Made by a program: the position numbers and the translations under genes. A stretch of 64,000 nucleotides of DNA from Oscillospiraceae bacterium (GTDB taxonomy: Bacteria > Bacillota > Clostridia > Monoglobales > Monoglobaceae): contig SVKF01000002.1 of NCBI GenBank assembly GCA_015068605.1, forward strand, positions 62,001 to 126,000, read 5' to 3'. The notes under the pieces were generated by a model. It saw only the letters and a list, made by a program, of their open reading frames with translations. It did not search any database and had not been told where the DNA came from. Below are positions 1-64,000 of this stretch, in pieces. How positions within the stretch are numbered: position 1 is the first letter of the stretch; each line of letters starts with the position of its first letter.

Positions 1-2
1 TC

Positions 3-293
3 TTTATTGATTTTGGAACTGAAGTTGAAATAGATAAGCTTGTGTTTTATTTAAGGGCTGACTTCCCTCACGATTCATATTGGGACAGCGTTGAGGTCGT
101 AACGGATGACGGAGCGGTTATGAAAGCCGAATTTAAACCTACAGGTGAGGGGCAGGAGCTTATCTTCCCCGAAACAAAGATTACGAAAAAATTACATTTA
201 ACAAATTTTACACAACCGACAGAGCCTCTTTCCTGGGCAGGACTTTCCCAGATTGAGGTAATCGGCAAATACATTAAGGAGGATTTAAGTAAA
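3..293 (+). CDS. C-terminal part of a beta-sandwich (discoidin-like) domain, truncated by the window edge, in frame with kduI
   Basis: The frame is open from the first bases of the window and encodes about 97 residues (FIDFGTEVEIDKLVFYLR ... LSQIEVIGKY) before the kduI start at 294. The pattern of a hydrophobic 'IDFG..veIdkl.fylRadFpHD' strand followed by 'IEVIGKY' resembles the end of discoidin-type carbohydrate-binding domains, which often end near such an I-E-V-x-G strand. There is no stop codon between this domain and kduI, so it is either a separate gene that has lost its stop or the N-terminal part of a fusion protein. The beginning lies outside the window. Resemblance is by eye; function (sugar binding) is an inference from the neighbouring pectin genes. 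Confidence 0.55.
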
Positions 294-1124
294 ATGGAAA
301 TCAGAAGTGCATCAAACCCAAAGGATGTTAAAAACTACGACACAGACCGCTTGAGAGAGGAATTTCATATCTCAAAGCTTTTCACAAAGGACAATATCAG
401 AATGGTATACAGCCATATCGACAGAATTATAACAGCAGGACTTATGCCTATTCATCATGAGTTAAAGCTTGAAGGCGGAAAAGAGCTTGCAAGTGATTAT
501 TTCCTTGAAAGACGCGAAATGGGCTGTATTAATGTTGGTGGAAAAGGTGTTATAACAGTTGACGGAACAGAGTATGAAATGAATCCGAGAGACGGAATTT
601 ATATCGGTATGGGGAATAAGGAAATCAGCTTTAAGAGTGTTGATGAAGAAAATCCGGCGAAGTTCTATGTTTCTTCCTGTCCGGCACACGCATCATATCC
701 AATCGTTAAGATTGATATAACAAAGGCTAAAAAAGTGCCTTGCGGCTCGGTTGAAGATTGCAACAAGAGAGTTATCAATCAGTATATCCACCCTGAAGTT
801 ATAAAGAGCTGTCAACTTGCAATGGGACTTACACAGTTAGAGCCCGGCTCAAACTGGAACACAATGCCGTCTCATACCCACGACAGAAGAATGGAAGTTT
901 ATATGTATCTTGATATGGGCGAAAATGATGCGGTATTCCACATGATGGGTGAGCCAAACGAAACAAGACATATTATTATGCACAATGAGGAAGCAGTTAT
1001 TTCTCCAAGCTGGTCAATACACAGCGGTGTCGGAACAAAGAATTATTCCTTTATTTGGGCAATGTGCGGAGAAAATCAGGAATTTACAGATATGGACCAT
1101 ATCGAAACAAAGGATTTAAGATAG
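294..1124 (+). CDS. kduI: 5-dehydro-4-deoxy-D-glucuronate isomerase KduI
   Basis: KduI interconverts 5-keto-4-deoxyuronate, the product of unsaturated galacturonate from pectin, and 3-deoxy-D-glycero-2,5-hexodiulosonate in the cytoplasm. From the ATG at 294 the protein has 276 residues, close to the 278 of E. coli KduI, and the zinc ligands fall at the expected places: H194, H196, E201 (in MPSHTHDRRMEVY) and H243, each two before the E. coli numbers. AAGGAGG ten bases upstream supports this start although the frame is open further upstream. kduD follows after 10 nt, completing the usual KduI-KduD pair. High confidence in the enzyme; the odd point is the in-frame upstream domain. Confidence 0.93.
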   Translation: MEIRSASNPKDVKNYDTDRLREEFHISKLFTKDNIRMVYSHIDRIITAGLMPIHHELKLEGGKELASDYFLERREMGCINVGGKGVITVDGTEYEMNPRDGIYIGMGNKEISFKSVDEENPAKFYVSSCPAHASYPIVKIDITKAKKVPCGSVEDCNKRVINQYIHPEVIKSCQLAMGLTQLEPGSNWNTMPSHTHDRRMEVYMYLDMGENDAVFHMMGEPNETRHIIMHNEEAVISPSWSIHSGVGTKNYSFIWAMCGENQEFTDMDHIETKDLR

Positions 1125-1134
1125 GGGGATAATT

Positions 1135-1923
1135 ATGTTCAGATTAGACGGAAAGGTTGCATTGGTTACAGGTGCATCTTACGGAATAGGCTTTGCAATC
1201 GCAAAAGGTCTTGCAGATGCAGGAGCTAAAATCGTATTTAACGATATAAATGAAGAATTTCTAAACAAAGGCATTGAAAACTATAAGGCTGAAGGAATTG
1301 ATGCAAAAGGCTATATTTGTGATGTAACAGATGAAGAAGCTGTCAATGAAATGGTTGCAAAAATCGAAAAAGAAGTTGGCGTAATTGATATTTTGGTTAA
1401 TAATGCCGGTATTATCAAGAGAATACCTATGCACGAAATGAGTGCGGAAGACTTCCGAAAGGTTATTGATGTTGACCTTAACGCTCCATTTATCGTTTCA
1501 AAAGCGGTTATCCCTGCAATGATAAAAAAAGGCGGCGGAAAGATTATTAATATCTGTTCAATGATGAGTGAGCTTGGAAGAGAAACTGTTTCGGCTTATG
1601 CGGCGGCTAAGGGCGGTCTTAAAATGCTTACAAGAAATATCTGCTCCGAATACGGTGAATACAATATTCAATGTAACGGAATAGGACCCGGCTATATTGC
1701 AACTCCGCAAACTGCACCTCTTCGTGAGGTTCAGCCCGATGGTTCAAGACATCCGTTTGATACATTTATCTGTGCTAAAACTCCTGCCGGAAGATGGCTC
1801 AACCCGGAGGAATTGGTTGGTCCTGCAGTATTTTTGGCATCGAGTGCATCAGATGCGGTAAACGGACATATTCTGTATGTTGACGGCGGAATACTTGCCT
1901 ATATCGGCAAACAGCCTAAATAA
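1135..1923 (+). CDS. kduD: 2-dehydro-3-deoxy-D-gluconate 5-dehydrogenase KduD (SDR family)
   Basis: A classical short-chain dehydrogenase/reductase of 262 residues that reduces the KduI product to 2-keto-3-deoxygluconate with NAD(P)H. Visible motifs: cofactor-binding TGASYGIG at residues 12-19, NNAG at 89-92, and the catalytic S142, Y155, K159 (YAAAK). Length and the N-terminal MFRLDGKVALVTGA are typical of KduD/gluconate 5-dehydrogenase. It lies 10 nt behind kduI and ends in a strong terminator, so it is the last gene of the operon. The KDG kinase and aldolase needed next are not in the window. Gluconate 5-dehydrogenase activity cannot be excluded from sequence alone; the kduI neighbour favours KduD. 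Confidence 0.9.
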   Translation: MFRLDGKVALVTGASYGIGFAIAKGLADAGAKIVFNDINEEFLNKGIENYKAEGIDAKGYICDVTDEEAVNEMVAKIEKEVGVIDILVNNAGIIKRIPMHEMSAEDFRKVIDVDLNAPFIVSKAVIPAMIKKGGGKIINICSMMSELGRETVSAYAAAKGGLKMLTRNICSEYGEYNIQCNGIGPGYIATPQTAPLREVQPDGSRHPFDTFICAKTPAGRWLNPEELVGPAVFLASSASDAVNGHILYVDGGILAYIGKQPK

Positions 1924-1937
1924 AAAGTGTAGATAAA

Positions 1938-1987
1938 CCAAGGGCTGTGGCAAAATGAAATCATTTTGCCACAGCCCTTGGTTTTTT
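1938..1987 (+). terminator. Rho-independent terminator after kduD
   Basis: A perfect 21-bp stem (1938-1958 with 1961-1981, core AGGGCTGTGGCAAAATGA) with a minimal AA loop is followed by six T residues at 1982-1987. Confidence 0.93.
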
Positions 1988-2035
1988 GGGGTGGACGAAA
2001 AATAGCGCAGATTGGACAAACTGACTTTTTATTTG

Positions 2036-2064
2036 TTGCAAAATAATCTCGTTTGTGTTATAAT
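2036..2064 (+). promoter_or_regulatory. Sigma-A promoter for the pseudouridine synthase / addA pair
   Basis: TTGCAA at 2036-2041 and TATAAT at 2059-2064 are separated by 17 nt. The start codon at 2084 is only about 13 nt after the expected transcription start, so the leader holds little more than the AAAGAGG ribosome binding site. Confidence 0.8.
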
Positions 2065-2083
2065 CTTCTAAAGAGGTATTGCT

Positions 2084-2968
2084 ATGAGAAAAATTGAGAT
2101 AAATAAAAACGATTCGGGGCAGAGAGTTGATAAATTTCTGACTAAATATTTTAAGCACCTTCCCCAGAGTATGATTTATAAATGGCTTCGGAAAAAGAAA
2201 ATCCGTCTTAACGGAAAGCATCCTAAAAATGAGGAGTTTTTAAACGAGGGGGATGTTTTTGAAATTTATGTTAATGACGAGTTCTTTCCGGAAGATAAAA
2301 AGCTGCCCGATTGGATATATCTTGCACAAGATATAAATATTGTATATGAAGATGAGAATATTTTGGTGTGCGATAAGCCGTCGGGCGTACTTGCTCACGA
2401 CGGAAAAAACAGCCTTATAAATATGATTATGGCGTATTTATACCGAAAGGGTGAGTATAACCCCTTAAACGAAAACACATTTTCCCCGGCCCTTTGCCAC
2501 AGAATTGACCGAAACACATCGGGGCTTGTTATAGCGGCAAAGAATGCCAAGGCTCTGCGGTTTATCAACGAAAAAATCAGGCTTCGGGAAATACGGAAAT
2601 TTTATTTTTTAAAAATTGATTGTCCTCCGCCTCAAAAAAGCGGTGAAATCAGGGGATATATCAAAAAGGATTTTGCAACAAATAAGGTAACTTTTTCGGA
2701 TAAAGAAATTGAGGGCGGTCAACTTGCCGTAACCCGATACAAGGTCGTTGACGGAGGTGTTGAGGCGGAGCTTTTGACGGGCAGAACGCATCAGATAAGA
2801 GCCTCTTTCTCGCATATCGGCTGTCCAATTTCGGGGGATGTTAAGTATGGAGCGAGGAAAAACGGGAAAACGGATTTTCAGGAGCTTCGGGCGAGAAAAT
2901 TGATTTTTGATTTTAAAGACTGTAACGATTTTGAATATTTAAAAGGAAAAATAATTGAGATAAAGTAA
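2084..2968 (+). CDS. RluA-family 23S rRNA pseudouridine synthase (RluC/RluD type)
   Basis: Converts specific uridines in 23S rRNA to pseudouridine. The 294-residue protein has an N-terminal S4 RNA-binding domain (about residues 10-65, 'VDKFLTKYFKHLPQSMIYKWLRKKKIRLNG') and the catalytic motif HRIDRNTSGLVI at about 139-150, with catalytic Asp142. A C-terminal 'LLTGRTHQIRASFSHIG' is the second conserved block of the family. The exact target uridine (RluC versus RluD positions) cannot be decided from sequence. It starts directly behind a consensus promoter and is 13 nt from addA, so the two are cotranscribed; this pairing looks incidental. Confidence 0.88.
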   Translation: MRKIEINKNDSGQRVDKFLTKYFKHLPQSMIYKWLRKKKIRLNGKHPKNEEFLNEGDVFEIYVNDEFFPEDKKLPDWIYLAQDINIVYEDENILVCDKPSGVLAHDGKNSLINMIMAYLYRKGEYNPLNENTFSPALCHRIDRNTSGLVIAAKNAKALRFINEKIRLREIRKFYFLKIDCPPPQKSGEIRGYIKKDFATNKVTFSDKEIEGGQLAVTRYKVVDGGVEAELLTGRTHQIRASFSHIGCPISGDVKYGARKNGKTDFQELRARKLIFDFKDCNDFEYLKGKIIEIK

Positions 2969-2981
2969 AGAGGGATGCGCT

Positions 2982-5900
2982 ATGGAATTTACTCCTTCGC
3001 AAAAAGAGGCGATAACTTATTGCGGTGAAAATATTTTGCTTTCGGCGGCGGCAGGCAGCGGTAAAACTGCCGTTTTGGTTCAGCGTGTCATTGAAAAAAT
3101 ATTGAATGAGGATAATCCTGTTTCCATAAACGAGCTTCTTATTCTGACCTACACGGAAGCGGCGGCATCTGAAATGCGGCGAAAAATTGCAAAGGCGATA
3201 AATGCGGAATTTGCGAAAAATCCCACAAGCGAGCATCTTAAAAGACAGAAAATTTTAATCAACAGTGCCAATATTTCGACAATTCACTCATTTTGTCTTG
3301 AAGTCATAAAAGCCAACATAAATCACACGGATATTCCGATAGATTTTTCCATTGTTTCTCCTATTGAGAATACGATTATGATGGAAAATTCTCTTGATGA
3401 GATTATGTCGCTGTTTTATGAAAATATGGAGAGAGTTCCGTCCTTTAAGGAGCTTGTTTTAAGCTATGGGGCTGATAAAAATGACAGGAGCTTCCGTGAT
3501 ATTATTCTGAAGCTGATTACCTTTGCCGGGAGCATGGCGCACCCCGTTAAGTGGCTTAATGAAGCGGTTTTGACATATAAAGTCAAGGATTTTTATTCCT
3601 CTGTGTGGTATGACAGACTCTTTGATTATGGGGAAAAAGCCATTTCGGATATTATGGAGGTTTACGGCGAAATTCGTAATATTACGGAGAAAAACCTACC
3701 TGCGGAGCACCCGTATAATCTGTTTTTTACTAACGAAGCCGAGGAAGTCTCAAATATTGCCGAGGCAATATTTGAAAGAAGCTTTGACAAAGTCAGAGAT
3801 AAATTTCTTGATTTTGAATTTTTAAGTCTCCCGAGGAAGCAGACAAAAGAGCCAAATGAGAAAATTGAGCAGGAAAATATCAAGTCATTCCGCAATCTTG
3901 CGAAAGATATGTTTAAAGATTTAAAAACATTCTTTATTTCAGACAAAGAGCAGGTATTATTCCAGCTCAAATCAAACGAGCCACAGCTTCGAACACTAAA
4001 AAATATTGCAATAATGACAATGCGAAATCATAAAAGAGCGAAAAGGATGGCAGGGTATCTGGATTTTAATGATTTGGAGCATGAGGTTATAAATCTTCTT
4101 GAAAATAAAGGCGGTAAGCCATCTGCGGTTGCCCTTTCCCTCAAGAAAAAATACAGGGAAATCCTTGTTGACGAGTATCAGGATACAAACAATGCTCAGG
4201 ACAGGATTTTTTATCTTGCATCAAGAGATAATACAAATATTTTCACCGTCGGGGATGTTAAGCAATGTATTTATAAATTCAGAAATGCCGTTCCTGAAAT
4301 ATTTTCCGAGAAAAGCAAAAAATACAGAGAAAATCAGGGCGGACATTTGATAACTCTTGCGAAAAACTTTAGAAGCCGTCACGAAATTCTTGATTTAACC
4401 AACTTTGTTTTCGAGAAAATAATGACAGAAAAAAGTTGCGGAATAGACTATGGAAAAGCGGAAAGGCTGGAGTTTGGGGCAGAATATTTTTTGCCGCCTC
4501 AAAGAGAGGATGAGTTTATTCCCGAGTTTAATATAGTTGATGCAAGAGAAGCGGAGGACACTTCCTCGGCAGAAGCGAGAGCCGTTGCAAAGCGGGTAAG
4601 GAAAATGGTTGAGGACAGAGAAATGCTTATCACCGACCCGAAAACGGGAGAGCGGCGGAATATCAGATATTCGGATGTTGTTATCCTCATGAGAAATACC
4701 AAATCATCCGCCGGAATTTTTGAAAAAGCCCTTTCTTTGCAAGGGATTCCTGTGTACAGTGACACGGGACAAAGCTATCTGACCTCTGTTGAGGTGCAGA
4801 CGGTTCTGTCATATCTGCAGATAATTGACAATCCTTTTCAGGATATTCCGTTAATTGCGATTATGCGCTCTCCTATGTGGCGTTTTACCCCTGATATGCT
4901 TGCGAAAATCAGAAGTTCATCAAGCAGGAAAATTCCTTTTTACAGCGCAGTTCTGAAGGCGGCTGAAAATGGAGATGTATCTTGCGCAAGATTTATTAAT
5001 GACCTTGAAAGCCTTCGGGATCAGGTGGAATATTCAAAGGTTTCCGACTTTGTTTTAACTATTCTCAATCAGTATAATTATCGTGAGATTGTGCTGGGAG
5101 AGGAAGACGGGCAGATTAAGGCGGAGAATTTGCGGTTGCTTTTTGAACGGGCGGCAGAATATGACAATACTCCAAACAGCAGCCTTATGGGGTTTATGAT
5201 TTATATACAGACAATTATGGACGCAGACCAGGATTTAACCCCTGCAAAGCTTGATGGGGAGTCTTCGGATTCTGTCAGAATTTTGAGCATACATAAGTCC
5301 AAGGGGCTTGAATATCCGGTTGTTATTCTTGCCAATGTTTTTGCAAGATTCAATACGGATGACACATCAAAAAGTATACTTTGGCACGAGGATTTTGGCT
5401 TCGGAGTGCCATATACCGATACAAAAAGACGGATAAAATACCCGTCAATTCCTTATAAGCTTATTTCAAAAACCTTAAGACGAGAGCTTATGGCAGAGGA
5501 AATGCGTATTCTCTATGTGGGAATGACCCGTGCAAAAGAGAAGCTGATTGTTTCTGCAGTTGTGAAAAAAGCCACATCTTCATGGGCAAGTCCTTATCTT
5601 GCGCAAGATAAGATTTTAAATGCAGGAATACTCAAAGCAAGCTCCATAGGTGACTGGATTTCTTATGCCTTGGCAAGGCATAAAAGTGCGGAGGCGTTGA
5701 GCAATGAGCATAAGCTTTATTATAACCTGACAGAAGGAGATATGGGGCTTGTTAAGGTTAGTTTCACGGGCTTTGATGAGGAGGAAGCTGAGTCGGAGGT
5801 GGTGACGGAGCAGGCTTTGGCGATTAAAGAAATGTATGACGAAAGCCTTATGGACAAGCTGAAAAACCGATACAGCGAAGCTTGTTTGCCGATTAAAATG

Positions 5901-6530
5901 TCAGTCAGCGAAGCGAAACGGAGGCAGAGTGAGGAAGAAATTTATTCTCCCCATATTTTCACAGTACCGATGATTTCTTCATCCGATATTTCCATGCTTT
6001 CTGCAACGGACAAAGGAACTATAACGCATTTTGTTCTTCAGCACATTGATTTTGCAAAAACCAATTCGGAAGATGAAATTCAAGGTGAAATTCAGGCGAT
6101 GACGGAACGTGGGATTATCAGCTCTGTTCAGGGAAGCTCTGTTGATATTGAGAAAATTTTTGAATTTTTCAGAAGTGATGTGGGCATAAGGCTTAAAAAC
6201 GCAAAAGAGGTTCATAAGGAGTTCAGTTTTTATTCGGAAGCCGATGCAGGGGATTTTTATCCCGAGCAAAGAGGGAACGACAAAAAAATTCTGCTTCAGG
6301 GAACTATGGATTGCTTCTTTGTTGAGGAGGACGGAAATGTTGTCCTTCTTGACTATAAGACCGACAAGGTGAGCGAGGAGACGATATGGAGTCGGGCTGA
6401 TAAATATCGTTATCAGCTTTTCGCCTATAAAAATGGTCTTGAGTCCATTTTGAAAAAGCCGATAAAAGATGCTTATATTTGCTTTTTATCCTGCGGAAAA
6501 AATATAAAAATTGATGAATTTAAGAAATAG
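2982..6530 (+). CDS. addA: ATP-dependent helicase/nuclease subunit A, AddA
   Basis: AddA is the helicase-nuclease subunit of the AddAB complex, the Firmicutes counterpart of RecBCD, which resects double-strand breaks to Chi and loads RecA. The 1182-residue protein has a UvrD-type Walker A (AAAGSGKTAVL, about 22-32), a Walker B DEYQDTN near residue 400, motif VRILSIHKSKGLEYPVV and the 'RILYVGMTRAKEKL' block, and a C-terminal PD-(D/E)XK nuclease with GTMDCFF ... LLDYKTDK near 1110-1126. Its usual partner addB is normally adjacent but is not in this window: the upstream neighbour is a pseudouridine synthase. RBS AGAGGGA precedes the ATG. The frame is intact over its whole length. Confidence 0.93.
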   Translation: MEFTPSQKEAITYCGENILLSAAAGSGKTAVLVQRVIEKILNEDNPVSINELLILTYTEAAASEMRRKIAKAINAEFAKNPTSEHLKRQKILINSANISTIHSFCLEVIKANINHTDIPIDFSIVSPIENTIMMENSLDEIMSLFYENMERVPSFKELVLSYGADKNDRSFRDIILKLITFAGSMAHPVKWLNEAVLTYKVKDFYSSVWYDRLFDYGEKAISDIMEVYGEIRNITEKNLPAEHPYNLFFTNEAEEVSNIAEAIFERSFDKVRDKFLDFEFLSLPRKQTKEPNEKIEQENIKSFRNLAKDMFKDLKTFFISDKEQVLFQLKSNEPQLRTLKNIAIMTMRNHKRAKRMAGYLDFNDLEHEVINLLENKGGKPSAVALSLKKKYREILVDEYQDTNNAQDRIFYLASRDNTNIFTVGDVKQCIYKFRNAVPEIFSEKSKKYRENQGGHLITLAKNFRSRHEILDLTNFVFEKIMTEKSCGIDYGKAERLEFGAEYFLPPQREDEFIPEFNIVDAREAEDTSSAEARAVAKRVRKMVEDREMLITDPKTGERRNIRYSDVVILMRNTKSSAGIFEKALSLQGIPVYSDTGQSYLTSVEVQTVLSYLQIIDNPFQDIPLIAIMRSPMWRFTPDMLAKIRSSSSRKIPFYSAVLKAAENGDVSCARFINDLESLRDQVEYSKVSDFVLTILNQYNYREIVLGEEDGQIKAENLRLLFERAAEYDNTPNSSLMGFMIYIQTIMDADQDLTPAKLDGESSDSVRILSIHKSKGLEYPVVILANVFARFNTDDTSKSILWHEDFGFGVPYTDTKRRIKYPSIPYKLISKTLRRELMAEEMRILYVGMTRAKEKLIVSAVVKKATSSWASPYLAQDKILNAGILKASSIGDWISYALARHKSAEALSNEHKLYYNLTEGDMGLVKVSFTGFDEEEAESEVVTEQALAIKEMYDESLMDKLKNRYSEACLPIKMSVSEAKRRQSEEEIYSPHIFTVPMISSSDISMLSATDKGTITHFVLQHIDFAKTNSEDEIQGEIQAMTERGIISSVQGSSVDIEKIFEFFRSDVGIRLKNAKEVHKEFSFYSEADAGDFYPEQRGNDKKILLQGTMDCFFVEEDGNVVLLDYKTDKVSEETIWSRADKYRYQLFAYKNGLESILKKPIKDAYICFLSCGKNIKIDEFKK

Positions 6531-6539
6531 TGAGAGAGT

Positions 6540-6575
6540 CTTGCAGATATTATTTCTGCAGGGCTTTTTCGTTTT
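6540..6575 (+). terminator. Terminator after addA
   Basis: An 8-bp stem containing one G-T pair (6540-6547 with 6555-6562, CTTGCAGA/TCTGCAGG) is followed by GC and two T-rich runs. Confidence 0.7.
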
Positions 6576-6664
6576 TCTTACGGGTCAAGTGAGTGAAAAT
6601 TACATATAAAAGAGCGAAAAGAAGGAAAAAAATCGTTGAAAAGGTCAAATATTGCGTAAATTCC

Positions 6665-6693
6665 TTGACATATCAAGGGTTTCGGAGTATAAT
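6665..6693 (+). promoter_or_regulatory. Consensus promoter of the arginine operon
   Basis: TTGACA at 6665-6670 and TATAAT at 6688-6693 with a 17-nt spacer, a full match to the sigma-A consensus. The leader of about 60 nt to argC is AT-rich; I could not recognise a clear ARG box for ArgR in it. Confidence 0.9.
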
Positions 6694-6757
6694 GGTATGC
6701 GGTGAAGATTTTTTAATTTGGGAAATTTTTACCGGAAATTTTAAGGTAAGAGTGTGA

Positions 6758-7687
6758 GTGAAAATGACGAAAGTGTTTATTGACGGCAGTGCCGGAACAA
6801 CGGGTCTTCGGATTAACGAAAGATTATCGCAGAGAAATGATATTGAGCTTCTTATTCTCCCCGATGAGATAAGAAAGGATGTTAATGCCCGAAGAGAGGC
6901 GCTCAATGGCGCCGATATAGCCTTTTTGTGTCTGCCGGATGCTGCGGCGATTGAAGCGGTTTCGCTCGTTTCAAATCCCAATACGGCAATTATTGATACT
7001 TCAACGGCTCACAGAACAAATGAAATTTTTGAATATGGTTTTCCGGAGCTTAGGGGCAGACGGGAACGAATTGCAAAATCCAAGAGAATTGCAAATCCCG
7101 GTTGTCATGCCAGTGGTTTTGTGGCACTTGTTGAGCCACTTACGGAGGCAGGGATTATTTCCCCCGACGCAAGGCTTACCTGTTTTTCAATTACGGGTTA
7201 CAGCGGAGGCGGAAAACAGATGATTGCAGGATATGAGGATAAGGACCGTCCGGCACATCTTAATGCACCGAGACAATACGGGCTTACTCAAAACCATAAG
7301 CATTTAAAAGAAATGGCGAAGATAACAGGACTTAATGCCTTCCCATGTTTTTCGCCGATTGTTGCGGATTTTTACAGCGGTATGGAGGTGACTGTTCCGC
7401 TCTTTAAAGAGGATTTAAGGGGAACGGTTGCAAACATTAAGGAAATATATAAAGAACGGTATAACTCAAAGATTGTCCATTTTAATGAAGCTCCCGACGA
7501 GGAGGGCTTTATGACTGCTAATGCGTATTCCGACAGAGATGATATGGAAATTTCCGTTATGGGAAATGAGGACAGAATAATTCTGACCGCCAGATTTGAC
7601 AATCTTGGGAAAGGGGCTTCCGGCTCGGCAATCCAGAATATGAACATTCTTTTGGGTGTGCCTGAAGAGACGGGGCTTAATGTATAA
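6758..7687 (+). CDS. argC: N-acetyl-gamma-glutamyl-phosphate reductase, type 2 (ArgC)
   Basis: Third step of arginine synthesis: NADPH reduction of N-acetylglutamyl phosphate to the semialdehyde. The protein is about 309 residues, the shorter type 2 form, with the dinucleotide-binding start VFIDGSAGTTGLRI and the active-site cysteine C116 in NPGCHASG. Two starts are possible: GTG at 6758, at a good distance from AAGG (6742-6745), and ATG at 6764, further away; I keep the GTG. First gene of argCJBDF, directly behind a consensus promoter. Confidence 0.92.
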   Translation: MKMTKVFIDGSAGTTGLRINERLSQRNDIELLILPDEIRKDVNARREALNGADIAFLCLPDAAAIEAVSLVSNPNTAIIDTSTAHRTNEIFEYGFPELRGRRERIAKSKRIANPGCHASGFVALVEPLTEAGIISPDARLTCFSITGYSGGGKQMIAGYEDKDRPAHLNAPRQYGLTQNHKHLKEMAKITGLNAFPCFSPIVADFYSGMEVTVPLFKEDLRGTVANIKEIYKERYNSKIVHFNEAPDEEGFMTANAYSDRDDMEISVMGNEDRIILTARFDNLGKGASGSAIQNMNILLGVPEETGLNV

Positions 7688-7704
7688 GAGAAAGGAATTT
7701 TGAT

Positions 7705-8919
7705 ATGAATATAATAAACGGCGGTGTTTGTGCCGCAAAGGGGTATAAAGCGAACGGAGTTCATTGCGGAATTCGCAAAAATCCGGGGAAAAAGGATTTA
7801 GCGCTTATTGTCAGCGAAAAAATTGCCAATGTTGCGGCGGTTTATACAACAAATTTGGTTAAGGGTGCACCTCTCACGGTCACAAAAAATCATATTGCAG
7901 ACGGTAAGGCGCAGGCGGTTATCTGCAACAGCGGAAATGCAAATACCTGTAATTTTGACGGGATTGAAATTGCTGAAAAAATGTGTAAGCTTACGGCCGA
8001 TGCGGTTAATATTTCCGAAAAGGATGTTGTTATTGCATCAACGGGTGTTATCGGGCAGAGACTTGACCTTACGCCAATTGCGGCAGGAATGAAGCCGTTG
8101 GCTGACGGTATTTCCGAGGTCGGACATATTGATGCGGCAGAGGCGATTATGACAACCGACACAATCTCTAAAGAGGTTGCTGTTGAATTTACGGTTGGCG
8201 GAAAAACCTGCAGAATCGGCGGAATGGCAAAGGGTAGCGGTATGATTCACCCGAATATGGCAACAATGCTTGTGTTCATCACGTCCGACGTTGCTATTTC
8301 TTCCGAGCTTTTGCAGAAGGCATTAAGCTCTGATATAGCAAATACATTCAATATGGTCAGCATAGACGGAGATACATCGACTAATGATATGGTGGTTGTT
8401 CTTGCCAACGGAATGGCGGGTAATGATGAAATCACCGAAGAAAACGAAGATTATGCAGAGTTTATGAAGGCGCTTAACACGGTTACTGTTCACCTCTGCA
8501 AAATGATTGCAGGCGACGGCGAGGGTGCAACGAAGCTTCTTGAGTGTAAAGTCAGCGGTGCTGATGATGAACAAACCGCAAAGATTGTTGCGAAAAGTGT
8601 AATCTGTTCAAGCTTACTCAAATCTGCAATGTTCGGGGCTGACGCCAACTGGGGCAGAGTTCTTTGTGCAATAGGTTACAGCGGTGCAGATGTTGATGTT
8701 TCAAAGATAGATGTTTCGTTCCGCTCACCGAAGGGAACTCTTGATGTTTGCAAAAACGGTGCGGGGATTGATTTTTCCGAGGAGTTGGCAAAGGAAATTC
8801 TTTTGGAGAGCGAAATTGAAATCCTTGTTTCCGTCGGAAACGGAAACGAAGGTGCAACGGCTTGGGGCTGTGACTTGACCTATGATTATGTGAAAATCAA
8901 CGGAGATTACCGTACATAA
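7705..8919 (+). CDS. argJ: Bifunctional ornithine acetyltransferase / N-acetylglutamate synthase ArgJ
   Basis: ArgJ transfers the acetyl group from N-acetylornithine to glutamate, making the pathway cyclic; bifunctional forms also use acetyl-CoA. The 404-residue precursor has the self-cleavage site KGSGMIHPNMATML with the nucleophilic Thr187, which becomes the N-terminus of the beta chain. No argA or argE is present in the cluster, which agrees with the cyclic route. RBS GAAAGGA precedes the ATG; argB follows after 12 nt from its likely start. Whether it has the acetyl-CoA activity cannot be read from sequence. Confidence 0.93.
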   Translation: MNIINGGVCAAKGYKANGVHCGIRKNPGKKDLALIVSEKIANVAAVYTTNLVKGAPLTVTKNHIADGKAQAVICNSGNANTCNFDGIEIAEKMCKLTADAVNISEKDVVIASTGVIGQRLDLTPIAAGMKPLADGISEVGHIDAAEAIMTTDTISKEVAVEFTVGGKTCRIGGMAKGSGMIHPNMATMLVFITSDVAISSELLQKALSSDIANTFNMVSIDGDTSTNDMVVVLANGMAGNDEITEENEDYAEFMKALNTVTVHLCKMIAGDGEGATKLLECKVSGADDEQTAKIVAKSVICSSLLKSAMFGADANWGRVLCAIGYSGADVDVSKIDVSFRSPKGTLDVCKNGAGIDFSEELAKEILLESEIEILVSVGNGNEGATAWGCDLTYDYVKINGDYRT

Positions 8920-8931
8920 GAGGTGGATGAA

Positions 8932-9798
8932 ATGAATAATTTTTCAAATGCGGAGAGAGCGGAGGTTTTAGCCCAGGCTCTCCCTTATATAAAGAAATAT
9001 AATAACGAAATTATCGTGGTTAAATATGGCGGAAACGCTATGATTAACGAACAGATTAAGGAACAGGTTATGACCGATGTTGTACTTTTGTGGCTCATCG
9101 GTGTTAAGGTTGTTTTAGTCCACGGCGGCGGCCCCGAAATAAATGAGCTTATGGATAAGCTGGGGAAAAAGCCTGAATTTGTTGACGGACTTCGCGTGAC
9201 GGATAAGGAAACCGTTGATATTGTTCAGATGGTCCTTGCAGGAAAGGTTAATAAAAATCTTGTTAATCTCCTTGAGTCAAAGGGGGGTAAGGCAATGGGA
9301 ATCTGTGGTATGGACGGCAGACTCATTGAAGCGAAGGTTAAGGATGAGCGACTTGGCTTTGTTGGTGAAATTACGAAGATTAATATTAAAGCGGTTGAGG
9401 ATTTGCTTGAAAGAGGATATATTCCGGTAATTTCAACTCTCGGTTGCGACCGTGACGGAAATGCTTATAATATAAACGGCGATACTGCGGCGGCTTATAT
9501 CGCAGGCGCTCTTAATGCAAAACGCCTCATTATGATGACTGATGTTGCAGGAATTTTAAAGGACAAGGAAGACCCGGATACTCTGATTCCGGAGATTTCC
9601 CTTTCCGAAGCCGAAAAACTTTTCGATGAAGGAATAATAAACGGCGGAATGATTCCGAAGGTGAATTGCTGTATTGAGGCTATCCATAAAGGCGTTGACA
9701 AGGTTATCATAATGGACGGCAGAGTTCCGCACTCCATTCTTATGGAAACCCTTACAAATGAGGGCGCAGGAACTATGGTAATGAGGGATAAAAAATAA
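8932..9798 (+). CDS. argB: Acetylglutamate kinase ArgB
   Basis: Phosphorylates N-acetylglutamate with ATP, usually the arginine-feedback step in cyclic pathways. From ATG 8932 the protein has 288 residues with KYGGNAM at 31-37, HGGGPEIN and the C-terminal 'INGGMIPKV' motif of the amino-acid kinase fold. AGAGGTGG (8919-8926) is well placed for ATG 8932; the GTG at 8923 lies inside that ribosome binding site and is unlikely as a start. The N-terminal helix present here (NAERAEVLAQALPYIKKY) is the kind found in arginine-inhibited, hexameric kinases, so feedback inhibition is a reasonable inference. Confidence 0.93.
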   Translation: MNNFSNAERAEVLAQALPYIKKYNNEIIVVKYGGNAMINEQIKEQVMTDVVLLWLIGVKVVLVHGGGPEINELMDKLGKKPEFVDGLRVTDKETVDIVQMVLAGKVNKNLVNLLESKGGKAMGICGMDGRLIEAKVKDERLGFVGEITKINIKAVEDLLERGYIPVISTLGCDRDGNAYNINGDTAAAYIAGALNAKRLIMMTDVAGILKDKEDPDTLIPEISLSEAEKLFDEGIINGGMIPKVNCCIEAIHKGVDKVIIMDGRVPHSILMETLTNEGAGTMVMRDKK

Positions 9799-9821
9799 CA
9801 CCTCACGAAAGGATGAGTAGA

Positions 9822-10991
9822 TTGAATATAACAGAAACAGATAATCTGTTTGTCGCCAATACATATAAGAGATTTCCCGTTGAACTGATTTCGGGAAAAG
9901 GCTCTGTTATGAAAGACACAAACGGAAAAGAATATATTGATATGGGCTCGGGAATCGGGGTTACGGCTTTCGGAATTGCTGATGATGAGTGGAAAAAGGC
10001 GGTTACAGCCCAGCTTGGAACTCTTCAGCACACATCAAATCTCTATTACACAGAGCCTTGCGCAACTCTTGCGAAAATGCTTTGCGAGAGAACAGGAATG
10101 AAGAAAGTGTTTTTCTCAAATTCCGGAGCGGAATCCAATGAGTGCGCAATAAAGGTTGCGAGAAAATATGCCGCAGATAAAAAGGGCAAGGAATATTCAA
10201 CCATTGTAACTCTTAAAAACAGTTTCCACGGCAGAACAATAACAACTCTATCCGCAACGGGGCAGGATAAATTCCATGAGCATTTTAATCCGCTGACGGA
10301 AGGCTTTGTCTATGGCGATGCCAATGATTTGCAGTCAGTTATAAATCTTGCACAAGATAATAAAACTGCCGCAATTATGATTGAATGTGTTCAGGGCGAA
10401 GGCGGAGTTATTCCTATGGAGCGTGACTTTATTCGGGGGCTTTATGAGTTCTGTAATAAAGAGGATATTCTTCTTGTTATTGATGAGGTTCAGACGGGTA
10501 ACGGAAGATGTGGCGAGCTTTATGCCTATATGAATTATGGAATTAAACCCGATATAGTTTCGACTGCAAAAGGTCTTGGCGGTGGACTTCCCCTTGGTGC
10601 AACAATGCTTGGCGAAAAGGCGGAGAGCGTTTTGGGCTTTGGTGACCATGGCTCAACCTTTGGCGGAAATCCTGTTTGCTGTGCAGGGGCTATCAGCATA
10701 ATTGAAAGGCTTGACGAAAAGTTTTTGGCTGAAGTTAAAGAAAAAAGCGAATATATATTTAATGAATTAAACGGCACAAAGGGCATAAAAAGTGTAAGCG
10801 GAATGGGGCTTATGGTTGGCATAGAAACCGAAAAAGCGGCAAGTGATGTTGTTGCAAAGTGTATGGAGAATGGTGTTTTGTGTCTGACGGCTAAAACGAA
10901 GGTAAGACTTCTTCCGGCGCTTAATATCCCTATGGACGTTCTTAAAAAAGCGGTTGAGGTTATTAAAAATGCCTGTGCAGAGGAGGAGTAA
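9822..10991 (+). CDS. argD: Acetylornithine aminotransferase ArgD, probable TTG start
   Basis: PLP-dependent class III aminotransferase making N-acetylornithine from the semialdehyde and glutamate. Motifs: GSGIGVTAFG near the N-terminus, VIDEVQTGNGR, and the PLP lysine K250 in STAKGLGGGLPLG. The open frame also has an ATG at 9813, but the only ribosome binding site (GAAAGGA, 9807-9813) runs directly into it. TTG at 9822 lies about 8 nt behind that site and gives the family-like N-terminus (M)NITETDNLFVANTYKRFP. argF begins 3 nt after the stop, suggesting translational coupling. Function is secure; the TTG start is an inference. Confidence 0.9.
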   Translation: MNITETDNLFVANTYKRFPVELISGKGSVMKDTNGKEYIDMGSGIGVTAFGIADDEWKKAVTAQLGTLQHTSNLYYTEPCATLAKMLCERTGMKKVFFSNSGAESNECAIKVARKYAADKKGKEYSTIVTLKNSFHGRTITTLSATGQDKFHEHFNPLTEGFVYGDANDLQSVINLAQDNKTAAIMIECVQGEGGVIPMERDFIRGLYEFCNKEDILLVIDEVQTGNGRCGELYAYMNYGIKPDIVSTAKGLGGGLPLGATMLGEKAESVLGFGDHGSTFGGNPVCCAGAISIIERLDEKFLAEVKEKSEYIFNELNGTKGIKSVSGMGLMVGIETEKAASDVVAKCMENGVLCLTAKTKVRLLPALNIPMDVLKKAVEVIKNACAEEE

Positions 10992-10994
10992 GTA

Positions 10995-11978
10995 ATGAAT
11001 TTAAAAGGAAAAAGCTTTTTAAAGCTTCTCGATTTTTCACCTGAAGAAATCGGCGGTCTCATTGATTTGGCGGCTGACCTTAAGGCGAAGAAAAAGGCAG
11101 GGATTTCGCACAGATTATGCGAGGGGAAAAATATTGCCTTGATTTTTGAGAAAACAAGCACGAGAACACGGTGCGCCTTTGAGGTGGCAGGTGCAGATTT
11201 GGGAATGCATCCCGTATACCTTGACCCGTCAGGCTCACAGATTGGCAAAAAAGAGAGTATTGCAGATACAGCGAGAGTCCTTGGCAGAATGTTTGACGGA
11301 ATTGAATACCGCGGTTTTGGTCAGGAAATTGTTGAAGAACTTGCTAAATATGCAGGAGTTCCCGTTTGGAACGGGCTTACCAATGAGTTCCACCCAACAC
11401 AGATTCTTGCGGATTTTCTCACAATCAGAGAGCATTTTGGCGAACTTATGGGCAAGACGCTGGTTTATATGGGTGATGCCAGATATAATATGGGAAATTC
11501 ATTAATGGTGGGCTGTGCTAAAATGGGTATGAACTTTGTTGCCTGTGCTCCGAAAAAATATTTTCCTGATATGGCCCTGGTTGAAGAATGTGAAAAGGTT
11601 GCAAAGGAAACGGGTGCAACCCTTAAGTTTATAGAAGACCCGATGGCTGCAACAAAGGGCGCAGATGTAATATATACGGATGTGTGGGTTTCAATGGGCG
11701 AGCCTGCAGAGGTTTGGGAGGAGAGAATTGACGACCTTTCCCCTTATCAGGTAAATAAGAAAATTATGGAAAACGCAGGAGCGCAGTGCAGATTTATGCA
11801 TTGTCTGCCCGCCTTCCACGACCTTAAAACCACAACGGGTAAGGAAATATATGAAAAGTTCGGCATTGACTGTATGGAAGTTACGGACGAAGTCTTTGAA
11901 AGTGAACAGTCAATAGTTTTTGATGAGGCTGAAAACAGAATGCACACAATTAAAGCCGTTATGGCGGCAACGCTGTAA
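10995..11978 (+). CDS. argF: Ornithine carbamoyltransferase ArgF
   Basis: Makes citrulline from ornithine and carbamoyl phosphate. The 327-residue protein has the carbamoyl-phosphate motif STRTR at 55-59, '[15 protein letters not shown]' and the ornithine-site HCLPAFHD starting at H269. Last gene of the argCJBDF operon; a terminator follows after about 20 nt. A catabolic role (arginine deiminase pathway) is unlikely because the partners arcA and arcC are absent and the neighbours are biosynthetic. argG, argH and carAB are not in the window. Confidence 0.94.
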
Positions 11979-11996
11979 TAATAAAAAATGCGCAAC

Positions 11997-12041
11997 GGAA
12001 AACAGAGAGGATTTTTTACAAGTCTTCTCTGTTTTCCTTTT
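11997..12041. terminator. Bidirectional terminator between argF and the AraC gene
   Basis: A 15-bp stem with one G-T pair (11997-12011 with 12023-12037, GGAAAACAGAGAGGA) lies between the converging genes. T-rich stretches flank the hairpin on both strands, so it can serve both directions. The end of the AraC gene touches it. Confidence 0.8.
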
Positions 12042-12831
12042 AAGAGCCATTTATTCTATATTTGCCGGGAGAAATACCTTCATAGCTTGAGAACATTTTT
12101 GAAAATGCGAGGGAGTCCGAATAACCAACAGAATTGGCGATTTCGGTTATTGACATATTTGTTTTCAGCAAAAGATTTTTCGCAACCTCAATTTTACATA
12201 GGGTTATGTATTTTTTAACAGACATATTAAATTTCTGACTGAAAATTTTATATAAATAAGGCTGACTTACTCCCAAAAGTTCTGTAAGTTTGGCTACGGA
12301 AACACTCTCGTAAATGTGTGACTTGATGTAGTTTACGCAAAAGTCCAGATAGGTTTCCGCATTTGATTTTTCGCCCGTCATAGCTTTTTCGTATGTGTGA
12401 CTGTTGAAAATATGAAGATATAATTCCATTATTTCTGACGGGTTTACTATTTTATTATTTTGAAGTTTTATTTCTTTTGCAATATTGTTAGCAACAGAAA
12501 CGGAGTTATAATTAAAAGTCAATGTGTCTGTATCAGCATTATACTGCTTAAAAATCTCCTCCATATTTTTGTCATAGGATATAATCCAGAGAAATTCCCA
12601 TGGGTCATTTTTGTCGGGAAAATATTCCTGATGCTGATTGGGGTAAATCAAAAAGCCCTGACCCATAGTAACAGAATTGCCGTTATAATACCCTTTTCCT
12701 TTAGTAATATAATGAATTATATAAGAATCTCTCTGTCCTGGGCCGAAACGGGTTGTCGTCGGGTCAAAACTAAAGCCTATTGAATGTATTTTAAAGGGTG
12801 GTGTGCCATTGGAAAAAATTTCATATTTCAT
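12040..12831 (-). CDS. AraC-family transcriptional regulator
   Basis: A 263-residue regulator with an N-terminal cupin-like sensing domain (about 1-150; 'DSYIIHYITKGKGYYNGNSVTMGQGFLIYPNQHQEY') and a C-terminal double helix-turn-helix (about 165-260; 'VAKLTELLGVSQPYLYKIFSQKFNMSVKKYI' and 'ITEIANSVGYSDSLAFSKMFSSYEGISPGKYR'). RBS AGGGGGAA precedes the ATG. It is transcribed away from the glycyl-radical enzyme operon with 108 nt between the starts, so it most likely activates that operon in response to its substrate, probably a sugar or polyol-like compound as in other AraC cupin proteins. The ligand is unknown. Confidence 0.88.
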   Translation of the reverse strand: MKYEIFSNGTPPFKIHSIGFSFDPTTTRFGPGQRDSYIIHYITKGKGYYNGNSVTMGQGFLIYPNQHQEYFPDKNDPWEFLWIISYDKNMEEIFKQYNADTDTLTFNYNSVSVANNIAKEIKLQNNKIVNPSEIMELYLHIFNSHTYEKAMTGEKSNAETYLDFCVNYIKSHIYESVSVAKLTELLGVSQPYLYKIFSQKFNMSVKKYITLCKIEVAKNLLLKTNMSITEIANSVGYSDSLAFSKMFSSYEGISPGKYRINGS

Positions 12832-12939
12832 ATTAATTCCCCCTATTGGTTATTATTTTACCATATACGGTTATATATTGTCAATTTAAATTCTGCGGAT
12901 AATGTGATAAAATTAAATAGTATCAAGGAGGAATAGGTT
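12832..12939. promoter_or_regulatory. Divergent control region of the AraC / glycyl-radical enzyme pair
   Basis: AT-rich region of 108 nt with AAGGAGGA (12924-12931) ahead of the enzyme ATG. A TTGTCA at 12878-12883 and A/T-rich -10-like hexamers (TAAAAT at 12908-12913) are present, but their spacing is poor, as expected for a promoter that needs an activator. The imperfect palindrome ACCATATACGGT (about 12860-12871) is a candidate operator. Confidence 0.4.
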
Positions 12940-14919
12940 ATGAATTTTAAATCACTTGAGGAAATTGGCGAATATGGAATATACGGGATGTATGAAAATC
13001 CTGAAAGAAGTTTGTTTTTCAGAAAGGCGATGGGGATGAGGAGATATTATGAGAATTGTCCCCTCCCTGAATATAAGGGTGCTCCTTTATATCCGTCAGG
13101 GGTTGCGAAAAATACTATGGCTGTTTACCCCGATTATCGAAGAGGAATGGAAATAAATTATCAGAAATTAGCTGAAAAAAATAAGGAGTTGGCAGACCTT
13201 CTTGTTTCGGAGTTTTACAGATATACATCATCTGTACCAATGGAGCATAGCGTTGCAGGGAATATGTTTATTCATTCAATTCCCAATTATGAGCGGATTT
13301 TGAAAGAGGGACTTGTGTCTTACGCCAAGCGAGTTACGGAAATTGAGGATTATGAAATCCGTGACGGACTTTTGAACTTGATTGAGGGGATTAAAAATTA
13401 TGTAAAGCGTTGCACAGACTATCTCGAATCTGTTAAGGCGGATGAAAAGCTTATATCGGCGCTCAAAAAAGTGCCTCTCTATCCTGCGGAAGATATTTAT
13501 GAAGCGGTGGTTGGTTGGAATTTTATTCTTTATCTTGATAATTGCGATAATTTAGGTTGTGTTGCGTCGGGATTATTACCTTATTATAATGGTGAAAATA
13601 TCGTTGAACTTCTGAAAAATTTATGCGATAATATTGACGCAAACAACGGATATTCAATGGCTCTCGGTGCGGAAGAAAATCCGCTGACAATACAGTGCCT
13701 TGAGGCATCAAAGGGGAAACGCCGACCGATGATTGAGCTTCTTGTAAACGAGCAAACTCCCCGGGAGGTATGGGAAAAGGCGTTTGAGGTCATCAGAACA
13801 AATAACGGCCAGCCTGCTTTTTACAATGAAAAGCTTATAATAAACGGACTTAAAGAAAGGTTTCCGGTTATAAAGGACGAGGATTTAAAAAAGTTTTGCG
13901 GTGGCGGATGTACGGAATCAATGCTTGCCGGACTTTCCAATGTTGGCTCATTGGATGCAGGAATAAACCTTCTTTTGATTTTTGAGAAAGTTTTGAAGGA
14001 GAAGCTTGAAGTTTCAAGCTCTTTTGAAGAGTTTTATCATTATTATATGGAAGAAACAAAAGCGGTTGTTGAAAAAATAACCACGGAAATTTCCAATTCC
14101 CAAAAGGAGAGAGCGAAATTCTGTCCACTTCCAATGCGAACTCTTTTGATTGATGACTGTATAGAAAAAGGTCTTGATTATAATAATGGCGGAGCACGAT
14201 ACAGGTGGAGTATAATCAATTTTGCAGGAATGATAAATGTTATTGATTCTATGCTGGTCATAAGGGATTTTGTGTTTGAAGAAAAGTCAGTTTCGGCAAA
14301 TGAAATGCTTGAAAAGCTTGAAAAAAATGATATTGATTTCTTGAAAAAATGTCGGAATCATAAGATTAGCTTCGGAAATGACAATGATGATGCAAATGCT
14401 TTTTCAAGCCGTATTTCCAAAGCAATTTTCTCTATGCTTGATAATAAAAAGCCGTATTTGGGCGAGGGCTTTTTGCCCGCATCTATTCAGTTTATGTCTC
14501 AGGTGGATGCAGGAAAAAACCTTGGCGCAACCCCTGACGGAAGGGAAAAAGGCGAACCCCTTTGTGATTCACTCGGTGCGATTTTCGGGAAGGACATAAA
14601 CGGACCTACCGCACTTTTGAAAAGTGTAACAAGCCTTGACCTTAAAAGAGCGCTGGGCATACCGGTTTTAAATTTCAATATAGCTCCCGACTTTAAGGAT
14701 GGTGTTTTAAAGGCACTTATATTGGGATACATGAAACTTGGCGGAATTCAGATGCAGATAACCTGTTCCTCTGCGGAAATGCTTATGGAGGCTTACGAAA
14801 AACCCGACTTGCATAAAAATCTTGTTGTCCGTGTCGGTGGCTATTCTGAATATTTCAACAATCTTTCTGACGAGTTGAAAAAAATGATTATTGAAAGAAG
14901 TATACAGAAAATGGAGTAG
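12940..14919 (+). CDS. Glycyl-radical enzyme of unknown substrate, short form (659 residues)
   Basis: Oxygen-sensitive radical enzyme of the pyruvate formate-lyase superfamily. The glycyl-radical motif is VRVGGYSEYF near the C-terminus, with Gly634 expected to carry the radical. The thiyl cysteine is Cys324 in KKFCGGGCTES. Glu326, two residues after it, gives the C-x-E arrangement found in eliminating and related enzymes (diol/glycerol dehydratase, choline lyase, hydroxyproline dehydratase, isethionate lyase), not the Cys-Cys of true PFL. It is much shorter than the roughly 780-850 residues usual in this superfamily, yet both ends of the fold are present and the frame is intact. The activase follows after 3 nt. 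The substrate cannot be read from sequence; an eliminase or dehydratase-type reaction is the best guess. Confidence 0.85.
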   Translation: MNFKSLEEIGEYGIYGMYENPERSLFFRKAMGMRRYYENCPLPEYKGAPLYPSGVAKNTMAVYPDYRRGMEINYQKLAEKNKELADLLVSEFYRYTSSVPMEHSVAGNMFIHSIPNYERILKEGLVSYAKRVTEIEDYEIRDGLLNLIEGIKNYVKRCTDYLESVKADEKLISALKKVPLYPAEDIYEAVVGWNFILYLDNCDNLGCVASGLLPYYNGENIVELLKNLCDNIDANNGYSMALGAEENPLTIQCLEASKGKRRPMIELLVNEQTPREVWEKAFEVIRTNNGQPAFYNEKLIINGLKERFPVIKDEDLKKFCGGGCTESMLAGLSNVGSLDAGINLLLIFEKVLKEKLEVSSSFEEFYHYYMEETKAVVEKITTEISNSQKERAKFCPLPMRTLLIDDCIEKGLDYNNGGARYRWSIINFAGMINVIDSMLVIRDFVFEEKSVSANEMLEKLEKNDIDFLKKCRNHKISFGNDNDDANAFSSRISKAIFSMLDNKKPYLGEGFLPASIQFMSQVDAGKNLGATPDGREKGEPLCDSLGAIFGKDINGPTALLKSVTSLDLKRALGIPVLNFNIAPDFKDGVLKALILGYMKLGGIQMQITCSSAEMLMEAYEKPDLHKNLVVRVGGYSEYFNNLSDELKKMIIERSIQKME

Positions 14920-14922
14920 GAA

Positions 14923-15663
14923 ATGAAAGGTAAAATTTTAAAAATATCAAGATTTTGCACAGATGACGGCCCCGGAATAAGAACAACCGTGTTTTTGAAA
15001 GGTTGCCCCCTGCGTTGTATATGGTGTCATAACCCCGAATCCCAAAATCCTGACGAAGAATATTATTCAAACGGAGAGAAAATCGGAAAAACGGTGTCTG
15101 CCGGTGAAGTTGTTGATGAAATTATCCGAGACCGAGCTTTTTATGAAACATCAGGCGGAGGCGTGACAATTTCCGGAGGAGAACCTCTTTTTCAGGCTGA
15201 TTTCACCGCTGAAATATTAAGGTTATGCCACGAAAACGGCATCCACACAGCTATTGAAACAAGTGGTTTTGCAAGTCTTATAGAATTTGAAAAAGTTGTG
15301 AAATACTGTGATATGGTCTTGTTTGACATAAAAGAGACCGATGAAGAACGCCATAGAAAATTAACGGGAGTTTCGCGAGAGCCGATTTTTAAAAACCTGA
15401 CTCATCTTGAGAAAATCGGGAAGCCGTATATTCTCCGTGCGCCCATAATTTTGGGTATAAATGACAGATACGAACATTTTGAGAAACTCAGAGCACTCAA
15501 ATCCTCGGGGGAATTTTGCAAAGGCGTTGAAATTATGCCTTATCATATTTTGGGTGCGTATAAATATGAACTTTTGCAAAGGGATTATAAATGCAAAAAC
15601 ATAAAAGAGCCTGACAAAACTCAAATAGACAAATGGAGGATATTATCGGGGGAATATCTGTAA
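14923..15663 (+). CDS. Glycyl-radical enzyme activating protein (radical SAM)
   Basis: Generates the glycyl radical on the preceding enzyme using SAM and a [4Fe-4S] cluster. The CxxxCxxC motif is CPLRCIWCHNPE, followed by the GGEP motif in 'VTISGGEPLFQ'. At 246 residues it has the size of PFL activase and lacks the cysteine-rich ferredoxin-like insert (two extra clusters) present in activases of most dehydratase and lyase GREs such as CutD or HypE; between the SAM motif and GGEP no further cysteines occur. Start codon 3 nt behind the enzyme stop, so translation is coupled. The specific partner is inferred from adjacency. Confidence 0.9.
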   Translation: MKGKILKISRFCTDDGPGIRTTVFLKGCPLRCIWCHNPESQNPDEEYYSNGEKIGKTVSAGEVVDEIIRDRAFYETSGGGVTISGGEPLFQADFTAEILRLCHENGIHTAIETSGFASLIEFEKVVKYCDMVLFDIKETDEERHRKLTGVSREPIFKNLTHLEKIGKPYILRAPIILGINDRYEHFEKLRALKSSGEFCKGVEIMPYHILGAYKYELLQRDYKCKNIKEPDKTQIDKWRILSGEYL

Positions 15664-15677
15664 TCAAAAAATATTTG

Positions 15678-15706
15678 TTGCATTTTTGGATAATATATGA
15701 TAGAAT
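15678..15706 (+). promoter_or_regulatory. Promoter ahead of the small membrane protein
   Basis: TTGCAT at 15678-15683 and TAGAAT at 15701-15706 with a 17-nt spacer, 66 nt upstream of the chosen start. Confidence 0.6.
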
Positions 15707-15771
15707 AGAAATGACATATTTAATTATAGACGGAATGAGCCTATTTAAATATGAAAGGGGAAACTCGTGAA

Positions 15772-16206
15772 ATGGCGGGGAAATTGAAAAAGTTGAGGAT
15801 ATACGGAATCCTCTATTTTATTTTTGGTTTTGTGGATGCATTGAATCTGCTTATAAGGGTATGGATTGGCGAGTATAGTGTGGCGCAAATTGTGAAAAGT
15901 GAATTTTTTAACGAAACAGTCGGAACGCTGGTTATGGTGCTTGAATTCTTTTTCACGGCGATTGTTGTTGCGGCGTATTTGTGTCTTGCCCTGAAAGGCT
16001 ATTCCTATGGAATAGGGGAAGGGTATGGCTACACTCATGTCAAAGTGGCAAAAATTATGCCGGCGCTTCTTGCAATCCGACTTGGAATAACGGTACTGAT
16101 GATTTTCGGGAAACAGGTGGACTATATCTCCATTGTGACAGACATAGTGGGATTGAGCACTATTTTCAGCTACAGCAGATGTGCAAGAATCGCCCTGGAA
16201 AGCTAA
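15772..16206 (+). CDS. Small integral membrane protein, unknown function
   Basis: A 144-residue protein with four likely membrane helices (about YGILYFIFGFVDALNLLI, TLVMVLEFFFTAIVVAAYLCL, MPALLAIRLGITVLMIF, and YISIVTDIVGLSTIFSY). I do not recognise a family. An in-frame ATG exists at 15751, but the AAAGGGG (15754-15760) that would serve as ribosome binding site lies after it, so ATG 15772 is preferred. It stands alone behind its own promoter, between the radical enzyme operon and the HPr gene; nothing in the context assigns a role. Confidence 0.7.
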   Translation: MAGKLKKLRIYGILYFIFGFVDALNLLIRVWIGEYSVAQIVKSEFFNETVGTLVMVLEFFFTAIVVAAYLCLALKGYSYGIGEGYGYTHVKVAKIMPALLAIRLGITVLMIFGKQVDYISIVTDIVGLSTIFSYSRCARIALES

Positions 16207-16268
16207 AAATGAATAAAAGTTAATTCCTTAAAGCATAATAACTTAAAACTCATTAAGGAGGAATATGC

Positions 16269-16526
16269 TTGAAGGAAATTGAATGGGTGGTTCGTGACGA
16301 ATTTGGTATTCACGCAAGACCTGCAGGGCTGTTTGTGAAAGAAGCGGCGAAGTTCCGGTCAGATATTGCTGTTAAGAAAGGCGAAAAAGAAGCCGACGGA
16401 AAGAAATTGTTCGGCATAATGGGACTTGGAGTCAGATGTGGCGATAAAATCATAATCGGAATAAACGGCGAAGACGAAGAAAGTGCCGCCGCTGCCTTAA
16501 CAGTATTCTTAGAAAAAAATTTATAA
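16269..16526 (+). CDS. HPr-family phosphocarrier protein without the regulatory Ser46
   Basis: An 85-residue HPr-like protein. The phosphotransfer histidine is present as His15 in GIHARPAG, so Enzyme I could phosphorylate it. The site that HPr kinase modifies in Firmicutes, Ser46, is Lys46 here: the block that reads K-S-I-M-G-V-M-S-L-G in B. subtilis reads KKLFGIMGLG, with Ser52 also lost. No ptsI or other PTS gene is adjacent. The start is TTG at 16269, six bases behind AGGAGGA; the nearby ATG (16265) is out of frame. It may be a second, non-catabolite-repressing HPr, comparable to but opposite of Crh, which keeps Ser46 and lacks His15. Role inferred. Confidence 0.85.
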   Translation: MKEIEWVVRDEFGIHARPAGLFVKEAAKFRSDIAVKKGEKEADGKKLFGIMGLGVRCGDKIIIGINGEDEESAAAALTVFLEKNL

Positions 16527-16549
16527 GAGGGATATAAAAACTCCCACCG

Positions 16550-16583
16550 AAAATCGAGGATGAAAAATTCCTCGATTTTTTCT
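16550..16583 (+). terminator. Terminator after the HPr gene
   Basis: An 11-bp perfect stem (16550-16560 with 16569-16579, AAAATCGAGGA) whose right arm continues into a run of T. Confidence 0.85.
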
Positions 16584-16628
16584 GTCGAACACCTCCGCAA
16601 GGGACATTCTCAAAAAGCCTCATCTCCC

Positions 16629-16890
16629 CCGAAAAGCCTTCCCCTTTCCCGGCTCCCTAGAGCATCAGGGAGCTGTCAGCGTAGCTGACTGAGGGATTGC
16701 CCCAAAGCCTTCTCCTTGAGGGCGGTGATTGCCGGTGGCAATCGTTTACCGCTGACCGAGGCGAGAGCCGAGACAGCTCCGCCGAAGGCGGTGGTGAGGT
16801 GTTGAAAGCACTAACAATAGAGAATACCGCTTGCGGTGATGAGGTGTCTTTTGACCGAGGGATTGTTTATCGGAATTTCCGATTAATCAA
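16629..16890 (+). repeat. Composite palindromic repeat array R1
   Basis: Part of the 802-nt gene-free stretch between the HPr gene and the S-layer gene. It is a chain of small hairpins: GCTCCCT/AGGGAGC (16652-16673), GTCAGC-gta-GCTGAC (16675-16689), ATTGCC-ggt-GGCAAT (16728-16742), CCGC-cgaag-GCGG (16779-16791), ACCGC-tt-GCGGT (16826-16837) and ATCGGA-att-TCCGAT (16869-16883). The flanks (for example CTGAGGGATTG and the AGCACTAACAATAG block) recur in the arrays at 20.3 and 23.6 kb. Open frames here are low-complexity products of the repeats and I do not call them genes. Confidence 0.8.
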
Positions 16891-17035
16891 CATTCACATG
16901 AAGGCAAGCCGACGGATGCCATGTAAACATAGGAGTTATGCCGAAAAAGAAAAATAATATATATATAATAATTATATTATTAATAAGGAAGAAAAGCAAA
17001 AATAAAAATTTTTTTAACAAAATCCTAAAAAAGAC

Positions 17036-17064
17036 TTGACATTTGGGCAAAAAAGTATTAAAAT
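17036..17064 (+). promoter_or_regulatory. Distal promoter P1 of the S-layer gene
   Basis: TTGACA at 17036-17041 and TAAAAT at 17059-17064 with a 17-nt spacer. Confidence 0.75.
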
Positions 17065-17189
17065 GGTACACGATATAATTAAAAGTGTGTCGAAGTATGC
17101 CCGAAAGAGGGAAAAGGGTGTCGAAAAACGGTAATTATTTCAGAAAAATGTGAAAAGTATTACAGTTATGTTACATTTTTAATTTATTG

Positions 17190-17218
17190 TTGACAGTAAA
17201 ATTATTTTAGTATATAAT
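17190..17218 (+). promoter_or_regulatory. Proximal promoter P2 of the S-layer gene
   Basis: TTGACA at 17190-17195 and TATAAT at 17213-17218 with a 17-nt spacer, a perfect consensus. The transcript would have a leader of about 100 nt ending in AAGGAGG (17312-17318), fitting a very highly expressed gene. Confidence 0.9.
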
Positions 17219-17328
17219 CTTATTAAGCTAAAGATTTTGCTTATCAAATTTGGTATTTAGAGGCATGGCCTTTGAATATATATAATTTTGAAAAAAAATT
17301 AAAATTTTTATAAGGAGGATTTGAGACT

Positions 17329-20256
17329 ATGAAAAATCTCAAAAGAATTATCGCTTTAGTTGCTGTTTTTGCATTAGCATTAACTACAATGGCAAGTGCT
17401 GCATCTTTCACAGATGTTGCTGACAGCAGCGCTTATTACAGAGCGGTAGAACAGTTACACAAAATTGGTATAATCGATGGTTATACTGACGGAACATTCA
17501 AACCGGAACAGACAGTTACAAGAGCTGAAATGGCTAAGTTAATCGCTGCTATGCAGGGATACGCTGAATCAGCTGAAGGCAAGAGCGTAACAAAGTTCTC
17601 TGACGTTCCTTCAACTCACTGGGCTTCAGGCTACATTGCAAGTGCAACAGGCACAGCAATCAATGGTCTTCCTGACGGAACATTTGCTCCTGACAAGCCG
17701 GTTAAGTATGAAGAAGCTGTTAAGATGATTATGGCTACACTCGGTTATACAGTTATCGCTGAAGCTGAAGGCGGCTACCCAATGGGTTACGTTTCTGCAG
17801 CTATCAAAGAAAAGGTAACTGCTGATGTTACAAATGCTAACATCGGAACAGATGCAAGCCGTGGAACAATCGCTCAGCTTATCTACAATGCTATTGATAC
17901 TCCTCTCGTAGAGCAGATCACATGGAACAAAGATGGCACAGGCGACTACATCAAGTATGATGGCGAAACAAAGTACGGCGGCAGCGCTGTTGAGTACAAG
18001 ACTCTTATGAGTGAAAACCTTGAAATCGTTAAGGCTGAAGGTGTTGTTATGAACAACTCTTACTTCGGTTTAACAGAAGATATCACATCTATCGACTTAG
18101 ACGAAGATGCAAAGGTTACAATCTCTGTTAACAAGATCTGGGGCGACGATTTTGAATACTTCACACTCAACGATGAAGCTGAACTTTTAGTTGCTGATTC
18201 TGACGCTATGGACTATGTTGGTTATGCAGTAGAGTTCTACGCTCAGGAAAACGACTATGAAGAATGGGAAGTTCTTTCTATCTTAAAGGCAAAAAGCTTC
18301 AATAAGGAAATCACATTCAACCTTTCAAGCTATGACGAGAAAGAATCTGCTGATGCTGATGCTAACGTAATCTACTACTACAAAGATAACGCTACAACAA
18401 GCACAAAGGTTACTCTCCAGAATGCAGCTGGTACTGCAGGTAATGTTGACTATATCCCTGGATACGAAATGATGTACAACTTCAAAGCTTTCGATGGTGA
18501 CATTAAGGCTACTCTCGCAGCTTTAAAGGATGCTGATTTTGGTGGTCAGGTAACACTTATCGACAACGACAAGTTCACAGGTTACGATGCAGTTATCATC
18601 GAAGCTGCTGTATCTGATGTTGTTGACGAAATCAAGACAAGCGGCGTTGCATTAAAGAACGGTGTTAAGACACCTGACGGTGGAAGAATTAAGCTTGCTG
18701 ACGATCTCGAAGATGCTCTTGTAGTTATCACAAAGGACGGCGAAGCTGCTTCCTTCGATGATATTGCTGAAGATGATGTTCTTTCTATCATCGGTAGAAA
18801 AGACGGTGCATTCACAGTTGTTGACATTATGTCAAACATAGTTGAAGGTACAATTTCTTCAACAAAGTCTTCTAAGACATCTGCAAACGACAGAGCTTAT
18901 AAGATTGATGGAACATGGTATGATGTTGCTTACGGTGCTGAAGATGCATTAGCTGGCGTTGTTGCTGGTGAAGGCGGTTCATTCTACATTGACAAGTATG
19001 GCAAGATTGCTTACTTCGTAGAAGGTGGCACATTCACAGGTAACTATGCATACGTTCTTGATACTCTTCTTGACGAAGATGACTGGGGCAACCTCGCATT
19101 CTCAATGAAGCTCTTAACAAAGGACGGTATCGCAGTATACGAAGCTGCTTCTAAGTTCACATACAATGCAGGTTCTGATTCTAACACAGTTGATGTTGAA
19201 GATGATATGACTGATGACAACACATCTGTAACAACAGGTGACGGTAGTGTTCTTAAGGGTCAGGTAATTGACTTCACACTTTCAAGCGGTAAGGTTAAGA
19301 AGATCACAGTTGAAGGCTATGCTAAGAACGATGCTGATCCTAACTTTGAATACGAAGATGGTATCGTAAATGATGAGTTTGATGCAGAAGACCTTTCAAT
19401 CGGTTCTTTAGACTTTGACGAAGATACAATCGTATTCTATATTGATACAACAACAACTGAAAATTCATACGTTGGCACACTTGCTGACCTTGAAGACAAG
19501 GCTGTTGTAAACGGTGGCGCTTATGTTGACAAACATGCTGAAGCTGATGCTAACATCGCAGTTCTTATTGATGCTGTAACAACAATCAGCCCATCAACAG
19601 GTCTTGCAGTTGTTGTTGACTTCGAATCCGGTTCAAACGACGAAGAAGATGATATCTACACATTAACACTTCTCTACGAAGGCGAAGAAGTAACTTATGA
19701 CACAACAGCTGATGTATACAATGAATACGCTGGCGACCTCACAGTTGGTGATATCGTTAAGATCAAGGTTACAGGCGCTGGTGTTATCACAAAGATGGCT
19801 TCTGTATTTGACTTCGAAGAAGATGTAAGAGGCGAAGGCGATGTTCTTAAGGTTGCTCGCGCTGCTGATGTAACACTCGGTGTTGATCCTGCTGATGATA
19901 TCGAAACAATCACAGGTGGTTACGCATTCGAATACAAGAAGACAAGCAAGAAGATCGTTGGTCTCTATGACTACGATGGAACAGAAATCGATGACAACGA
20001 ATACAGCATTTCTAAGGCTAAGAATGTATACGTAATCGATGGAACAGGCAGAGACCTCGAAGTTTACGCAGGTGCTGCAGGTGACTACGAATACGATGCT
20101 GAACTCATCAACGAAGACCTCGACGGTTTCGCAACAAACCTCGAAGATGGTACTGGTGCAAACTGGGCTGACGTTGTAATCTTCAGAACATTCGACGGCG
20201 ACGTTGTTGACGCTGTAATCATCAAGGGTTCATCTGATTGGACAATTGCTGACTAA
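17329..20256 (+). CDS. SLH-domain surface (S-layer) protein
   Basis: A 975-residue exported protein. Residues 1-24 form a signal peptide (basic MKNLKR, hydrophobic core, cleavage near MASA-A). Three SLH motifs follow: about 26-68 (FTDVADSSAYYRAVEQLHKIGIIDGY... with TVTRAEMAKLI), about 90-135 (FSDVPSTHWASGYIASA... GLPDGTFAPDKPVKYEEAVKMI) and a weaker third to about 195. SLH domains bind pyruvylated secondary wall polymer, fixing the protein to the wall. The remaining 780 residues are rich in Asp, Glu, Thr and Val, with no catalytic motif I know, as in S-layer proteins. Codon choice is strongly biased (AAC, TTC, CTC, ACA), unlike most neighbours, and two consensus promoters precede it, so it is likely among the most abundant proteins of the cell. 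Confidence 0.9.
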   Translation: MKNLKRIIALVAVFALALTTMASAASFTDVADSSAYYRAVEQLHKIGIIDGYTDGTFKPEQTVTRAEMAKLIAAMQGYAESAEGKSVTKFSDVPSTHWASGYIASATGTAINGLPDGTFAPDKPVKYEEAVKMIMATLGYTVIAEAEGGYPMGYVSAAIKEKVTADVTNANIGTDASRGTIAQLIYNAIDTPLVEQITWNKDGTGDYIKYDGETKYGGSAVEYKTLMSENLEIVKAEGVVMNNSYFGLTEDITSIDLDEDAKVTISVNKIWGDDFEYFTLNDEAELLVADSDAMDYVGYAVEFYAQENDYEEWEVLSILKAKSFNKEITFNLSSYDEKESADADANVIYYYKDNATTSTKVTLQNAAGTAGNVDYIPGYEMMYNFKAFDGDIKATLAALKDADFGGQVTLIDNDKFTGYDAVIIEAAVSDVVDEIKTSGVALKNGVKTPDGGRIKLADDLEDALVVITKDGEAASFDDIAEDDVLSIIGRKDGAFTVVDIMSNIVEGTISSTKSSKTSANDRAYKIDGTWYDVAYGAEDALAGVVAGEGGSFYIDKYGKIAYFVEGGTFTGNYAYVLDTLLDEDDWGNLAFSMKLLTKDGIAVYEAASKFTYNAGSDSNTVDVEDDMTDDNTSVTTGDGSVLKGQVIDFTLSSGKVKKITVEGYAKNDADPNFEYEDGIVNDEFDAEDLSIGSLDFDEDTIVFYIDTTTTENSYVGTLADLEDKAVVNGGAYVDKHAEADANIAVLIDAVTTISPSTGLAVVVDFESGSNDEEDDIYTLTLLYEGEEVTYDTTADVYNEYAGDLTVGDIVKIKVTGAGVITKMASVFDFEEDVRGEGDVLKVARAADVTLGVDPADDIETITGGYAFEYKKTSKKIVGLYDYDGTEIDDNEYSISKAKNVYVIDGTGRDLEVYAGAAGDYEYDAELINEDLDGFATNLEDGTGANWADVVIFRTFDGDVVDAVIIKGSSDWTIAD

Positions 20257-20288
20257 TTTAAAAAAATATTTAAGTTTAGCTTAATTTT

Positions 20289-20317
20289 CAGAGACGGGTT
20301 TATCCCGTCTCTGTTTT
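20289..20317 (+). terminator. Terminator after the S-layer gene
   Basis: A 10-bp perfect stem (20289-20298 with 20304-20313, CAGAGACGGG) with loop TTTAT and a T-rich tail. Confidence 0.9.
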
Positions 20318-20329
20318 CGTTTACCCCCC

Positions 20330-21127
20330 TCGACTGAAGGCTTCTCCTTTCTCGGCTCCCTAGAGCATCAGGGAGCTGTCACGAAGTGACTGAGGGATTG
20401 ACCCAAAGCCTCATTCTTTGACGAGCCGATGCGCACTTCACCAAAGCCTTCCCCTTGAGAGCGGTGTGTACTCCTTCCTCTAGCCTTCCCCTTTGAGGGG
20501 AAGGTGGGTTTTGCGGAGCAAAACTCGGATGAGGTGTCACTCCGTTAAGAAAACAACCCAGTGAGTTGTTTTTAGGGCGATTGAGAGCCGACAGGCTCGG
20601 CAATAAAAGGAAATGCAAAGCATTTCAACAATAGAGAATGCCGCTTGCGGTGAATGAGGTGCCTTCCTCTAGCCTTCCCCTTTGAGGGGAAGGGGGACCG
20701 CTTGCGGTGGATGAGGTGCCGGAGTGTTAAGAAAATATGCCGGTGTCGACCGTTAAGAAAACAGTTTGGCAAACTGTTTTTAGGGCGATTAGGAACGACA
20801 GTTCCGAATATCAGGTGTGGACAGATGCGCACATCTGTCCCTACGATGATGGTACGAAGTACCCGTTTTTAGGAGGGAAAAGGGAGCGACAGCGGACGAG
20901 GAATTATAGAAACTCATCAGAGTTTCTTCCACTAAATCCGTTGCGACAGCACCGATCATAAAAAGAAAATGCAAAGCATTTTCAACAAAAAAATACCGCA
21001 AGCTGACTAAGTTATCGCTAATCAAGGTAACCAAAATCTCGTATGGAACATTCACGAATTGCCCCAACATCAACCGCAATCCTCCCGTCACGCAAATGCG
21101 TGCCACCCTCCTTTACACAAGGAGGAC
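20330..21127 (+). repeat. Composite palindromic repeat array R2
   Basis: Fills most of the 1.4-kb gene-free stretch behind the S-layer gene. In order: GCTCCCT/AGGGAGC, GTCA-cgaag-TGAC (20378-20390), CCTTCCCC/GGGGAAGG, GTTTTG-cggag-CAAAAC (20508-20524), a hairpin framed by GTTAAGAAAAC and GTTTTTAGGG (20544-20577), GAGCC-gaca-GGCTC (20585-20598), AAATGC-aaa-GCATTT, ACCGC-tt-GCGGT, a second GTTAAGAAAAC frame (20752-20784), GGAAC-gaca-GTTCC (20792-20805), GACAGATG/CATCTGTC, GGTA-cgaag-TACC (20851-20863), TGC-gaca-GCA (20942-20951), AAAATGC/GCATTTT and CCTCC-tttacacaa-GGAGG (21107-21125). About 120 nt (20752-20873) align in register with array R3 on the other strand. Confidence 0.85.
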
Positions 21128-21683
21128 TTTATTATGCGGTTTTCAAGGCTCATCTGTCCACACACCAAAACCGAAATCATCATAAAAGAGCAAAATCGGT
21201 ACACGGAAAGAAAATCGATAGAGGGGCGCAGGATAAGGCAAAAAACAACGGAAAGAGCAGGATTTTCAACTATAACGACATAAACCCTAAGGCGGAACAT
21301 TCGGGCAGAAACGGGCATTTTGAGGAAAATATGGTGTTGGTTGAATTTGCACATATTTTTAAAATTAATTTATATATATTGCATAAATACCTTGAAGTTA
21401 AGCGGAAAATCGATAATGATAAAAAGGAAAAGTCAAAAAAGAGCAAAAATGAGACAAAATAAGATAAAAATATATTTAAAATCCTATTGACAAATTTGAA
21501 AATTTCTGTTAATATATACTTAAGCTATTATCGGGTGCACTCTATCTATGCCCCGATTACGATAGGAAATGCAATGCAAATTTGCTTGAAATAGCACTAA
21601 CAATGGGGAATGAGACCCGACACATTAATTTAGTAAAAAAAATTAAATAAATAAAAATTTCCATAGAAAGGGAGAGAAAAACT
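21128..21683 (+). promoter_or_regulatory. AT-rich spacer and promoter ahead of the dockerin gene
   Basis: I see no convincing gene from 21128 to 21480. A promoter follows: TTGACA at 21487-21492 and TAATAT at 21510-21515 with a 17-nt spacer. The leader of about 160 nt contains a diverged copy of the repeat family's AGGAAATGC... AGCACTAACAAT block (21563-21605) and ends with AAAGGGAGAG ahead of the ATG. Confidence 0.65.
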
Positions 21684-22352
21684 ATGAAAAAACTTATTGG
21701 AATCATCTTGGCAGTTTGTATGCTTGGAACATTAGCATCTGCTGCTGCTATCACAGACGCTGCTGCAACAGCAACAGGCTCAACTGTTTATGTTACATAC
21801 ACAGCTCTTGCTGATAACGCACAGGCTACAATGCTTGCATACAAGGTTGCTGATGATGCATCAATCGAGGTTGCAGACAGCATTAAGTATGTTGACGAAG
21901 ACACAACTCCAATCGTAGGTATCGATCAGAACGCTTCTGATGGCACATTTACTTTCAAAGTTGCTGACGATTTTGAAGGCAAAATCGTTATCAAAGTTGG
22001 TGGTACAGATGTTGATACTCCTGACGTTGTTGTTCTTGCTGACTTCGTTAAGGCAGAAGAAGGTACTGTAATCACTCTTAGCTACGGTGACGTAAATGGT
22101 GACGGTGAAGTTACAGGTATGGATGCTTCTTTGATTATTCAGTATAGTGCAAAACTTCTTACAAACTTTACTGATAGTAAAGAAAGAGAAATACCTACAG
22201 CAGTTGCTGATGTAAATGGTGATGGTGAAGTTACAGGTATGGATGCTTCTTTGGTTATTCAGTATAGTGCGAAGCTTCTTGATGGATTTACGGATAAGTA
22301 CGATAATCCATTAACAACATATACTTATACATATGTTGCTCCTGAAGCATAA
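21684..22352 (+). CDS. Small exported dockerin-domain protein
   Basis: A 222-residue protein with a signal peptide (MKKLIGIILAVCMLGTLASA-A), an unassigned beta-rich region (about 25-130) and a C-terminal dockerin. The dockerin has two copies of the calcium-binding F-hand repeat DVNGDGEVTGMDASLIIQYS, at about residues 136-159 and 176-199, with D-x-N-x-D spacing intact. Dockerins bind cohesins to build extracellular complexes. There is no catalytic domain, so this looks like a structural or adaptor subunit. The cohesin protein encoded 37 nt downstream is its obvious candidate partner. Codon use resembles the S-layer gene (high expression). Own promoter at 21487. Confidence 0.85.
   Translation: MKKLIGIILAVCMLGTLASAAAITDAAATATGSTVYVTYTALADNAQATMLAYKVADDASIEVADSIKYVDEDTTPIVGIDQNASDGTFTFKVADDFEGKIVIKVGGTDVDTPDVVVLADFVKAEEGTVITLSYGDVNGDGEVTGMDASLIIQYSAKLLTNFTDSKEREIPTAVADVNGDGEVTGMDASLVIQYSAKLLDGFTDKYDNPLTTYTYTYVAPEA
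22089..22280 (+). repeat. Tandem DNA repeat encoding the two dockerin F-hands
   Basis: Two 72-nt units (22089-22160 and 22209-22280, 120 nt apart) differ at only about six positions, mostly silent, which points to a recent duplication or to gene conversion between the halves. Confidence 0.85.
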
Positions 22353-22389
22353 TTCAAAACAAAATTTAAGAAAGAGGTAAAAGATTATT

Positions 22390-23361
22390 ATGAAAAAATT
22401 TTTATCATTAATTTTAGCTTTGACTCTTGTTGCGTCTCTTTGTGCGGTTAATGTTATGGCTGCAGCAAAAGTTCATACGGTAGGTCTTTCTGCAAGTAAG
22501 ACAGAAGCTTTAACAGCTGGTGAAACAATTGTAGTAGAGGTGACAATTGACAATACGTTAAACTTGGTTAATGTTGATTATGATTTAGTTTATGATGCAG
22601 ATGCATTTGAGGTTAATTTAACTAAAGTAAGTCGTTTAGAAACATTTATTGATAAGACATGGTATGACGGTCTTAAAGATACCGATGGTGACTGGGGTTA
22701 TTACATGAATGGTGCTCCTACTATTAATGGTAACGAGGCTGGTGTAATATACTTTAGAGCTGCTGGTGGTGCGAATGGCGGTGTTGAAGATGAATACGAT
22801 GTAGATAACAGAGTTATCGGTAAGTACAATCTCAATGTAAAAGCTGATGCTCCTGATGGAACATATGAAATCAAGGTGATAAACGGAAAAACTGGAGATG
22901 CTGGTGAAACGCAGCCTGCTGCTATGGAACCTGTTGCTATCACAGTAAAAGTTGGCACACCTGGTCCTGTTGGTCCTGTAGTAGAAAAGACAGAAGCAAT
23001 TGCTGACAATGGTATTACAATTGATGGTGTAACATACGACAACGCATTTGGTGTTAATGCAACAATCACACCTACTGACGAAGCAACAGAAATCGGTGTT
23101 CTCTTTGCTCCTGCTCTCTGGCTTAGCGAAATTGGCGCAGAACAACTTACAGTTGGTCTTGAAGGTGCAAAGAACGTATCTAAGACAGGTCTTGTAGGCG
23201 GAACAGCTGTAACATTCAAAGCTGCTATCAAGGATATTCCAAGAGGTCTTACAGGTGAATCATTTGATATGGTAACAAGAGCATATGCTAAAGATGACGA
23301 AGCTGTTACTTATGCTGATGCTCTTACAACAGCAGTTCTCTTTAGTAACACAGGTAAATAA
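22390..23361 (+). CDS. Exported cohesin-domain protein
   Basis: A 323-residue protein with a signal peptide (MKKFLSLILALTLVASLCAVNVMA-A). Residues about 27-195 resemble a cohesin: 'VGLSASKTEALTAGETIVVEVTIDNTLNLVNVDYDLVYDADAFEV' at the start and 'GKYNLNVKADAPDGTYEIKV' towards the end, matching the usual order of strands. A short Gly-Pro linker (PGPVGPV) leads to a second beta-rich domain (about 205-323) that I cannot name. Cohesins receive dockerins; the upstream gene encodes a dockerin. No SLH, sortase or membrane anchor is visible, so how it stays at the surface is unclear. Same codon bias and operon as the dockerin gene. Confidence 0.78.
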   Translation: MKKFLSLILALTLVASLCAVNVMAAAKVHTVGLSASKTEALTAGETIVVEVTIDNTLNLVNVDYDLVYDADAFEVNLTKVSRLETFIDKTWYDGLKDTDGDWGYYMNGAPTINGNEAGVIYFRAAGGANGGVEDEYDVDNRVIGKYNLNVKADAPDGTYEIKVINGKTGDAGETQPAAMEPVAITVKVGTPGPVGPVVEKTEAIADNGITIDGVTYDNAFGVNATITPTDEATEIGVLFAPALWLSEIGAEQLTVGLEGAKNVSKTGLVGGTAVTFKAAIKDIPRGLTGESFDMVTRAYAKDDEAVTYADALTTAVLFSNTGK

Positions 23362-23402
23362 TTGTTATTCAAAAAAAATTTATCGGAAAGGTGATTGCAA
23401 TT

Positions 23403-23579
23403 ATGAAAAAGTTATTTGAAATGCCTTCAATTGAGCTTACAAAGTTTGATGTTGAAGATGTTATCACAGCCAGCACAAATCTTATCAGCGAAAAGGATTT
23501 TGCAGATATGATGGGTGAAGGTTCAGAAGTTACAACATGGAACAGTGATTGGAACGAAAGCTTAGGCTTAGGCATCTAA
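23403..23579 (+). CDS. 58-residue peptide with PSIEL...VEDVITAS motif
   Basis: A short gene in the same operon, 41 nt behind the cohesin gene, ending just before a strong terminator. ATG 23403 is preferred over the in-frame GTG at 23391 because AAAGG (23388-23392) sits about 10 nt before it. The product has no signal peptide or membrane helix. The start MKKLFEMPSIELTKFDVEDVITAS follows a pattern (MKK-x(3,4)-P-x-(I/L)-E ... (E/D)DVIT-(A/T)-S) that I have seen in unnamed short proteins of Clostridia; the rest is acidic with two Trp (TTWNSDWNESLGLGI). Function unknown. The operon position suggests a link to export or assembly of the cohesin/dockerin proteins, or a secreted or processed peptide. 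Confidence 0.7.
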   Translation: MKKLFEMPSIELTKFDVEDVITASTNLISEKDFADMMGEGSEVTTWNSDWNESLGLGI

Positions 23580-23592
23580 TTTAAAAAAGATA

Positions 23593-23623
23593 AGGCGGAG
23601 ATTAAATCTCCGCCTTTTTTTTG
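23593..23623 (+). terminator. Terminator of the dockerin-cohesin-peptide operon
   Basis: An 11-bp perfect stem (23593-23603 with 23605-23615, AGGCGGAGATT) with a run of eight T residues. The single-base loop means the stem will open to a slightly larger loop. Confidence 0.92.
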
Positions 23624-23639
23624 TGTTATAATGATTTAT

Positions 23640-24100
23640 CGGGTAGTATACGATATTTTCCATTGTTGAAATGCTTTGCATTTTCTTTTTATGGTCGGAA
23701 CTGTCGTTCCTATCCTCTCTAAAAATGGGTACTTCGTACCATCATCGTAGGGACAGATGCCCACATCTGTCCGCACCGGATATTCGGTGCTGTCGCACCT
23801 ATTCGCCCAAAAAACAGTTTACCAAACTGTTTTCTTAACGGGCGACACCGGCATATTTTCTTAACGCACCGGCGTATTTTCTTAACGGTCGACACCTCAT
23901 CCGAGTTTGCTTCGCAAACCCACCTTCCCCTCAAAGGGGAAGGCTGGGAGGGGAGCACACACTCCGGCACCTTGAGGGGAAGGCAGGGAGGGAGCACACA
24001 CTCCGACACCTTGAGGGGAAGGCCTTGGGGGCAATCCCTCAGTCACTTCGTGACAGCTCCCTTTACACAAGGGAGCCGAGAAAAGGGAAGGGGGAAGGTT
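23640..24100 (-). repeat. Composite palindromic repeat array R3 (opposite orientation to R1/R2)
   Basis: The 522 nt between the operon terminator and the GH3 gene. Read on the minus strand it holds the same hairpin series as R2: CTCCC-tttacacaa-GGGAG type (24057-24075), GTCA-cgaag-TGAC (24042-24054), CCTTCCCC/GGGGAAGG, GTTTG-cgaag-CAAAC (23905-23919), three GTTAAGAAAA units, GGTGC-gaca-GCACC (23786-23799), GACAGATG/CATCTGTC, GGTA-cgaag-TACC (23728-23740), GGAAC-gaca-GTTCC (23697-23710) and AAATGC/GCATTT. Compared with R2 several stems have changed in both arms. Its left end stops about 20 nt after the operon terminator and its right end touches the 3' end of the GH3 gene. Confidence 0.85.
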
Positions 24101-24101
24101 T

Positions 24102-26138
24102 TTACCCGAAGCAGGTTGTTGTGTCACCCACCATATCTCCGCCTTTTTTCGTTGTTGAATAGAGCATTTTTTCTGCATATTCTATTTCGCTGACAAGTCT
24201 TATATCCTGTGAGGATGAGCCTACAAGAATATCGAATTTCCCGTTTTCAACCACCCATTTATGGAGCATAATATTATAATTTGCAAAGTCTTCTGATGTA
24301 AGACAGAAATCAACTCTTTGCTTTTCGCCTTTTTTGAGGAATATTTTTTTGAATTGCTTAAGCTCTTTTATTGGTTTTGGCATAGTTGATGCTTTGTCGG
24401 CAACATAAAGCTGAACAACTTCAGCTCCGTCAAAATCTCCAATATTTTCGAGGGTAAAGGAAACAGTATATTCATCATCCGTTTTGGAGACAGACATATC
24501 ACTATATAAAAATTCCGTATAGGAAAGACCGTGTCCGAAGGGGAAACAAATTTCCTGCGGATGTTTATCATAATAGCGGTAGCCCACATCGAGTCCTTCG
24601 TTATATGAAACATAGCTTCCGTTTCCGGGGTATTCCATATCCGTTCTAAGGGATATGGGGAATGTTTCGGGGAGTTTGCCTGAGGGGTTTGCCATTCCGC
24701 ATAACACCTCCGCAATCGCTGAGCCTGCCCCTTCTCCGCCAAGCCACATTTCGAGGATTGAGGTTGCTGTGTTTTTGATTCTTTCGAGAGAAACTGCACT
24801 TCCTGTTTGAAGAACAAGGATGACCTTTGAGCCGTGTTCAACCGCCGCTTCAATAACTCGTTCATAGTTAGGGTTAAGCTCGATTGAGCGTCTGTCAAAC
24901 ATTTCCGAGTCCTCGGACGACATTGAGCCGGCAAAAACAACGGTCACATCCGATTTTGCGATAAAGTCGATGAAATCGGGTGTGTAGAGTTCAGGCCAGA
25001 GCATATTATCCGAATATTCGCTTCTCTTAAACATTTCCCGATATTCAATCTCCGTATTCGGGAGCAATTTTTTAAGCTCTTCCAAAGGATTATCCGTATA
25101 TTCCTTTGCCTGATGAACTTCGGAGCTTCCCTGCCCTGCAATAAGAGGGTTAACCGCAAACTCGCCGATTACGGCAATTCGCTTATATTTTTCTTCCGTG
25201 AGAGGGAGCATATTATCATCATTTTTCAGCATAACAATGCTGCCTGTTGCGATTTCTTTTGCAAGCTCGTGTTGCTTATCCCTGTCATAGCCTTCGCTGA
25301 CAGCCTTTTCCTTAAGAATGAATTTGAGAACATTGTAAACAGCCTTATCGATATGCTCCTGCGTTATGTCGCCCTTTTCGAGACCGACTTTCAGAGCTTC
25401 GGCTATATTTCGGTTTGGCGGCATATGTAAATCAAGCCCTGCTTTAATTGCTCGGGCAACATCGTGAACTGCGCCCCAGTCGGACACAACAAATCCGTCG
25501 TAGCCCCATTCATCTCTTAAAACTTCCGTAAGCAAAAACGGGTTTTCCGAACACCAGACGGAATTAACCTTATTATAGGCACACATAATGGATTCGGGCT
25601 TTGCCTTTTTGACAACAGTCTGAAATGGTTTTAAATAGATTTCACGCAGGGTTCTCTCGTCAATTTCGGCGCTTATAACAGTTCTGTATTTTTCCTGATT
25701 ATTAACGGCAAAGTGCTTAAGACTGCAGGCGACTCCGTTTTCCTGCAACCCTTTTACATATCCTGCGCCCATTTCTCCCGAAACAACCGGGTCTTCCGAA
25801 AAATACTCAAAATTTCTTCCGCAAAGGGGCGTTCTTTTTATATTAACACCGGGCGCTAACAACATATCAACATTATGCTTTTTGCAGTCCTTGGCAAGAC
25901 CTTCTCCCATTTTTTCGGCGAGATTGGTGTCCCATGATGCCGCGAGACAACAAAGCGTTGGGAAGGCTGTGCAATTTTGCGAAACATTCAGCCTGACCCC
26001 GTGAGGCCCGTCGATTAATGTTTTTTTCTCTATTCCGTAATGAGGAAGCTCCACAGTGTGGGCATCGTCGAAGCCCGTGAGAAGCTGTGCTTTTTCATCA
26101 AGTGTCATTTTGTTAATAATTTCTTTAATCTTATCCAT
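24102..26138 (-). CDS. Glycoside hydrolase family 3 beta-glycosidase
   Basis: A 678-residue GH3 enzyme without signal peptide, so probably cytoplasmic, releasing glucose or another sugar from the non-reducing end of oligosaccharides. The N-terminal barrel contains DGPHGVR, GRNFEYFSEDPVVSGEM, the KHF motif (KHFAVNNQE) and the nucleophile Asp220 in GFVVSDWG. The second domain contains 'VIGEFAVNPLIAGQGSSEV' and the C-terminal fibronectin-III-like domain ('FTLENIGDFDGAEVVQLYVAD'). Beta-glucosidase is the commonest activity but xylosidase cannot be excluded. The last residues (GGDMVGDTTTCFG) lie at the edge of repeat array R3, so the original 3' end may have been altered by it. Confidence 0.9.
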   Translation of the reverse strand: MDKIKEIINKMTLDEKAQLLTGFDDAHTVELPHYGIEKKTLIDGPHGVRLNVSQNCTAFPTLCCLAASWDTNLAEKMGEGLAKDCKKHNVDMLLAPGVNIKRTPLCGRNFEYFSEDPVVSGEMGAGYVKGLQENGVACSLKHFAVNNQEKYRTVISAEIDERTLREIYLKPFQTVVKKAKPESIMCAYNKVNSVWCSENPFLLTEVLRDEWGYDGFVVSDWGAVHDVARAIKAGLDLHMPPNRNIAEALKVGLEKGDITQEHIDKAVYNVLKFILKEKAVSEGYDRDKQHELAKEIATGSIVMLKNDDNMLPLTEEKYKRIAVIGEFAVNPLIAGQGSSEVHQAKEYTDNPLEELKKLLPNTEIEYREMFKRSEYSDNMLWPELYTPDFIDFIAKSDVTVVFAGSMSSEDSEMFDRRSIELNPNYERVIEAAVEHGSKVILVLQTGSAVSLERIKNTATSILEMWLGGEGAGSAIAEVLCGMANPSGKLPETFPISLRTDMEYPGNGSYVSYNEGLDVGYRYYDKHPQEICFPFGHGLSYTEFLYSDMSVSKTDDEYTVSFTLENIGDFDGAEVVQLYVADKASTMPKPIKELKQFKKIFLKKGEKQRVDFCLTSEDFANYNIMLHKWVVENGKFDILVGSSSQDIRLVSEIEYAEKMLYSTTKKGGDMVGDTTTCFG

Positions 26139-26170
26139 AAAAATCTTCCTTTCCGGTCAGATGTTTCATA

Positions 26171-26200
26171 ATTATATCATAGCTTAAAGTTCTATGTCAA
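26171..26200 (-). promoter_or_regulatory. Promoter of the GH3 gene
   Basis: On the minus strand TTGACA (26200-26195) and TATAAT (26176-26171) with an 18-nt spacer, followed by GGAAAGGAAG ahead of the ATG. Confidence 0.8.
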
Positions 26201-26242
26201 TACAATATAAAAACATAATCATACACTTTTTTTACAGTTTTT

Positions 26243-27172
26243 TTAAAGCATATCGCCCTGAAAAATGTTATTATCCGCCATATATTTGTCAATTCCACCA
26301 AGGACACGGATTTTGTCAATGCTCCATTTGGGGGCAATAAGCTTTTCCCTTGAACCGTCTCCCGTTATCCGTTCAATAACGCATTCTTTCGGAAGATAGC
26401 GGAGCTGGGTGCAGATGGTTTTTATATAATCCTCGTAAGACATTGGCAATATTTTGCCATTTTCCAGTTCTTTTTCCATAATCGTTCCGCTCATTATATG
26501 AAGCAGATGGATTTTTACTCCGTCAGGATTAAGCTCGCCGACGGTTTTTGCTGTATTGACCATATCCTCAAAGGTTTCGTCATACAGCCCGTTTATTATA
26601 TGAATACAGCTCCTTATTCCTGCATTTTTCAGCCGGAAATATCCTTCTTCAAACTCTTTGTAGCTATGCCCTCGGTTGCACTTTTTTGCAATATCGTCCC
26701 GTATGGTCTGAAGTCCAAGCTCAACGGAAAGATTTGTTTTTTCGGATATTTCACAAAGAAGGGCAACAACCTCCTCACCAAGACAATCCCCTCGGGTTGC
26801 AATGCTTATTCCGACCACATCGGGGAAATTGAGCGCCTCCTCATATTTCGCCTTTAAAACCTCAACGGGGGCGTATGTGTTTGTGTGAGCCTGAAAATAG
26901 GCGATAAGGGGAACTTTCCCGAATTTTTTGAAAATTCGCTCCCGTTCCTTTTCAAGCTGATGGGTTATACTTCCTTTTTCCGTAAATTCCGAAGCACCGC
27001 TTATGCAGTATGTACATCCGCCACTGCCACATTTTCCGTCTATATTCGGGCAGGTAAAGCCTGCGTCTAAAGAAGCACGCATAACCCTTTCGCCATACAC
27101 GGTTTTAAGGTGATAATTAAGAGTGTGATACCTTTTATTGTCAATGGAATAAGGAAAGGGGTTGTTATACAT
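26243..27172 (-). CDS. Radical SAM protein of the YtqA/YhcC (TIGR01212) type
   Basis: A 309-residue radical SAM protein. The cluster motif has the wider spacing of Elp3-like members: CPNIDGKCGSGGCTYC. Other conserved blocks are 'LIAYFQAHTNTYAPVEVLK' and 'GLYDETFEDMVNTA'. The family is widespread in Firmicutes; its function is not established. The start at ATG 27172 matches the family N-terminus (MYNNPFPYSIDNKRYHTLNYHLK...) and overlaps the end of ruvX by 8 nt; a longer frame to 27256 would run well inside ruvX and is unlikely. Cotranscribed with ruvX. Confidence 0.85.
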   Translation of the reverse strand: MYNNPFPYSIDNKRYHTLNYHLKTVYGERVMRASLDAGFTCPNIDGKCGSGGCTYCISGASEFTEKGSITHQLEKERERIFKKFGKVPLIAYFQAHTNTYAPVEVLKAKYEEALNFPDVVGISIATRGDCLGEEVVALLCEISEKTNLSVELGLQTIRDDIAKKCNRGHSYKEFEEGYFRLKNAGIRSCIHIINGLYDETFEDMVNTAKTVGELNPDGVKIHLLHIMSGTIMEKELENGKILPMSYEDYIKTICTQLRYLPKECVIERITGDGSREKLIAPKWSIDKIRVLGGIDKYMADNNIFQGDML

Positions 27173-27578
27173 TTCTCTGACTGTCAAGATAGGACTGAAG
27201 AATAAATGCCGCCGCAATTTTATCCACGCTGTCCTTTCTTTTCTCCCCTCTGACATTTGTTTCGTTCATAAGGTTGTGAGCGGAAACCGTGGTTAGCCTC
27301 TCGTCCCATAAAATCACGGGAATATCCATAAGGCTTTTTATTTCGTTTGCAAGCCTTTTCGATTTTTTGCCTCTGTCCCCAACTGTTCCGTTCATATTTT
27401 TCGGATAACCCAAAACGATTTTTTCCGCACCAAGCTCCTTTGCAAGGTGGACGGCTCTTAATGCGACTTTCTTCATGTTTTTCTCTTTAAAGGTTTCAAC
27501 GGTGGAGGCAATAAGCCCCAGTGCATCACTTGATGCAAACCCCGTTCTGCTGTCTCCGAAATCAATTCCAAGTATCAT
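27165..27578 (-). CDS. ruvX: Putative pre-16S rRNA nuclease / Holliday junction resolvase RuvX (YqgF)
   Basis: A 137-residue RNase H-fold protein of the YqgF family, implicated in maturation of the 16S rRNA 5' end and sometimes called a Holliday junction resolvase homologue. Motifs: ILGIDFGDSRTGFASSD at the N-terminus, IVLGYPKNMNGTVGDR, and 'VILWDERLTTVSAHNLM' followed by D-S-V-D-KIAA. ATG 27578 follows GGGGGAGA directly; an upstream in-frame TTG would put that site inside the gene. The next gene overlaps its stop by 8 nt. Confidence 0.9.
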   Translation of the reverse strand: MILGIDFGDSRTGFASSDALGLIASTVETFKEKNMKKVALRAVHLAKELGAEKIVLGYPKNMNGTVGDRGKKSKRLANEIKSLMDIPVILWDERLTTVSAHNLMNETNVRGEKRKDSVDKIAAAFILQSYLDSQRNV

Positions 27579-27608
27579 TTTTCTCTCCCCCAAACACCTG
27601 TTTATAAG

Positions 27609-27637
27609 ATTTTACCATACTTTGTTGTATTATGCAA
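27609..27637 (-). promoter_or_regulatory. Promoter of ruvX
   Basis: On the minus strand TTGCAT (27637-27632) and TAAAAT (27614-27609) with a 17-nt spacer. Confidence 0.65.
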
Positions 27638-27663
27638 GATGTTGATAAAAAATCCGTTTCCTT

Positions 27664-27770
27664 TGTGGAAAAAGTCATATTTCCCACACTTATCACGCAA
27701 AAAGCTGTGGATAACTTTGTGGATTGTGGGTATTGTTACCGTTTTGAAATCATTTTGAAATATATAATCC
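27664..27770. other. Cluster of DnaA-box-like sequences
   Basis: In the 196-nt gap between the histidine kinase gene and ruvX there is one perfect DnaA box on the minus strand (TGTGGATAA, 27706-27714), two boxes with one mismatch (TGTGGAAAA near 27665; TAATCCACA near 27766) and two with two mismatches. They could titrate DnaA or be chance in AT-rich DNA. No dnaA or dnaN is nearby, so this is not the standard origin. Confidence 0.35.
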
Positions 27771-27774
27771 ACAC

Positions 27775-29307
27775 CTATTTTGACTTTCCGTCAAGCTCAA
27801 AATAGAACACAACACCATTTTCTGTGTTATATACGCCGTATTTTTGTCTGTGGGCATTCATAATTGCTGAAACGATGGAAAGCCCGAGCCCCTGACTCCC
27901 GTTATCTCTTGTTCTTGCCGTATCTGCCATATAAAAGCTCTTCCAAACATTTTCAAGAACATTCTCCTCAATGGTTTCGCCCGTGTTGAAGACATTAACT
28001 CTGACATTATCACCGATTTTTTCTATGCTTACCTCAACCCTTTGTTCACCGGAACAATATTTGATTGCGTTTGTCAGATAATTGATAAACGCCTCCTCAA
28101 TAAGGAAATCATCTGCCCAAACATAAATTGCTTCGTCTGTTATAAGCTTTATGGAAACACCGCTGTTTTCAAAGAGAATAGATTTTTGTTCTATAATTTC
28201 GCGGATATGCTCAGTTATATTGAATCTTGCTATGTTAAGCTTGTCTTTCCCCGATTCAAGACGCATAAGAGACATAAGCTTCTTTATAAGGATGTTCATT
28301 CCCCGGGCTTCGTCTAAGATGACATCACAGTAATATTTTCTTTCTGTTTCATCAAGCTCCATTTCCGTAAGCCCCTCGGCATACGCTTCGATAATCGAAA
28401 TTGGAGTTTTAAGCTCATGGGAAACATTTGACATAAACTCATTTCTTTGCTTGTCGACTTTCTCTTTTTTATCAATATCCTGCATAAGTGCCACATTTGC
28501 CGTCTTAAGGTTTGAGATTGTCTTCTCAAGGTTTTCAGACATAATGTTCATGCTCTCCCCAAGAACTCCAACCTCGTCATAGGCATCGCCCTCGTATTTC
28601 TGGCTGAAATCCATATCTGCCATACCCTTTGCAATGTCGGAAAGCCGTTTTAAGGGTCTGACAAGACGGTTGCTGATAATCGTCACAATTATCGCCGAAA
28701 TAATCCAGACAAGCAACCCGATAAGAAGCAAAAATCTGTTGGAAAATACAACGCTTTCTTCAATGGGAGCTATGGAGGATTGAATAATAACAAAATAATT
28801 CTCTTTGGTTAATGCGTGCAGCTCTATCGCCTGCGTTCCGAAAACAGGAATTTTAGTCATGGAAATCATATAACTTTCTCCTGTTTCGAGAATTTCTCGA
28901 TTTGACTTTCCTTTGTCTTTTTTCTCAATAGAAACGCTGTTTCCCTCAAATTTAATGTTTGACGGAGCTTCCTTCTTAAATCTTACCGCATCCTTTGGAA
29001 TGGATGTAAACACAAGCTCTCTTTCGTCATCGTAGAGCATAACCTGTATATTGGAATTAACACACAGCTTTTCAAGCTCAAGCCGTAAATTCTCAATATC
29101 CTGTTCATTTTTGACAAGGCTTTCTATTTCATGGAGCTTATCAAAAACAACGTCCGTTTTCTGCTCTATGTAATAATTTTCAAAAACAAGAGCGTTTAAA
29201 AGAATACAGACACCTATAACAATAAAAACCAATATGTTAACAAGCACAAAGAGCCTTATGCGAAGGCTCTTTGAATTTTTTATCTTATTTCTCTTTTTCA
29301 TTGTCAT
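27775..29307 (-). CDS. Membrane-bound sensor histidine kinase
   Basis: A 510-residue kinase: membrane helix at about 18-42, an extracellular sensing region of about 150 residues, a second helix near 193-215, a HAMP linker ('NRLVRPLKRLSDIAKGMADMDF'), the phosphoacceptor His297 in SNVSHELKTPI, and the ATP-binding N, G1 and G2 boxes ('NYLTNAIKY', 'DNGSQGLGLSIV'). It overlaps the response regulator gene by about 20 nt. The signal is unknown; the architecture is typical of cell-envelope sensors next to OmpR-type regulators in Firmicutes. The G1-like box reads VFNTGE instead of the usual V-x-D-x-G-x-G, a common variation. Confidence 0.92.
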   Translation of the reverse strand: MTMKKRNKIKNSKSLRIRLFVLVNILVFIVIGVCILLNALVFENYYIEQKTDVVFDKLHEIESLVKNEQDIENLRLELEKLCVNSNIQVMLYDDERELVFTSIPKDAVRFKKEAPSNIKFEGNSVSIEKKDKGKSNREILETGESYMISMTKIPVFGTQAIELHALTKENYFVIIQSSIAPIEESVVFSNRFLLLIGLLVWIISAIIVTIISNRLVRPLKRLSDIAKGMADMDFSQKYEGDAYDEVGVLGESMNIMSENLEKTISNLKTANVALMQDIDKKEKVDKQRNEFMSNVSHELKTPISIIEAYAEGLTEMELDETERKYYCDVILDEARGMNILIKKLMSLMRLESGKDKLNIARFNITEHIREIIEQKSILFENSGVSIKLITDEAIYVWADDFLIEEAFINYLTNAIKYCSGEQRVEVSIEKIGDNVRVNVFNTGETIEENVLENVWKSFYMADTARTRDNGSQGLGLSIVSAIMNAHRQKYGVYNTENGVVFYFELDGKSK

Positions 29308-29971
29308 CTACCTCAAACTTATAACCGATTCCCCTGACGGTTTTAATATAATCTCCGCAAGCTACAAGCTTACTGCGAAGCTTTTTCACATGAGTATCAA
29401 CGGTTCTCGCATCCCCGAAATAATCATAATCCCAGACATTGTTGAGAATTTTATTCCTGGACAGAGCGATGCCCTTATTATCAATAAAATAATTGAGAAG
29501 TTCAAACTCTTTAAAGCTGAGTATTATATCCTCGCCAAGGACTTTGACCGTGTGTGCATCTTTATTAATTTCAATATTTCCGATTTGTCGTGTTCCGCCG
29601 GTTATAATCTGATTTCGTTTAAGCAGAGCCTCAACTCTTGCCACAAGAATTTTCGGAGAGAAGGGCTTGGTTATATATTCATCAGCCCCAAGCTCGAAGC
29701 CGTGAAGCTCATCGCTTTCTTCCGACCTTGCTGTCAGCATAATTATGGGAACGGCGGATTCCTTTCTAATTCTGTCGCAAACCTTCCAACCGTCCATTTT
29801 AGGCATCATAACATCTAAAATAACTAAAGAAATATCCTTTTCAGAAACGAACATATCAACCGCTTCCTCACCGTCGGCAGCCTCAATAACATTATATTTT
29901 TTCGCCACAAGGAAGTCTTTAACTATCTTCCTAATTCTGCTTTCATCATCCGCCACAAGAACTTTTATCAT
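29285..29971 (-). CDS. OmpR/PhoB-family response regulator
   Basis: A 228-residue DNA-binding regulator. The receiver domain (1-120) has the acidic pair DDE at 8-10, the phosphorylated Asp53 (VILDVMMPKMDG), T81 and the conserved Lys in 'YITKPFSP'. The winged-helix domain (about 130-222) has 'LSFKEFELLNYFIDNKG' and 'RTVDTHVKKLRSKL... VRGIGYKFE'. Partner of the kinase that overlaps its end. Target genes are not evident. The upstream region to walJ is only 74 nt, so it may have its own promoter or be read from the tsaD operon. Confidence 0.93.
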   Translation of the reverse strand: MIKVLVADDESRIRKIVKDFLVAKKYNVIEAADGEEAVDMFVSEKDISLVILDVMMPKMDGWKVCDRIRKESAVPIIMLTARSEESDELHGFELGADEYITKPFSPKILVARVEALLKRNQIITGGTRQIGNIEINKDAHTVKVLGEDIILSFKEFELLNYFIDNKGIALSRNKILNNVWDYDYFGDARTVDTHVKKLRSKLVACGDYIKTVRGIGYKFEVDDNEKEK

Positions 29972-30045
29972 TTTCTCACCACCTGTTTTTTCTATTGAAA
30001 CAAGTTTAACATATTTATATGTCCGTTTTGTGAATTTTGAAAATA

Positions 30046-30834
30046 TTACAGAATTTCACCTGTTTTAGAGGGGTAAGACATTTTAACCACAAAGTCAACC
30101 CCTTCTTTTGCTCCGCAGGCAGTAAGCATTTCCCTGACAGTCACATAAGCCAAATCAGGATGATTGTTTTCTTCGCTGAGATGACCGAGAAGGAACTTCT
30201 TTGTCCCCTCTTTTAAAAGAAACGAGGCAAGTTCCCCTGTTTTTTCGTTGCAAAGATGCCCCTTATCGCCCCTTATCCGCCTTTTAAGCATATCGGGATA
30301 ACGACCGATTTCCAGAAGCTTAAGGTCATGGTTCGCCTCTATCATAACCTTGTCCGACCCACAAAGTGCATCAAGCATACTTTTGCTTATAATCCCCGTG
30401 TCTGTTGCAACGGATACCTTTTCGTTGCCCGATACCATTGTATATCCGACAGGATTTGCGGCATCGTGGGAAATGGCAAAAGCACAGACATTTATATCTC
30501 CAATCATAACCGCATTTTCTTCAATTATGCAGACATTTTCTTCCGAGACTCCCGAAAGACATTCTCTCATGCTTGTCCATGTTGCGGAGTTGGCATAAAC
30601 GGGAACATTAAACTTTTTGGAAAAAAGACTTATTCCCTTTATATGGTCGCTGTGTTCATGGGTAACAAAAACAGCGTTTATTTCTTCCGGACAAATTCCG
30701 ATATCACAAAGAGCGGAAACCGCCATTTTACAGCTGATTCCGCAATCGATAAGTATTTTTGTCGTATCTGAAAATACAACGGTACAATTTCCCTTGCTGC
30801 TACTCCTTAAGGAGCAAATATTAAGTCTGTTCAA
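30046..30834 (-). CDS. MBL-fold metallo-hydrolase, WalJ/YycJ family
   Basis: A 262-residue metallo-beta-lactamase-fold protein with the metal-binding THEHSDH motif (about 58-64) and later 'ATDTG', 'MIEANHD' and 'LGHLSEENN' motifs of the YycJ/WalJ group. WalJ proteins are linked to the WalRK two-component system and DNA-end processing in Firmicutes; here a two-component pair follows directly, although the kinase lacks the PAS domain expected for WalK and walH/walI are missing, so a true walRKJ operon is not proven. It lies 11 nt behind the bofA-like gene. Confidence 0.85.
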   Translation of the reverse strand: MNRLNICSLRSSSKGNCTVVFSDTTKILIDCGISCKMAVSALCDIGICPEEINAVFVTHEHSDHIKGISLFSKKFNVPVYANSATWTSMRECLSGVSEENVCIIEENAVMIGDINVCAFAISHDAANPVGYTMVSGNEKVSVATDTGIISKSMLDALCGSDKVMIEANHDLKLLEIGRYPDMLKRRIRGDKGHLCNEKTGELASFLLKEGTKKFLLGHLSEENNHPDLAYVTVREMLTACGAKEGVDFVVKMSYPSKTGEIL

Positions 30835-30845
30835 CCAAAATCACC

Positions 30846-31106
30846 CTATAAGATAAATTCCAATAAAATAATAAGAATAACGCCCGGAAACCCTAAAATC
30901 CCCGCAATAAGTGAATTTACAGGATTTATGGGGAGCGTAAGACCGATTGATTTGCCGAAATGGTTTATAATGAGAAGCATAACTCCTCCCAAAAGACCGT
31001 TTAAAACCAGTTTAAATATCCATTTTGACGGTTTTCTTATGAACGATAAAACCATAACAACAGCCAAAATTCCCACAACATAACATAAAATTGAACTCCA
31101 TTCCAT
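30846..31106 (-). CDS. BofA-family (pro-sigma-K processing inhibitor) membrane protein
   Basis: An 86-residue protein with two or three membrane helices and the family signature 'LPINPVNSLIAGILGFPGVILI' split over its C-terminal half. BofA holds back SpoIVFB during endospore formation in Bacillus. Presence suggests descent from a spore-forming lineage, but BofA-like proteins also occur in genomes without sporulation. RBS AGGAGGA precedes the ATG. It is part of the leftward operon that begins at tsaD. Confidence 0.8.
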   Translation of the reverse strand: MEWSSILCYVVGILAVVMVLSFIRKPSKWIFKLVLNGLLGGVMLLIINHFGKSIGLTLPINPVNSLIAGILGFPGVILIILLEFIL

Positions 31107-31161
31107 GGTAAAATTCCTCCTATAGATTTATATGCTTATCCACATCAGGAAAATAACTATA

Positions 31162-31764
31162 TTATTCAATATATTCTCTGACACGGAATGTAACCTTGCA
31201 ATCCTCAGCTATTTTTCTGCAGCTTTCAATTTCTTCAGGGGGTGTCACAGTGTCAACCACAGAGAATATGACCTCGCCCACATATTTTTTCGCCTCTTTT
31301 GCAAAATCAATAAGCCCGGAATATGCCTTGAGCCCAAACCGACTTTGACATACAGCATCATATTTTTCCGCTGTGTCTGCATTAAGGCTTATGGAAACAA
31401 TATCAAAAAGCCCCTCCATTTCCGGTGCAATATTTCTGCCTGCAATAAGGCTTCCCTGCCCGTTTGTGTTCACACGGATTTTCATTCCGTAATTTTCCTT
31501 TATCCATTTTGCAATATCTCTGCAATCGTCAAATCTCTCAAATGGCTCACCAAATCCGCAAAAAACAATCATATCAAACAGGCTTAAATCCCTTTTTGCA
31601 ATATCCGCCTTGATTTCCTCAACGGTCGGCTCTCTGTCAAGCCAAAGATTGTCCTCACCGTTGACATTGTCGTGCTTATCACGAACGCAAAAAGCACAAG
31701 CGTTCGAGCATCTGTTAGTCAGGTTTATATAAAGTGAGTCTCCGCAAATATATGTTATTGTCAT
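31162..31764 (-). CDS. TatD-associated radical SAM protein
   Basis: A 200-residue radical SAM protein with CSNACAFC (CxxxCxxC) at about 18-25, 'VFCGFGEPFERFDD' (the GGEP-like block) and 'KIRVNTNGQGSLI'. It matches the small family usually encoded beside TatD-type DNases in Firmicutes; no tatD gene lies here. Substrate unknown. It starts 14 nt behind tsaD. Confidence 0.82.
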   Translation of the reverse strand: MTITYICGDSLYINLTNRCSNACAFCVRDKHDNVNGEDNLWLDREPTVEEIKADIAKRDLSLFDMIVFCGFGEPFERFDDCRDIAKWIKENYGMKIRVNTNGQGSLIAGRNIAPEMEGLFDIVSISLNADTAEKYDAVCQSRFGLKAYSGLIDFAKEAKKYVGEVIFSVVDTVTPPEEIESCRKIAEDCKVTFRVREYIE

Positions 31765-31778
31765 AAAATCATTCCTTT

Positions 31779-32783
31779 CTAATTAAGTGGCAAGCTTGCA
31801 ACAGCGTTTAAATCAAGCCCTGCAACCTCTCCGTTTTGGTAAGCATAGTATCCGGCACAGCCAATCATAGCCGCATTATCCGTACATAAAATCGGGGACG
31901 GGAAGGAAAGCTCAAACCCGTTTTTCTTCGCCTTTTCTTCAATTCTCTCACGGAGCGGCTTGTTAGACGCAACTCCTCCTGCCAAAGCAATCTTTTTAAC
32001 ACCGCATTTTATGGCACAATCCATAAGGTGACTTGATAAAACATCAACAACCGCCTCCTGAAAAGATGCCGCAACATCGGCTTTATTTATTTCAATACCT
32101 TTCTGCTCAGCATTGTGGATATAGTTTATAACCGCGGTTTTAACACCGCTGAAACTGAAATCAAAGCCATCTTCACCCATATTAACTCTCGGAAAACGAA
32201 TAGCTTCGGGATTTCCCTTTTCAGCCTCTGTCTGGACAGCAGGTCCGCCGGGATAACCAAGCCCCAAAACCCTTGAAACCTTATCAAACGCCTCGCCTGC
32301 CGCATCATCGCAGGTCTTTGCCAAAACTTCATAGGTGTTATAATCCTTAACGTGAACAATATGGCTGTGCCCACCGGATGCCACGAGACACACAAAAGGA
32401 GGCTTAAAATCAGGGTTTTCTATGTAGTTGGCGCAGATGTGACCCTTTATGTGGTGAACAGGAATAAGTGGTTTGTTAAGTGCATAGCTAAGCCCTTTTG
32501 CCGCCGACACCCCAACCAAAAGTGCCCCGACAAGACCCGGACCGTAGGTTACAGCGATTGCATCAATATCATCAAAAGTAACCTTCGCTTCGGATAAAGC
32601 AGTATCAATAACCTTGTTGATATTCTCAATGTGCATTCTCGACGCAATCTCGGGAACAACACCGCCATAGCGCTTGTGGGTATCAATCTGAGTATTTATA
32701 ATATTTGACAAAACCGTCGTACCGTTTTCCAAAACCGCCGCCGCAGTTTCATCACAAGAACTTTCTATTGCAAGAATTTTCAT
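31779..32783 (-). CDS. tsaD: tRNA N6-adenosine threonylcarbamoyltransferase TsaD
   Basis: Transfers threonylcarbamoyl to A37 of ANN-reading tRNAs with TsaB and TsaE. The 334-residue protein has the ASKHA nucleotide fold: [15 protein letters not shown] at the start, the metal-binding HHIKGHICA, '[10 protein letters not shown]', and '[13 protein letters not shown]'. ATG 32783 gives the family N-terminus ([12 protein letters not shown]); the longer frame to 32828 runs into the promoter. First gene of the leftward operon; tsaB and tsaE are not in the window. Confidence 0.95.
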
Positions 32784-32807
32784 AATTTCACTTCCATTCC
32801 ACCTTAT

Positions 32808-32836
32808 ATTATACTGTAATAAAATCAATTTTGCAA
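32808..32836 (-). promoter_or_regulatory. Promoter of the tsaD operon
   Basis: On the minus strand TTGCAA (32836-32831) and TATAAT (32813-32808) with a 17-nt spacer. It lies back to back with the rightward promoter at 32847. Confidence 0.85.
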
Positions 32837-32846
32837 TAGTTTATTA

Positions 32847-32875
32847 TTGCAAATTTTATATAAATATGATATAAT
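32847..32875 (+). promoter_or_regulatory. Promoter of the YcxB-like gene
   Basis: TTGCAA at 32847-32852 and TATAAT at 32870-32875 with a 17-nt spacer, 36 nt before the start codon. Confidence 0.85.
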
Positions 32876-32910
32876 GAATAAAATTCAAATTATAAGAAAG
32901 GTGAATTTTT

Positions 32911-33444
32911 ATGTTATATAAGTTTGAATGTAAAACAACGTACAAAGACTATTACGAATTTAACAAATATCATACAATAAATTCTCCGGATGTCAAAAAA
33001 AGTAGACTTATTGGGAAATTATATGTTCCTGTATTATTTTTAATTATGTTTATTTATTACATAATTCGTGGCGATGATTGGTATTCGTTATCATTTGCAT
33101 TGGTTATTTTTAGTATTGTGTCGATTATTTGGATTTTTTCCTTAAAGCCTCTTACCTTGTTTTTCTTAAAACTACATATAAGGTTTATGAAAAAGAATGG
33201 CAAATTGCCATATTCTGAATTTTCGGTGATGGAATTTTATGATGATTCCTTTATAGAAAAGACAGACAATGCAAAAACAGAGGCTCAATACAATGCAATA
33301 TTCAAAATAAGAGTTAATGAACCTAAAGCAATATATATTTATCTAAATACTGTTTTGGCATATATTATCCCCCTTGATGTTTTTGATTCTAATGAGGCAA
33401 GAGATAAATTTTTAGAATTTATACATCAAAAGACAGCTAAATAA
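32911..33444 (+). CDS. YcxB-like membrane protein
   Basis: A 177-residue protein with a soluble N-terminus (MLYKFECKTTYKDYYEFNKYH), two membrane helices (about 38-55 and 60-85) and a C-terminal soluble part ending in 'YIIPLDVFDSNEARDKFLEFI'. This layout and the closing 'IPL..F.s..e...f..fi' pattern fit the YcxB-like family of unknown function. RBS GAAAGGTG. AT-rich gene with its own promoter. Confidence 0.7.
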   Translation: MLYKFECKTTYKDYYEFNKYHTINSPDVKKSRLIGKLYVPVLFLIMFIYYIIRGDDWYSLSFALVIFSIVSIIWIFSLKPLTLFFLKLHIRFMKKNGKLPYSEFSVMEFYDDSFIEKTDNAKTEAQYNAIFKIRVNEPKAIYIYLNTVLAYIIPLDVFDSNEARDKFLEFIHQKTAK

Positions 33445-33517
33445 TTGGCATCCAAATCGTCTATCCCTTATACTAAGAATGTCGGAATTTATAGAATCAA
33501 GAAGTGAGGAATAAAAT

Positions 33518-34318
33518 ATGTTAGTGAATTATCATACACATACAACTTTTTGCGACGGGGAAAATACGCCGGAAGAAATTGTTTTGTATGCAATTGAAAA
33601 TGGCTTTTCATCCATAGGATTTTCCGGACACGGATACACACCCTTCGATTTGAGATATTGTATGAAGGATACTGCAGGATATATTGAAGAAATATTCAGA
33701 TTGAAAAATAATTATGGCAAGAAAATTGAGATTTACTGCGGTGTTGAAGAAGACGCATTTTCTTATACAAACCGAAATGATTTTGATTACATTATAGGGA
33801 GTTCACACTATTTTCGTGTTGGGGATAAATATTATCCTATTGATTCAAGCTATGATTATTTTAAGAAATGCCTGGAAATTTTTGAATATGATGTGATAAA
33901 GCTTGCGGAAAATTATTACCGCACATTTGTCAGTTATATAAGAGAAAGAAAACCGGATATAGTAGGGCATTTTGATGTTATAACAAAATTTGACGAGATT
34001 GACACACCCCTTTTTTTGAACAACAGTGACTATTTGAAAATTGCGGAAAAATATATGAAGATAGCCGCACAATCCGATGTTATTTTTGAAATAAATACAG
34101 GTGCAATGTCAAGAAAAATAAGAAAAACACCGTATTTGGGAGAAAATCTACTTTATGTATTGAAAACACAGGGAAGCAAAGTGATACTTTCTTCCGATAG
34201 TCATAGTGCGGATACACTCAATGCTTATTTTGATGAAGTTGAATATATGTTGAAAGAAATTGGCTTTAATTATGTATATGAGCTGTCTGAGGGTGAGTTT
34301 AAAAAAAGATTTATATAA
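33518..34318 (+). CDS. PHP-domain phosphoesterase, histidinol-phosphatase (HisJ/HisK) type
   Basis: A 266-residue PHP-superfamily metal-dependent phosphoesterase. Metal ligands are visible in 'NYHTHTTFCDG' (N-terminus), 'CGVEEDAF', 'IIGSSHYF', 'IVGHFDVITKF' and 'ILSSDSHSAD'. This set matches HisJ-type histidinol-phosphatases, which dephosphorylate L-histidinol phosphate, but no other histidine gene is near and many such proteins have other phosphate ester substrates. It is followed by an SGNH hydrolase and a second PHP protein, suggesting a joint, so far unnamed, function. Confidence 0.8.
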   Translation: MLVNYHTHTTFCDGENTPEEIVLYAIENGFSSIGFSGHGYTPFDLRYCMKDTAGYIEEIFRLKNNYGKKIEIYCGVEEDAFSYTNRNDFDYIIGSSHYFRVGDKYYPIDSSYDYFKKCLEIFEYDVIKLAENYYRTFVSYIRERKPDIVGHFDVITKFDEIDTPLFLNNSDYLKIAEKYMKIAAQSDVIFEINTGAMSRKIRKTPYLGENLLYVLKTQGSKVILSSDSHSADTLNAYFDEVEYMLKEIGFNYVYELSEGEFKKRFI

Positions 34319-34453
34319 AATTTTATCCTTGGTTGCTAAAATCAGCTAAGGTAATTGCTTATAAATCGTTTGTCCTCTATATGAGGGATGTTTATAACTT
34401 ACGAAAATATTTGATTATAATAAAAATTAATGGGTTAAACGGAGGAAAGAAAA

Positions 34454-35113
34454 ATGATATTTGAAAATTATGACAGAATTGTTTTTGCAGGAGATTCGGT
34501 AACAGATATGGGAAGTGCAAATCCGGTAGGCGAGGGATTGTTTGACAATGTAGGAAGAGGGTATGTCAGGGTGCTTGAAAGTATGTTTGCCGCATATTAT
34601 CCTGAAATCTTTTTAAGAATAACCAATTCAGGTATTTCCGGGAACACCAGCAGAGCTTTGCTTGCCAGATATGATAGAGATGTTGTTGAATTAAATCCTG
34701 ATTGGGTATCTATTTGCATAGGTATTAATGATGTGTGGAGACAGTTTGACTCTCCTGCCATTTTAAACGAACACGTTTTGCCCGAAGAATATGAAGAAAA
34801 CCTTAATGAGATGATTATTCGGGTAAAGGATAAAGTAAAAGGGATTTTTATATTATCTCCTTATATAATTGAACCAAACAAGGAAGATAAGATGCGAAAA
34901 AGAATGGATGAATATGTTGCGATTAGCAAAAAGCTTGCAGAAAAGCATAAATGCATATTTGTTGATTTTCAGAAGATGTATGAAGATTATTGTCAAATAA
35001 GACACTCCGGATACATAGCTTGGGACAGAATCCATCCAAATCAGGTCGGAGCTACGTTAATGGCAAAAGAGTTTTTAAAATATTGCGATTTTGATTACAG
35101 CCATACAATATAA
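34454..35113 (+). CDS. SGNH/GDSL-family hydrolase (esterase)
   Basis: A 219-residue SGNH hydrolase without signal peptide. The four blocks are present: block I GDSVTDMG (nucleophile Ser), block II Gly in 'ITNSGISGNTS', block III 'CIGINDVW' (Asn) and block V 'WDRIHPNQVG' (Asp and His). Similar proteins remove acetyl groups from carbohydrates such as rhamnogalacturonan or xylan; a cytoplasmic deacetylase for imported oligosaccharides is plausible but unproven. The 135 nt before it hold a small imperfect hairpin (about 34328-34352) and GGAGGAAAG as ribosome binding site. Confidence 0.85.
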   Translation: MIFENYDRIVFAGDSVTDMGSANPVGEGLFDNVGRGYVRVLESMFAAYYPEIFLRITNSGISGNTSRALLARYDRDVVELNPDWVSICIGINDVWRQFDSPAILNEHVLPEEYEENLNEMIIRVKDKVKGIFILSPYIIEPNKEDKMRKRMDEYVAISKKLAEKHKCIFVDFQKMYEDYCQIRHSGYIAWDRIHPNQVGATLMAKEFLKYCDFDYSHTI

Positions 35114-35137
35114 CAAATTCCGGGAAGGATAAATAAG

Positions 35138-35872
35138 ATGTTACAGGATTTACACTCGCATACTTATTACTCATATTGCGGAAATGATTCTCCTGAGGCG
35201 GTTATAAAAAACGCCATTGAAAAGGGTTTGGAGGTTGTAGGCATTTCCGACCATTATTACGGCATTGTAATGGGCAGACCCGAGGTTGTGTATGGGAGCG
35301 ACGAAAACAGAGTTATCACTCATAATAAGGCATTAAAAAGATATTACGAGCATATTAAGCTTCTTTCTGAAAAATACAAGGATTATATTGATGTATGGTG
35401 TGGTGTGGAAATTACCGCTAAGGATTTAGGCTATACATTGCTTCCTGACGGAGTTGATGTGTCTATGTTTGATTATTGTCTTATTGAAAATTTTCAGTTT
35501 GAAGAATCAGCAGTTAAAGATATTTTTGATTTTGCTAAGCGATGCGGTTGCAAAAGAACAGGTCTTGCACACATGGATTTACCTGCCTATATTGCGGCAA
35601 AAGGCTTTAATATAACTGAATTTTTTAAGAAAATGGCAGAGCAGAACATATTTTGGGAAATAAATGTGAATTATGATTCAATTCACAAGTTTCGGGAACA
35701 TCAATATGCAAAGGATTTTTTTGAAAATGACGGTCTTTTGGATTTAATCAGAAAAAACAATGTTAAGGTAAGCGTTGGCTTTGACGGTCACCGTTTAGAG
35801 GATTATGATGCAGAAAGAGTCATAACTGCAAATCGCAGGATTGAAGAATTGTCCATTGAGTTGATAAGTTAA
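35138..35872 (+). CDS. PHP-domain protein
   Basis: A 244-residue PHP-family protein with 'DLHSHTYYSYCG' (first metal ligands), 'GISDHYYG', 'WCGVEITA', 'GLAHMDL' and 'VSVGFDGHRLED'. It differs from the PHP protein at 33518 in that the last motif carries D-G-H instead of D-S-H, and the two are not close copies. Substrate unknown. It begins 24 nt behind the SGNH gene and is probably cotranscribed. Confidence 0.78.
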   Translation: MLQDLHSHTYYSYCGNDSPEAVIKNAIEKGLEVVGISDHYYGIVMGRPEVVYGSDENRVITHNKALKRYYEHIKLLSEKYKDYIDVWCGVEITAKDLGYTLLPDGVDVSMFDYCLIENFQFEESAVKDIFDFAKRCGCKRTGLAHMDLPAYIAAKGFNITEFFKKMAEQNIFWEINVNYDSIHKFREHQYAKDFFENDGLLDLIRKNNVKVSVGFDGHRLEDYDAERVITANRRIEELSIELIS

Positions 35873-35888
35873 AAATCATTACTGTTTG

Positions 35889-35924
35889 TGCCGACGCAGA
35901 GCGGCGGAATGGAGATTATTATGG
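35889..35924 (+). repeat. 36-nt repeat carrying a ribosome binding site and start codon, copy 1
   Basis: Identical over 36 nt to 52234-52269 (core GCCGACGCAGAGCGGCGG, then AATGGAG and ATTATTATGG). It supplies the GGAG and the ATG of rlmB. Confidence 0.9.
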
Positions 35925-36652
35925 AAGATAAAATTTACGGACGAAATCCCGTTATTGAGGCGCTTTCTTCAAACAGGGAGATAGATAAAATATTTTTTCA
36001 GGACGGGCTTACCCATAGTCTTATTTCAAAAATAACTGCTATGGCAAAGGAAAAGCAAATTCCTTACCGTTTTGTTAATCGTAAAAAGCTTGACGAGCTT
36101 TCCGAGGGTGGAAATCATCAGGGTGTTGTTGCGTTTGCGGCGGCACACAAATATGCAACTGTTGAAGATATTTTAGACTTGGCAAGGGAGAAGGGCGAGC
36201 CGCCTTTCATTCTTATTGCCGACGGGCTTTCCGACCCACACAATTTAGGAAGCATAATAAGAACGGCAAACGCCGCAGGAATGCACGGTGTTATCATTCC
36301 GAAAAACCGTAGCGTCAGCCTTAACGCCACTGTTTCAAAGGTCAGTGCTGGGGCGATTGAATATATTCCCGTTGCAAAGGTTTCAAACATTGCCCAAACC
36401 ATTGAAAAGCTGAAAAAAGAGGGGGTTTGGGTTGCAGGAACAGACCTTTTGGCAACTGATTTTCACTATAACTCCGACCTTAAAGGTGCTCTTGCAATAG
36501 TTATCGGAAACGAGGGTGAGGGAATGAGCCGACTTGTTCGTGAAAAATGCGATTTTCTTGTTAAAATCCCTATGATTGGCGAAATCGAGTCGCTAAACGC
36601 ATCTGTTGCGGCAGGTGTTCTCATATATGAAGCGGTCAGACAAAGGAGTTAG
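35921..36652 (+). CDS. rlmB: 23S rRNA (guanosine-2'-O)-methyltransferase RlmB (TrmH family)
   Basis: SPOUT-class methyltransferase that modifies G2251 of 23S rRNA in E. coli. The 243-residue protein has the N-terminal substrate-binding domain (YGRNPVIEAL at the start) and the knotted catalytic domain with 'ADGLSDPHNLGSIIRTANAAG', 'VIGNEGEGMSRLV' and 'IPMIGEIESLNASVAAGVLIYE'. The start is ATG 35921, 7 nt behind GGAG; both lie in a 36-nt repeat also found before the gene at 52266. yifB follows after 3 nt. Confidence 0.92.
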   Translation: MEDKIYGRNPVIEALSSNREIDKIFFQDGLTHSLISKITAMAKEKQIPYRFVNRKKLDELSEGGNHQGVVAFAAAHKYATVEDILDLAREKGEPPFILIADGLSDPHNLGSIIRTANAAGMHGVIIPKNRSVSLNATVSKVSAGAIEYIPVAKVSNIAQTIEKLKKEGVWVAGTDLLATDFHYNSDLKGALAIVIGNEGEGMSRLVREKCDFLVKIPMIGEIESLNASVAAGVLIYEAVRQRS

Positions 36653-36655
36653 AAT

Positions 36656-38185
36656 ATGCTTGCGAAGATAAACAGCTCTGCATTAAACGGAATTGACGGT
36701 TTTATTGTTGAGGCGGAGGTTGATATTTCCAACGCTCTCCCCTCTTTTGAAATTGTCGGGCTTCCCGATGCGGCGGTTAAGGAATCCAAAGAGCGAATCC
36801 GCTCTGCAATTAAAAACACGGGGCTTCATATGCCTTCTAAAAAAATAGTTGTTAACCTTGCTCCGGCAAGTGTTAAAAAGGCGGGTGCTTTATACGACCT
36901 GCCTGTTTCTGTTGCAATTTTGATTGCCTCCGACCAGATTAAGGCGGTTGGCAGCAACCAATATATTCTCCTTGGTGAGTTGGCTTTAGACGGAAGCTTG
37001 CGCCCTGTCCGTGGTATACTTCCAATGGTTATTTCCGCTTATCAGAATGGTTTTAAAAAGGTTATTCTTCCTGTTCAGAATGTAAATGAGGCGGCTATAA
37101 TTGAAGGAATGGAGGTTTATGGCGCTGAAACTCTTATTCAGGTTGCAAAACACCTTTCCGGGGAAGCGCCCATTAAAAAAACAGAAACTCAAAGCAAGGA
37201 TTTATTCTCTCAAAGAAGTGAATACCCCTTTGATTTTGCCGATGTAAAGGGGCTTGAGTCAATCAAGCGCGCCCTTGAGATTGCGGCGGCAGGCGGACAT
37301 AATGTGGGTATGTCAGGACCTCCCGGGTCGGGTAAAACAATGCTTGCGAAGCGTATTCCGGGTATTCTTCCTGATTTGAGCTTCGAGGAGGCATTAGAGG
37401 CTACTAAAATACACAGTATTTCAGGGCTTTTGCGTGAGGATACCCCGATGATAACCACAAGACCGTTCAGAAGCCCACACCATACGGTTTCAGCCATTGG
37501 TTTATCGGGCGGAGGGGTTAATCCAAAACCGGGTGAGGTCAGTCTTGCCCATAACGGAGTTTTGTTTTTAGACGAGCTTCCCGAATTCAGGAGAGATGCT
37601 CTTGAAATTCTGCGTCAGCCTCTTGAAGACAGAGAGATTACCATAACACGAACGGGCGGAACGAGTACATATCCTTGTAACTTTATGCTCATTGCGGCTT
37701 ATAATCCTTGTCCCTGCGGCTATCTTGGTGATTCGACTCACGAGTGTCATTGTACGGACGGACAGATTGCCAAATATATGGGGCGAATAAGCGGACCGCT
37801 CCTTGACAGAATTGACATTTTGGTTAATGTTCCTGCCGCAAGCTTTGATGAGCTTGAATCGAAAAAGAGCGGTGAAAGCTCGGCAGAAATCCGCAAAAGA
37901 GTCAATAAAGCAAGACAAATTCAGCTTGAAAGATATAAGGGGACAAATATTTTCTCCAACAGCAGGCTGACACCCGAGCTTATGGAAAAATACTGTACTC
38001 TTGATGAAAAAGGCAGTGCTATTTTGAAATTTGCCTATGAAAAGCTTGGCCTTTCGGGGAGAGCCTATAACCGAATTTTGAAAGTTGCAAGGACTATTGC
38101 GGATTTGGATGGTTGCGAAAATATAACAGCAAACCATATTTCCGAAGCCATAAGTTACAGAAACAACAGCACAGATAAGCTTTAA
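36656..38185 (+). CDS. YifB/ComM-family Mg-chelatase-like AAA ATPase
   Basis: A 509-residue protein of the ComM/YifB family; in naturally transformable bacteria ComM is a hexameric helicase that extends branch migration during recombination. N-terminal Lon-S5-like domain (about 1-170), AAA domain with Walker A GPPGSGKTMLAKR, Walker B 'NGVLFLDELPEF', and a cysteine-containing 'NPCPCGYLGD... CHCT' zinc-like insert, then a C-terminal helical domain. Frame intact. Lies between rlmB and trmL in one operon. Confidence 0.92.
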   Translation: MLAKINSSALNGIDGFIVEAEVDISNALPSFEIVGLPDAAVKESKERIRSAIKNTGLHMPSKKIVVNLAPASVKKAGALYDLPVSVAILIASDQIKAVGSNQYILLGELALDGSLRPVRGILPMVISAYQNGFKKVILPVQNVNEAAIIEGMEVYGAETLIQVAKHLSGEAPIKKTETQSKDLFSQRSEYPFDFADVKGLESIKRALEIAAAGGHNVGMSGPPGSGKTMLAKRIPGILPDLSFEEALEATKIHSISGLLREDTPMITTRPFRSPHHTVSAIGLSGGGVNPKPGEVSLAHNGVLFLDELPEFRRDALEILRQPLEDREITITRTGGTSTYPCNFMLIAAYNPCPCGYLGDSTHECHCTDGQIAKYMGRISGPLLDRIDILVNVPAASFDELESKKSGESSAEIRKRVNKARQIQLERYKGTNIFSNSRLTPELMEKYCTLDEKGSAILKFAYEKLGLSGRAYNRILKVARTIADLDGCENITANHISEAISYRNNSTDKL

Positions 38186-38206
38186 ATATTGAAAGGAACT
38201 GATTTA

Positions 38207-38707
38207 ATGCGACTTAATATAGTTTTGGTTGAGCCTGAAATCCCGTCAAACACGGGTAATATTTCAAGAACCTGTTCGGTTATTGATGCCTCACTGCACC
38301 TTGTCCACCCCTTAGGCTTTGACATAAGCGAGAAGGCGGTAAGACGGGCAGGGCTTGACTATTGGGACACTCTCGACCTTCACGAATATCAAAATATCAA
38401 CGAAGTTTTGGAAAAATATCCCGACGGTGACTTTTATTTCTGCACAACAAAAGGGAAAATAACATATTCGGATGTTGATTATAAAAACAATGGCGGGAAG
38501 GACATTTTTCTTGTTTTCGGCAAGGAAACAAAGGGGCTTCCCGAGGATTTGCTCCGTGACCATACGGAAAAGTGTATAAGAATCCCAATGCGGTCGGATA
38601 AGAGGTCGCTTAATCTTTCAAATTCTGTGGCGGTTATTGCTTATGATGTCCTTCGTCAGACAGATTTTGAAAACTTGCAAAGGGAAGGCTTTTTGCCCGA
38701 GGTTTAA
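38207..38707 (+). CDS. trmL: tRNA (cytidine(34)-2'-O)-methyltransferase TrmL
   Basis: Methylates the wobble nucleotide of tRNA-Leu isoacceptors in E. coli. The 166-residue minimal SPOUT protein starts 'MRLNIVLVEPEIPSNTGNISRTC' and has 'VFGKETKGLPEDLL' and 'IPMRSDKRSLNLSNSVAVIAYDVLRQ'. ATG 38207 has AAAGGA at a proper distance; the in-frame TTG at 38189 would precede that site. Follows yifB by 21 nt. Confidence 0.93.
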   Translation: MRLNIVLVEPEIPSNTGNISRTCSVIDASLHLVHPLGFDISEKAVRRAGLDYWDTLDLHEYQNINEVLEKYPDGDFYFCTTKGKITYSDVDYKNNGGKDIFLVFGKETKGLPEDLLRDHTEKCIRIPMRSDKRSLNLSNSVAVIAYDVLRQTDFENLQREGFLPEV

Positions 38708-38722
38708 GAATAGGAGATTATT

Positions 38723-39250
38723 ATGTTTTTGGAAAATGATGAAATGAAGTTTATCGCTCTTTATGCCTTGAAACAGTATCAAGCGCCTATAAACAGCGAG
38801 ACTTTTTATGAAATTATAACATGGGATAAAGAAATAATGGGCTTTTTTGATGCCGCCTCCGCTTTGGATGAATTGCTTTCGGGCGGATATGTTGAAAAAA
38901 CTTTTTACAGAAATGAGGAGTGCTTTGCCCTCTCAAAAGACGGCGAGAAAACCCTTGAGCTTTTTGGTGAAAAATTCCCGAAAAGTATTCAAAATCGTAT
39001 TGATGCCGCAATCGGAAAAATGCGGTATGATAAGCTTTCCGCCCCCGACGCAGCTTATGCGGAGGTTGTTCCCGTAAACAAAACGGACTATGCGGCAAGG
39101 CTTACCTATCTTGAAAATCATACTCCAATGCTGGAGCTTTCAATTAACGCAGGAAGTCGGAAGAACGCAGAAACCATCTCAAAGCATTTAGAGGAAAACG
39201 CAAAGGAAATTTATGAAATGGTGCTTGATAAGTGTATCCCCGAAAAGTAA
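38723..39250 (+). CDS. DUF4364-family protein (winged helix-like)
   Basis: A 175-residue cytoplasmic protein that fits the DUF4364 family of Clostridia: N-terminal helical part (about 1-75; 'MKFIALYALKQYQAPINSETFYEII', 'ALDELLSGGYVEK... CFALSKDGEKTLELF') resembling a winged helix, and a C-terminal beta-rich part. Function unknown; a regulator is possible. RBS TAGGAGA. Last gene of the rlmB operon. Confidence 0.75.
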   Translation: MFLENDEMKFIALYALKQYQAPINSETFYEIITWDKEIMGFFDAASALDELLSGGYVEKTFYRNEECFALSKDGEKTLELFGEKFPKSIQNRIDAAIGKMRYDKLSAPDAAYAEVVPVNKTDYAARLTYLENHTPMLELSINAGSRKNAETISKHLEENAKEIYEMVLDKCIPEK

Positions 39251-39312
39251 AAAATCAAAATGCGCTTTTCAAAGGCTTCTCGGAGCATCAACAGAGAGAT
39301 GAAAGGGGGTCA

Positions 39313-39512
39313 GCGCAAAATGCACCGACCACATAAAACACCCAACAAGATGTATAAAAATCATTTTTAAAAGCGTAAATGACAAAATATACTTCATAAA
39401 TTAGGAAAGGCGGTGTTTAAAAAGTCTTTTTGACTTTTTAAACACCGCCTTAGCTTTAAAGGGATAAGGCAAAATCTTTTTCCAGACCTTGTGTGGTCAG
39501 TGCATTTTGCGC
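39313..39512. repeat. MITE-like 200-bp element with 21-bp terminal inverted repeats
   Basis: The ends 39313-39333 and 39492-39512 are inverted repeats matching at 20 of 21 positions (GCGCAAAATGCAC...). Between them is AT-rich, non-coding DNA with a central hairpin (39407-39451). No transposase is present. Target-site duplications are not obvious. Confidence 0.5.
39407..39451. terminator. Perfect 20-bp hairpin, likely terminator between convergent operons
   Basis: Stem 39407-39426 with 39432-39451 (AAGGCGGTGTTTAAAAAGTC), loop TTTTT. The same left arm is found at 52104-52123 with a right arm altered only at positions that still allow G-U pairs. Tail is weakly T-rich. Confidence 0.7.
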
Positions 39513-39523
39513 TTATTCCCATC

Positions 39524-40219
39524 TTATTTTGAAAAACACAGAACAATGTTATAAATAATTGGTGCATAAATTATTGCAGGCAGAAAATCCGCAACCTTTA
39601 TTTTGGTAATTCCCATAAGATTTGTGCCTATCATAATAATCAAAATCGAGCCGACACAGGTCATTTCATTGATTGCGCCCGTGTTCATAAACGGTGCGAT
39701 TAACCCTGCCAAAAGAACAAGACCGCCCTGAATAATAAGTACCGAAACAGAGGCGAGCATTACCCCAAAGCCAAGACTTGCTGCAAGCATCATGGATGAT
39801 ACAAGGTCAAGAGTTGCTTTTGTTATAAGCAGGGTGTTATCTCCTGTCAATCCTGCCTGAATGGAGCCGGTTACTGTCATCGAGCCAACGCAAAACAACA
39901 ACGTTGCAGTTACAAGCCCTTCAGCAACCGAAACACCTTTTCCGTCTTTTTTAAACTTATTTTCAACAGCTTCTGCTAATTTATTGATTGCTCCGTCAAT
40001 GTTTATTAAAGTGCCGCTTATTGCTCCGAGAACAACCGAGGCTATAACAATCAGAACGTTTTTTCCGCAAAGACTCCCCGATATACCAATATAAAGGGTG
40101 CAGGCACCAAGACCGGTCATTGCAGCAGTGCTGACTCTTTCGGGAATACCTTTTTTGAAAAGCAGCCCGATGGTTGAGCCGATTAATACGGTTATAACAT
40201 TAACAATAACACCTAACAC
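39524..40219 (-). CDS. DUF554-family membrane protein
   Basis: A 231-residue protein with six to seven membrane helices that fits DUF554 (YdfK-like): 'MLGVIVNVITVLIGSTIGLLFKKGIPERV', 'TATLLFCVGSMTVTGSIQAGL' and 'GSILIIMIGTNLMGITKIKVADFLPAI'. Transport or sensing roles have been proposed; none is proven. It is 15 nt behind the DAHP synthase gene and therefore probably read from the aromatic operon. Confidence 0.85.
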   Translation of the reverse strand: MLGVIVNVITVLIGSTIGLLFKKGIPERVSTAAMTGLGACTLYIGISGSLCGKNVLIVIASVVLGAISGTLINIDGAINKLAEAVENKFKKDGKGVSVAEGLVTATLLFCVGSMTVTGSIQAGLTGDNTLLITKATLDLVSSMMLAASLGFGVMLASVSVLIIQGGLVLLAGLIAPFMNTGAINEMTCVGSILIIMIGTNLMGITKIKVADFLPAIIYAPIIYNIVLCFSK

Positions 40220-40234
40220 TATAAAACACTCCCA

Positions 40235-41263
40235 TTAAAGAACATCTGCCAAATCATAAATGAGCTTTTCGGTTTTTTCCCAGCCAAGACACGGGTCTGT
40301 TATTGATTTACCGTAGATACATTCCTCTGCCTTTTGTGCACCATCTTCAATATAGCTTTCTATCATAAGCCCCTTAACGATTTTCTTTACATCGTTATTA
40401 TGGCGACAGCTGTGAAGAACCTCTTTTGCAATCCTTGGCTGTTCCATCCATTTCTTACCCGAATTTGCGTGGTTTGTATCAATAATAACCGCAGGGTTTA
40501 ATAGACCTGACTTTTCGTAAATTTCCGCAAGGTGAATAAGGTCTTCATAATGATAGTTCGGCATTGACTGACCGTGTTTATTTACATAGCCTCTAAGGAT
40601 TGCGTGAGTTAAAGGATTGCCCTGACTTTCAACCTCCCAGCCTCTGTAAATAAATGTGTGAGAATGTTGACCTGCCGTAATCGAATTCATCATTACGGAA
40701 ATATCGCCGGCTGTGGGATTTTTCATACCAACCGGAATATCAAGTCCGCTTGCGGTTAAACGATGCTTCTGATTTTCAACGGATCTTGCACCGATTGCAA
40801 CATAAGAGAGCAAATCCGACAAATATCTGTAATTTTCGGGATAAAGCATTTCATCCGCACAGGTAAAGCCTGTCTCTTTTATGGCACGAAGGTGCAGATT
40901 TCTGATTGCGATAACACCCTTTAGCATATCCGATTCCTTATTGGGGTCAGGCTGATGAAGCATTCCCTTATATCCGTCACCTGTAGTTCTCGGCTTATTG
41001 GTGTATATTCTCGGAATAATAAGGATTTTATCGGATACCTTTTCCTGAACGCCCCGAAGTCTTGAGATATAATCGATAACGCTGTCATCATGGTCTGCCG
41101 AGCAAGGACCTATGATAAGAATAAATCTGTCGTCTTTGCCTTCATATATCGCCTTAATCTCTTCATCTCTTTTTAATTTTATTGCTTCAACTTCCGCAGT
41201 AACGGGATATTGTTCCTTAATATCCATGGGAATTGGTAATTTGCGTTTAAAATTCATATTCAT
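40235..41263 (-). CDS. 3-deoxy-7-phosphoheptulonate (DAHP) synthase, AroF/G/H type
   Basis: First step of the shikimate pathway: condenses PEP and erythrose 4-phosphate. The 342-residue type I-alpha enzyme shows 'IIGPCSADHDD' (metal cysteine), 'PRIYTNKPRTTGDGYKGMLHQPDP', 'GARSVENQKHR', 'KNPTAGDISVMMNSI' and 'IDTNHANSGK'. Feedback-sensing N-terminal residues of E. coli-type enzymes are partly present. GGAGGA lies about 9 nt before ATG 41263. It follows tyrA by 21 nt in the T-box operon. Confidence 0.93.
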   Translation of the reverse strand: MNMNFKRKLPIPMDIKEQYPVTAEVEAIKLKRDEEIKAIYEGKDDRFILIIGPCSADHDDSVIDYISRLRGVQEKVSDKILIIPRIYTNKPRTTGDGYKGMLHQPDPNKESDMLKGVIAIRNLHLRAIKETGFTCADEMLYPENYRYLSDLLSYVAIGARSVENQKHRLTASGLDIPVGMKNPTAGDISVMMNSITAGQHSHTFIYRGWEVESQGNPLTHAILRGYVNKHGQSMPNYHYEDLIHLAEIYEKSGLLNPAVIIDTNHANSGKKWMEQPRIAKEVLHSCRHNNDVKKIVKGLMIESYIEDGAQKAEECIYGKSITDPCLGWEKTEKLIYDLADVL

Positions 41264-41284
41264 TTTTAAAATCCTCCGGTATAA

Positions 41285-42142
41285 TTATTTTTTGTCAAAT
41301 AACGCTCTGCGACGGGTTGAATGACGCATCATTTCTCGCATTCCGTCTATATCTTCCGCTTCAAGCATTAATTTAAGTTCTTTAAATTTATTCATAAACA
41401 AGTCCATTTGAGTCAGGAGCGCATCCTTATTGGCAACAAAAAGCTCACTCCACATCAAATCGTTAATACGAGCAATTCTCGTCAGGTCTCTGAAGGAGTC
41501 ACCTGTAAATTTCTCCATATCTTCCTTATCGTTGCAAGTCATAAGTGTTATGGCTATGCAATGAGTGAGCTGTGACAAAAAGCCGATCATTTCGTCATGC
41601 TCCTCGGGAGATAAGGTTGTTACATTTGAAAAACCCAAAAGTCTTCCAAGCTCAAGGCAGGTATTAATGGCATCGGGAGTATTTTTATCCGTTGGGGTAA
41701 CAATATAGTTTGCTCCCTGAAACATTTTATCATTACTGTTTTCAACACCCGAAACTTCCCGTCCTGCCATAGGGTGTGCCGCAATAAACTCAACATCGTC
41801 TCTTAAAATATCCTGAATTTTATAGACAACACTTCTCTTAACACCCGTTACATCTGTTATAATCGCACCGCTTTTAAAAAGCTTTTGATGCTTTTCAATC
41901 CACTCTATAAAAACATGAGGATAAAGAGCGAATATAACAAGGTCAGCTTCACCGATTATTCTTTTGTCAATTTCCGTTGAGCCTTCGTCGATTATCCCTT
42001 CATTTATGGCATAATCAATGGAGCTTTGCTCTTTTGTTATGGTGCTGACATGAAACCCGAACCGCTTCAGAATTCTCGCATAACTTCCGCCCAAAAGACC
42101 AAGCCCGACTATTAATATTTTTTTGCTTACATCAACTATCAT
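41285..42142 (-). CDS. tyrA: Prephenate dehydrogenase TyrA
   Basis: Oxidative decarboxylation of prephenate to 4-hydroxyphenylpyruvate for tyrosine. The 285-residue protein starts with a Rossmann motif GLGLLGGSYA (13-22) and has 'VTGVKRSVV', 'FIAAHPMAGREVSGVENS' (prephenate-binding His) and 'LSQLTHCIAITLM' typical for the family. No ACT domain at the C-terminus. The start codon overlaps the aroA stop (ATGA), indicating coupling. Confidence 0.92.
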   Translation of the reverse strand: MIVDVSKKILIVGLGLLGGSYARILKRFGFHVSTITKEQSSIDYAINEGIIDEGSTEIDKRIIGEADLVIFALYPHVFIEWIEKHQKLFKSGAIITDVTGVKRSVVYKIQDILRDDVEFIAAHPMAGREVSGVENSNDKMFQGANYIVTPTDKNTPDAINTCLELGRLLGFSNVTTLSPEEHDEMIGFLSQLTHCIAITLMTCNDKEDMEKFTGDSFRDLTRIARINDLMWSELFVANKDALLTQMDLFMNKFKELKLMLEAEDIDGMREMMRHSTRRRALFDKK

Positions 42143-43395
42143 CTTATGTCCACCTTCGCACCAAGCTTTTGTATGTCATTAAAAAATCCGGGATAGCTTT
42201 TTTTCACGGCATCAATTCCGCAAATTTCTCCGCCGATTTTTGAGAGAATGACCGACATTGCCATAACAATTCTGTGGTCATTATGCCCGTCTATAACTTC
42301 TCCCCTATATTTTAGCTCCTGTTTCGGTACGGTTATCATATTATCGCCAAAAACAAGTCCGCCCCCAAGCTTTCTCAACTCCTCGTCCATCGCCATCCCT
42401 CTGTCGCTCTCTTTAGCCTTAAGCCTGTCAGTTCCCGTGAAAACTGCACCGTTTTTCATTGCCGCAAGTGCAAAAAGAACCGGACCCAGGTCAGGGCAAT
42501 CGGAAATATCAAAAGTTGGGGCTTCGCCGGAAATTCTTTCAAAATATTCCTTATAGACCTTGTCCCCCTGAAGACTGCAGGCATTTAAATTTTGGACATC
42601 AATTTCCGAGCCAATATAATTGAAAGCATCAAGGAATGCTCCGTTGGAATAGTCCCCCTCAATTCTTCCCGAATAGGAATGCATAGGGGATTTTTTAATC
42701 CGTATGGTATATTCATCAGCAAACTCAACTTCTGCGCCAAAGGATTTCAGTGCAGAAATGGTAAGATTAATATATGACCTGCTTTCAAAAGGTGGGATAA
42801 TCTCAATTAAAGCCTCATCTTTGAGATAAATCAGCGCAAAAATGAGTCCCGTTATAAACTGACTGCTGATATCTCCCCGTATTTTATAGCTTTTGCTTTT
42901 GAGATTGCCGCAAACCGTTACGGAATTTGTATCTTTTTCAAACATAAAGCCGTTATCTCGGCATAGATTTTCATAAACCTCAAGGGGTCTTTCAAACAGA
43001 CGAGTGCTCCCTTTCAGCGTCACCCGTTTCCCCATACATAAAGCAAGGGGAATAAAAAATCTCAATGTGCTTCCGCTTTCTCTGCATTCTAAAGTTGGAT
43101 TATCTGTTTTCATAAAGTTGTCGGAGTTAATAATCACCATATCCTTATCGGTTTTTATTTCCGCTCCCAAAGCTTTCAGACAATCAATACTGGCAAGAAT
43201 GTCTTCGCTGTAATCAACCCCAGATAAAATGCATTTTTCCCCCGACAAAGCCGCACCAATCAAATATCTGTGTGCCATACTTTTTGAAGGCGGTGCACAT
43301 ATCACGCCCTTTAGTTTGCAAGGCTCAAATATAGCCCTTGCATCAAGCGACGGTGAGAAATTATCTGTTATTTCTTTGCAATCGTATTTCTCCAA
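42139..43395 (-). CDS. aroA: EPSP synthase AroA, probable TTG start
   Basis: Transfers enolpyruvate from PEP to shikimate 3-phosphate. Conserved blocks: 'VICAPPSKSMAHRYLIGAAL', 'ECRESGSTLRFFIPLAL' (an 'ESGSTLRF' variation of the usual N-A-G-T-A-x-R site), 'RLKAKESDR' and 'DGHNDHRIVMAMSV'. The serine-for-alanine type 'SGSTLR' sequence resembles class II-like, glyphosate-tolerant enzymes. AGGTGAG sits just before TTG 43395, giving 418 residues; a longer frame would run inside aroC. The N-terminus carries about 27 residues before the first barrel strand, a little longer than usual. Confidence 0.9.
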   Translation of the reverse strand: MEKYDCKEITDNFSPSLDARAIFEPCKLKGVICAPPSKSMAHRYLIGAALSGEKCILSGVDYSEDILASIDCLKALGAEIKTDKDMVIINSDNFMKTDNPTLECRESGSTLRFFIPLALCMGKRVTLKGSTRLFERPLEVYENLCRDNGFMFEKDTNSVTVCGNLKSKSYKIRGDISSQFITGLIFALIYLKDEALIEIIPPFESRSYINLTISALKSFGAEVEFADEYTIRIKKSPMHSYSGRIEGDYSNGAFLDAFNYIGSEIDVQNLNACSLQGDKVYKEYFERISGEAPTFDISDCPDLGPVLFALAAMKNGAVFTGTDRLKAKESDRGMAMDEELRKLGGGLVFGDNMITVPKQELKYRGEVIDGHNDHRIVMAMSVILSKIGGEICGIDAVKKSYPGFFNDIQKLGAKVDIR

Positions 43396-43400
43396 ATGTC

Positions 43401-44489
43401 TCACCTCAACCAATCTGTCCCAAATCTTAAGGATAGCACATCGCAAAGAACTATTGCAGCTGCCGCATCCTGAACAACCCTTGCTCTGTGAACAATGGCA
43501 GGGTCATGTCTGCCTTTCGGCTCTAAAACGGTTTGGGTCATTGATTTGAAATCAACCGTATTTTGCGGCTGAAAAATTGTCGGGGTTGGCTTAATGGCAG
43601 TCCTGAAAATTATTGGCATACCATTTGTTATTCCACCATTTATTCCGCCATTGTTGTTGGTCAAGGTTACAATTTTTCCGTTTTCAAGCCCGATTGAATC
43701 ATTTGCCTCGGAGCCTCTCATATCCGCTATGTCAAAGCCTTTCCCAAATTCAATCCCTTTAACCGCCGGAATTGAAAACATCATGTGAGAGAGCATACTC
43801 TCCAAAGAATCAAACCAAGGCTCTCCAACACCTTCGGGCATTCCGCAAATTGCAGTTTCCAAAACTCCGCCAACGCTGTCACCCTTTGATGCCGCACTCA
43901 AAATCTTGTTTGACATTTCGTCTGTGAGACAATCATCAAGAACAGCAAAGGTTTTATGATTTAGCGCATTTATATCCGAAATTAAGTCGCCAAAATCCCT
44001 GTCTGAAACTCCTGCACACTTTTTTATATGAGTGCCCATATAAATCCCTTTTTGCTCCAATGCATATCTGCATATAGCGCCTGCCGCCACAAGTGCAGCG
44101 GTTATTCTTCCGCTGAAATGACCTCCTCCTCGGGAATCCTGAAACCCGTGATATTTACACTGGGCAGTATAGTCCGCGTGGGACGGGCGCAAAACCGTCC
44201 TCATTTCCGAATAGTCACCGCTTTTTACATTTTCATTGGGGATTAAAATGGTTATGGGCGTTCCCGTTGTTTTGTTGCTTATAACGCCGCTTACTATCTT
44301 AAACTCATCTTTTTCTTGTCTGGGAGTTGATATTTTCCCATTCGGTCTTCTTTGGAAAAGCATATGATTAATATATTCTTCATTCACATCCAGCCCCGGC
44401 GCTAATCCGTCAATAACCGCTCCGATATATTCCCCATGGCTTTCGCCGAAAATGGTAACGGCTACACTTGTTCCGAACGTATTTTTCAT
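43401..44489 (-). CDS. aroC: Chorismate synthase AroC
   Basis: Makes chorismate from EPSP with reduced FMN. The 362-residue protein has the signature 'FGESHGEYIGAVIDG', 'RPSHADYTAQCKYHGFQDSRGGGHFSGRITAALVAAG' (three conserved blocks) and 'RHDPAIVHRARVVQDAAAAIVLCD' near the end. ATG 44489 follows GGGGTGA. aroA begins 5 nt after the stop and aroB ends 4 nt before the start. Confidence 0.95.
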   Translation of the reverse strand: MKNTFGTSVAVTIFGESHGEYIGAVIDGLAPGLDVNEEYINHMLFQRRPNGKISTPRQEKDEFKIVSGVISNKTTGTPITILIPNENVKSGDYSEMRTVLRPSHADYTAQCKYHGFQDSRGGGHFSGRITAALVAAGAICRYALEQKGIYMGTHIKKCAGVSDRDFGDLISDINALNHKTFAVLDDCLTDEMSNKILSAASKGDSVGGVLETAICGMPEGVGEPWFDSLESMLSHMMFSIPAVKGIEFGKGFDIADMRGSEANDSIGLENGKIVTLTNNNGGINGGITNGMPIIFRTAIKPTPTIFQPQNTVDFKSMTQTVLEPKGRHDPAIVHRARVVQDAAAAIVLCDVLSLRFGTDWLR

Positions 44490-44493
44490 CAAA

Positions 44494-45507
44494 TCACCCC
44501 TTAAAGCATCTTTTCGCCATTTCTATAACTTCACAGCATTTCATTGTTTCAAGCTGAAAGCTTCCCACATCCGGCACGATTGTAACTGTAACAAATTCAC
44601 CGTCTGCCTTTTTGTCGTGAAATGCCGCTTCCGTAATTTTATCCCAGTTAAAATCAATCAAATTATAAAGTTTGCATTTCTTCAAAACTTCAACCACTCT
44701 CGGTCTTATATTTTCTCCGCACATAGGTATAAGTCCGAGGGCGACACACTCACCGTGGTACAGCTCTGACATATTTCCGCTACTTTCAATACCATGGCCT
44801 ATTGTGTGCCCGAAATTAAGTATCTTTCTTATTCCCGATTCCTTTTCATCCTGCTCAACAACGCTCTTTTTAATGTTAAGGGAACGAATAATAATTTCAT
44901 CAATACTTGCGGTTATATCCTTATTTTCAAATATATCAAAAAGCTCCTTATCGGAAGTGAGCGCCATTTTTACCGCCTCTGCAAGACCGTTTGAAATCTG
45001 TCTTTCGGGAAGAGTTTTCAAAACATTCGGGTCAATCAAAACTTTTTTTGGCTGATAAAATGCACCAACAATATTTTTGACATCTCCGAAATTAATTGCC
45101 GTCTTCCCACCGATAGATGAATCAATCTGGGAAAGGAGCGTTGTCGGAATGTTATAAAAATCAATTCCTCTCATATACGCAGATGCCGCAAATCCCGAAA
45201 GGTCGCCCACAACTCCGCCACCTACCGCAACAACACAATCCTTTCTTGAAAAACCATTATCAAGCATTTTTTGAAGAAGCACGCCAAATGTTTCAAGGCT
45301 TTTTGAAGCTTCACCTGATTGGACAGTCAGAATAACCGGTTGTTTGCATTGTTTTGCAATGGTTTGGGAATAGATTTGGGGAACTCCCGAATCGGTCACA
45401 ATAAGAACTCTTCTATTAAGATTCAGGTATTCTCCTGCCCTTGAAAGTATTCCCCTTTCAACAACGATATCATAACTGTTTTCTTTTAAATCCATATATA
45501 TGTTCAT
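44494..45507 (-). CDS. aroB: 3-dehydroquinate synthase AroB
   Basis: Cyclises DAHP to 3-dehydroquinate with NAD and a divalent metal. The 337-residue protein shows 'VVAVGGGVVGDLSGFAASAYMRGIDFYNIPTTLLSQIDSSIGGKTAIN', 'GLAEAVKMALTSD', 'LNFGHTIGHGIE' and 'HGECVALGL', covering the metal ligands. Follows pheA by 11 nt. aroD/aroQ, aroE and aroK, the steps between this and AroA, are not in the window. Confidence 0.95.
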   Translation of the reverse strand: MNIYMDLKENSYDIVVERGILSRAGEYLNLNRRVLIVTDSGVPQIYSQTIAKQCKQPVILTVQSGEASKSLETFGVLLQKMLDNGFSRKDCVVAVGGGVVGDLSGFAASAYMRGIDFYNIPTTLLSQIDSSIGGKTAINFGDVKNIVGAFYQPKKVLIDPNVLKTLPERQISNGLAEAVKMALTSDKELFDIFENKDITASIDEIIIRSLNIKKSVVEQDEKESGIRKILNFGHTIGHGIESSGNMSELYHGECVALGLIPMCGENIRPRVVEVLKKCKLYNLIDFNWDKITEAAFHDKKADGEFVTVTIVPDVGSFQLETMKCCEVIEMAKRCFKG

Positions 45508-45518
45508 ATTAAACTCTC

Positions 45519-46607
45519 CTATAGCTCGCTGTGTGGGGCAAATGTTCCTACAACTTTGAGCTTATCACACACCCGACTTAATTCACTGAGCATCATTCTG
45601 CCTTCATTAGTCTCTGTTGAGCCATCAATTTCAATATAAAAATAATATTGCCATGAGTGTTTTTTTAAAGGTCTGCTTCGGAGCGCAGTCATATTATATC
45701 CGTATTTCCCGATAATGCCTATGGCATTGGCAAGGGAACCGGCTTCGTTCTTAACCGTGAACATAAGAACTGAATTTGAAAGAGAAGGAGAGGTTGCCCT
45801 AACCTTTGAAAGAACCGCAAAGCGTGTTGTATTTTCTCCGCTTTTGTTTATGTTTGCTTCTAAAACCTTAAGCCCGTATATTTTTGCGGTTTCCGCACTG
45901 GCAATAGCACCCAGAGACTTGTCATCAGACTCCGCAACAGCCTTTGCGGCAACTGCCGTGTTGTTTGCGTCCTCCGTCTCAAAGTCTCTTGATACAATAT
46001 ATTCGTGGCATTGACTCAACGCCTGCGGATGGCTGGTCACCTTTTTGATATCCTCAATGGTTGCATCGGGAAGACATAGCAAATTCTGATGAATTTCAAG
46101 CTCGTAAATACCGTTTATAAAGAGTCCGCCGGAGAAAATAAGGTCAATAGTCTGCCCGACTTCGCCTGCATAGCTGTTCTCTATAGGCAAAACCGCAACA
46201 TCTGCCTCACCGTTAACAACGCTGTCATATGCCGACTTAAAATCACGGCAGGCAACTCTTTCGCTTTCCGGAAATATTCTGCCTGATGCAATATGGGCAA
46301 ATGCACCTTCAACACCGCTGTATGCGACCTTAAGCCCTGACTGCATACGGTATTGATAGGAGCGTGAAATAGACATAAGATTTTTAATGTAGTCAATATA
46401 GTAACCCTTTAAAACCTCGTCCTCAATCATAGCTGAATTCTTTTCAATAACAGCATCCTCTCGCTTTTGGTCAAGGATTGGAAGTCCGAATTCCTTTTTG
46501 TGCTCATAAACCATCTCAGCGGCTCTCATTCTTTTGATAAAAAGCTCTGCCATTTGGGAATCTACTTCGTTTATAATTTTTCTTGCTTCGTCTAATTTGC
46601 TTGTCAT
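45519..46607 (-). CDS. pheA: Bifunctional chorismate mutase / prephenate dehydratase PheA
   Basis: Converts chorismate to phenylpyruvate. The 362-residue protein has an AroQ-type chorismate mutase domain (about 1-85; 'LDEARKIINEVDSQMAELFIKRMRAAEMVYEHKKEFGLPILDQKREDAV'), a prephenate dehydratase domain (about 95-275; 'VAYSGVEGAFAHIA', 'VLPIENSYAGEVGQTIDLI', 'ENTTRFAVLSK') and a C-terminal ACT domain (about 285-355) that normally binds phenylalanine for feedback control. ATG 46607 lies behind AAAGGA. With the Phe-type T-box upstream, control by phenylalanine occurs at both transcription and enzyme level. Confidence 0.94.
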   Translation of the reverse strand: MTSKLDEARKIINEVDSQMAELFIKRMRAAEMVYEHKKEFGLPILDQKREDAVIEKNSAMIEDEVLKGYYIDYIKNLMSISRSYQYRMQSGLKVAYSGVEGAFAHIASGRIFPESERVACRDFKSAYDSVVNGEADVAVLPIENSYAGEVGQTIDLIFSGGLFINGIYELEIHQNLLCLPDATIEDIKKVTSHPQALSQCHEYIVSRDFETEDANNTAVAAKAVAESDDKSLGAIASAETAKIYGLKVLEANINKSGENTTRFAVLSKVRATSPSLSNSVLMFTVKNEAGSLANAIGIIGKYGYNMTALRSRPLKKHSWQYYFYIEIDGSTETNEGRMMLSELSRVCDKLKVVGTFAPHSEL

Positions 46608-46669
46608 CTCCGATGTTCCTTTCAAGATAAAACCCGATTTTTTACAATCAGGTTTATTCAGAATTCATT

Positions 46670-47101
46670 TTAAAGCTTGTTTACATCCGCTTCCGTAATA
46701 AGCTTAAAGCCTGCGTTTGTAAGCGCCTCTTCCGCCTTATCGTTTTCTTCAACTCTCAATACAACATAGGCGTGTTTTTCTGTTCTTGCCATAAATGCGT
46801 AAAGATATTCAACATTTATATCTGCCTTATCAAGAACATCCAAAGCCGCCGTAAGCTTGCCCGGCTCATCGCCGATTTTAACACCGACAACATCAACAAC
46901 CTTAATAAGATAGCCGTTTTCTTCAAGAACCTTCTCTGCCGCTGTTTCGTCATTCACTATAAGACGAAGAATACCGAAATCCTCTGTTTCCGCAATAGAG
47001 AGCGCTCTCATATTGATATTGTTTTTAGCAAGAATATCTGTTACGGCAACGATTGTGCCTTTTCTGTTAGGAACGAATACTGTTAACTGTTTAATAGCCA
47101 T
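46670..47101 (-). CDS. Tandem ACT-domain protein
   Basis: A 143-residue protein made of two ACT domains (about 1-68 starting 'KQLTVFVPNRKGTIVAVTDILAKNNINMRALSI' and 70-140 starting 'DVVGVKIGDEPGKLTAALDVLDKADINVEYLYAF'). ACT domains bind amino acids. Proteins of this kind are typically encoded beside phenylacetate-CoA ligase genes and may sense aromatic amino acids or control the ligase. ATG 47101 lies behind AGAGGAG. Confidence 0.85.
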   Translation of the reverse strand: MAIKQLTVFVPNRKGTIVAVTDILAKNNINMRALSIAETEDFGILRLIVNDETAAEKVLEENGYLIKVVDVVGVKIGDEPGKLTAALDVLDKADINVEYLYAFMARTEKHAYVVLRVEENDKAEEALTNAGFKLITEADVNKL

Positions 47102-47121
47102 TTTTAAATCTCCTCTCAAAC

Positions 47122-48429
47122 TTATATTAATTTACGCTTATCGATAACACGAACTGCCTTACCTTCACTTCTGACAATGCTCTTCGGAGCAACAAGGTGA
47201 ACGGTCGGATTTATGCCGAGCATTGTTTTCATTGCATTCGCCAAAGCCTTCTCCATTGCAAGAACTTCGCTGACTTTATCCGTGAACTGTTCAGGGGACA
47301 TTTCAACATTAACCTCAAAGGTATCTGTGTTGTTTGCTCTGTCAACAACAATCTGATAATTTGGCTGATAACCTTCGTTAAGGAGAACTGTTTCGATCTG
47401 ACTCGGGAAAACGTTAACCCCTCTGATGATTAACATATCATCGGTTCTTCCCATCGGTTTTGCCATCTTAACCAAAGTTCTGCCGCAGGAACATTCTTTT
47501 CTTGAAAGAACACAAATATCTCTTGTTCTGTATCTTAAGAGTGGGAATGCTTCTTTGTCAAGGGATGTGAACACAAGCTCACCTTTTTCGCCCTCAGGAA
47601 GAACTTCACCCGTGTCAGGGTCAATAATTTCTGCCAAGAAGTGGTCCTCGTTGATGTGCATACCTGTCTGTTCGCTACATTCAAAAGCAACTCCGGGGCC
47701 TGATGTTTCCGTAAGACCATAAATATCGTATGCTTTGATTCCCAAGGTCTGTTCAATACCTCTGCGCATTTCTTCTGTCCATGGTTCAGCGCCGAAAATA
47801 CCTGCCTTAAGCGGAATATCCTCCGGCTTATAACCCTGTTCCTTTAGTGTTTCACCTATATATGCCGCATAAGATGGCGTGCAGCAAAGAATTGTTGCGC
47901 TGAGGTCTGTCATAAACTGAATCTGACGGTCTGTGTTTCCTGACGACATAGGAAGCGTCAGACAACCAACCTTGTGTGAACCGCCATTGAGTCCGGGACC
48001 GCCTGTGAAGAGCCCGTAACCATACGCAACCTGACAAACATCTTTATTTGTGCCGCCTGCCGCAACTATAGCTCTTGCACAGCAGTCTTCCCAAAGCTCG
48101 ACATCCTTTTGTGTGTAAAACGCAACAACTCGGCGACCTGTTGTGCCTGATGTAGACTGGATACGCACACATTCTTCAAGAGGTTTTGCCAAAAGACCGT
48201 AAGGATAAGCATCTCTTAAATCCGCTTTTGTCAAGAACGGAAGCTTATGCAAATCCTCAATTCCTTTGATGTCTTCGGGTTTAACCCCCTTCTCATCCAT
48301 AAGGTTTTTGTAGTAAGGTACATTTTCGTAAACATGTTTAACCTGTTTAACGAGTTTTTCCGATTGAAGTTTTTTCATTTCGGAGGTTGACATAGTTTCG
48401 ATTTCTTTCTGATAATAATTCTGAGCCAT
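47122..48429 (-). CDS. Phenylacetate-CoA ligase PaaK-like
   Basis: AMP-forming ligase activating phenylacetate (or another arylacetate) to its CoA ester. The 435-residue protein has the family's 'QSTSGTTGRRVVAFYT' phosphate loop, 'YGLTETSGPGVAFEC', 'LLRYRTRDICVL' and the C-terminal 'GRTDDMLIIRGVNVFPSQIE'. In anaerobes this enzyme often works with indolepyruvate ferredoxin oxidoreductase to reclaim aryl acids into aromatic amino acids; that fits its place as first gene of the phenylalanine-controlled operon, but the oxidoreductase genes are not here. Confidence 0.9.
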   Translation of the reverse strand: MAQNYYQKEIETMSTSEMKKLQSEKLVKQVKHVYENVPYYKNLMDEKGVKPEDIKGIEDLHKLPFLTKADLRDAYPYGLLAKPLEECVRIQSTSGTTGRRVVAFYTQKDVELWEDCCARAIVAAGGTNKDVCQVAYGYGLFTGGPGLNGGSHKVGCLTLPMSSGNTDRQIQFMTDLSATILCCTPSYAAYIGETLKEQGYKPEDIPLKAGIFGAEPWTEEMRRGIEQTLGIKAYDIYGLTETSGPGVAFECSEQTGMHINEDHFLAEIIDPDTGEVLPEGEKGELVFTSLDKEAFPLLRYRTRDICVLSRKECSCGRTLVKMAKPMGRTDDMLIIRGVNVFPSQIETVLLNEGYQPNYQIVVDRANNTDTFEVNVEMSPEQFTDKVSEVLAMEKALANAMKTMLGINPTVHLVAPKSIVRSEGKAVRVIDKRKLI

Positions 48430-48489
48430 TTTTGTTCATCCTTTCAATAAAAAATTTTTGCTCAAGCAGGTTTGCAATTTTTAACTATA

Positions 48490-48799
48490 ATAAAAAAGTC
48501 CTCTGCAATCCTGTTTTAAGGATACAGAGGACGAAAATAACATTTCCGTGGTACCACCTCAGTTCGTCGCTATCTCACAACAGCGACCTTATCAGGTACA
48601 GCCATACCTTAGTTCTGTAACGGGAACGCCCGTTGCATCCTACTAAAGATTTCTCTCGTTCAGCGCACTGCTAACAGAAGGAATTCGAGAAGGACACCCC
48701 ATTTGCCTCGCACCAACCGGCAACTCTCTCCATGTTCTTTCCAACCTACTGATTTCTGCTCAAACGCATTTAAATGTGTATATCACACTATTAATCTTT
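48490..48799 (-). ncRNA. T-box leader with a phenylalanine (UUC) specifier
   Basis: The leader of the aromatic operon. The T-box sequence AGGTGGTACCACGG is at 48559-48546 (minus strand), followed by a terminator hairpin (48532-48498, GTCCTCTG.../...GCAGAGGAC) and a run of U. In stem I the 3' side of the specifier loop reads CTCGAATTCC: GAA followed by UUC (48683-48681), closed by CAGAA/TTCTG, with AGTA on the opposite side. The AGAGAG and GGTTGGTGCGA elements of the distal stem I are also present. Uncharged tRNA-Phe should therefore open the operon, which carries pheA. The specifier is read by eye. Confidence 0.9.
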
Positions 48800-48805
48800 T
48801 TTAGC

Positions 48806-48834
48806 ATTATACCACTTTAGAGTGATAAAGTCAA
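48806..48834 (-). promoter_or_regulatory. Promoter of the T-box aromatic operon
   Basis: On the minus strand TTGACT (48834-48829) and TATAAT (48811-48806) with a 17-nt spacer, placing the start of transcription just before the T-box leader. Confidence 0.9.
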
Positions 48835-48932
48835 GAGGTTTTTCAAATTTTTTTAAATTTTATTTAACAAATATATGTAAAAGCTTTGCATACAGACTTA
48901 TTATGTTTTATAAATCCATTTTGAAATTTATG

Positions 48933-48961
48933 TTGAATAATTGCAGGAATTGTGATATAAT
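48933..48961 (+). promoter_or_regulatory. Promoter of the LTA-synthase-like gene
   Basis: TTGAAT at 48933-48938 and TATAAT at 48956-48961 with a 17-nt spacer, 44 nt before the ATG. AAAGGGAGGG serves as ribosome binding site. Confidence 0.8.
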
Positions 48962-49004
48962 GAAAGATAATGAAAAGTTATGAAAGGGAGGGAATGAGAT
49001 AAAC

Positions 49005-50975
49005 ATGAAAAATTTTAATGTCAGACAAGCGGTTAAAAATGCCATGCTGTTTATATTTCTCCCTGTCGTTATTACTATAATCATTGAATCCTTGGGTAGC
49101 GAATCCCTCCTTGGCGGATTGGTTAAATTATATACCTCTCCATGGATATTTTTTTGCAACGCATTAATTTTAATCTCTATGCTCTCCGTTGGTGTTTTCC
49201 TGAAACGGTTCAGAATGTTTTGGATTTGTTTGATATGCGGAGGTTGGCTGTTGCTCGGAGTCATTAACTGTATAATCGTCTCTAACAGAACTCTGCCTTT
49301 TACTGCGTATGACATTCAATTAATTGATGCTTTACCCATTATGATAAGGAAATATTTAAAGCCTCTCTATTTAGCTTTAATATGCCTTGTTCTTGTCGGG
49401 ATGGTGCTCGGTCTTTTCAGAGCCTTTTTCAGGGCATTATCCGCACCTAAAGTAAAAATCAAACTGAAAGCGGCAATCATATATTTTGTTATAATAAATT
49501 CGCTGACAATCGGCAATTTAAAGCTTGCAATTAACGCAGGGACTCTTGATACGAAGTTCACCACCTTGGCAGGAGACTTTGTGGATAACGGGTTTATTTA
49601 TTCATTTATGCTGGGTGTTGTGGACAAAGGCGTTGATGAGGTTGACGGATATTCGGAGAAGCTTATTTCCTCTATCACGGCAGAATTTGAGACAGAAAAA
49701 GTAAAAATTGAGAAAAAGCCCAACATTATATTTTTACAGATGGAATCATTTTTTGATGTTAATTCAATAAAAAATGTGAAATACAGCAAAAACCCGATTC
49801 CTAATTTCACGAAGCTTCTCTCCGAATGTCCCTCCGGCTTGTTATCCGTTCCGGTTATTGGAGCAGGAACGGCGAATACGGAGTTTGAGGTAGTAACCGG
49901 CATGAGAATTGCCGATTTCGGAGCGGGAGAGTACCCTTATAAGACAATTCTTGTTGACAATTCCTGCGAAAGCATAGCAAACAATGTCCGAAGCCATGGC
50001 TACACTTCTCACTTTATTCATAACTATAAAGGTACATTTTACGGCAGAAACAAAGTCTATGCAAATCTTGGATATGATAATTTTTATTCCGTTGAATATA
50101 TGACGGGATTTGAGAAAAACGAAAGCGGCTGGGCTAAAGACAAAATTTTGACCAAATATATTCTTGAGTGTCTCGATTCCTCTGACGGAGCTGATTTAAT
50201 CAATGCCGTTTCCGTTCAGGGACACGGAAGCTATAACGAAATAACGGATTTCAAAAGGAAAATAACCGTGTCAAATTGTAAAAACGACAACCTTAAGCTA
50301 TGCTATGAGTATTATTTAAACCAAATCGTGGATATGGACGAATTTTTAGGGGAGTTGATTGATGCGATTTCAGAGCGCAAAGAGGACACCGTTCTTGTTA
50401 TATACGGAGACCACCTTCCTTTTCTGGAATTAAATAACGATGATTTGAAAAACAGAAATATATATCAGACCGACTATATTATATGGAATAATATGGGTAT
50501 GGAATATGAAGACGAAAACCTTTATTCATATCAATTAAACTCAAAAATTTTAAAATCTCTCGGCATTACTGACGGAGTCATTAATTCCTGCCACCAAAAA
50601 TATAAGAAGGATAAAAATTATCACTATAATCTTCAGGCGCTGGAATACGATATGCTCTACGGCGAAAAATATGCCTTTAACGGGCAAAATCCATACAGAA
50701 CTTCCCAAATGAAGGTGAACCGAAAGAAAATTGAAATTTCTGATGTATATCTTGCGGAAGGCTCAGCGGATGAATACATCCTCAAAGGCGAAGGCTTCTC
50801 GGAAAACAGCAGAGTCAGAGTTGGCTTTACCGTTATGTTCACGGAATATGTTGATGAAAATACCTTGAAATTTAAATGCAATTATATGAAAGAAACTATC
50901 CCCATAGTTATTTGGGAACCGGATATTGGTGAATCAAACAGCTTTTATATGAGCAAAAATAAAGATGAACAATAA
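49005..50975 (+). CDS. LTA-synthase-like membrane phosphoglycerol transferase
   Basis: A 656-residue protein with four to five N-terminal membrane helices (to about residue 190) and an extracellular sulfatase-fold domain ('PNIIFLQMESFFDVNSI', 'GAGTANTEFEVVTGM' with the catalytic Thr in the NTEFE context, 'FIHNYKGTFYGRNKVYANLG', 'SVQGHGSYNE', 'VLVIYGDHLPFL'). These are the features of lipoteichoic acid synthase relatives, which move glycerol phosphate from phosphatidylglycerol to wall or membrane polymers. An extra C-terminal beta domain of about 75 residues ('IEISDVYLAEGSADEYILKGEGFSENSRVRVGF') is not in standard LtaS. Acceptor unknown. Confidence 0.88.
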   Translation: MKNFNVRQAVKNAMLFIFLPVVITIIIESLGSESLLGGLVKLYTSPWIFFCNALILISMLSVGVFLKRFRMFWICLICGGWLLLGVINCIIVSNRTLPFTAYDIQLIDALPIMIRKYLKPLYLALICLVLVGMVLGLFRAFFRALSAPKVKIKLKAAIIYFVIINSLTIGNLKLAINAGTLDTKFTTLAGDFVDNGFIYSFMLGVVDKGVDEVDGYSEKLISSITAEFETEKVKIEKKPNIIFLQMESFFDVNSIKNVKYSKNPIPNFTKLLSECPSGLLSVPVIGAGTANTEFEVVTGMRIADFGAGEYPYKTILVDNSCESIANNVRSHGYTSHFIHNYKGTFYGRNKVYANLGYDNFYSVEYMTGFEKNESGWAKDKILTKYILECLDSSDGADLINAVSVQGHGSYNEITDFKRKITVSNCKNDNLKLCYEYYLNQIVDMDEFLGELIDAISERKEDTVLVIYGDHLPFLELNNDDLKNRNIYQTDYIIWNNMGMEYEDENLYSYQLNSKILKSLGITDGVINSCHQKYKKDKNYHYNLQALEYDMLYGEKYAFNGQNPYRTSQMKVNRKKIEISDVYLAEGSADEYILKGEGFSENSRVRVGFTVMFTEYVDENTLKFKCNYMKETIPIVIWEPDIGESNSFYMSKNKDEQ

Positions 50976-50977
50976 GC

Positions 50978-51008
50978 AAATGCCCGACGGATATTCCGTC
51001 GGGCATTT
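50978..51008 (+). terminator. Hairpin terminator after the LTA-synthase-like gene
   Basis: A 14-bp perfect stem (50978-50991 with 50995-51008, AAATGCCCGACGGA). The T tail is short. Confidence 0.75.
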
Positions 51009-51109
51009 CAGACCACTGACAAACTCGGTCTACCGCAAGCAAGCTATATTTATAGGGTGAAACGCAGAGATAGATTTTATAGACTATCCGCATAAAATAG
51101 CATAGAAAA

Positions 51110-51141
51110 CGGCAAGAGAAATATCGAATTTCCCTTGCCGT
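51110..51141. other. Isolated hairpin in a 491-nt gene-free stretch
   Basis: ACGGCAAGAGAAAT pairs with ATTTCCCTTGCCGT (one G-T pair) around a 4-nt loop; may be a second terminator. The rest of 51009-51164 shows nothing I recognise. Confidence 0.45.
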
Positions 51142-51164
51142 TGCTTGCTTTTTGCGAAATCGTT

Positions 51165-51290
51165 CTCTACCGTACCATCGGACGCCGACGTCACTCCGTT
51201 AAGAAAACAATCCTGTGAATTGTTTTCAGGAGGGAAAAGGGAGCGACAGCGGACGAGGAAAAGAAAAATCCGTTAGGATTTTAACAACTG
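51165..51290 (+). repeat. Composite palindromic repeat array R4 (short)
   Basis: A small array of the same family as R1-R3: TCACTCCGTTAAGAAAAC then a hairpin (AACAAT...ATTGTT), TTTTCAGGAGGGAAAAGGG, the GAGCGACAGCGGACGAGG block also seen in R2 at 20883-20901, and AAAGAAAAATCC-gtta-GGATTTT in the position where R2 has AAAGAAAATGC-aaa-GCATTTT. Confidence 0.75.
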
Positions 51291-51386
51291 TCAACGATTT
51301 CACAAAATATACACTTCGTTTCTCAATGTCTGCCCAGCTTAATGACTTTGTCATTAAGCTGAAGGCGGTTTATATTATTAAAACAC

Positions 51387-51415
51387 TTGACAAATATGTC
51401 GAAATATGGTATATT
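51387..51415 (+). promoter_or_regulatory. Promoter of the acidic lipoprotein gene
   Basis: TTGACA at 51387-51392 and TATATT at 51410-51415 with a 17-nt spacer. A hairpin CAGCTTAATGAC/GTCATTAAGCTG (51337-51362) lies just upstream. Confidence 0.8.
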
Positions 51416-51466
51416 TTACGAAGTATTAAGATAATCTCAAAATTAAAAACAAAGGGGTATATTGTT

Positions 51467-52093
51467 ATGAAAAAAATTATTGCATTGATTCTCGCGTTAT
51501 CAATAGTATCTATGTTCACAGCTTGTGGAGGTGCTGATGCAAGTTCATTCTATGACGAAAAGTATGATTACATCGAACAGCTTTGTGCGGCTATTGATGA
51601 TGACGATGACAACAAAATTGATGACATTCAGGACGAAATCGAAGGATATTGGGAAGATTATACTGAAGAAGCTGAAGCTATGAGAGAAGATATAGAGGAC
51701 AGCAATGAAGATGATATTGGAGACCTTAATGAAATAATCAACGAGGCTGACCTTTCTGACAGTGCAAGAGAAGCTGTTTCGGAAATGAGAAATGCCTACG
51801 GCGTAGCAAGTGCAAATCTCATATATGTTGACCTTGGTGCTTTTGAGGATTTGTTTGACACAATGCTTGATTACTATGAAGATATCGCTGCTGCCGCTGA
51901 AGATGATGACAGCGATGAGGTAAAGGATATTGCCCGTGAAGCAACAGACGAATTTGAAGCTATCAATGACGAGTTTGAAGAAGCGCAAGAAGAGTATGAA
52001 GATAAAGTCGACAAGCTCCGTGATGAATATAGCGATGAAATCGTTGGAAAGGCTGAAATGTTGTACAACGAAGCTATGATGAAAGCATATTAA
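51467..52093 (+). CDS. Highly acidic, helical lipoprotein of unknown function
   Basis: A 208-residue protein. Residues 1-19 are a lipoprotein signal peptide ending in the lipobox MFTAC, so Cys20 would be lipidated and the protein held on the outer face of the membrane. The mature part is extremely rich in Asp and Glu ('AAIDDDDDNKIDDIQDEIEGYWEDYTEEAEAM...'), and looks like continuous alpha helices, possibly a coiled-coil bundle. A metal- (calcium) or cation-binding role is conceivable but not shown. I do not recognise a family. ATG 51467 is chosen because the longer frame begins inside the repeat array. Confidence 0.8.
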   Translation: MKKIIALILALSIVSMFTACGGADASSFYDEKYDYIEQLCAAIDDDDDNKIDDIQDEIEGYWEDYTEEAEAMREDIEDSNEDDIGDLNEIINEADLSDSAREAVSEMRNAYGVASANLIYVDLGAFEDLFDTMLDYYEDIAAAAEDDDSDEVKDIAREATDEFEAINDEFEEAQEEYEDKVDKLRDEYSDEIVGKAEMLYNEAMMKAY

Positions 52094-52103
52094 AATTGTA
52101 TAA

Positions 52104-52153
52104 AAGGCGGTGTTTAAAAAGTCAAAGAGGCTTTTTGGACACTGCCTTGGTTT
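52104..52153 (+). terminator. 20-bp hairpin with four G-U pairs after the lipoprotein gene
   Basis: Left arm 52104-52123 is identical to 39407-39426; right arm 52129-52148 differs from the 39.4-kb copy at four positions, each giving a G-U pair in the + strand RNA. GGTTTTAAC follows. Confidence 0.75.
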
Positions 52154-52233
52154 TAACATTCCTTTTTGGGGTGGAATAAAATAATCTCTTATCATTCCTT
52201 GCTCTGCGGATAAGAGAAATTTATTACTTTTTA

Positions 52234-52269
52234 TGCCGACGCAGAGCGGCGGAATGGAGATTATTATGG
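52234..52269 (+). repeat. 36-nt repeat carrying a ribosome binding site and start codon, copy 2
   Basis: Identical over 36 nt to 35889-35924; similarity continues about 10 nt further upstream with two mismatches. Supplies GGAG and ATG of the zinc-ribbon gene. Confidence 0.9.
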
Positions 52270-52667
52270 TGTGTCCAAATTGTAAAAGTCAGTTAAGTAA
52301 TCAGGCTAAGTTTTGTGCGGAATGCGGAACGAATATTTCGGTTGCCGAAGGTAAGGAAATCAGTTCCCCGCCGCCAATGGTAAGTAAAGCCGCAGAAAAC
52401 AGAAACCGCAATATTATGGGGCAGATTATCAAATCAATGGCGATTATAATTGCGGTGTTGGGGGTTGTTATTGCATTCGTTTTGGCTGTTTTGAATATGA
52501 ATATTGTTATTACTCCTGAAAATAAGATAAATTTTGATATTGCGTTGAAATTAAAGAAATTTGATGGCGATATATTTATTTTCGCCCTGCTTGCAGATTT
52601 GATTTTGGGATTTATTATTTATGGCATAGGAGCAGTTATTGATTTAATTTGCGGAAGAAAAAGATAA
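52266..52667 (+). CDS. Zinc-ribbon membrane protein
   Basis: A 133-residue protein with an N-terminal zinc ribbon (CPNCKSQLSNQAKFCAECG, four cysteines in two C-x-x-C pairs) followed by a Pro/Ser linker and two membrane helices (about 58-80 and 103-125). This layout is common in small Firmicutes proteins of unknown function. The start is ATG 52266 in the 36-nt repeat; an in-frame ATG at 52254 overlaps the GGAG and is less likely. Confidence 0.75.
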   Translation: MVCPNCKSQLSNQAKFCAECGTNISVAEGKEISSPPPMVSKAAENRNRNIMGQIIKSMAIIIAVLGVVIAFVLAVLNMNIVITPENKINFDIALKLKKFDGDIFIFALLADLILGFIIYGIGAVIDLICGRKR

Positions 52668-52702
52668 ACCGGTTCGAAAAGCTTAAGAAAGGGTGAAGAA
52701 GA

Positions 52703-53527
52703 GTGGGGAAATTTGACGGAATACTTATATGCACCGATCTTGACGGAACGATTTTGCGAAAAGATAAATCTGTTTCAAAGGAAAATCTTGATGCCGTTGA
52801 ATATTTTAAGGAAAATGGAGGAAGGTTTACCTTCGTAACCGGCAGAATGTATTTTTATTCTAAAGAAACATATGATGTTATAAAACCTAATGCCCCGATT
52901 GGATGCAACAACGGTGGAGGAATTTATGATTTTGAAAAGGGCGAATACCTGTGGTTCGAAACGATGGATTGTGAGGCAGGCAAGGCGATTATGGAAATGG
53001 TTGACAGGGAAATGCCCGGCATTGGATTTAATATAAACACTCTTCACGAGGCATTGTTTTGTAAGGATAACGATGCAATGGTTCGATTCAGACGGCTTAC
53101 AGGCGTGGAGAATAAAACTTGTGATTACAGAAATCTCAATGAGTCCATAGGGAAGATTGTATTCGCAGATCTTGACGGTGAGAACATCAAGGCGCTGACA
53201 AAGCTTGTCTCAGAGCATCCAATGGCGGAAAGAGTCGGGCTTATTCATTCGGAGCGAACATTGTTTGAAGTTTTGCCAAAGGGTCTTAATAAAGGAACTG
53301 TTGCTATGAAAATAGCTGAAATTTTAAATATAGACAAAAACAAAACCATAGCAATCGGGGATTTCGATAATGATGTTTCAATGTTAAAGGCGGCGAAAAT
53401 AGGAATTGCGGTCTCAAACGCTTCTGAAAATGCGAAAAAGGCGGCAGATATTATAACCGTCAGCAATGAGGAACACGCTATTGCAAGAGTGATTTATGAT
53501 ATTGACAACGGAATTATTGAAATATAA
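52703..53527 (+). CDS. Cof-type HAD-superfamily phosphatase
   Basis: A 274-residue cytoplasmic phosphatase of the Cof subfamily (HAD IIB). Motif I is CTDLDGTILRKD (nucleophile Asp), motif II 'FVTGR' (Thr), motif III Lys in 'LNKGTVAMKI' and motif IV 'AIGDFDNDVSMLKAA'. Such enzymes act on sugar phosphates or other small phosphates. Start GTG 52703 behind AAAGGGTGAAGAAGA. Function within the cluster unclear. Confidence 0.88.
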   Translation: MGKFDGILICTDLDGTILRKDKSVSKENLDAVEYFKENGGRFTFVTGRMYFYSKETYDVIKPNAPIGCNNGGGIYDFEKGEYLWFETMDCEAGKAIMEMVDREMPGIGFNINTLHEALFCKDNDAMVRFRRLTGVENKTCDYRNLNESIGKIVFADLDGENIKALTKLVSEHPMAERVGLIHSERTLFEVLPKGLNKGTVAMKIAEILNIDKNKTIAIGDFDNDVSMLKAAKIGIAVSNASENAKKAADIITVSNEEHAIARVIYDIDNGIIEI

Positions 53528-53577
53528 AAAGGATGTTAAAAAAACTTCCAAACATAAAAATAAATTGTTGTTATAAA

Positions 53578-53623
53578 AAACTTCGCCCCACGGCGTACAT
53601 AGGTACTCCGAGAGGCGAGGTTT
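53578..53623. terminator. Terminator between the HAD gene and the acyltransferase gene
   Basis: AAACTTCGCC pairs with GGCGAGGTTT and an inner CGG/GTAC pair closes on ATA; TTTGTTTTTT follows on the + strand and an A-rich run precedes it, so it can serve both converging genes. Confidence 0.8.
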
Positions 53624-53628
53624 GTTTT

Positions 53629-54714
53629 TTATCCCTGCTTGATATTATTTTTGAATTTTGTGCAGAGCTTCTTGTATATAACGGAAAATATTAAAGAGAT
53701 GATAAATACAATCAACGGTATCAAATATACAGAGGACAACGGGGTTATTATATCAAGAGAAATTTTATTTGATACAGTGCGTTTTATCAGTGGTTCTGCA
53801 AGAAAGAGGATTTTCTGCATAATGCCTATGGCGAAAATAATCATAGGATGAATGATATATATTATAAGAGAATGATTTTTCCCCCATAAACTGACTTGGT
53901 TAAACCAATTATATCGTACATTTTGCATTTGCATAAATAAGATAAATATTGACACAGCCAAAGGAGTTGTGGTTATGTATTGATCTCTTGTGGCGTTAAT
54001 TCCATAATGAAGAAGGATATATTTTTCTGCAAAACCAAGCAGTATGAAAAAGCATATTGTTAAAATCAATATATTTGTTTTCTTGTTTAAACGGTGTTTC
54101 AATTTGTATATCACATTCCCAATTACAAAATAAGGAAGCCCGACACAAATGAAGTTTCTTACATAATATATGTTAAATTCCCTGCCGAATACCGCTATGG
54201 AATATTTACCGAACAGAAGGTCTGCAATCAAAAGTAACGGCGTAACGATATACAAAACTCGGAAAATATTGAATTTTGTGCATATCATTGCAATAATAAG
54301 GACATACAGTATTGAATTGAGATACCATAAGTGAGATGCAAACGGCGATTCGTTAAAGAAAATAAAATTCCCAAGACTCTGAAAAGAGAAAACAGAGGAA
54401 AGCTTTTCGGATAACAAACCGGAATTGTGAGATAAAAGTGTCTGCACGATGGTTGGTGTAAATGCGAATACCAAATAGATTAAGTTTGAAAAAAGAATAT
54501 ATTTTAAAATTTTTCTTATTTGCTCAAGCCGGCGGTTTTTATTAACCGTTTCCTCGTAGAAAAAGCCCGTAATCATAAAGAAAACGGGGACCGCAATGCG
54601 GGTTATGGGTATGATGTATTCGTTGGCGTAGCTGTCGGAACAGGAATGAATATACACAACCAAAAATGCACATACAAATTTCAGAAAATCAAGACCTGTG
54701 TAACGGATTTTCAT
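53629..54714 (-). CDS. Acyltransferase family 3 membrane protein
   Basis: A 361-residue protein with about ten membrane helices and the family's N-terminal 'YTGLDFLKFVCAFLVVYIHS' (the conserved His in the first helix) and 'VPVFFMITGFFYEE'. Members O-acetylate or succinylate exopolysaccharide, peptidoglycan or other surface glycans. ATG 54714 follows GGAGG at a good distance. No polysaccharide operon surrounds it, so the acceptor is unknown. Confidence 0.88.
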   Translation of the reverse strand: MKIRYTGLDFLKFVCAFLVVYIHSCSDSYANEYIIPITRIAVPVFFMITGFFYEETVNKNRRLEQIRKILKYILFSNLIYLVFAFTPTIVQTLLSHNSGLLSEKLSSVFSFQSLGNFIFFNESPFASHLWYLNSILYVLIIAMICTKFNIFRVLYIVTPLLLIADLLFGKYSIAVFGREFNIYYVRNFICVGLPYFVIGNVIYKLKHRLNKKTNILILTICFFILLGFAEKYILLHYGINATRDQYITTTPLAVSIFILFMQMQNVRYNWFNQVSLWGKNHSLIIYIIHPMIIFAIGIMQKILFLAEPLIKRTVSNKISLDIITPLSSVYLIPLIVFIISLIFSVIYKKLCTKFKNNIKQG

Positions 54715-54825
54715 AAATACCTCCAAATTCCAATGATTTATACAAAGCTATGGCTTTTAAATAACTATACCATAATTTTGCGGTTTTGTAAATGAAAAGT
54801 TGAGGCTTTAATATAAAAGCGGATT

Positions 54826-55665
54826 TTATAAAGAAACTTTTGTTGTAACGGCAAGTGTTCCGAGAGAAACTGATGCGGTGGTAAGCTGCGGCTTGTTGCG
54901 TAACTCTTTAAGCTTTTTCCCAAATTCGGTTTCGGTTATCACGGTGGTTTTAAGATACCCGTGCTCATAGGTGTTTAATGTGACATCGTCACCGCAAAGC
55001 TCAATATAATCAGTTCCATCAGCTCTTGTGCAAAGGGGATAAGGAACAGGTATTTCTTCGTTATTCCATGTCAGAACGGGTGAAATCGGTTCTGTGTAAG
55101 GCTCGTATTCGGTTCTTGAACGCCCTTCTTCAAGTTGAATTTGACCGGAAGTGTAATCGTTTACTTCGGATGTTCCTGTTGCGCAGAGGAGAAAATGACA
55201 GTTTTCTCTTGTAATAACAAAACCGGAAGAATAGGATGGTGCAGATATATCGGTTCTTTTTATAGTAAGGACGCCGGGCTCGGGATATTGTTCTGTCTGG
55301 GCAATTCTCATGCAACTTCCGTTCATACCGGTGAATGTGCCGCTCATTATATATACGGTGGAAGGCTTAACTGCAATTATTCCGGAATATCCCGATGTAT
55401 CGATTCTTATTTCCTGGTTTGTTCCGGAAGGAGGCCAAAGATGTTCGGTTAAAATGGGATTGAAAAGGTTTTTGCTTGGTTTAAATCCTCCGTAAATAGT
55501 GATATTATCAGGCTTTTCGTTATATGTTCCGTTTATTTGGAGAGAAGAGCCGGAAAAAGTCTTTTTTTCAAAACCGGCTATTTTATTATCTCCTTTTGTC
55601 AGGGTTGCAGGCATATAATTACCTTTATAAAGTGTGGCTTTTTTGTCGCCCGTGTAAATACTCAT
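54826..55665 (-). CDS. Orphan phage tail/baseplate-like protein
   Basis: A 279-residue protein rich in beta strands with no signal peptide. The phrase 'GQIQLEEGRSRTEYEPYTEPI' and the preceding sugar-binding-like segment ('NLFNP... IAVKPSTVYIMSGTF') are of the kind found in tail and baseplate-associated proteins of Firmicutes phages. No other phage gene is near, so it is either a remnant, a cargo gene or part of a domesticated module. A perfect inverted repeat lies directly upstream of its ribosome binding site. Identification is tentative. Confidence 0.6.
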   Translation of the reverse strand: MSIYTGDKKATLYKGNYMPATLTKGDNKIAGFEKKTFSGSSLQINGTYNEKPDNITIYGGFKPSKNLFNPILTEHLWPPSGTNQEIRIDTSGYSGIIAVKPSTVYIMSGTFTGMNGSCMRIAQTEQYPEPGVLTIKRTDISAPSYSSGFVITRENCHFLLCATGTSEVNDYTSGQIQLEEGRSRTEYEPYTEPISPVLTWNNEEIPVPYPLCTRADGTDYIELCGDDVTLNTYEHGYLKTTVITETEFGKKLKELRNKPQLTTASVSLGTLAVTTKVSL

Positions 55666-55677
55666 ATAAAATCTCCT

Positions 55678-55704
55678 TTTTAGTGTTTATGTTAAACACT
55701 AAAA
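55678..55704 (-). promoter_or_regulatory. Perfect inverted repeat, candidate operator of the phage-like gene
   Basis: TTTTAGTGTTTA and TAAACACTAAAA form 12-bp arms around TGT, immediately upstream of the GGAGAT ribosome binding site. Position and symmetry fit a repressor operator or an RNA hairpin in the leader. Confidence 0.55.
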
Positions 55705-55821
55705 CTATATAAGTATCATAGTGGCATATTATGGCAAAAATAAATTCTTTATGAGCGGAACAAGCTTCTGTACAAAAAAGAGGATGTATTGCACAGCCTC
55801 CGATAAAATATGATTAAATTT

Positions 55822-56352
55822 TTAATAACCGAGAAGAACGGCAAGAAGATCTATGCCCATAACAATAAGGATGATGATTGAAGCGATTTTGAGAACTTTG
55901 TCATTTATGCGGTCAAATAGCTTTTTCAGTAACGGATAAAAGACATAGATGAAAAACATCCCACCAAAGGCTAAAAGTATGCTGTTTTTAAGAAAAATGC
56001 GACCGTTAAGATTATATTTTTCGTAAGTATAGTCCCACCATCTCTTGTCAAATATAAGCTCCATAATATAACTTGCAAGATATTCCCAAACGGAAACGAT
56101 AAAGAAAGCCGAAAGGAAAACCAAAAACGGAGCATAAAAACGACGGGAAAAAGCCAGCTTTTTCAGACAAAAAAGCAGAAAAATGCCGCCAAAGCCATAC
56201 ACGGGCAGATAAAAGCCATGCAAATAACCTCGGTTGACAAAGGTGTGATAAACGCTGTATGCCCAAATAACTTCACAAATCCATCCGGATACGCAAAAAA
56301 TAAAAAAATAACAGATATATCTATACCAGGTATCTTGTTTTTTAATTTCCAT
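55822..56352 (-). CDS. CmpB-type (ABC_trans_CmpB) membrane protein
   Basis: A 176-residue protein with about five membrane helices and the family pattern 'FVNRGYLHGFYLPVYGFGGIFLL' near residue 38-60 (N-R-G-x-L-x-G ... P-x-Y-G-x-G). The family is annotated as a putative ABC-transporter type IV permease, but no ATPase or binding protein accompanies it and the activity is unproven. ATG 56352 with AAGGATGGTG upstream. Confidence 0.75.
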   Translation of the reverse strand: MEIKKQDTWYRYICYFFIFCVSGWICEVIWAYSVYHTFVNRGYLHGFYLPVYGFGGIFLLFCLKKLAFSRRFYAPFLVFLSAFFIVSVWEYLASYIMELIFDKRWWDYTYEKYNLNGRIFLKNSILLAFGGMFFIYVFYPLLKKLFDRINDKVLKIASIIILIVMGIDLLAVLLGY

Positions 56353-56384
56353 AAATTGCACACCATCCTTAACTAAGTAAAAAT

Positions 56385-56413
56385 ATTATAACAGAACGGT
56401 AAGTTTCCGTCAA
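56385..56413 (-). promoter_or_regulatory. Promoter of the CmpB-type gene
   Basis: On the minus strand TTGACG (56413-56408) and TATAAT (56390-56385) with a 17-nt spacer. Confidence 0.8.
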
Positions 56414-56533
56414 GTGTTTTTATGATTTGCAAAAACACCTCATAATATATGTAAATTCTTAAGGAATAATATGGAAACAAGAAGCATAATAAAACAAGAG
56501 GGAAAAATAAATAAAAAATTTTGGGTTTAGATA

Positions 56534-56562
56534 TTGACAATTAAGATTAAATATTGTAAAAT
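56534..56562 (+). promoter_or_regulatory. Promoter of the sugar-binding lipoprotein gene
   Basis: TTGACA at 56534-56539 and TAAAAT at 56557-56562 with a 17-nt spacer. Confidence 0.85.
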
Positions 56563-56624
56563 TATATAAAAATGAAGTGCCGTGTGCATCTATTTTAATT
56601 TTTATCAAAAAAGGAGAAATGAAG

Positions 56625-58058
56625 ATGAAAATCAGTTTCAAAAAGACAGCTTGTCTTGCTATGGCTGCAGTTCTTGCAGTATCATGTTTTGCAGGCTGTA
56701 AGAAAACGTCCGACAGAGACGAACAGGGAAGAGTTATTCTTAAGGTAGGCGGATATCCGACAACAGAAGGTCCATCAAAGGATGCTTTCGACGAAAAGGT
56801 TAAGCAGTTTGAGGCGGATAATAAGGACTATAATGGTGGTATTGTTGTTGTAAAGGATACATATGCGTTCAGTGTTGACACATTCTTCTCAAAGGCTGCG
56901 GGCAAAAAGCTTCCGCACGTATTTAACACAGCTTTAACAGAAGTTTCAACTTGTATCAATTCAAGCTATATTAAAGATATTACAGCTGTCGCTGATAAGT
57001 ATGGCTATAATAAGAAGACAATCAACCCGAAACTTTGGGATGGCGTTATTGCTCAGGATAACAAGCTCTACGGTATTCCAACATATACATATGCTTTAGG
57101 TCTTGCGTTTAACGGTAACCTCTTTGAGCAGGCAGGTCTTGTTAATGAAGACGGCACATATATGGTTCCAAAAACATGGGACGAAGTTGCTCAGTTCGCT
57201 GTTCAGATTAAAGAAAAGACAGGTAAAGCAGGATTTATCACGGGTTCAATAAGTAGAATCGGTGGATGGCTCTTCACACCAATCGCTTGGTCTTATGGTG
57301 TTGAATTCATGAAGCAGGATAAGAACGGAAAATGGAAAGCAACATTTGACAGCAAAGAAATGGTAAATGCTCTCCAGTTCTATCATGACTTAAGATGGAA
57401 GTATGATGTTCTTCCTTCTGATATTGGTAACATCGATAATGCTGTTGCTCCTCAGAAGTTGGCTGCAGGTGAAGCTGCAATGCTTCTCCGTGCTCCGGAC
57501 TACTTTGACCAGCTCAGCCAGATGGGCGTTGACATCAAAGACTTCGGTTTGTTCCCACTCCCGGCAGGTCCAAAGCGTCATGTAACATTGCTCGGTGGTA
57601 GCGTATTGATGGTTTCTAACGAAGCTACAGAAGACCAGACTGATGCTGCTTTAAGATGGATAAGCATCACAACTAACCATAAGCTCACAGATACAATCAA
57701 AGAAAACTTCCTTAAGGATATGAAGACAAGAGCAGAAGAAAACAGAGGTATCGGTGTTCTTGAACTTTCTAACTGGTCAGAAGATACAGAGGTTGTTAAG
57801 TTCTCAAGAGAATATGAATTGGAACATGCAAACCTTGACTTAAAGAAGGTTCAGGATTATAACGACTTTGCAACAGGTAAGGCTTATAAGAACATTGAAA
57901 TTCAGCCGGAAGAACCAATGTGTGCTCAGGACTTATATTCAACAGTTGATGCTCTCGTGCAGGAAGTATTTACAAACAAGAATGTTGATATAGCAAAGAT
58001 TGTTAAGGAAGCTAATGCTAACTTCCAGAAGGACTATCTCGACACAGTAAATATGTAA
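56625..58058 (+). CDS. ABC-type sugar-binding lipoprotein (family 1 solute-binding protein)
   Basis: A 477-residue exported lipoprotein: signal peptide ending in lipobox FAGC (Cys near residue 23), then a two-lobed binding protein with 'LPHVFNTALTEVSTCI', 'KLYGIPTYTYALGLAFNGNLFEQAGL' and 'LAAGEAAMLLRAPDYFDQL' as in extracellular oligosaccharide-binding proteins. Usually the two permease genes follow, but here a terminator and then glycosidase genes follow, so the permeases must be elsewhere. Codon use is of the high-expression type, as in the S-layer gene. ATG 56625 has AAGGAGA about 8 nt upstream. Confidence 0.9.
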   Translation: MKISFKKTACLAMAAVLAVSCFAGCKKTSDRDEQGRVILKVGGYPTTEGPSKDAFDEKVKQFEADNKDYNGGIVVVKDTYAFSVDTFFSKAAGKKLPHVFNTALTEVSTCINSSYIKDITAVADKYGYNKKTINPKLWDGVIAQDNKLYGIPTYTYALGLAFNGNLFEQAGLVNEDGTYMVPKTWDEVAQFAVQIKEKTGKAGFITGSISRIGGWLFTPIAWSYGVEFMKQDKNGKWKATFDSKEMVNALQFYHDLRWKYDVLPSDIGNIDNAVAPQKLAAGEAAMLLRAPDYFDQLSQMGVDIKDFGLFPLPAGPKRHVTLLGGSVLMVSNEATEDQTDAALRWISITTNHKLTDTIKENFLKDMKTRAEENRGIGVLELSNWSEDTEVVKFSREYELEHANLDLKKVQDYNDFATGKAYKNIEIQPEEPMCAQDLYSTVDALVQEVFTNKNVDIAKIVKEANANFQKDYLDTVNM

Positions 58059-58072
58059 TATATGTGTAAAGA

Positions 58073-58102
58073 CAACTGCCCGATTTTGGGCAGTTGTTTT
58101 TT
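58073..58102 (+). terminator. Terminator after the binding-protein gene
   Basis: A 9-bp GC-rich stem (58073-58081 with 58088-58096, CAACTGCCC) followed by six T. Confidence 0.92.
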
Positions 58103-58142
58103 GTATAATAGGAAATTAAAGCTTTCCTATTATACAAAAAAC
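58096..58142. repeat. Perfect 20-bp inverted repeat overlapping the terminator tail
   Basis: Arms 58096-58115 and 58123-58142 (GTTTTTTGTATAATAGGAAA) around TTAAAGC. It contains a TATAAT on both strands and starts in the T tail of the terminator. Confidence 0.8.
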
Positions 58143-58222
58143 AAGATTAAATTTCTTCTGAAAAATTTTAATATGCGAAACAGTAGAGAATATTATTGCT
58201 TTATGACAAAAGGAGATATAAG

Positions 58223-59599
58223 ATGAGTACAGATAAGGTATATGTAACTGATTTTGGTGCTGCTCCGGGGACGGGGAAGGTTTTAACCAAGGCATTTCAA
58301 AATGCAATAGACCGCTGCTTTCTATCCGGTGGCGGAGAGGTTTTGGTGCCATCGGGCGAATATATTATTGGAGATATAAGACTTCGCAGTAATGTGACAC
58401 TTCACCTTATGGAAGATGCAAAGCTTATGGGGAGTAAAAATCCAAAAGATTATATGAACATATATGAAGATGAATTAGAGCCTCTTCCAAAAGAGCAGGC
58501 GACAAAAGCAATATGGTACAGACCCGGTGAATGGACAAAAATGGGTGGCGGCTTCAAAAAACATTTGTATACCGCCGGAAGCTATTGGAATTACGGTATG
58601 ATTCGAGCTGTTTATGCGGAGAATATTGCGATTATCGGCGAAAAGGGCTCGGTAATCGACGGAAGAAATGTTTATGACCCTGACGGCGAAGAGGAATATA
58701 GAGGACCTCATGGGATAAATATGCATTTTTGTAAAAATGTAAGATTTGACGGATATACTGTTGTTGATGCCGGAAACTGGGCACACGCCATATTTCAGTC
58801 GGAGAATATATCCTTTGAAAATCTCACGGTTGTAAGAGGTCATGATGCTCTCCATACAAGAGCCTGTGATAATGTTTTAATAAATAATTGCAAGCTTGAG
58901 ACAGGTGATGATTGCATAGCCGGATTTAATAACAACAATGTTGTAATAAAAAATTGTGAGTTAAGCTCTGCGTGCAGCGCATTTCGTTATGGCGGAAATA
59001 ATGTATTGATTGAAAACTGTAAGGTCTATGGTCCGTGCAAATATCAATTCAGAGGCTCATTTGCCATAGAGGATAAAGTGGCGGGCGCTCTGTATTCGGA
59101 AAATGGACGAAATAATCTGTTGAGTTTTTACACTAACTTTGTTTCGGATGACCTTCCCGTAAAGATTGCACCGGGAAAAATTGTCGTGAGAAATTGCTCA
59201 GTTAAGGGTGCAGACAGATTTTTGCATTTAAATCTGTCGGGGAACGAACCGTGGCAGAGGGGCAATGCTCCAACCGATATAACCTTTGAAAGCATAAAAG
59301 CGGAGGGTATTGAGAAAGGGTTGACGGCTTACGGAAACGGAGAGCCTGATTTCAGCCTGAAGCTTAAAAATATTGATTATACGGTCAGAGAAGGCTCTGA
59401 AAAGGAACCTTTTATGAGAGTTGCGAATTTTGAAAAGATAGAACTTAAGAATGTCAGAATATACAACTATAAAGGTGAGGCGTTGGTTAAAAGTTGGTCC
59501 GAAGGCGGAGAAATAATCTGCGAGAATGTGGAATATGACGCTGAGAATATCCCTGTGAAAATTAATGCGAAAGAGACATTTGAATGTAATGTTATTTAA
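58223..59599 (+). CDS. GH28-like right-handed beta-helix protein, predicted cytoplasmic
   Basis: A 458-residue beta-helix protein similar to GH28 polygalacturonases. N-terminal 'VYVTDFGAAPGTGKVLTKAFQNAID' and 'GGEVLVPSGEYIIGDIRLRSNVTLHL' are typical of the family. The acid pair of GH28 is present as Asp229-Asp230 in ETGDDCIAG, and Asp208 stands where the NTD aspartate is expected. The catalytic His motif (GHG) is not where it should be: after the DD motif the sequence reads ACSAFRYGGNNV. So it may be an altered polygalacturonase/rhamnogalacturonan hydrolase or have lost that activity. No signal peptide. AAAGGAGATATAAG precedes ATG 58223. Confidence 0.75.
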   Translation: MSTDKVYVTDFGAAPGTGKVLTKAFQNAIDRCFLSGGGEVLVPSGEYIIGDIRLRSNVTLHLMEDAKLMGSKNPKDYMNIYEDELEPLPKEQATKAIWYRPGEWTKMGGGFKKHLYTAGSYWNYGMIRAVYAENIAIIGEKGSVIDGRNVYDPDGEEEYRGPHGINMHFCKNVRFDGYTVVDAGNWAHAIFQSENISFENLTVVRGHDALHTRACDNVLINNCKLETGDDCIAGFNNNNVVIKNCELSSACSAFRYGGNNVLIENCKVYGPCKYQFRGSFAIEDKVAGALYSENGRNNLLSFYTNFVSDDLPVKIAPGKIVVRNCSVKGADRFLHLNLSGNEPWQRGNAPTDITFESIKAEGIEKGLTAYGNGEPDFSLKLKNIDYTVREGSEKEPFMRVANFEKIELKNVRIYNYKGEALVKSWSEGGEIICENVEYDAENIPVKINAKETFECNVI

Positions 59600-59643
59600 A
59601 GCGGAATGTCAAGGAATATTGAATACAAATTAGGAGATAAATT

Positions 59644-62160
59644 ATGGATAAAAGCGTTTTGGATAATTTAAAGGGAAAACAGCATAACTATATAGCGCCG
59701 TTTTTATGGCTTCATAACGAGGACGATAAATATATTGTTGCGGAAATTGAGCGGATTTTTGAGTGCGGAATACGATCGGTATGCTTAGAGTCAAGAACCC
59801 ACGAGGAGTTTTGCCGTGATGATTGGTGGTCGGATATAAAACTTATATTTGACGAGTGTAAAAAGCGTGATATGAATGTTTGGATACTCGATGATAAACA
59901 CTTCCCGTCAGGCTATGCAAACGGGATTTTTGAAGAAAAATATAAAGAACTCCAATCGTTCGGGATAACAGAAAAGCATATAGATGTTGCAGGCCCTGTT
60001 AAGGACGGTTGTGCTATGGCATCATGCCATCTTGAAGAAAATGAGGATGAAATGGTTGGGGTGTTTGCCTTAAAGCATATTCCAAACACCGAAAAATACA
60101 GCGAAATAATGGATATAACCAACGGATTATCAGGTGATATGGTCTATTTTGATTTACCGGAGGGAATGTGGCGAATTGTCTTTGCTATTAAGACAAAAAG
60201 CGGAAAATGGGAAAGACATCTGCCATTTTGCGATATGCTAAATCCAAAAGCTATCGACCTTTTTATCGAGGAAGTTTATCAGCCTCACTATGACAGATTT
60301 TCTGAATATTTCGGGAACACATTTTTGGGCTTTTTCTCCGACGAACCAAGCTTTTTGAATAATACAGCCAACGGAAGCTCTACTGTCATGGGAATTCCGT
60401 TTGCTCATCACCCATGGAACGACAACCTTAAAGAGAAGATAGAGCTTAAAAATCTCGCAGGACTTTGGTTTGATATTGAAAATGTATCTGACGAAATAAG
60501 ATATTCGTTTATGGATACAATAACAAAAGCGTACAGCGAAAACTTCTGTGGCAAGCTTGGCGATTGGTGTCGGGAGCACAATGTTTTATATATAGGTCAT
60601 ATTATTGAGGATAATAATACCCATGCAAAAACAGGACACGGTCCGGGGCATTATTTCCGTGCCATTGAGGGGCAGGATATGTCAGGGATTGATGTTGTTC
60701 TCCATCAGATTATTCCTGGACTGACAGAATGCAGTAATGCAGGCTGTGTTTCCTATAAGCATATGGAAAATGATTTTTTCCATTATTATCTCGGTAAGCT
60801 TGCATCGTCCTTTGCCCATATTGATGAAAAGAAAAAAGGCAGAGCGATGTGCGAAATTTTTGGCGCTTATGGCTGGGCAGAGGGAACGAAGATAATGAAA
60901 TATCTTATGGACCATATGTTCGTTCGGGGCATAAATTATTATGTTCCGCACGCATTTTCGCCAAAGCCGAATGATGATGATTGTCCGCCGAATTTCTATG
61001 ACACGGGCAAAAATCCGCAGTATAAATTCTTTAAGAGAAATATGGACTATATGAACATAATGTGTAATATGCTCTCTGACGGAAAGCATATTTCAACCTG
61101 TGCGATTTTATATGATGCGGAAAACAGATGGGTAAATAAAGATTTTCTGCCCCTTGAAAAAATTGCAAAGAAGCTTTATGATAACCTTTTTGACTATGAC
61201 ATTATTCCTGCGGATTATCTTGATAAAATAAAGGACGGCGCATTAAACGGGGAGAAATATAATGTTTTAATCGTGCCTTATTCGGAGTGTATTCCAAACG
61301 AGGTTATGGAAAAGCTTCAAAAAGCCGATATAAAGGTTATAGCGGTTTCCGAAAACGAATGGGAGACACATTTTGAGAATGTAACCCTTGATAATCTTAT
61401 TGCGTATATGACAAAAAATGGTTTTGCGGATGCAACAGCCGATTATGACGGCATATTCTTAAGATATTATCACTATACAAGAGATAACGCCCATATCTAT
61501 ATGCTTAGCAACGAGGATATAAATAACGAGATTAACACAAAGCTTAATCTTTCGGCGTTTAACGGCGGAAAATATATCGAGTATGACGCCTTTGAGAATA
61601 AGGCGGTTATTAAGGAAAGCGACGGCGAAATCGAGCTGAGCCTTCCGCCTTATCATTCAAGACTTATCATATTCGGGAATGTTGATTTTAACGGAATTCC
61701 AAAGCTTGAGAAAACGGAAATAAAGGAAGAAAAGACACTCAACCTTGAATATAAAATAAGCGTTGCAGAGCGGAATGAAGAGGAGTTTAAACCCTATAAA
61801 ACAACGGATAAGCTTTTTAACATAACGGGCAGAGATGAGCTTCCTCATTTTTCGGGACACATCAAATACGAAACGGAATTTGATGCGGAAAAAGGGAAAT
61901 ATATCCTTGATTTAGGATATGTGGGCGAGGTTGCCGAGCTTTACATAAACGGCGAATTTGTCGGTGAAAAGCTTTTTCCGCCATATAGATTTGATGCTTC
62001 GGATTTCATAAAAGACGGCAAAAACCAAATGGAAATCGTTGTTTCAAACCATAACGGTTTCGCAGTAAGAGACTTTTTCTCAAAATTCCTGCTCTTTGAA
62101 CCGTCGGGACTTTTGGGCGAGGTCAGATTAGAAAAATACACAAACGAAAGTTCGTTATAA
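59644..62160 (+). CDS. Large putative glycoside hydrolase (GH106/alpha-rhamnosidase-like), predicted cytoplasmic
   Basis: An 838-residue protein: a probable (beta/alpha)-barrel N-terminal part ('FLWLHNEDDKYIVAEIERIFECGIRSVCLESRTHEEFCRDDWWSDI', 'MNVWILDDKHFPSGYANG', 'FLGFFSDEPSF', 'LYIGHIIEDNN') and a C-terminal jelly-roll domain ('GKYILDLGYVGEVAELYINGEFVGEKLFPPYRFDASDFI') typical of sugar-cleaving enzymes such as rhamnosidases and glucuronidases. Conserved Glu and Asp in DDKHFPSG and SDEPSF are candidate catalytic residues. I cannot assign a CAZy family with certainty. No signal peptide. It begins 44 nt behind the GH28-like gene and is likely cotranscribed, so both probably act on the same imported oligosaccharide. 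Confidence 0.7.
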   Translation: MDKSVLDNLKGKQHNYIAPFLWLHNEDDKYIVAEIERIFECGIRSVCLESRTHEEFCRDDWWSDIKLIFDECKKRDMNVWILDDKHFPSGYANGIFEEKYKELQSFGITEKHIDVAGPVKDGCAMASCHLEENEDEMVGVFALKHIPNTEKYSEIMDITNGLSGDMVYFDLPEGMWRIVFAIKTKSGKWERHLPFCDMLNPKAIDLFIEEVYQPHYDRFSEYFGNTFLGFFSDEPSFLNNTANGSSTVMGIPFAHHPWNDNLKEKIELKNLAGLWFDIENVSDEIRYSFMDTITKAYSENFCGKLGDWCREHNVLYIGHIIEDNNTHAKTGHGPGHYFRAIEGQDMSGIDVVLHQIIPGLTECSNAGCVSYKHMENDFFHYYLGKLASSFAHIDEKKKGRAMCEIFGAYGWAEGTKIMKYLMDHMFVRGINYYVPHAFSPKPNDDDCPPNFYDTGKNPQYKFFKRNMDYMNIMCNMLSDGKHISTCAILYDAENRWVNKDFLPLEKIAKKLYDNLFDYDIIPADYLDKIKDGALNGEKYNVLIVPYSECIPNEVMEKLQKADIKVIAVSENEWETHFENVTLDNLIAYMTKNGFADATADYDGIFLRYYHYTRDNAHIYMLSNEDINNEINTKLNLSAFNGGKYIEYDAFENKAVIKESDGEIELSLPPYHSRLIIFGNVDFNGIPKLEKTEIKEEKTLNLEYKISVAERNEEEFKPYKTTDKLFNITGRDELPHFSGHIKYETEFDAEKGKYILDLGYVGEVAELYINGEFVGEKLFPPYRFDASDFIKDGKNQMEIVVSNHNGFAVRDFFSKFLLFEPSGLLGEVRLEKYTNESSL

Positions 62161-62164
62161 AAAT

Positions 62165-62219
62165 AAGGGCATTGCCTCAACTTGGTAAAAAATCACTTGT
62201 TGAGACACGCCCTTTTTTC
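62165..62219. terminator. Terminator between the glycosidase gene and the surface-protein gene
   Basis: AAGGGC...CTCAAC pairs with GTTGAG...GCCCTT with a short internal mismatch and a T run on the + strand. Confidence 0.7.
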
Positions 62220-62239
62220 ATATCACTAATTGACCATTA

Positions 62240-64000
62240 TTATAAAGAAATTGTTTCAGCTTCACACATTGGATACATATTTCCGTGCCACCACATTATC
62301 TTTATGTTTGCGCCATCCGTATTGCTGTCAAATTCAATCTCAACTGTCTCTGAGGCAGGATATTGCTTAAATTCGCTCATAATTCCGTCAGCACCATACA
62401 TTGCCGCATAAACAGTTCCTATGCTTGTATTTCCGTAAAGAGATACCGTGAGAGTATCAAGACCAACATTCATTGTGTTGTCCTGAACGAAGCTTAAAAT
62501 TCCATCTGCATAATACCATGTTGCAAAACCGCTTACCGGTAATCTCGTGGTTTTTGCTGTGTCGGAAAGCCCAACATTAAGCCAATTTCTAACCTCGTCT
62601 TTAAGCTGAGTGTTTGTCACCTCGCTGTTTGTCGCACTTTGAACATAATCATTTCCAATATAGAAATTGCCAAGATTTACAGCGCTGTCAACAGTGTTTG
62701 CAATATCATTGGCTTCTCCCGAGGTTGCATTCAGCGCTCCGAAGAAGAAGCAAGAAGCAATCGTTCCATAGTTGCTCGATGCAATGCCGCCCGGGTTTTC
62801 GCCTTCCACCAAGGCGTTTGACCAACAGTTGACAAGCTTTCCGCCTGCTCCTATCGAGCTGCATATAGCTCCGGCGGTTAATTCGTTCTTAATGCTTCCC
62901 GTTACACCGAGATTCATAATGGTTCCTGTTATATTCGGGAATAAGCATTCGTCTGTGTTTGATTCAATGCCAATCTTTATGGTGTGCCCTGCACCGTCAT
63001 AAATTCCTGCAAAGGTTTGAATACTGTCAACACCGTTATATCCTTCAAGATTTGACAAATCAATATTTTTCGTCTGTCTCAGATAAACGCTCGAATAATC
63101 ATTTTCTGCAATCATTTCGTTAGAAAATGTTTTAAAGTCTTCCGCCGTTTCGATTAAATAAGGACGGGCACGACTTCCGTCAGGCTCAGACAATACATTT
63201 TCACCAACAGTTATTGTTATGGTATCGGTCTTGCTGCCGTCATAGTCAGACTTTGCCATAACGCTGAATGAAGCCGCCGTTTCGTTTTTATCAACCACAA
63301 GGAAGCCGTCAGAGGCAATAGTTGTTCCCTCCGAAACCTCACTATCGATAGACCATGTAACATCTTGCGGTGGATTATGCTGACCCGTTACTGTTGCAGA
63401 AAGCAAAATACCGTCGCCCTTATCCACAACATCGCTCTCCGGAGGAGCTATCGTCACAGCTTCAACAATCGGGCTTGGAATATAGTGCTGTGGGTAGCCG
63501 TAATCATTTGTCCAATAAGACACATAACTTGAATTGTAACCAAGCTCACTTGCGGCTCCCTTACGATTAGAGTTTAATATTTCTGCTAATTGAGTTTTTG
63601 CCTGAGTGTCGCTTCCTAAAACAATTTCATCATGTGTATATTTCAAATTACCCTTACTTCCGTTATTAATATAATAACACTTCCAAAATACGCATGAGCT
63701 ATTCTCGTCATAAGGCATACCGATTGGAACAATATTGGTACCTTTTACCGTTCCGCAGAAGGAACAGTTTCCGATTGTTCCGTAGTTATATGTTGTAATA
63801 CCGCCGGCATTTGTTGCCTCAATAGTCGCATTTGAGTAACAATTTATTATTTTTCCGCCACTTCCTACATAGTATGCTATACCTGCGGCATAAGCGCCAC
63901 TCTTATTAGATTTAATGGTTCCTTCTGTTCCGACATTCATAAGAACACCGGTTAGCTTCGGGAAAATAGAAACATTGCTATCCGAGGTTATATTAACTAT
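62240..64000 (-). CDS. Large repeat-rich surface protein, C-terminal part (5' end outside the window)
   Basis: The frame is open to the right edge; about 586 residues of the C-terminal part are visible. It contains two copies of a roughly 80-residue beta-solenoid unit ('FPKLTGVLMNVGTEGTIKS...GGKIINCYSNATIE...NYGTIGNCSFCG' and 'FPNITGTIMNLGVTGSIKN...GGKLVNCWSNALVE...NYGTIASCFFFG'), like GLUG-type repeats. Between them lies a bacterial Ig-like (Big_2-type) domain ('VTIAPPESDVVDKGDGILLSATVTG...VTWSIDSEVSEGTTIASDG'). The last 90 residues ('LDTLTVSLYGNTSIGTVYAAMYG... IKIMWWHGNMYPMCEAETI') form a small beta domain. No SLH, sortase or dockerin motif is seen in this part. A large adhesin or scaffold is likely. 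Confidence 0.8.
   Translation of the reverse strand: MVNITSDSNVSIFPKLTGVLMNVGTEGTIKSNKSGAYAAGIAYYVGSGGKIINCYSNATIEATNAGGITTYNYGTIGNCSFCGTVKGTNIVPIGMPYDENSSCVFWKCYYINNGSKGNLKYTHDEIVLGSDTQAKTQLAEILNSNRKGAASELGYNSSYVSYWTNDYGYPQHYIPSPIVEAVTIAPPESDVVDKGDGILLSATVTGQHNPPQDVTWSIDSEVSEGTTIASDGFLVVDKNETAASFSVMAKSDYDGSKTDTITITVGENVLSEPDGSRARPYLIETAEDFKTFSNEMIAENDYSSVYLRQTKNIDLSNLEGYNGVDSIQTFAGIYDGAGHTIKIGIESNTDECLFPNITGTIMNLGVTGSIKNELTAGAICSSIGAGGKLVNCWSNALVEGENPGGIASSNYGTIASCFFFGALNATSGEANDIANTVDSAVNLGNFYIGNDYVQSATNSEVTNTQLKDEVRNWLNVGLSDTAKTTRLPVSGFATWYYADGILSFVQDNTMNVGLDTLTVSLYGNTSIGTVYAAMYGADGIMSEFKQYPASETVEIEFDSNTDGANIKIMWWHGNMYPMCEAETISL

Follow-up and report, generated by a model that had tools for sequence, protein, structure and literature searches.

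Two families of covarying hairpins in the palindromic arrays of a Clostridia genome are probably ends and remnants of very small DUF559 elements

The window analysed here (a stretch of 64,000 nt, G000:C12:62001-126000, part of a 1.59 Mb MAG that is 83% complete) contains three arrays of small hairpins, R1, R2 and R3, whose copies differ in both arms of a stem together while loops and outer flanks stay constant, and this raises the question of why a fold should be kept when its sequence is not. The hairpins on which the original prediction was based were all present. Those with a GACA loop were found as GAGCC/GGCTC at 20585, GGAAC/GTTCC at 20792 and 23697 (minus strand), GGTGC/GCACC at 23786 (minus strand) and TGC/GCA at 20942, those with a TTTACACAA loop as CCTCC/GGAGG at 21107 and CTCCC/GGGAG at about 24057, and the comparison of 20785-20815 with its counterpart in R3, where the context is the same and AAC/GTT has become TGC/GCA, held as described. 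The arrays were not made of one family in a fixed order, as had been supposed, but combine modules from four or more families, here called A, B, C and D. Module A hairpins are GGCTCCC/GCCTCCC with a loop that is often TTGTGTAAA, the module B hairpin is CCTTCCCC-TTTGA-GGGGAAGG, module C consists of CGTTAAG-AAAAC..GTTTT-TAGGGCGA followed by a GACA-loop hairpin, and in module D GTAGG adjoins a GACAGATG/CATCTGTC hairpin.

Copies of modules A and B have the structure of element ends, each a double hairpin consisting of a hairpin H1, a variable hairpin H2 and a G-rich tail, and occur as left-type (LE) and right-type (RE) ends. The A-family RE end of R1 (16651..16699, plus strand) has H1 GGCTCCCT-AGAGCATC-AGGGAGC, H2 GTCAGC-GTA-GCTGAC and tail TGAGGGATTG; its H1 foot pair is G:C and its tail T, matching 97/97 G:C ends in the unbiased set. 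The corresponding end of R2 (20354..20400, plus strand), which matches that of R1 with 91% over 77 nt (blastn), has the same H1 and tail and H2 GTCAC-GAA-GTGAC. This H2 and tail are also found in the A-family RE end of R3 (24032..24077, minus strand), with H1 GGCTCCC-TTGTGTAAA-GGGAGC, and an A-family LE end is located in R2 (21077..21126, minus strand), with loop TTGTGTAAA in H1 (CCTCC/GGAGG), H2 CACGC/GCGTG and tail GGGAGGATTG. The two stems with a TTTACACAA loop differ in pairs as claimed, but they are not arbitrary copies: one belongs to the left and the other to the right end of a single element family. The B family is represented by three LE ends with the same H1 (CCTTCCCC-TTTGA-GGGGAAGG) and the same tail (GGATGAGGTG), two in R2 on the plus strand (20483..20536, where TGG precedes H2 GTTTTGC-GGA-GCAAAAC, and 20672..20718, with H2 ACCG-CTTG-CGGT) and one in R3 on the minus strand (23893..23944, G000:C12:85893-85938:-, with H2 GTTTGC-GAA-GCAAAC). 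An initial exact search with a 30-nt module A core from the R3 RE end (GGGAGCTGTCACGAAGTGACTGAGGGATTG) showed that it recurs in at least 118 stretches of other Clostridia, MAGs as well as isolates, and the elements seen at these loci are bounded by two ends in inverted orientation with about 30-60 nt between them.

The H2 hairpins were collected with the stem left free in the search, as a safeguard against query bias. Of the 241 different H2 strings obtained, 85% could form a perfect stem of 4 bp or more, as compared to 16% after shuffling, and 74% one of 5 bp or more, as compared to 4%. From pair counts in two ungapped sets, covariation was 0.513 for 31 sequences (0.121 shuffled) and 0.647 for 25 sequences (0.141 shuffled), with 0/500 shuffles reaching the observed value in either set and slid controls at about 0.10 or less. 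The inner pairs alternated between GC and AT in both sets with G.T intermediates almost absent, and in the 31-sequence set the inner four pairs had zero mismatched and zero G.U cells. Given 105 different 5' arms, and hence many independent stems, and covariation above all shuffles, the claim that the fold rather than the sequence is kept was borne out.

Wholesale stem changes in which mismatched or G.T intermediates are almost absent could also arise if the stems were rewritten by template switching within the inverted repeat, so that the fold persisted without selection, and partial tandem copies of an H1 arm (L074, L163) point in the same direction. Template switching does not, however, predict the GNA/GNNA loop preference described below, the left/right polarity rule or the fixed flanks and tails, and we consider it improbable as an explanation of the fold. 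As the origin of new stems, one-step rewriting of one arm from the other, the third cause put forward in the original prediction, may still apply.

The loops indicate in which nucleic acid the hairpins are likely to form. RNA hairpins would favour GNRA loops. Of the triloops on stems of at least 4 bp, 80/129 were GNA loops of the d(cGNAg) type, to be compared with 18% GNA or TNC among all perfect triloop hairpins in the same bacterial loci. Among the tetraloops 33/68 were GNNA, divided into 16 GNRA and 17 GNYA, and the GACA loops of the module C hairpins are cGNNAg loops as well. Exceptionally stable DNA mini-hairpins require a GNA or GNNA loop together with at least two G-C pairs (PMC4686876), and GNA and GNNA loops without a preference for GNRA favour selection on a DNA hairpin. 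That the hairpins are RNA structures (terminators, riboregulators or structured RNA) under selection on transcripts is quite unlikely: R1-R3 copies are situated between long ORFs and a T run often comes after the H1 of RE ends (L265, L268), so that some copies may double as terminators, but the loops follow the DNA rule, G.U is nearly absent from the inner pairs, and an RNA function would leave mobile units with terminal inverted repeats (TIRs) and presence/absence differences unexplained. A scan of the arrays and elements against Rfam gave no RNA family match, and a known RNA family was rejected for the hairpins on this basis; matches elsewhere were limited to a T-box in the window (a leader at 48524-48773, minus strand, RF00230, 99 bits) and to tRNA, tmRNA and Gut-1 in the loci scanned. 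Of the three proposed causes, DNA hairpins fit best, as judged from loops and inner pairs, and structured RNA was not supported by loop type or Rfam.

In a complete element the LE end consists of H1, TGG, a variable H2 and tail GGAGGGATTG or GGATGAGGTG, and the RE end, which is inverted, of H1, TGTC, H2 and tail TGAGGGATTG or TGATGAGG. The two ends enclose either about 30-60 bp, giving a MITE-like unit of about 150 bp, or one PF04480/DUF559 gene of 115-160 aa, giving a unit of about 445 bp; at L128, for example, a small ORF located precisely between two inverted ends belongs to PF04480/DUF559 (E 3e-29). A PF04480 search of 291 Clostridia genomes gave matches in 79 and about 60 stand-alone ORFs of 115-160 aa, most of which begin directly after the LE tail and many of which end within or just before RE. 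In a blind test, a terminal inverted repeat score of at least 14 was obtained for 38/56 Clostridia DUF559 ORFs and for 0/97 control ORFs, these being other ORFs of the same loci (maximum 12). Pairwise blastn of loci from different host families placed the limits of homology at about ATG-54..57 and stop+25..31 in most pairs, one A-element sub-group having a longer common unit. These limits are the outer bases of H1, beyond which the flanks are unrelated, and the unit is therefore LE-DUF559-RE of about 445 bp.

The ends are polar. When ends fixed by the queries were left out, the foot of H1 was C:G with tail G or G:C with tail T in 225/229 ends, and 94/104 convergent pairs combined one LE with one RE class. 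In loci chosen without regard to DUF559, 41/42 convergent pairs were of MITE-type size (100-200 bp); the one longer pair found without DUF559, at L237, spans about 1.7 kb, with 1.6 kb inside. In the MAG of the window itself the only DUF559 gene is truncated and has ends of another type (TTGCCTAAA; L170), which makes the A and B copies in the window non-autonomous at present.

That MITE-sized copies without DUF559 far outnumber the others (the same 41/42 pairs), and that some copies are nested within longer TIR elements (G195), would be expected if DUF559 were a passenger captured between the ends of MITEs that are moved by an unrelated transposase. Such capture is unlikely given that most stand-alone DUF559 genes in Clostridia carry ends of this kind, and that these ends belong to at least four families and are found also outside Clostridia.

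Comparison with congeners showed that elements are present in some and absent in others at orthologous sites. In G017 an array of 838 bp that includes DUF559 separates the next gene's RBS from its promoter (L285), and in a joined-flank search the site was empty in the congeners G006 and G013, which gave a continuous match of 90-93% identity with promoter and RBS kept; at the junction only an ambiguous short repeat is possible. The L297 site was empty in three congeners (G160, G245 and G205), and G160 has at this site a single H1-like hairpin, GCCTTCCCC-TCGA-GGGGAAGCC, whose 5' arm is of LE type and whose 3' arm is of RE type; this hairpin is either a scar or the target. The L282 element was absent from congeners, and in the L264 intergenic region the end families differ between congeners. 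Within one genome, elements were found at different loci (G127, G265 and G006). On the DUF559 tree, with the classes of the ends labelled by eye, end families B (13/13) and C (7/7) were monophyletic (100/99) and A formed one clade plus two; end family tracked DUF559 clade and not host family, f22, f49, f23 and f14 being scattered over the tree; such co-segregation of ends and gene is partly what linkage would lead one to expect.

Direct repeats of the flanks were found at L143 (43 nt, around a B element and two A half-elements), L072 (at least 26 nt), L270 (about 60 nt), L282 (about 65 nt) and L271 (about 125 nt). A constant target-site duplication was in general not found, only 4/75 elements being above the 99% null, and a universal long target duplication was rejected, as it was clear at few loci and generally not above null; a second scan for flank duplications that included solitary ends gave too few cases to use. 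At L143 (4040-4900), L271 and L270 it is the 3' end of the neighbouring gene that is duplicated across the DUF559 element (43 to about 125 nt), as if the insertion spares the gene by making a copy of that end.

The DUF559 protein has a predicted nuclease fold of the Vsr/I-Bth0305I type. An AlphaFold model (pLDDT 75) had as its best fold match the catalytic domain of the homing endonuclease I-Bth0305I (3r3p, prob 1.00, TMt 0.80), followed by 3hrl, an uncharacterised endonuclease-like protein that was also the best sequence match, and, lower-ranked, by E. coli Vsr (1vsr, prob 0.95, TM 0.58-0.65). The invariant residues include R17, T21, E24, D51, F52, Y53, E62, D64, H68, D77 and R80. In Caulobacter the DUF559 protein VsrA (CCNA_02930) causes DNA damage in cells without a cytosine methylase (PMC12907096), which fits a DNA nuclease; it is read there as a mismatch-repair enzyme, and the accessible text does not discuss mobile ends.

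Beyond Clostridia, DUF559 genes on Deinococcus and Sphingomonas plasmids likewise lie between hairpin-bearing TIRs, with scores of 24-57 against a shuffled 99% level of about 12, and the insertions are located inside operons (paaD/paaZ, hpa genes, sufB/sufC and pntAA/pntAB). At Sphingomonas L366 the parts follow in the same order, H1 - GGG - H2 with GAA loop - GGAGGGG. The DUF559 copies examined in E. coli, Sinorhizobium and Synechocystis had no such ends.

Insertion between conserved operon genes such as sufB/sufC, paaD/paaZ and pntAA/pntAB, a nearest fold that is that of the homing endonuclease I-Bth0305I, and duplicated flanks at some loci, which resemble aberrant break repair, together suggest another possibility, that DUF559 is a free-standing homing endonuclease gene whose spread is confined to one and the same site in homologous loci, with hairpins that are incidental. 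Classical homing requires allelic flank homology, whereas the flanks of related copies are unrelated beyond H1 and a single genome has copies at different loci (G127, G265, G006), and we regard this possibility as rather unlikely. The DUF559 elements share with I-Bth0305I, the EDxHD homing endonucleases and Vsr a predicted catalytic fold and invariant acidic and His residues, and differ from homing endonucleases in being scattered in a transposition-like manner, with structured ends and no single allelic site; no intron or intein was seen.

Among the closest known systems is REP/REPIN with RAYT (TnpA-REP, a Y1 HUH protein; PMC3116915, PMC6006769), which likewise comprises short intergenic palindromes in inverted pairs, solitary ends and clusters, and in which a single small nuclease, thought to work on hairpins in DNA, mobilises the palindromes in trans. 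Pairs of A or B ends have the REPIN-type layout of two inverted palindromic units with a short spacer, mostly within 100-200 bp. The DUF559 nuclease differs from RAYT in its PD-(D/E)XK/Vsr fold (predicted) instead of Y1 HUH, and the A/B ends differ from REPs in lacking the GTAG-type tetranucleotide, although module D has CGTAGG beside its hairpin, and in that each end has a second hairpin of free stem sequence. REP/RAYT was rejected as mobiliser of A and B, the gene between the ends being PF04480 (E 3e-29) and not Y1 (PF01797); the window's own genome had one partial Y1_Tnp match at a contig edge, not linked to the arrays. Elements of the IS200/IS605 group (IS608, ISDra2; PMC6006769) are also minimal elements with one gene, and their ends are recognised through secondary structure, as the DUF559 ends may be, but the latter lack a tyrosine HUH transposase and have true terminal inverted repeats that bound a single mobile unit and bear a left/right polarity mark. 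Classical MITEs of DDE insertion sequences resemble the present copies in being non-autonomous, about 150 bp long and bounded by TIRs of about 50 nt; the present copies differ in that the gene associated with them encodes a DUF559 nuclease and their TIRs contain covarying hairpins, and they apparently lack a short target duplication of fixed length.

What has to be explained is thus a unit with defined boundaries, polar ends and MITE derivatives that is present or absent between congeners and has unrelated flanks between hosts. In our view modules A and B are probably the ends and MITE-type remnants of very small DUF559 elements whose hairpins are recognised by shape, and being the ends of a mobile element would be why the hairpin fold is kept. 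H1 and H2 would be extruded or exposed as single-stranded DNA hairpins and recognised by the DUF559 nuclease by shape, so that any stem would serve and H2 stems could change in pairs over time, with selection preserving only a stable mini-hairpin with a GNA/GNNA loop. The nuclease would then cut at hairpin ends, including old intergenic ones, and repair from an element copy would insert LE..RE at the cut, with template switching in repair sometimes duplicating tens of bases of flank. Repeated events at one place could pile up ends into arrays like R1-R3.

We also lean towards a broader reading, in which minimal transposons of an unrecognised class occur throughout bacteria and have PF04480/DUF559 as their only mobility protein, with ends read by shape as single-stranded or cruciform DNA hairpins (H1 with a conserved loop, H2 with an arbitrary stem). 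MITEs of this class would then account for much of the palindromic repeat content between genes in gut Clostridia, and probably in Sphingomonas and Deinococcus too. The elements are apparently a kind of jumping gene, with DUF559 as its only protein, that has been unrecognised until now; in the accessible portions of the open-access literature nothing was found that ties DUF559 to such ends or to repeats, and the novelty of DUF559 elements, judged on open-access literature alone, is not proven. If true, the reading given here would assign a role to a domain that is widespread but functionally uncharacterised, account for a large part of what are called 'palindromic repeats' in gut Clostridia and add a class of transposons that uses a Vsr-type nuclease. 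It would also be a natural case in which the shape of DNA rather than RNA hairpins is selected, with more than 100 stem sequences between fixed flanks and loops that obey the DNA mini-hairpin rule. Synthetic hairpins and the nuclease, which is about 120 aa long, would allow a direct test.

Modules C and D belong to other families and are not accounted for by DUF559. Module C is found in R2 on the plus strand at 20543..20607 (CGTTAAG-AAAACAAC..GTTGTTTT-TAGGGCGA, then the GACA-loop hairpin GAGCC/GGCTC) and at 20751..20807 (a AAAACAGTTT/AAACTGTTTT hairpin, then GGAAC/GTTCC with a GACA loop), and in R3 on the minus strand at 23784..23840 (again AAAACAGTTT/AAACTGTTTT, then GGTGC/GCACC with a GACA loop); an additional GACA-loop hairpin, GGAAC/GTTCC, is located at 23695..23711 (minus strand). 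In a search in which 6-18 inner nt of the stem-loop were left free, the inner stem was perfect over 4 bp or more in 11/13 distinct copies, as read by eye, with AGTTT/AAACT, AGTTC/GAACT, GTGCC/GGCAC, CCGTTC/GAACGG, AATCC/GGATT, AGTCC/GGACT and GATT/AATC between fixed flanks. By analogy with A and B only, these hairpins might be explained in the same way. In other Clostridia, module C (CGTTAAGAAAAC-hairpin) was close to a tRNA or tmRNA gene (Pro, Lys, Thr-Lys, Trp, tmRNA) in 10/11 loci (L422, L423, L426-L431, L433 and L434), and its flanks in G059 carry copies of the tRNA 3' end; the window, with module C at 20543-20607, 20751-20807 and 23784-23840, has no tRNA gene, and module C had no match in viral contigs. 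Module D is found on the plus strand in R2 (20814..20845, GGACAGATG-CGCA-CATCTGTCC followed by CTACG, which on the reverse strand reads CGTAGG plus hairpin and looks REP-like) and in R3 (23746..23772, GTAGGGACAGATG-CCCA-CATCTGTCC).

Several minor features were observed near the modules and elements. In L004 (1200-1791; own genome C26:12818-13028 and C16:1-48) module C forms a tandem repeat with about 65-70 nt from the 3' terminus of the gene upstream (...PKDIKEYLEKALKG stop), and this repeat breaks the assembly at contig ends. An apparent group II intron 3' end (RT C-terminus and GAACCGCCGTGTACCGAACG motif) abuts a module C derivative in L015 (1-260), and related stretches without the intron end are present in the window at 51010-51320 and in L003. 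At L074 and L163 the H1 5' arm GGCTCCCTTGT is repeated 3-4 times ahead of a complete H1, suggesting slippage or template switching. DUF559 is flanked by direct double ends (RE, 6 nt, LE) at L264 and L261 (G029, G027), as in a circular-junction-like or tandem form. B-type MITEs are nested within longer TIR elements (ATACTAATCCCAATTAAA..., GGTAACAATGACAG...) in G195 (L317-L326), and the interior is inverted relative to the ends at L317. Finally, tandem TGTCGAA boxes, which are Spo0A-box-like, and a GCATCTAAACCTTATGTGTCGCAAT repeat are located beside DUF559 elements at L170, L276, L279, L280, L281 and L284.
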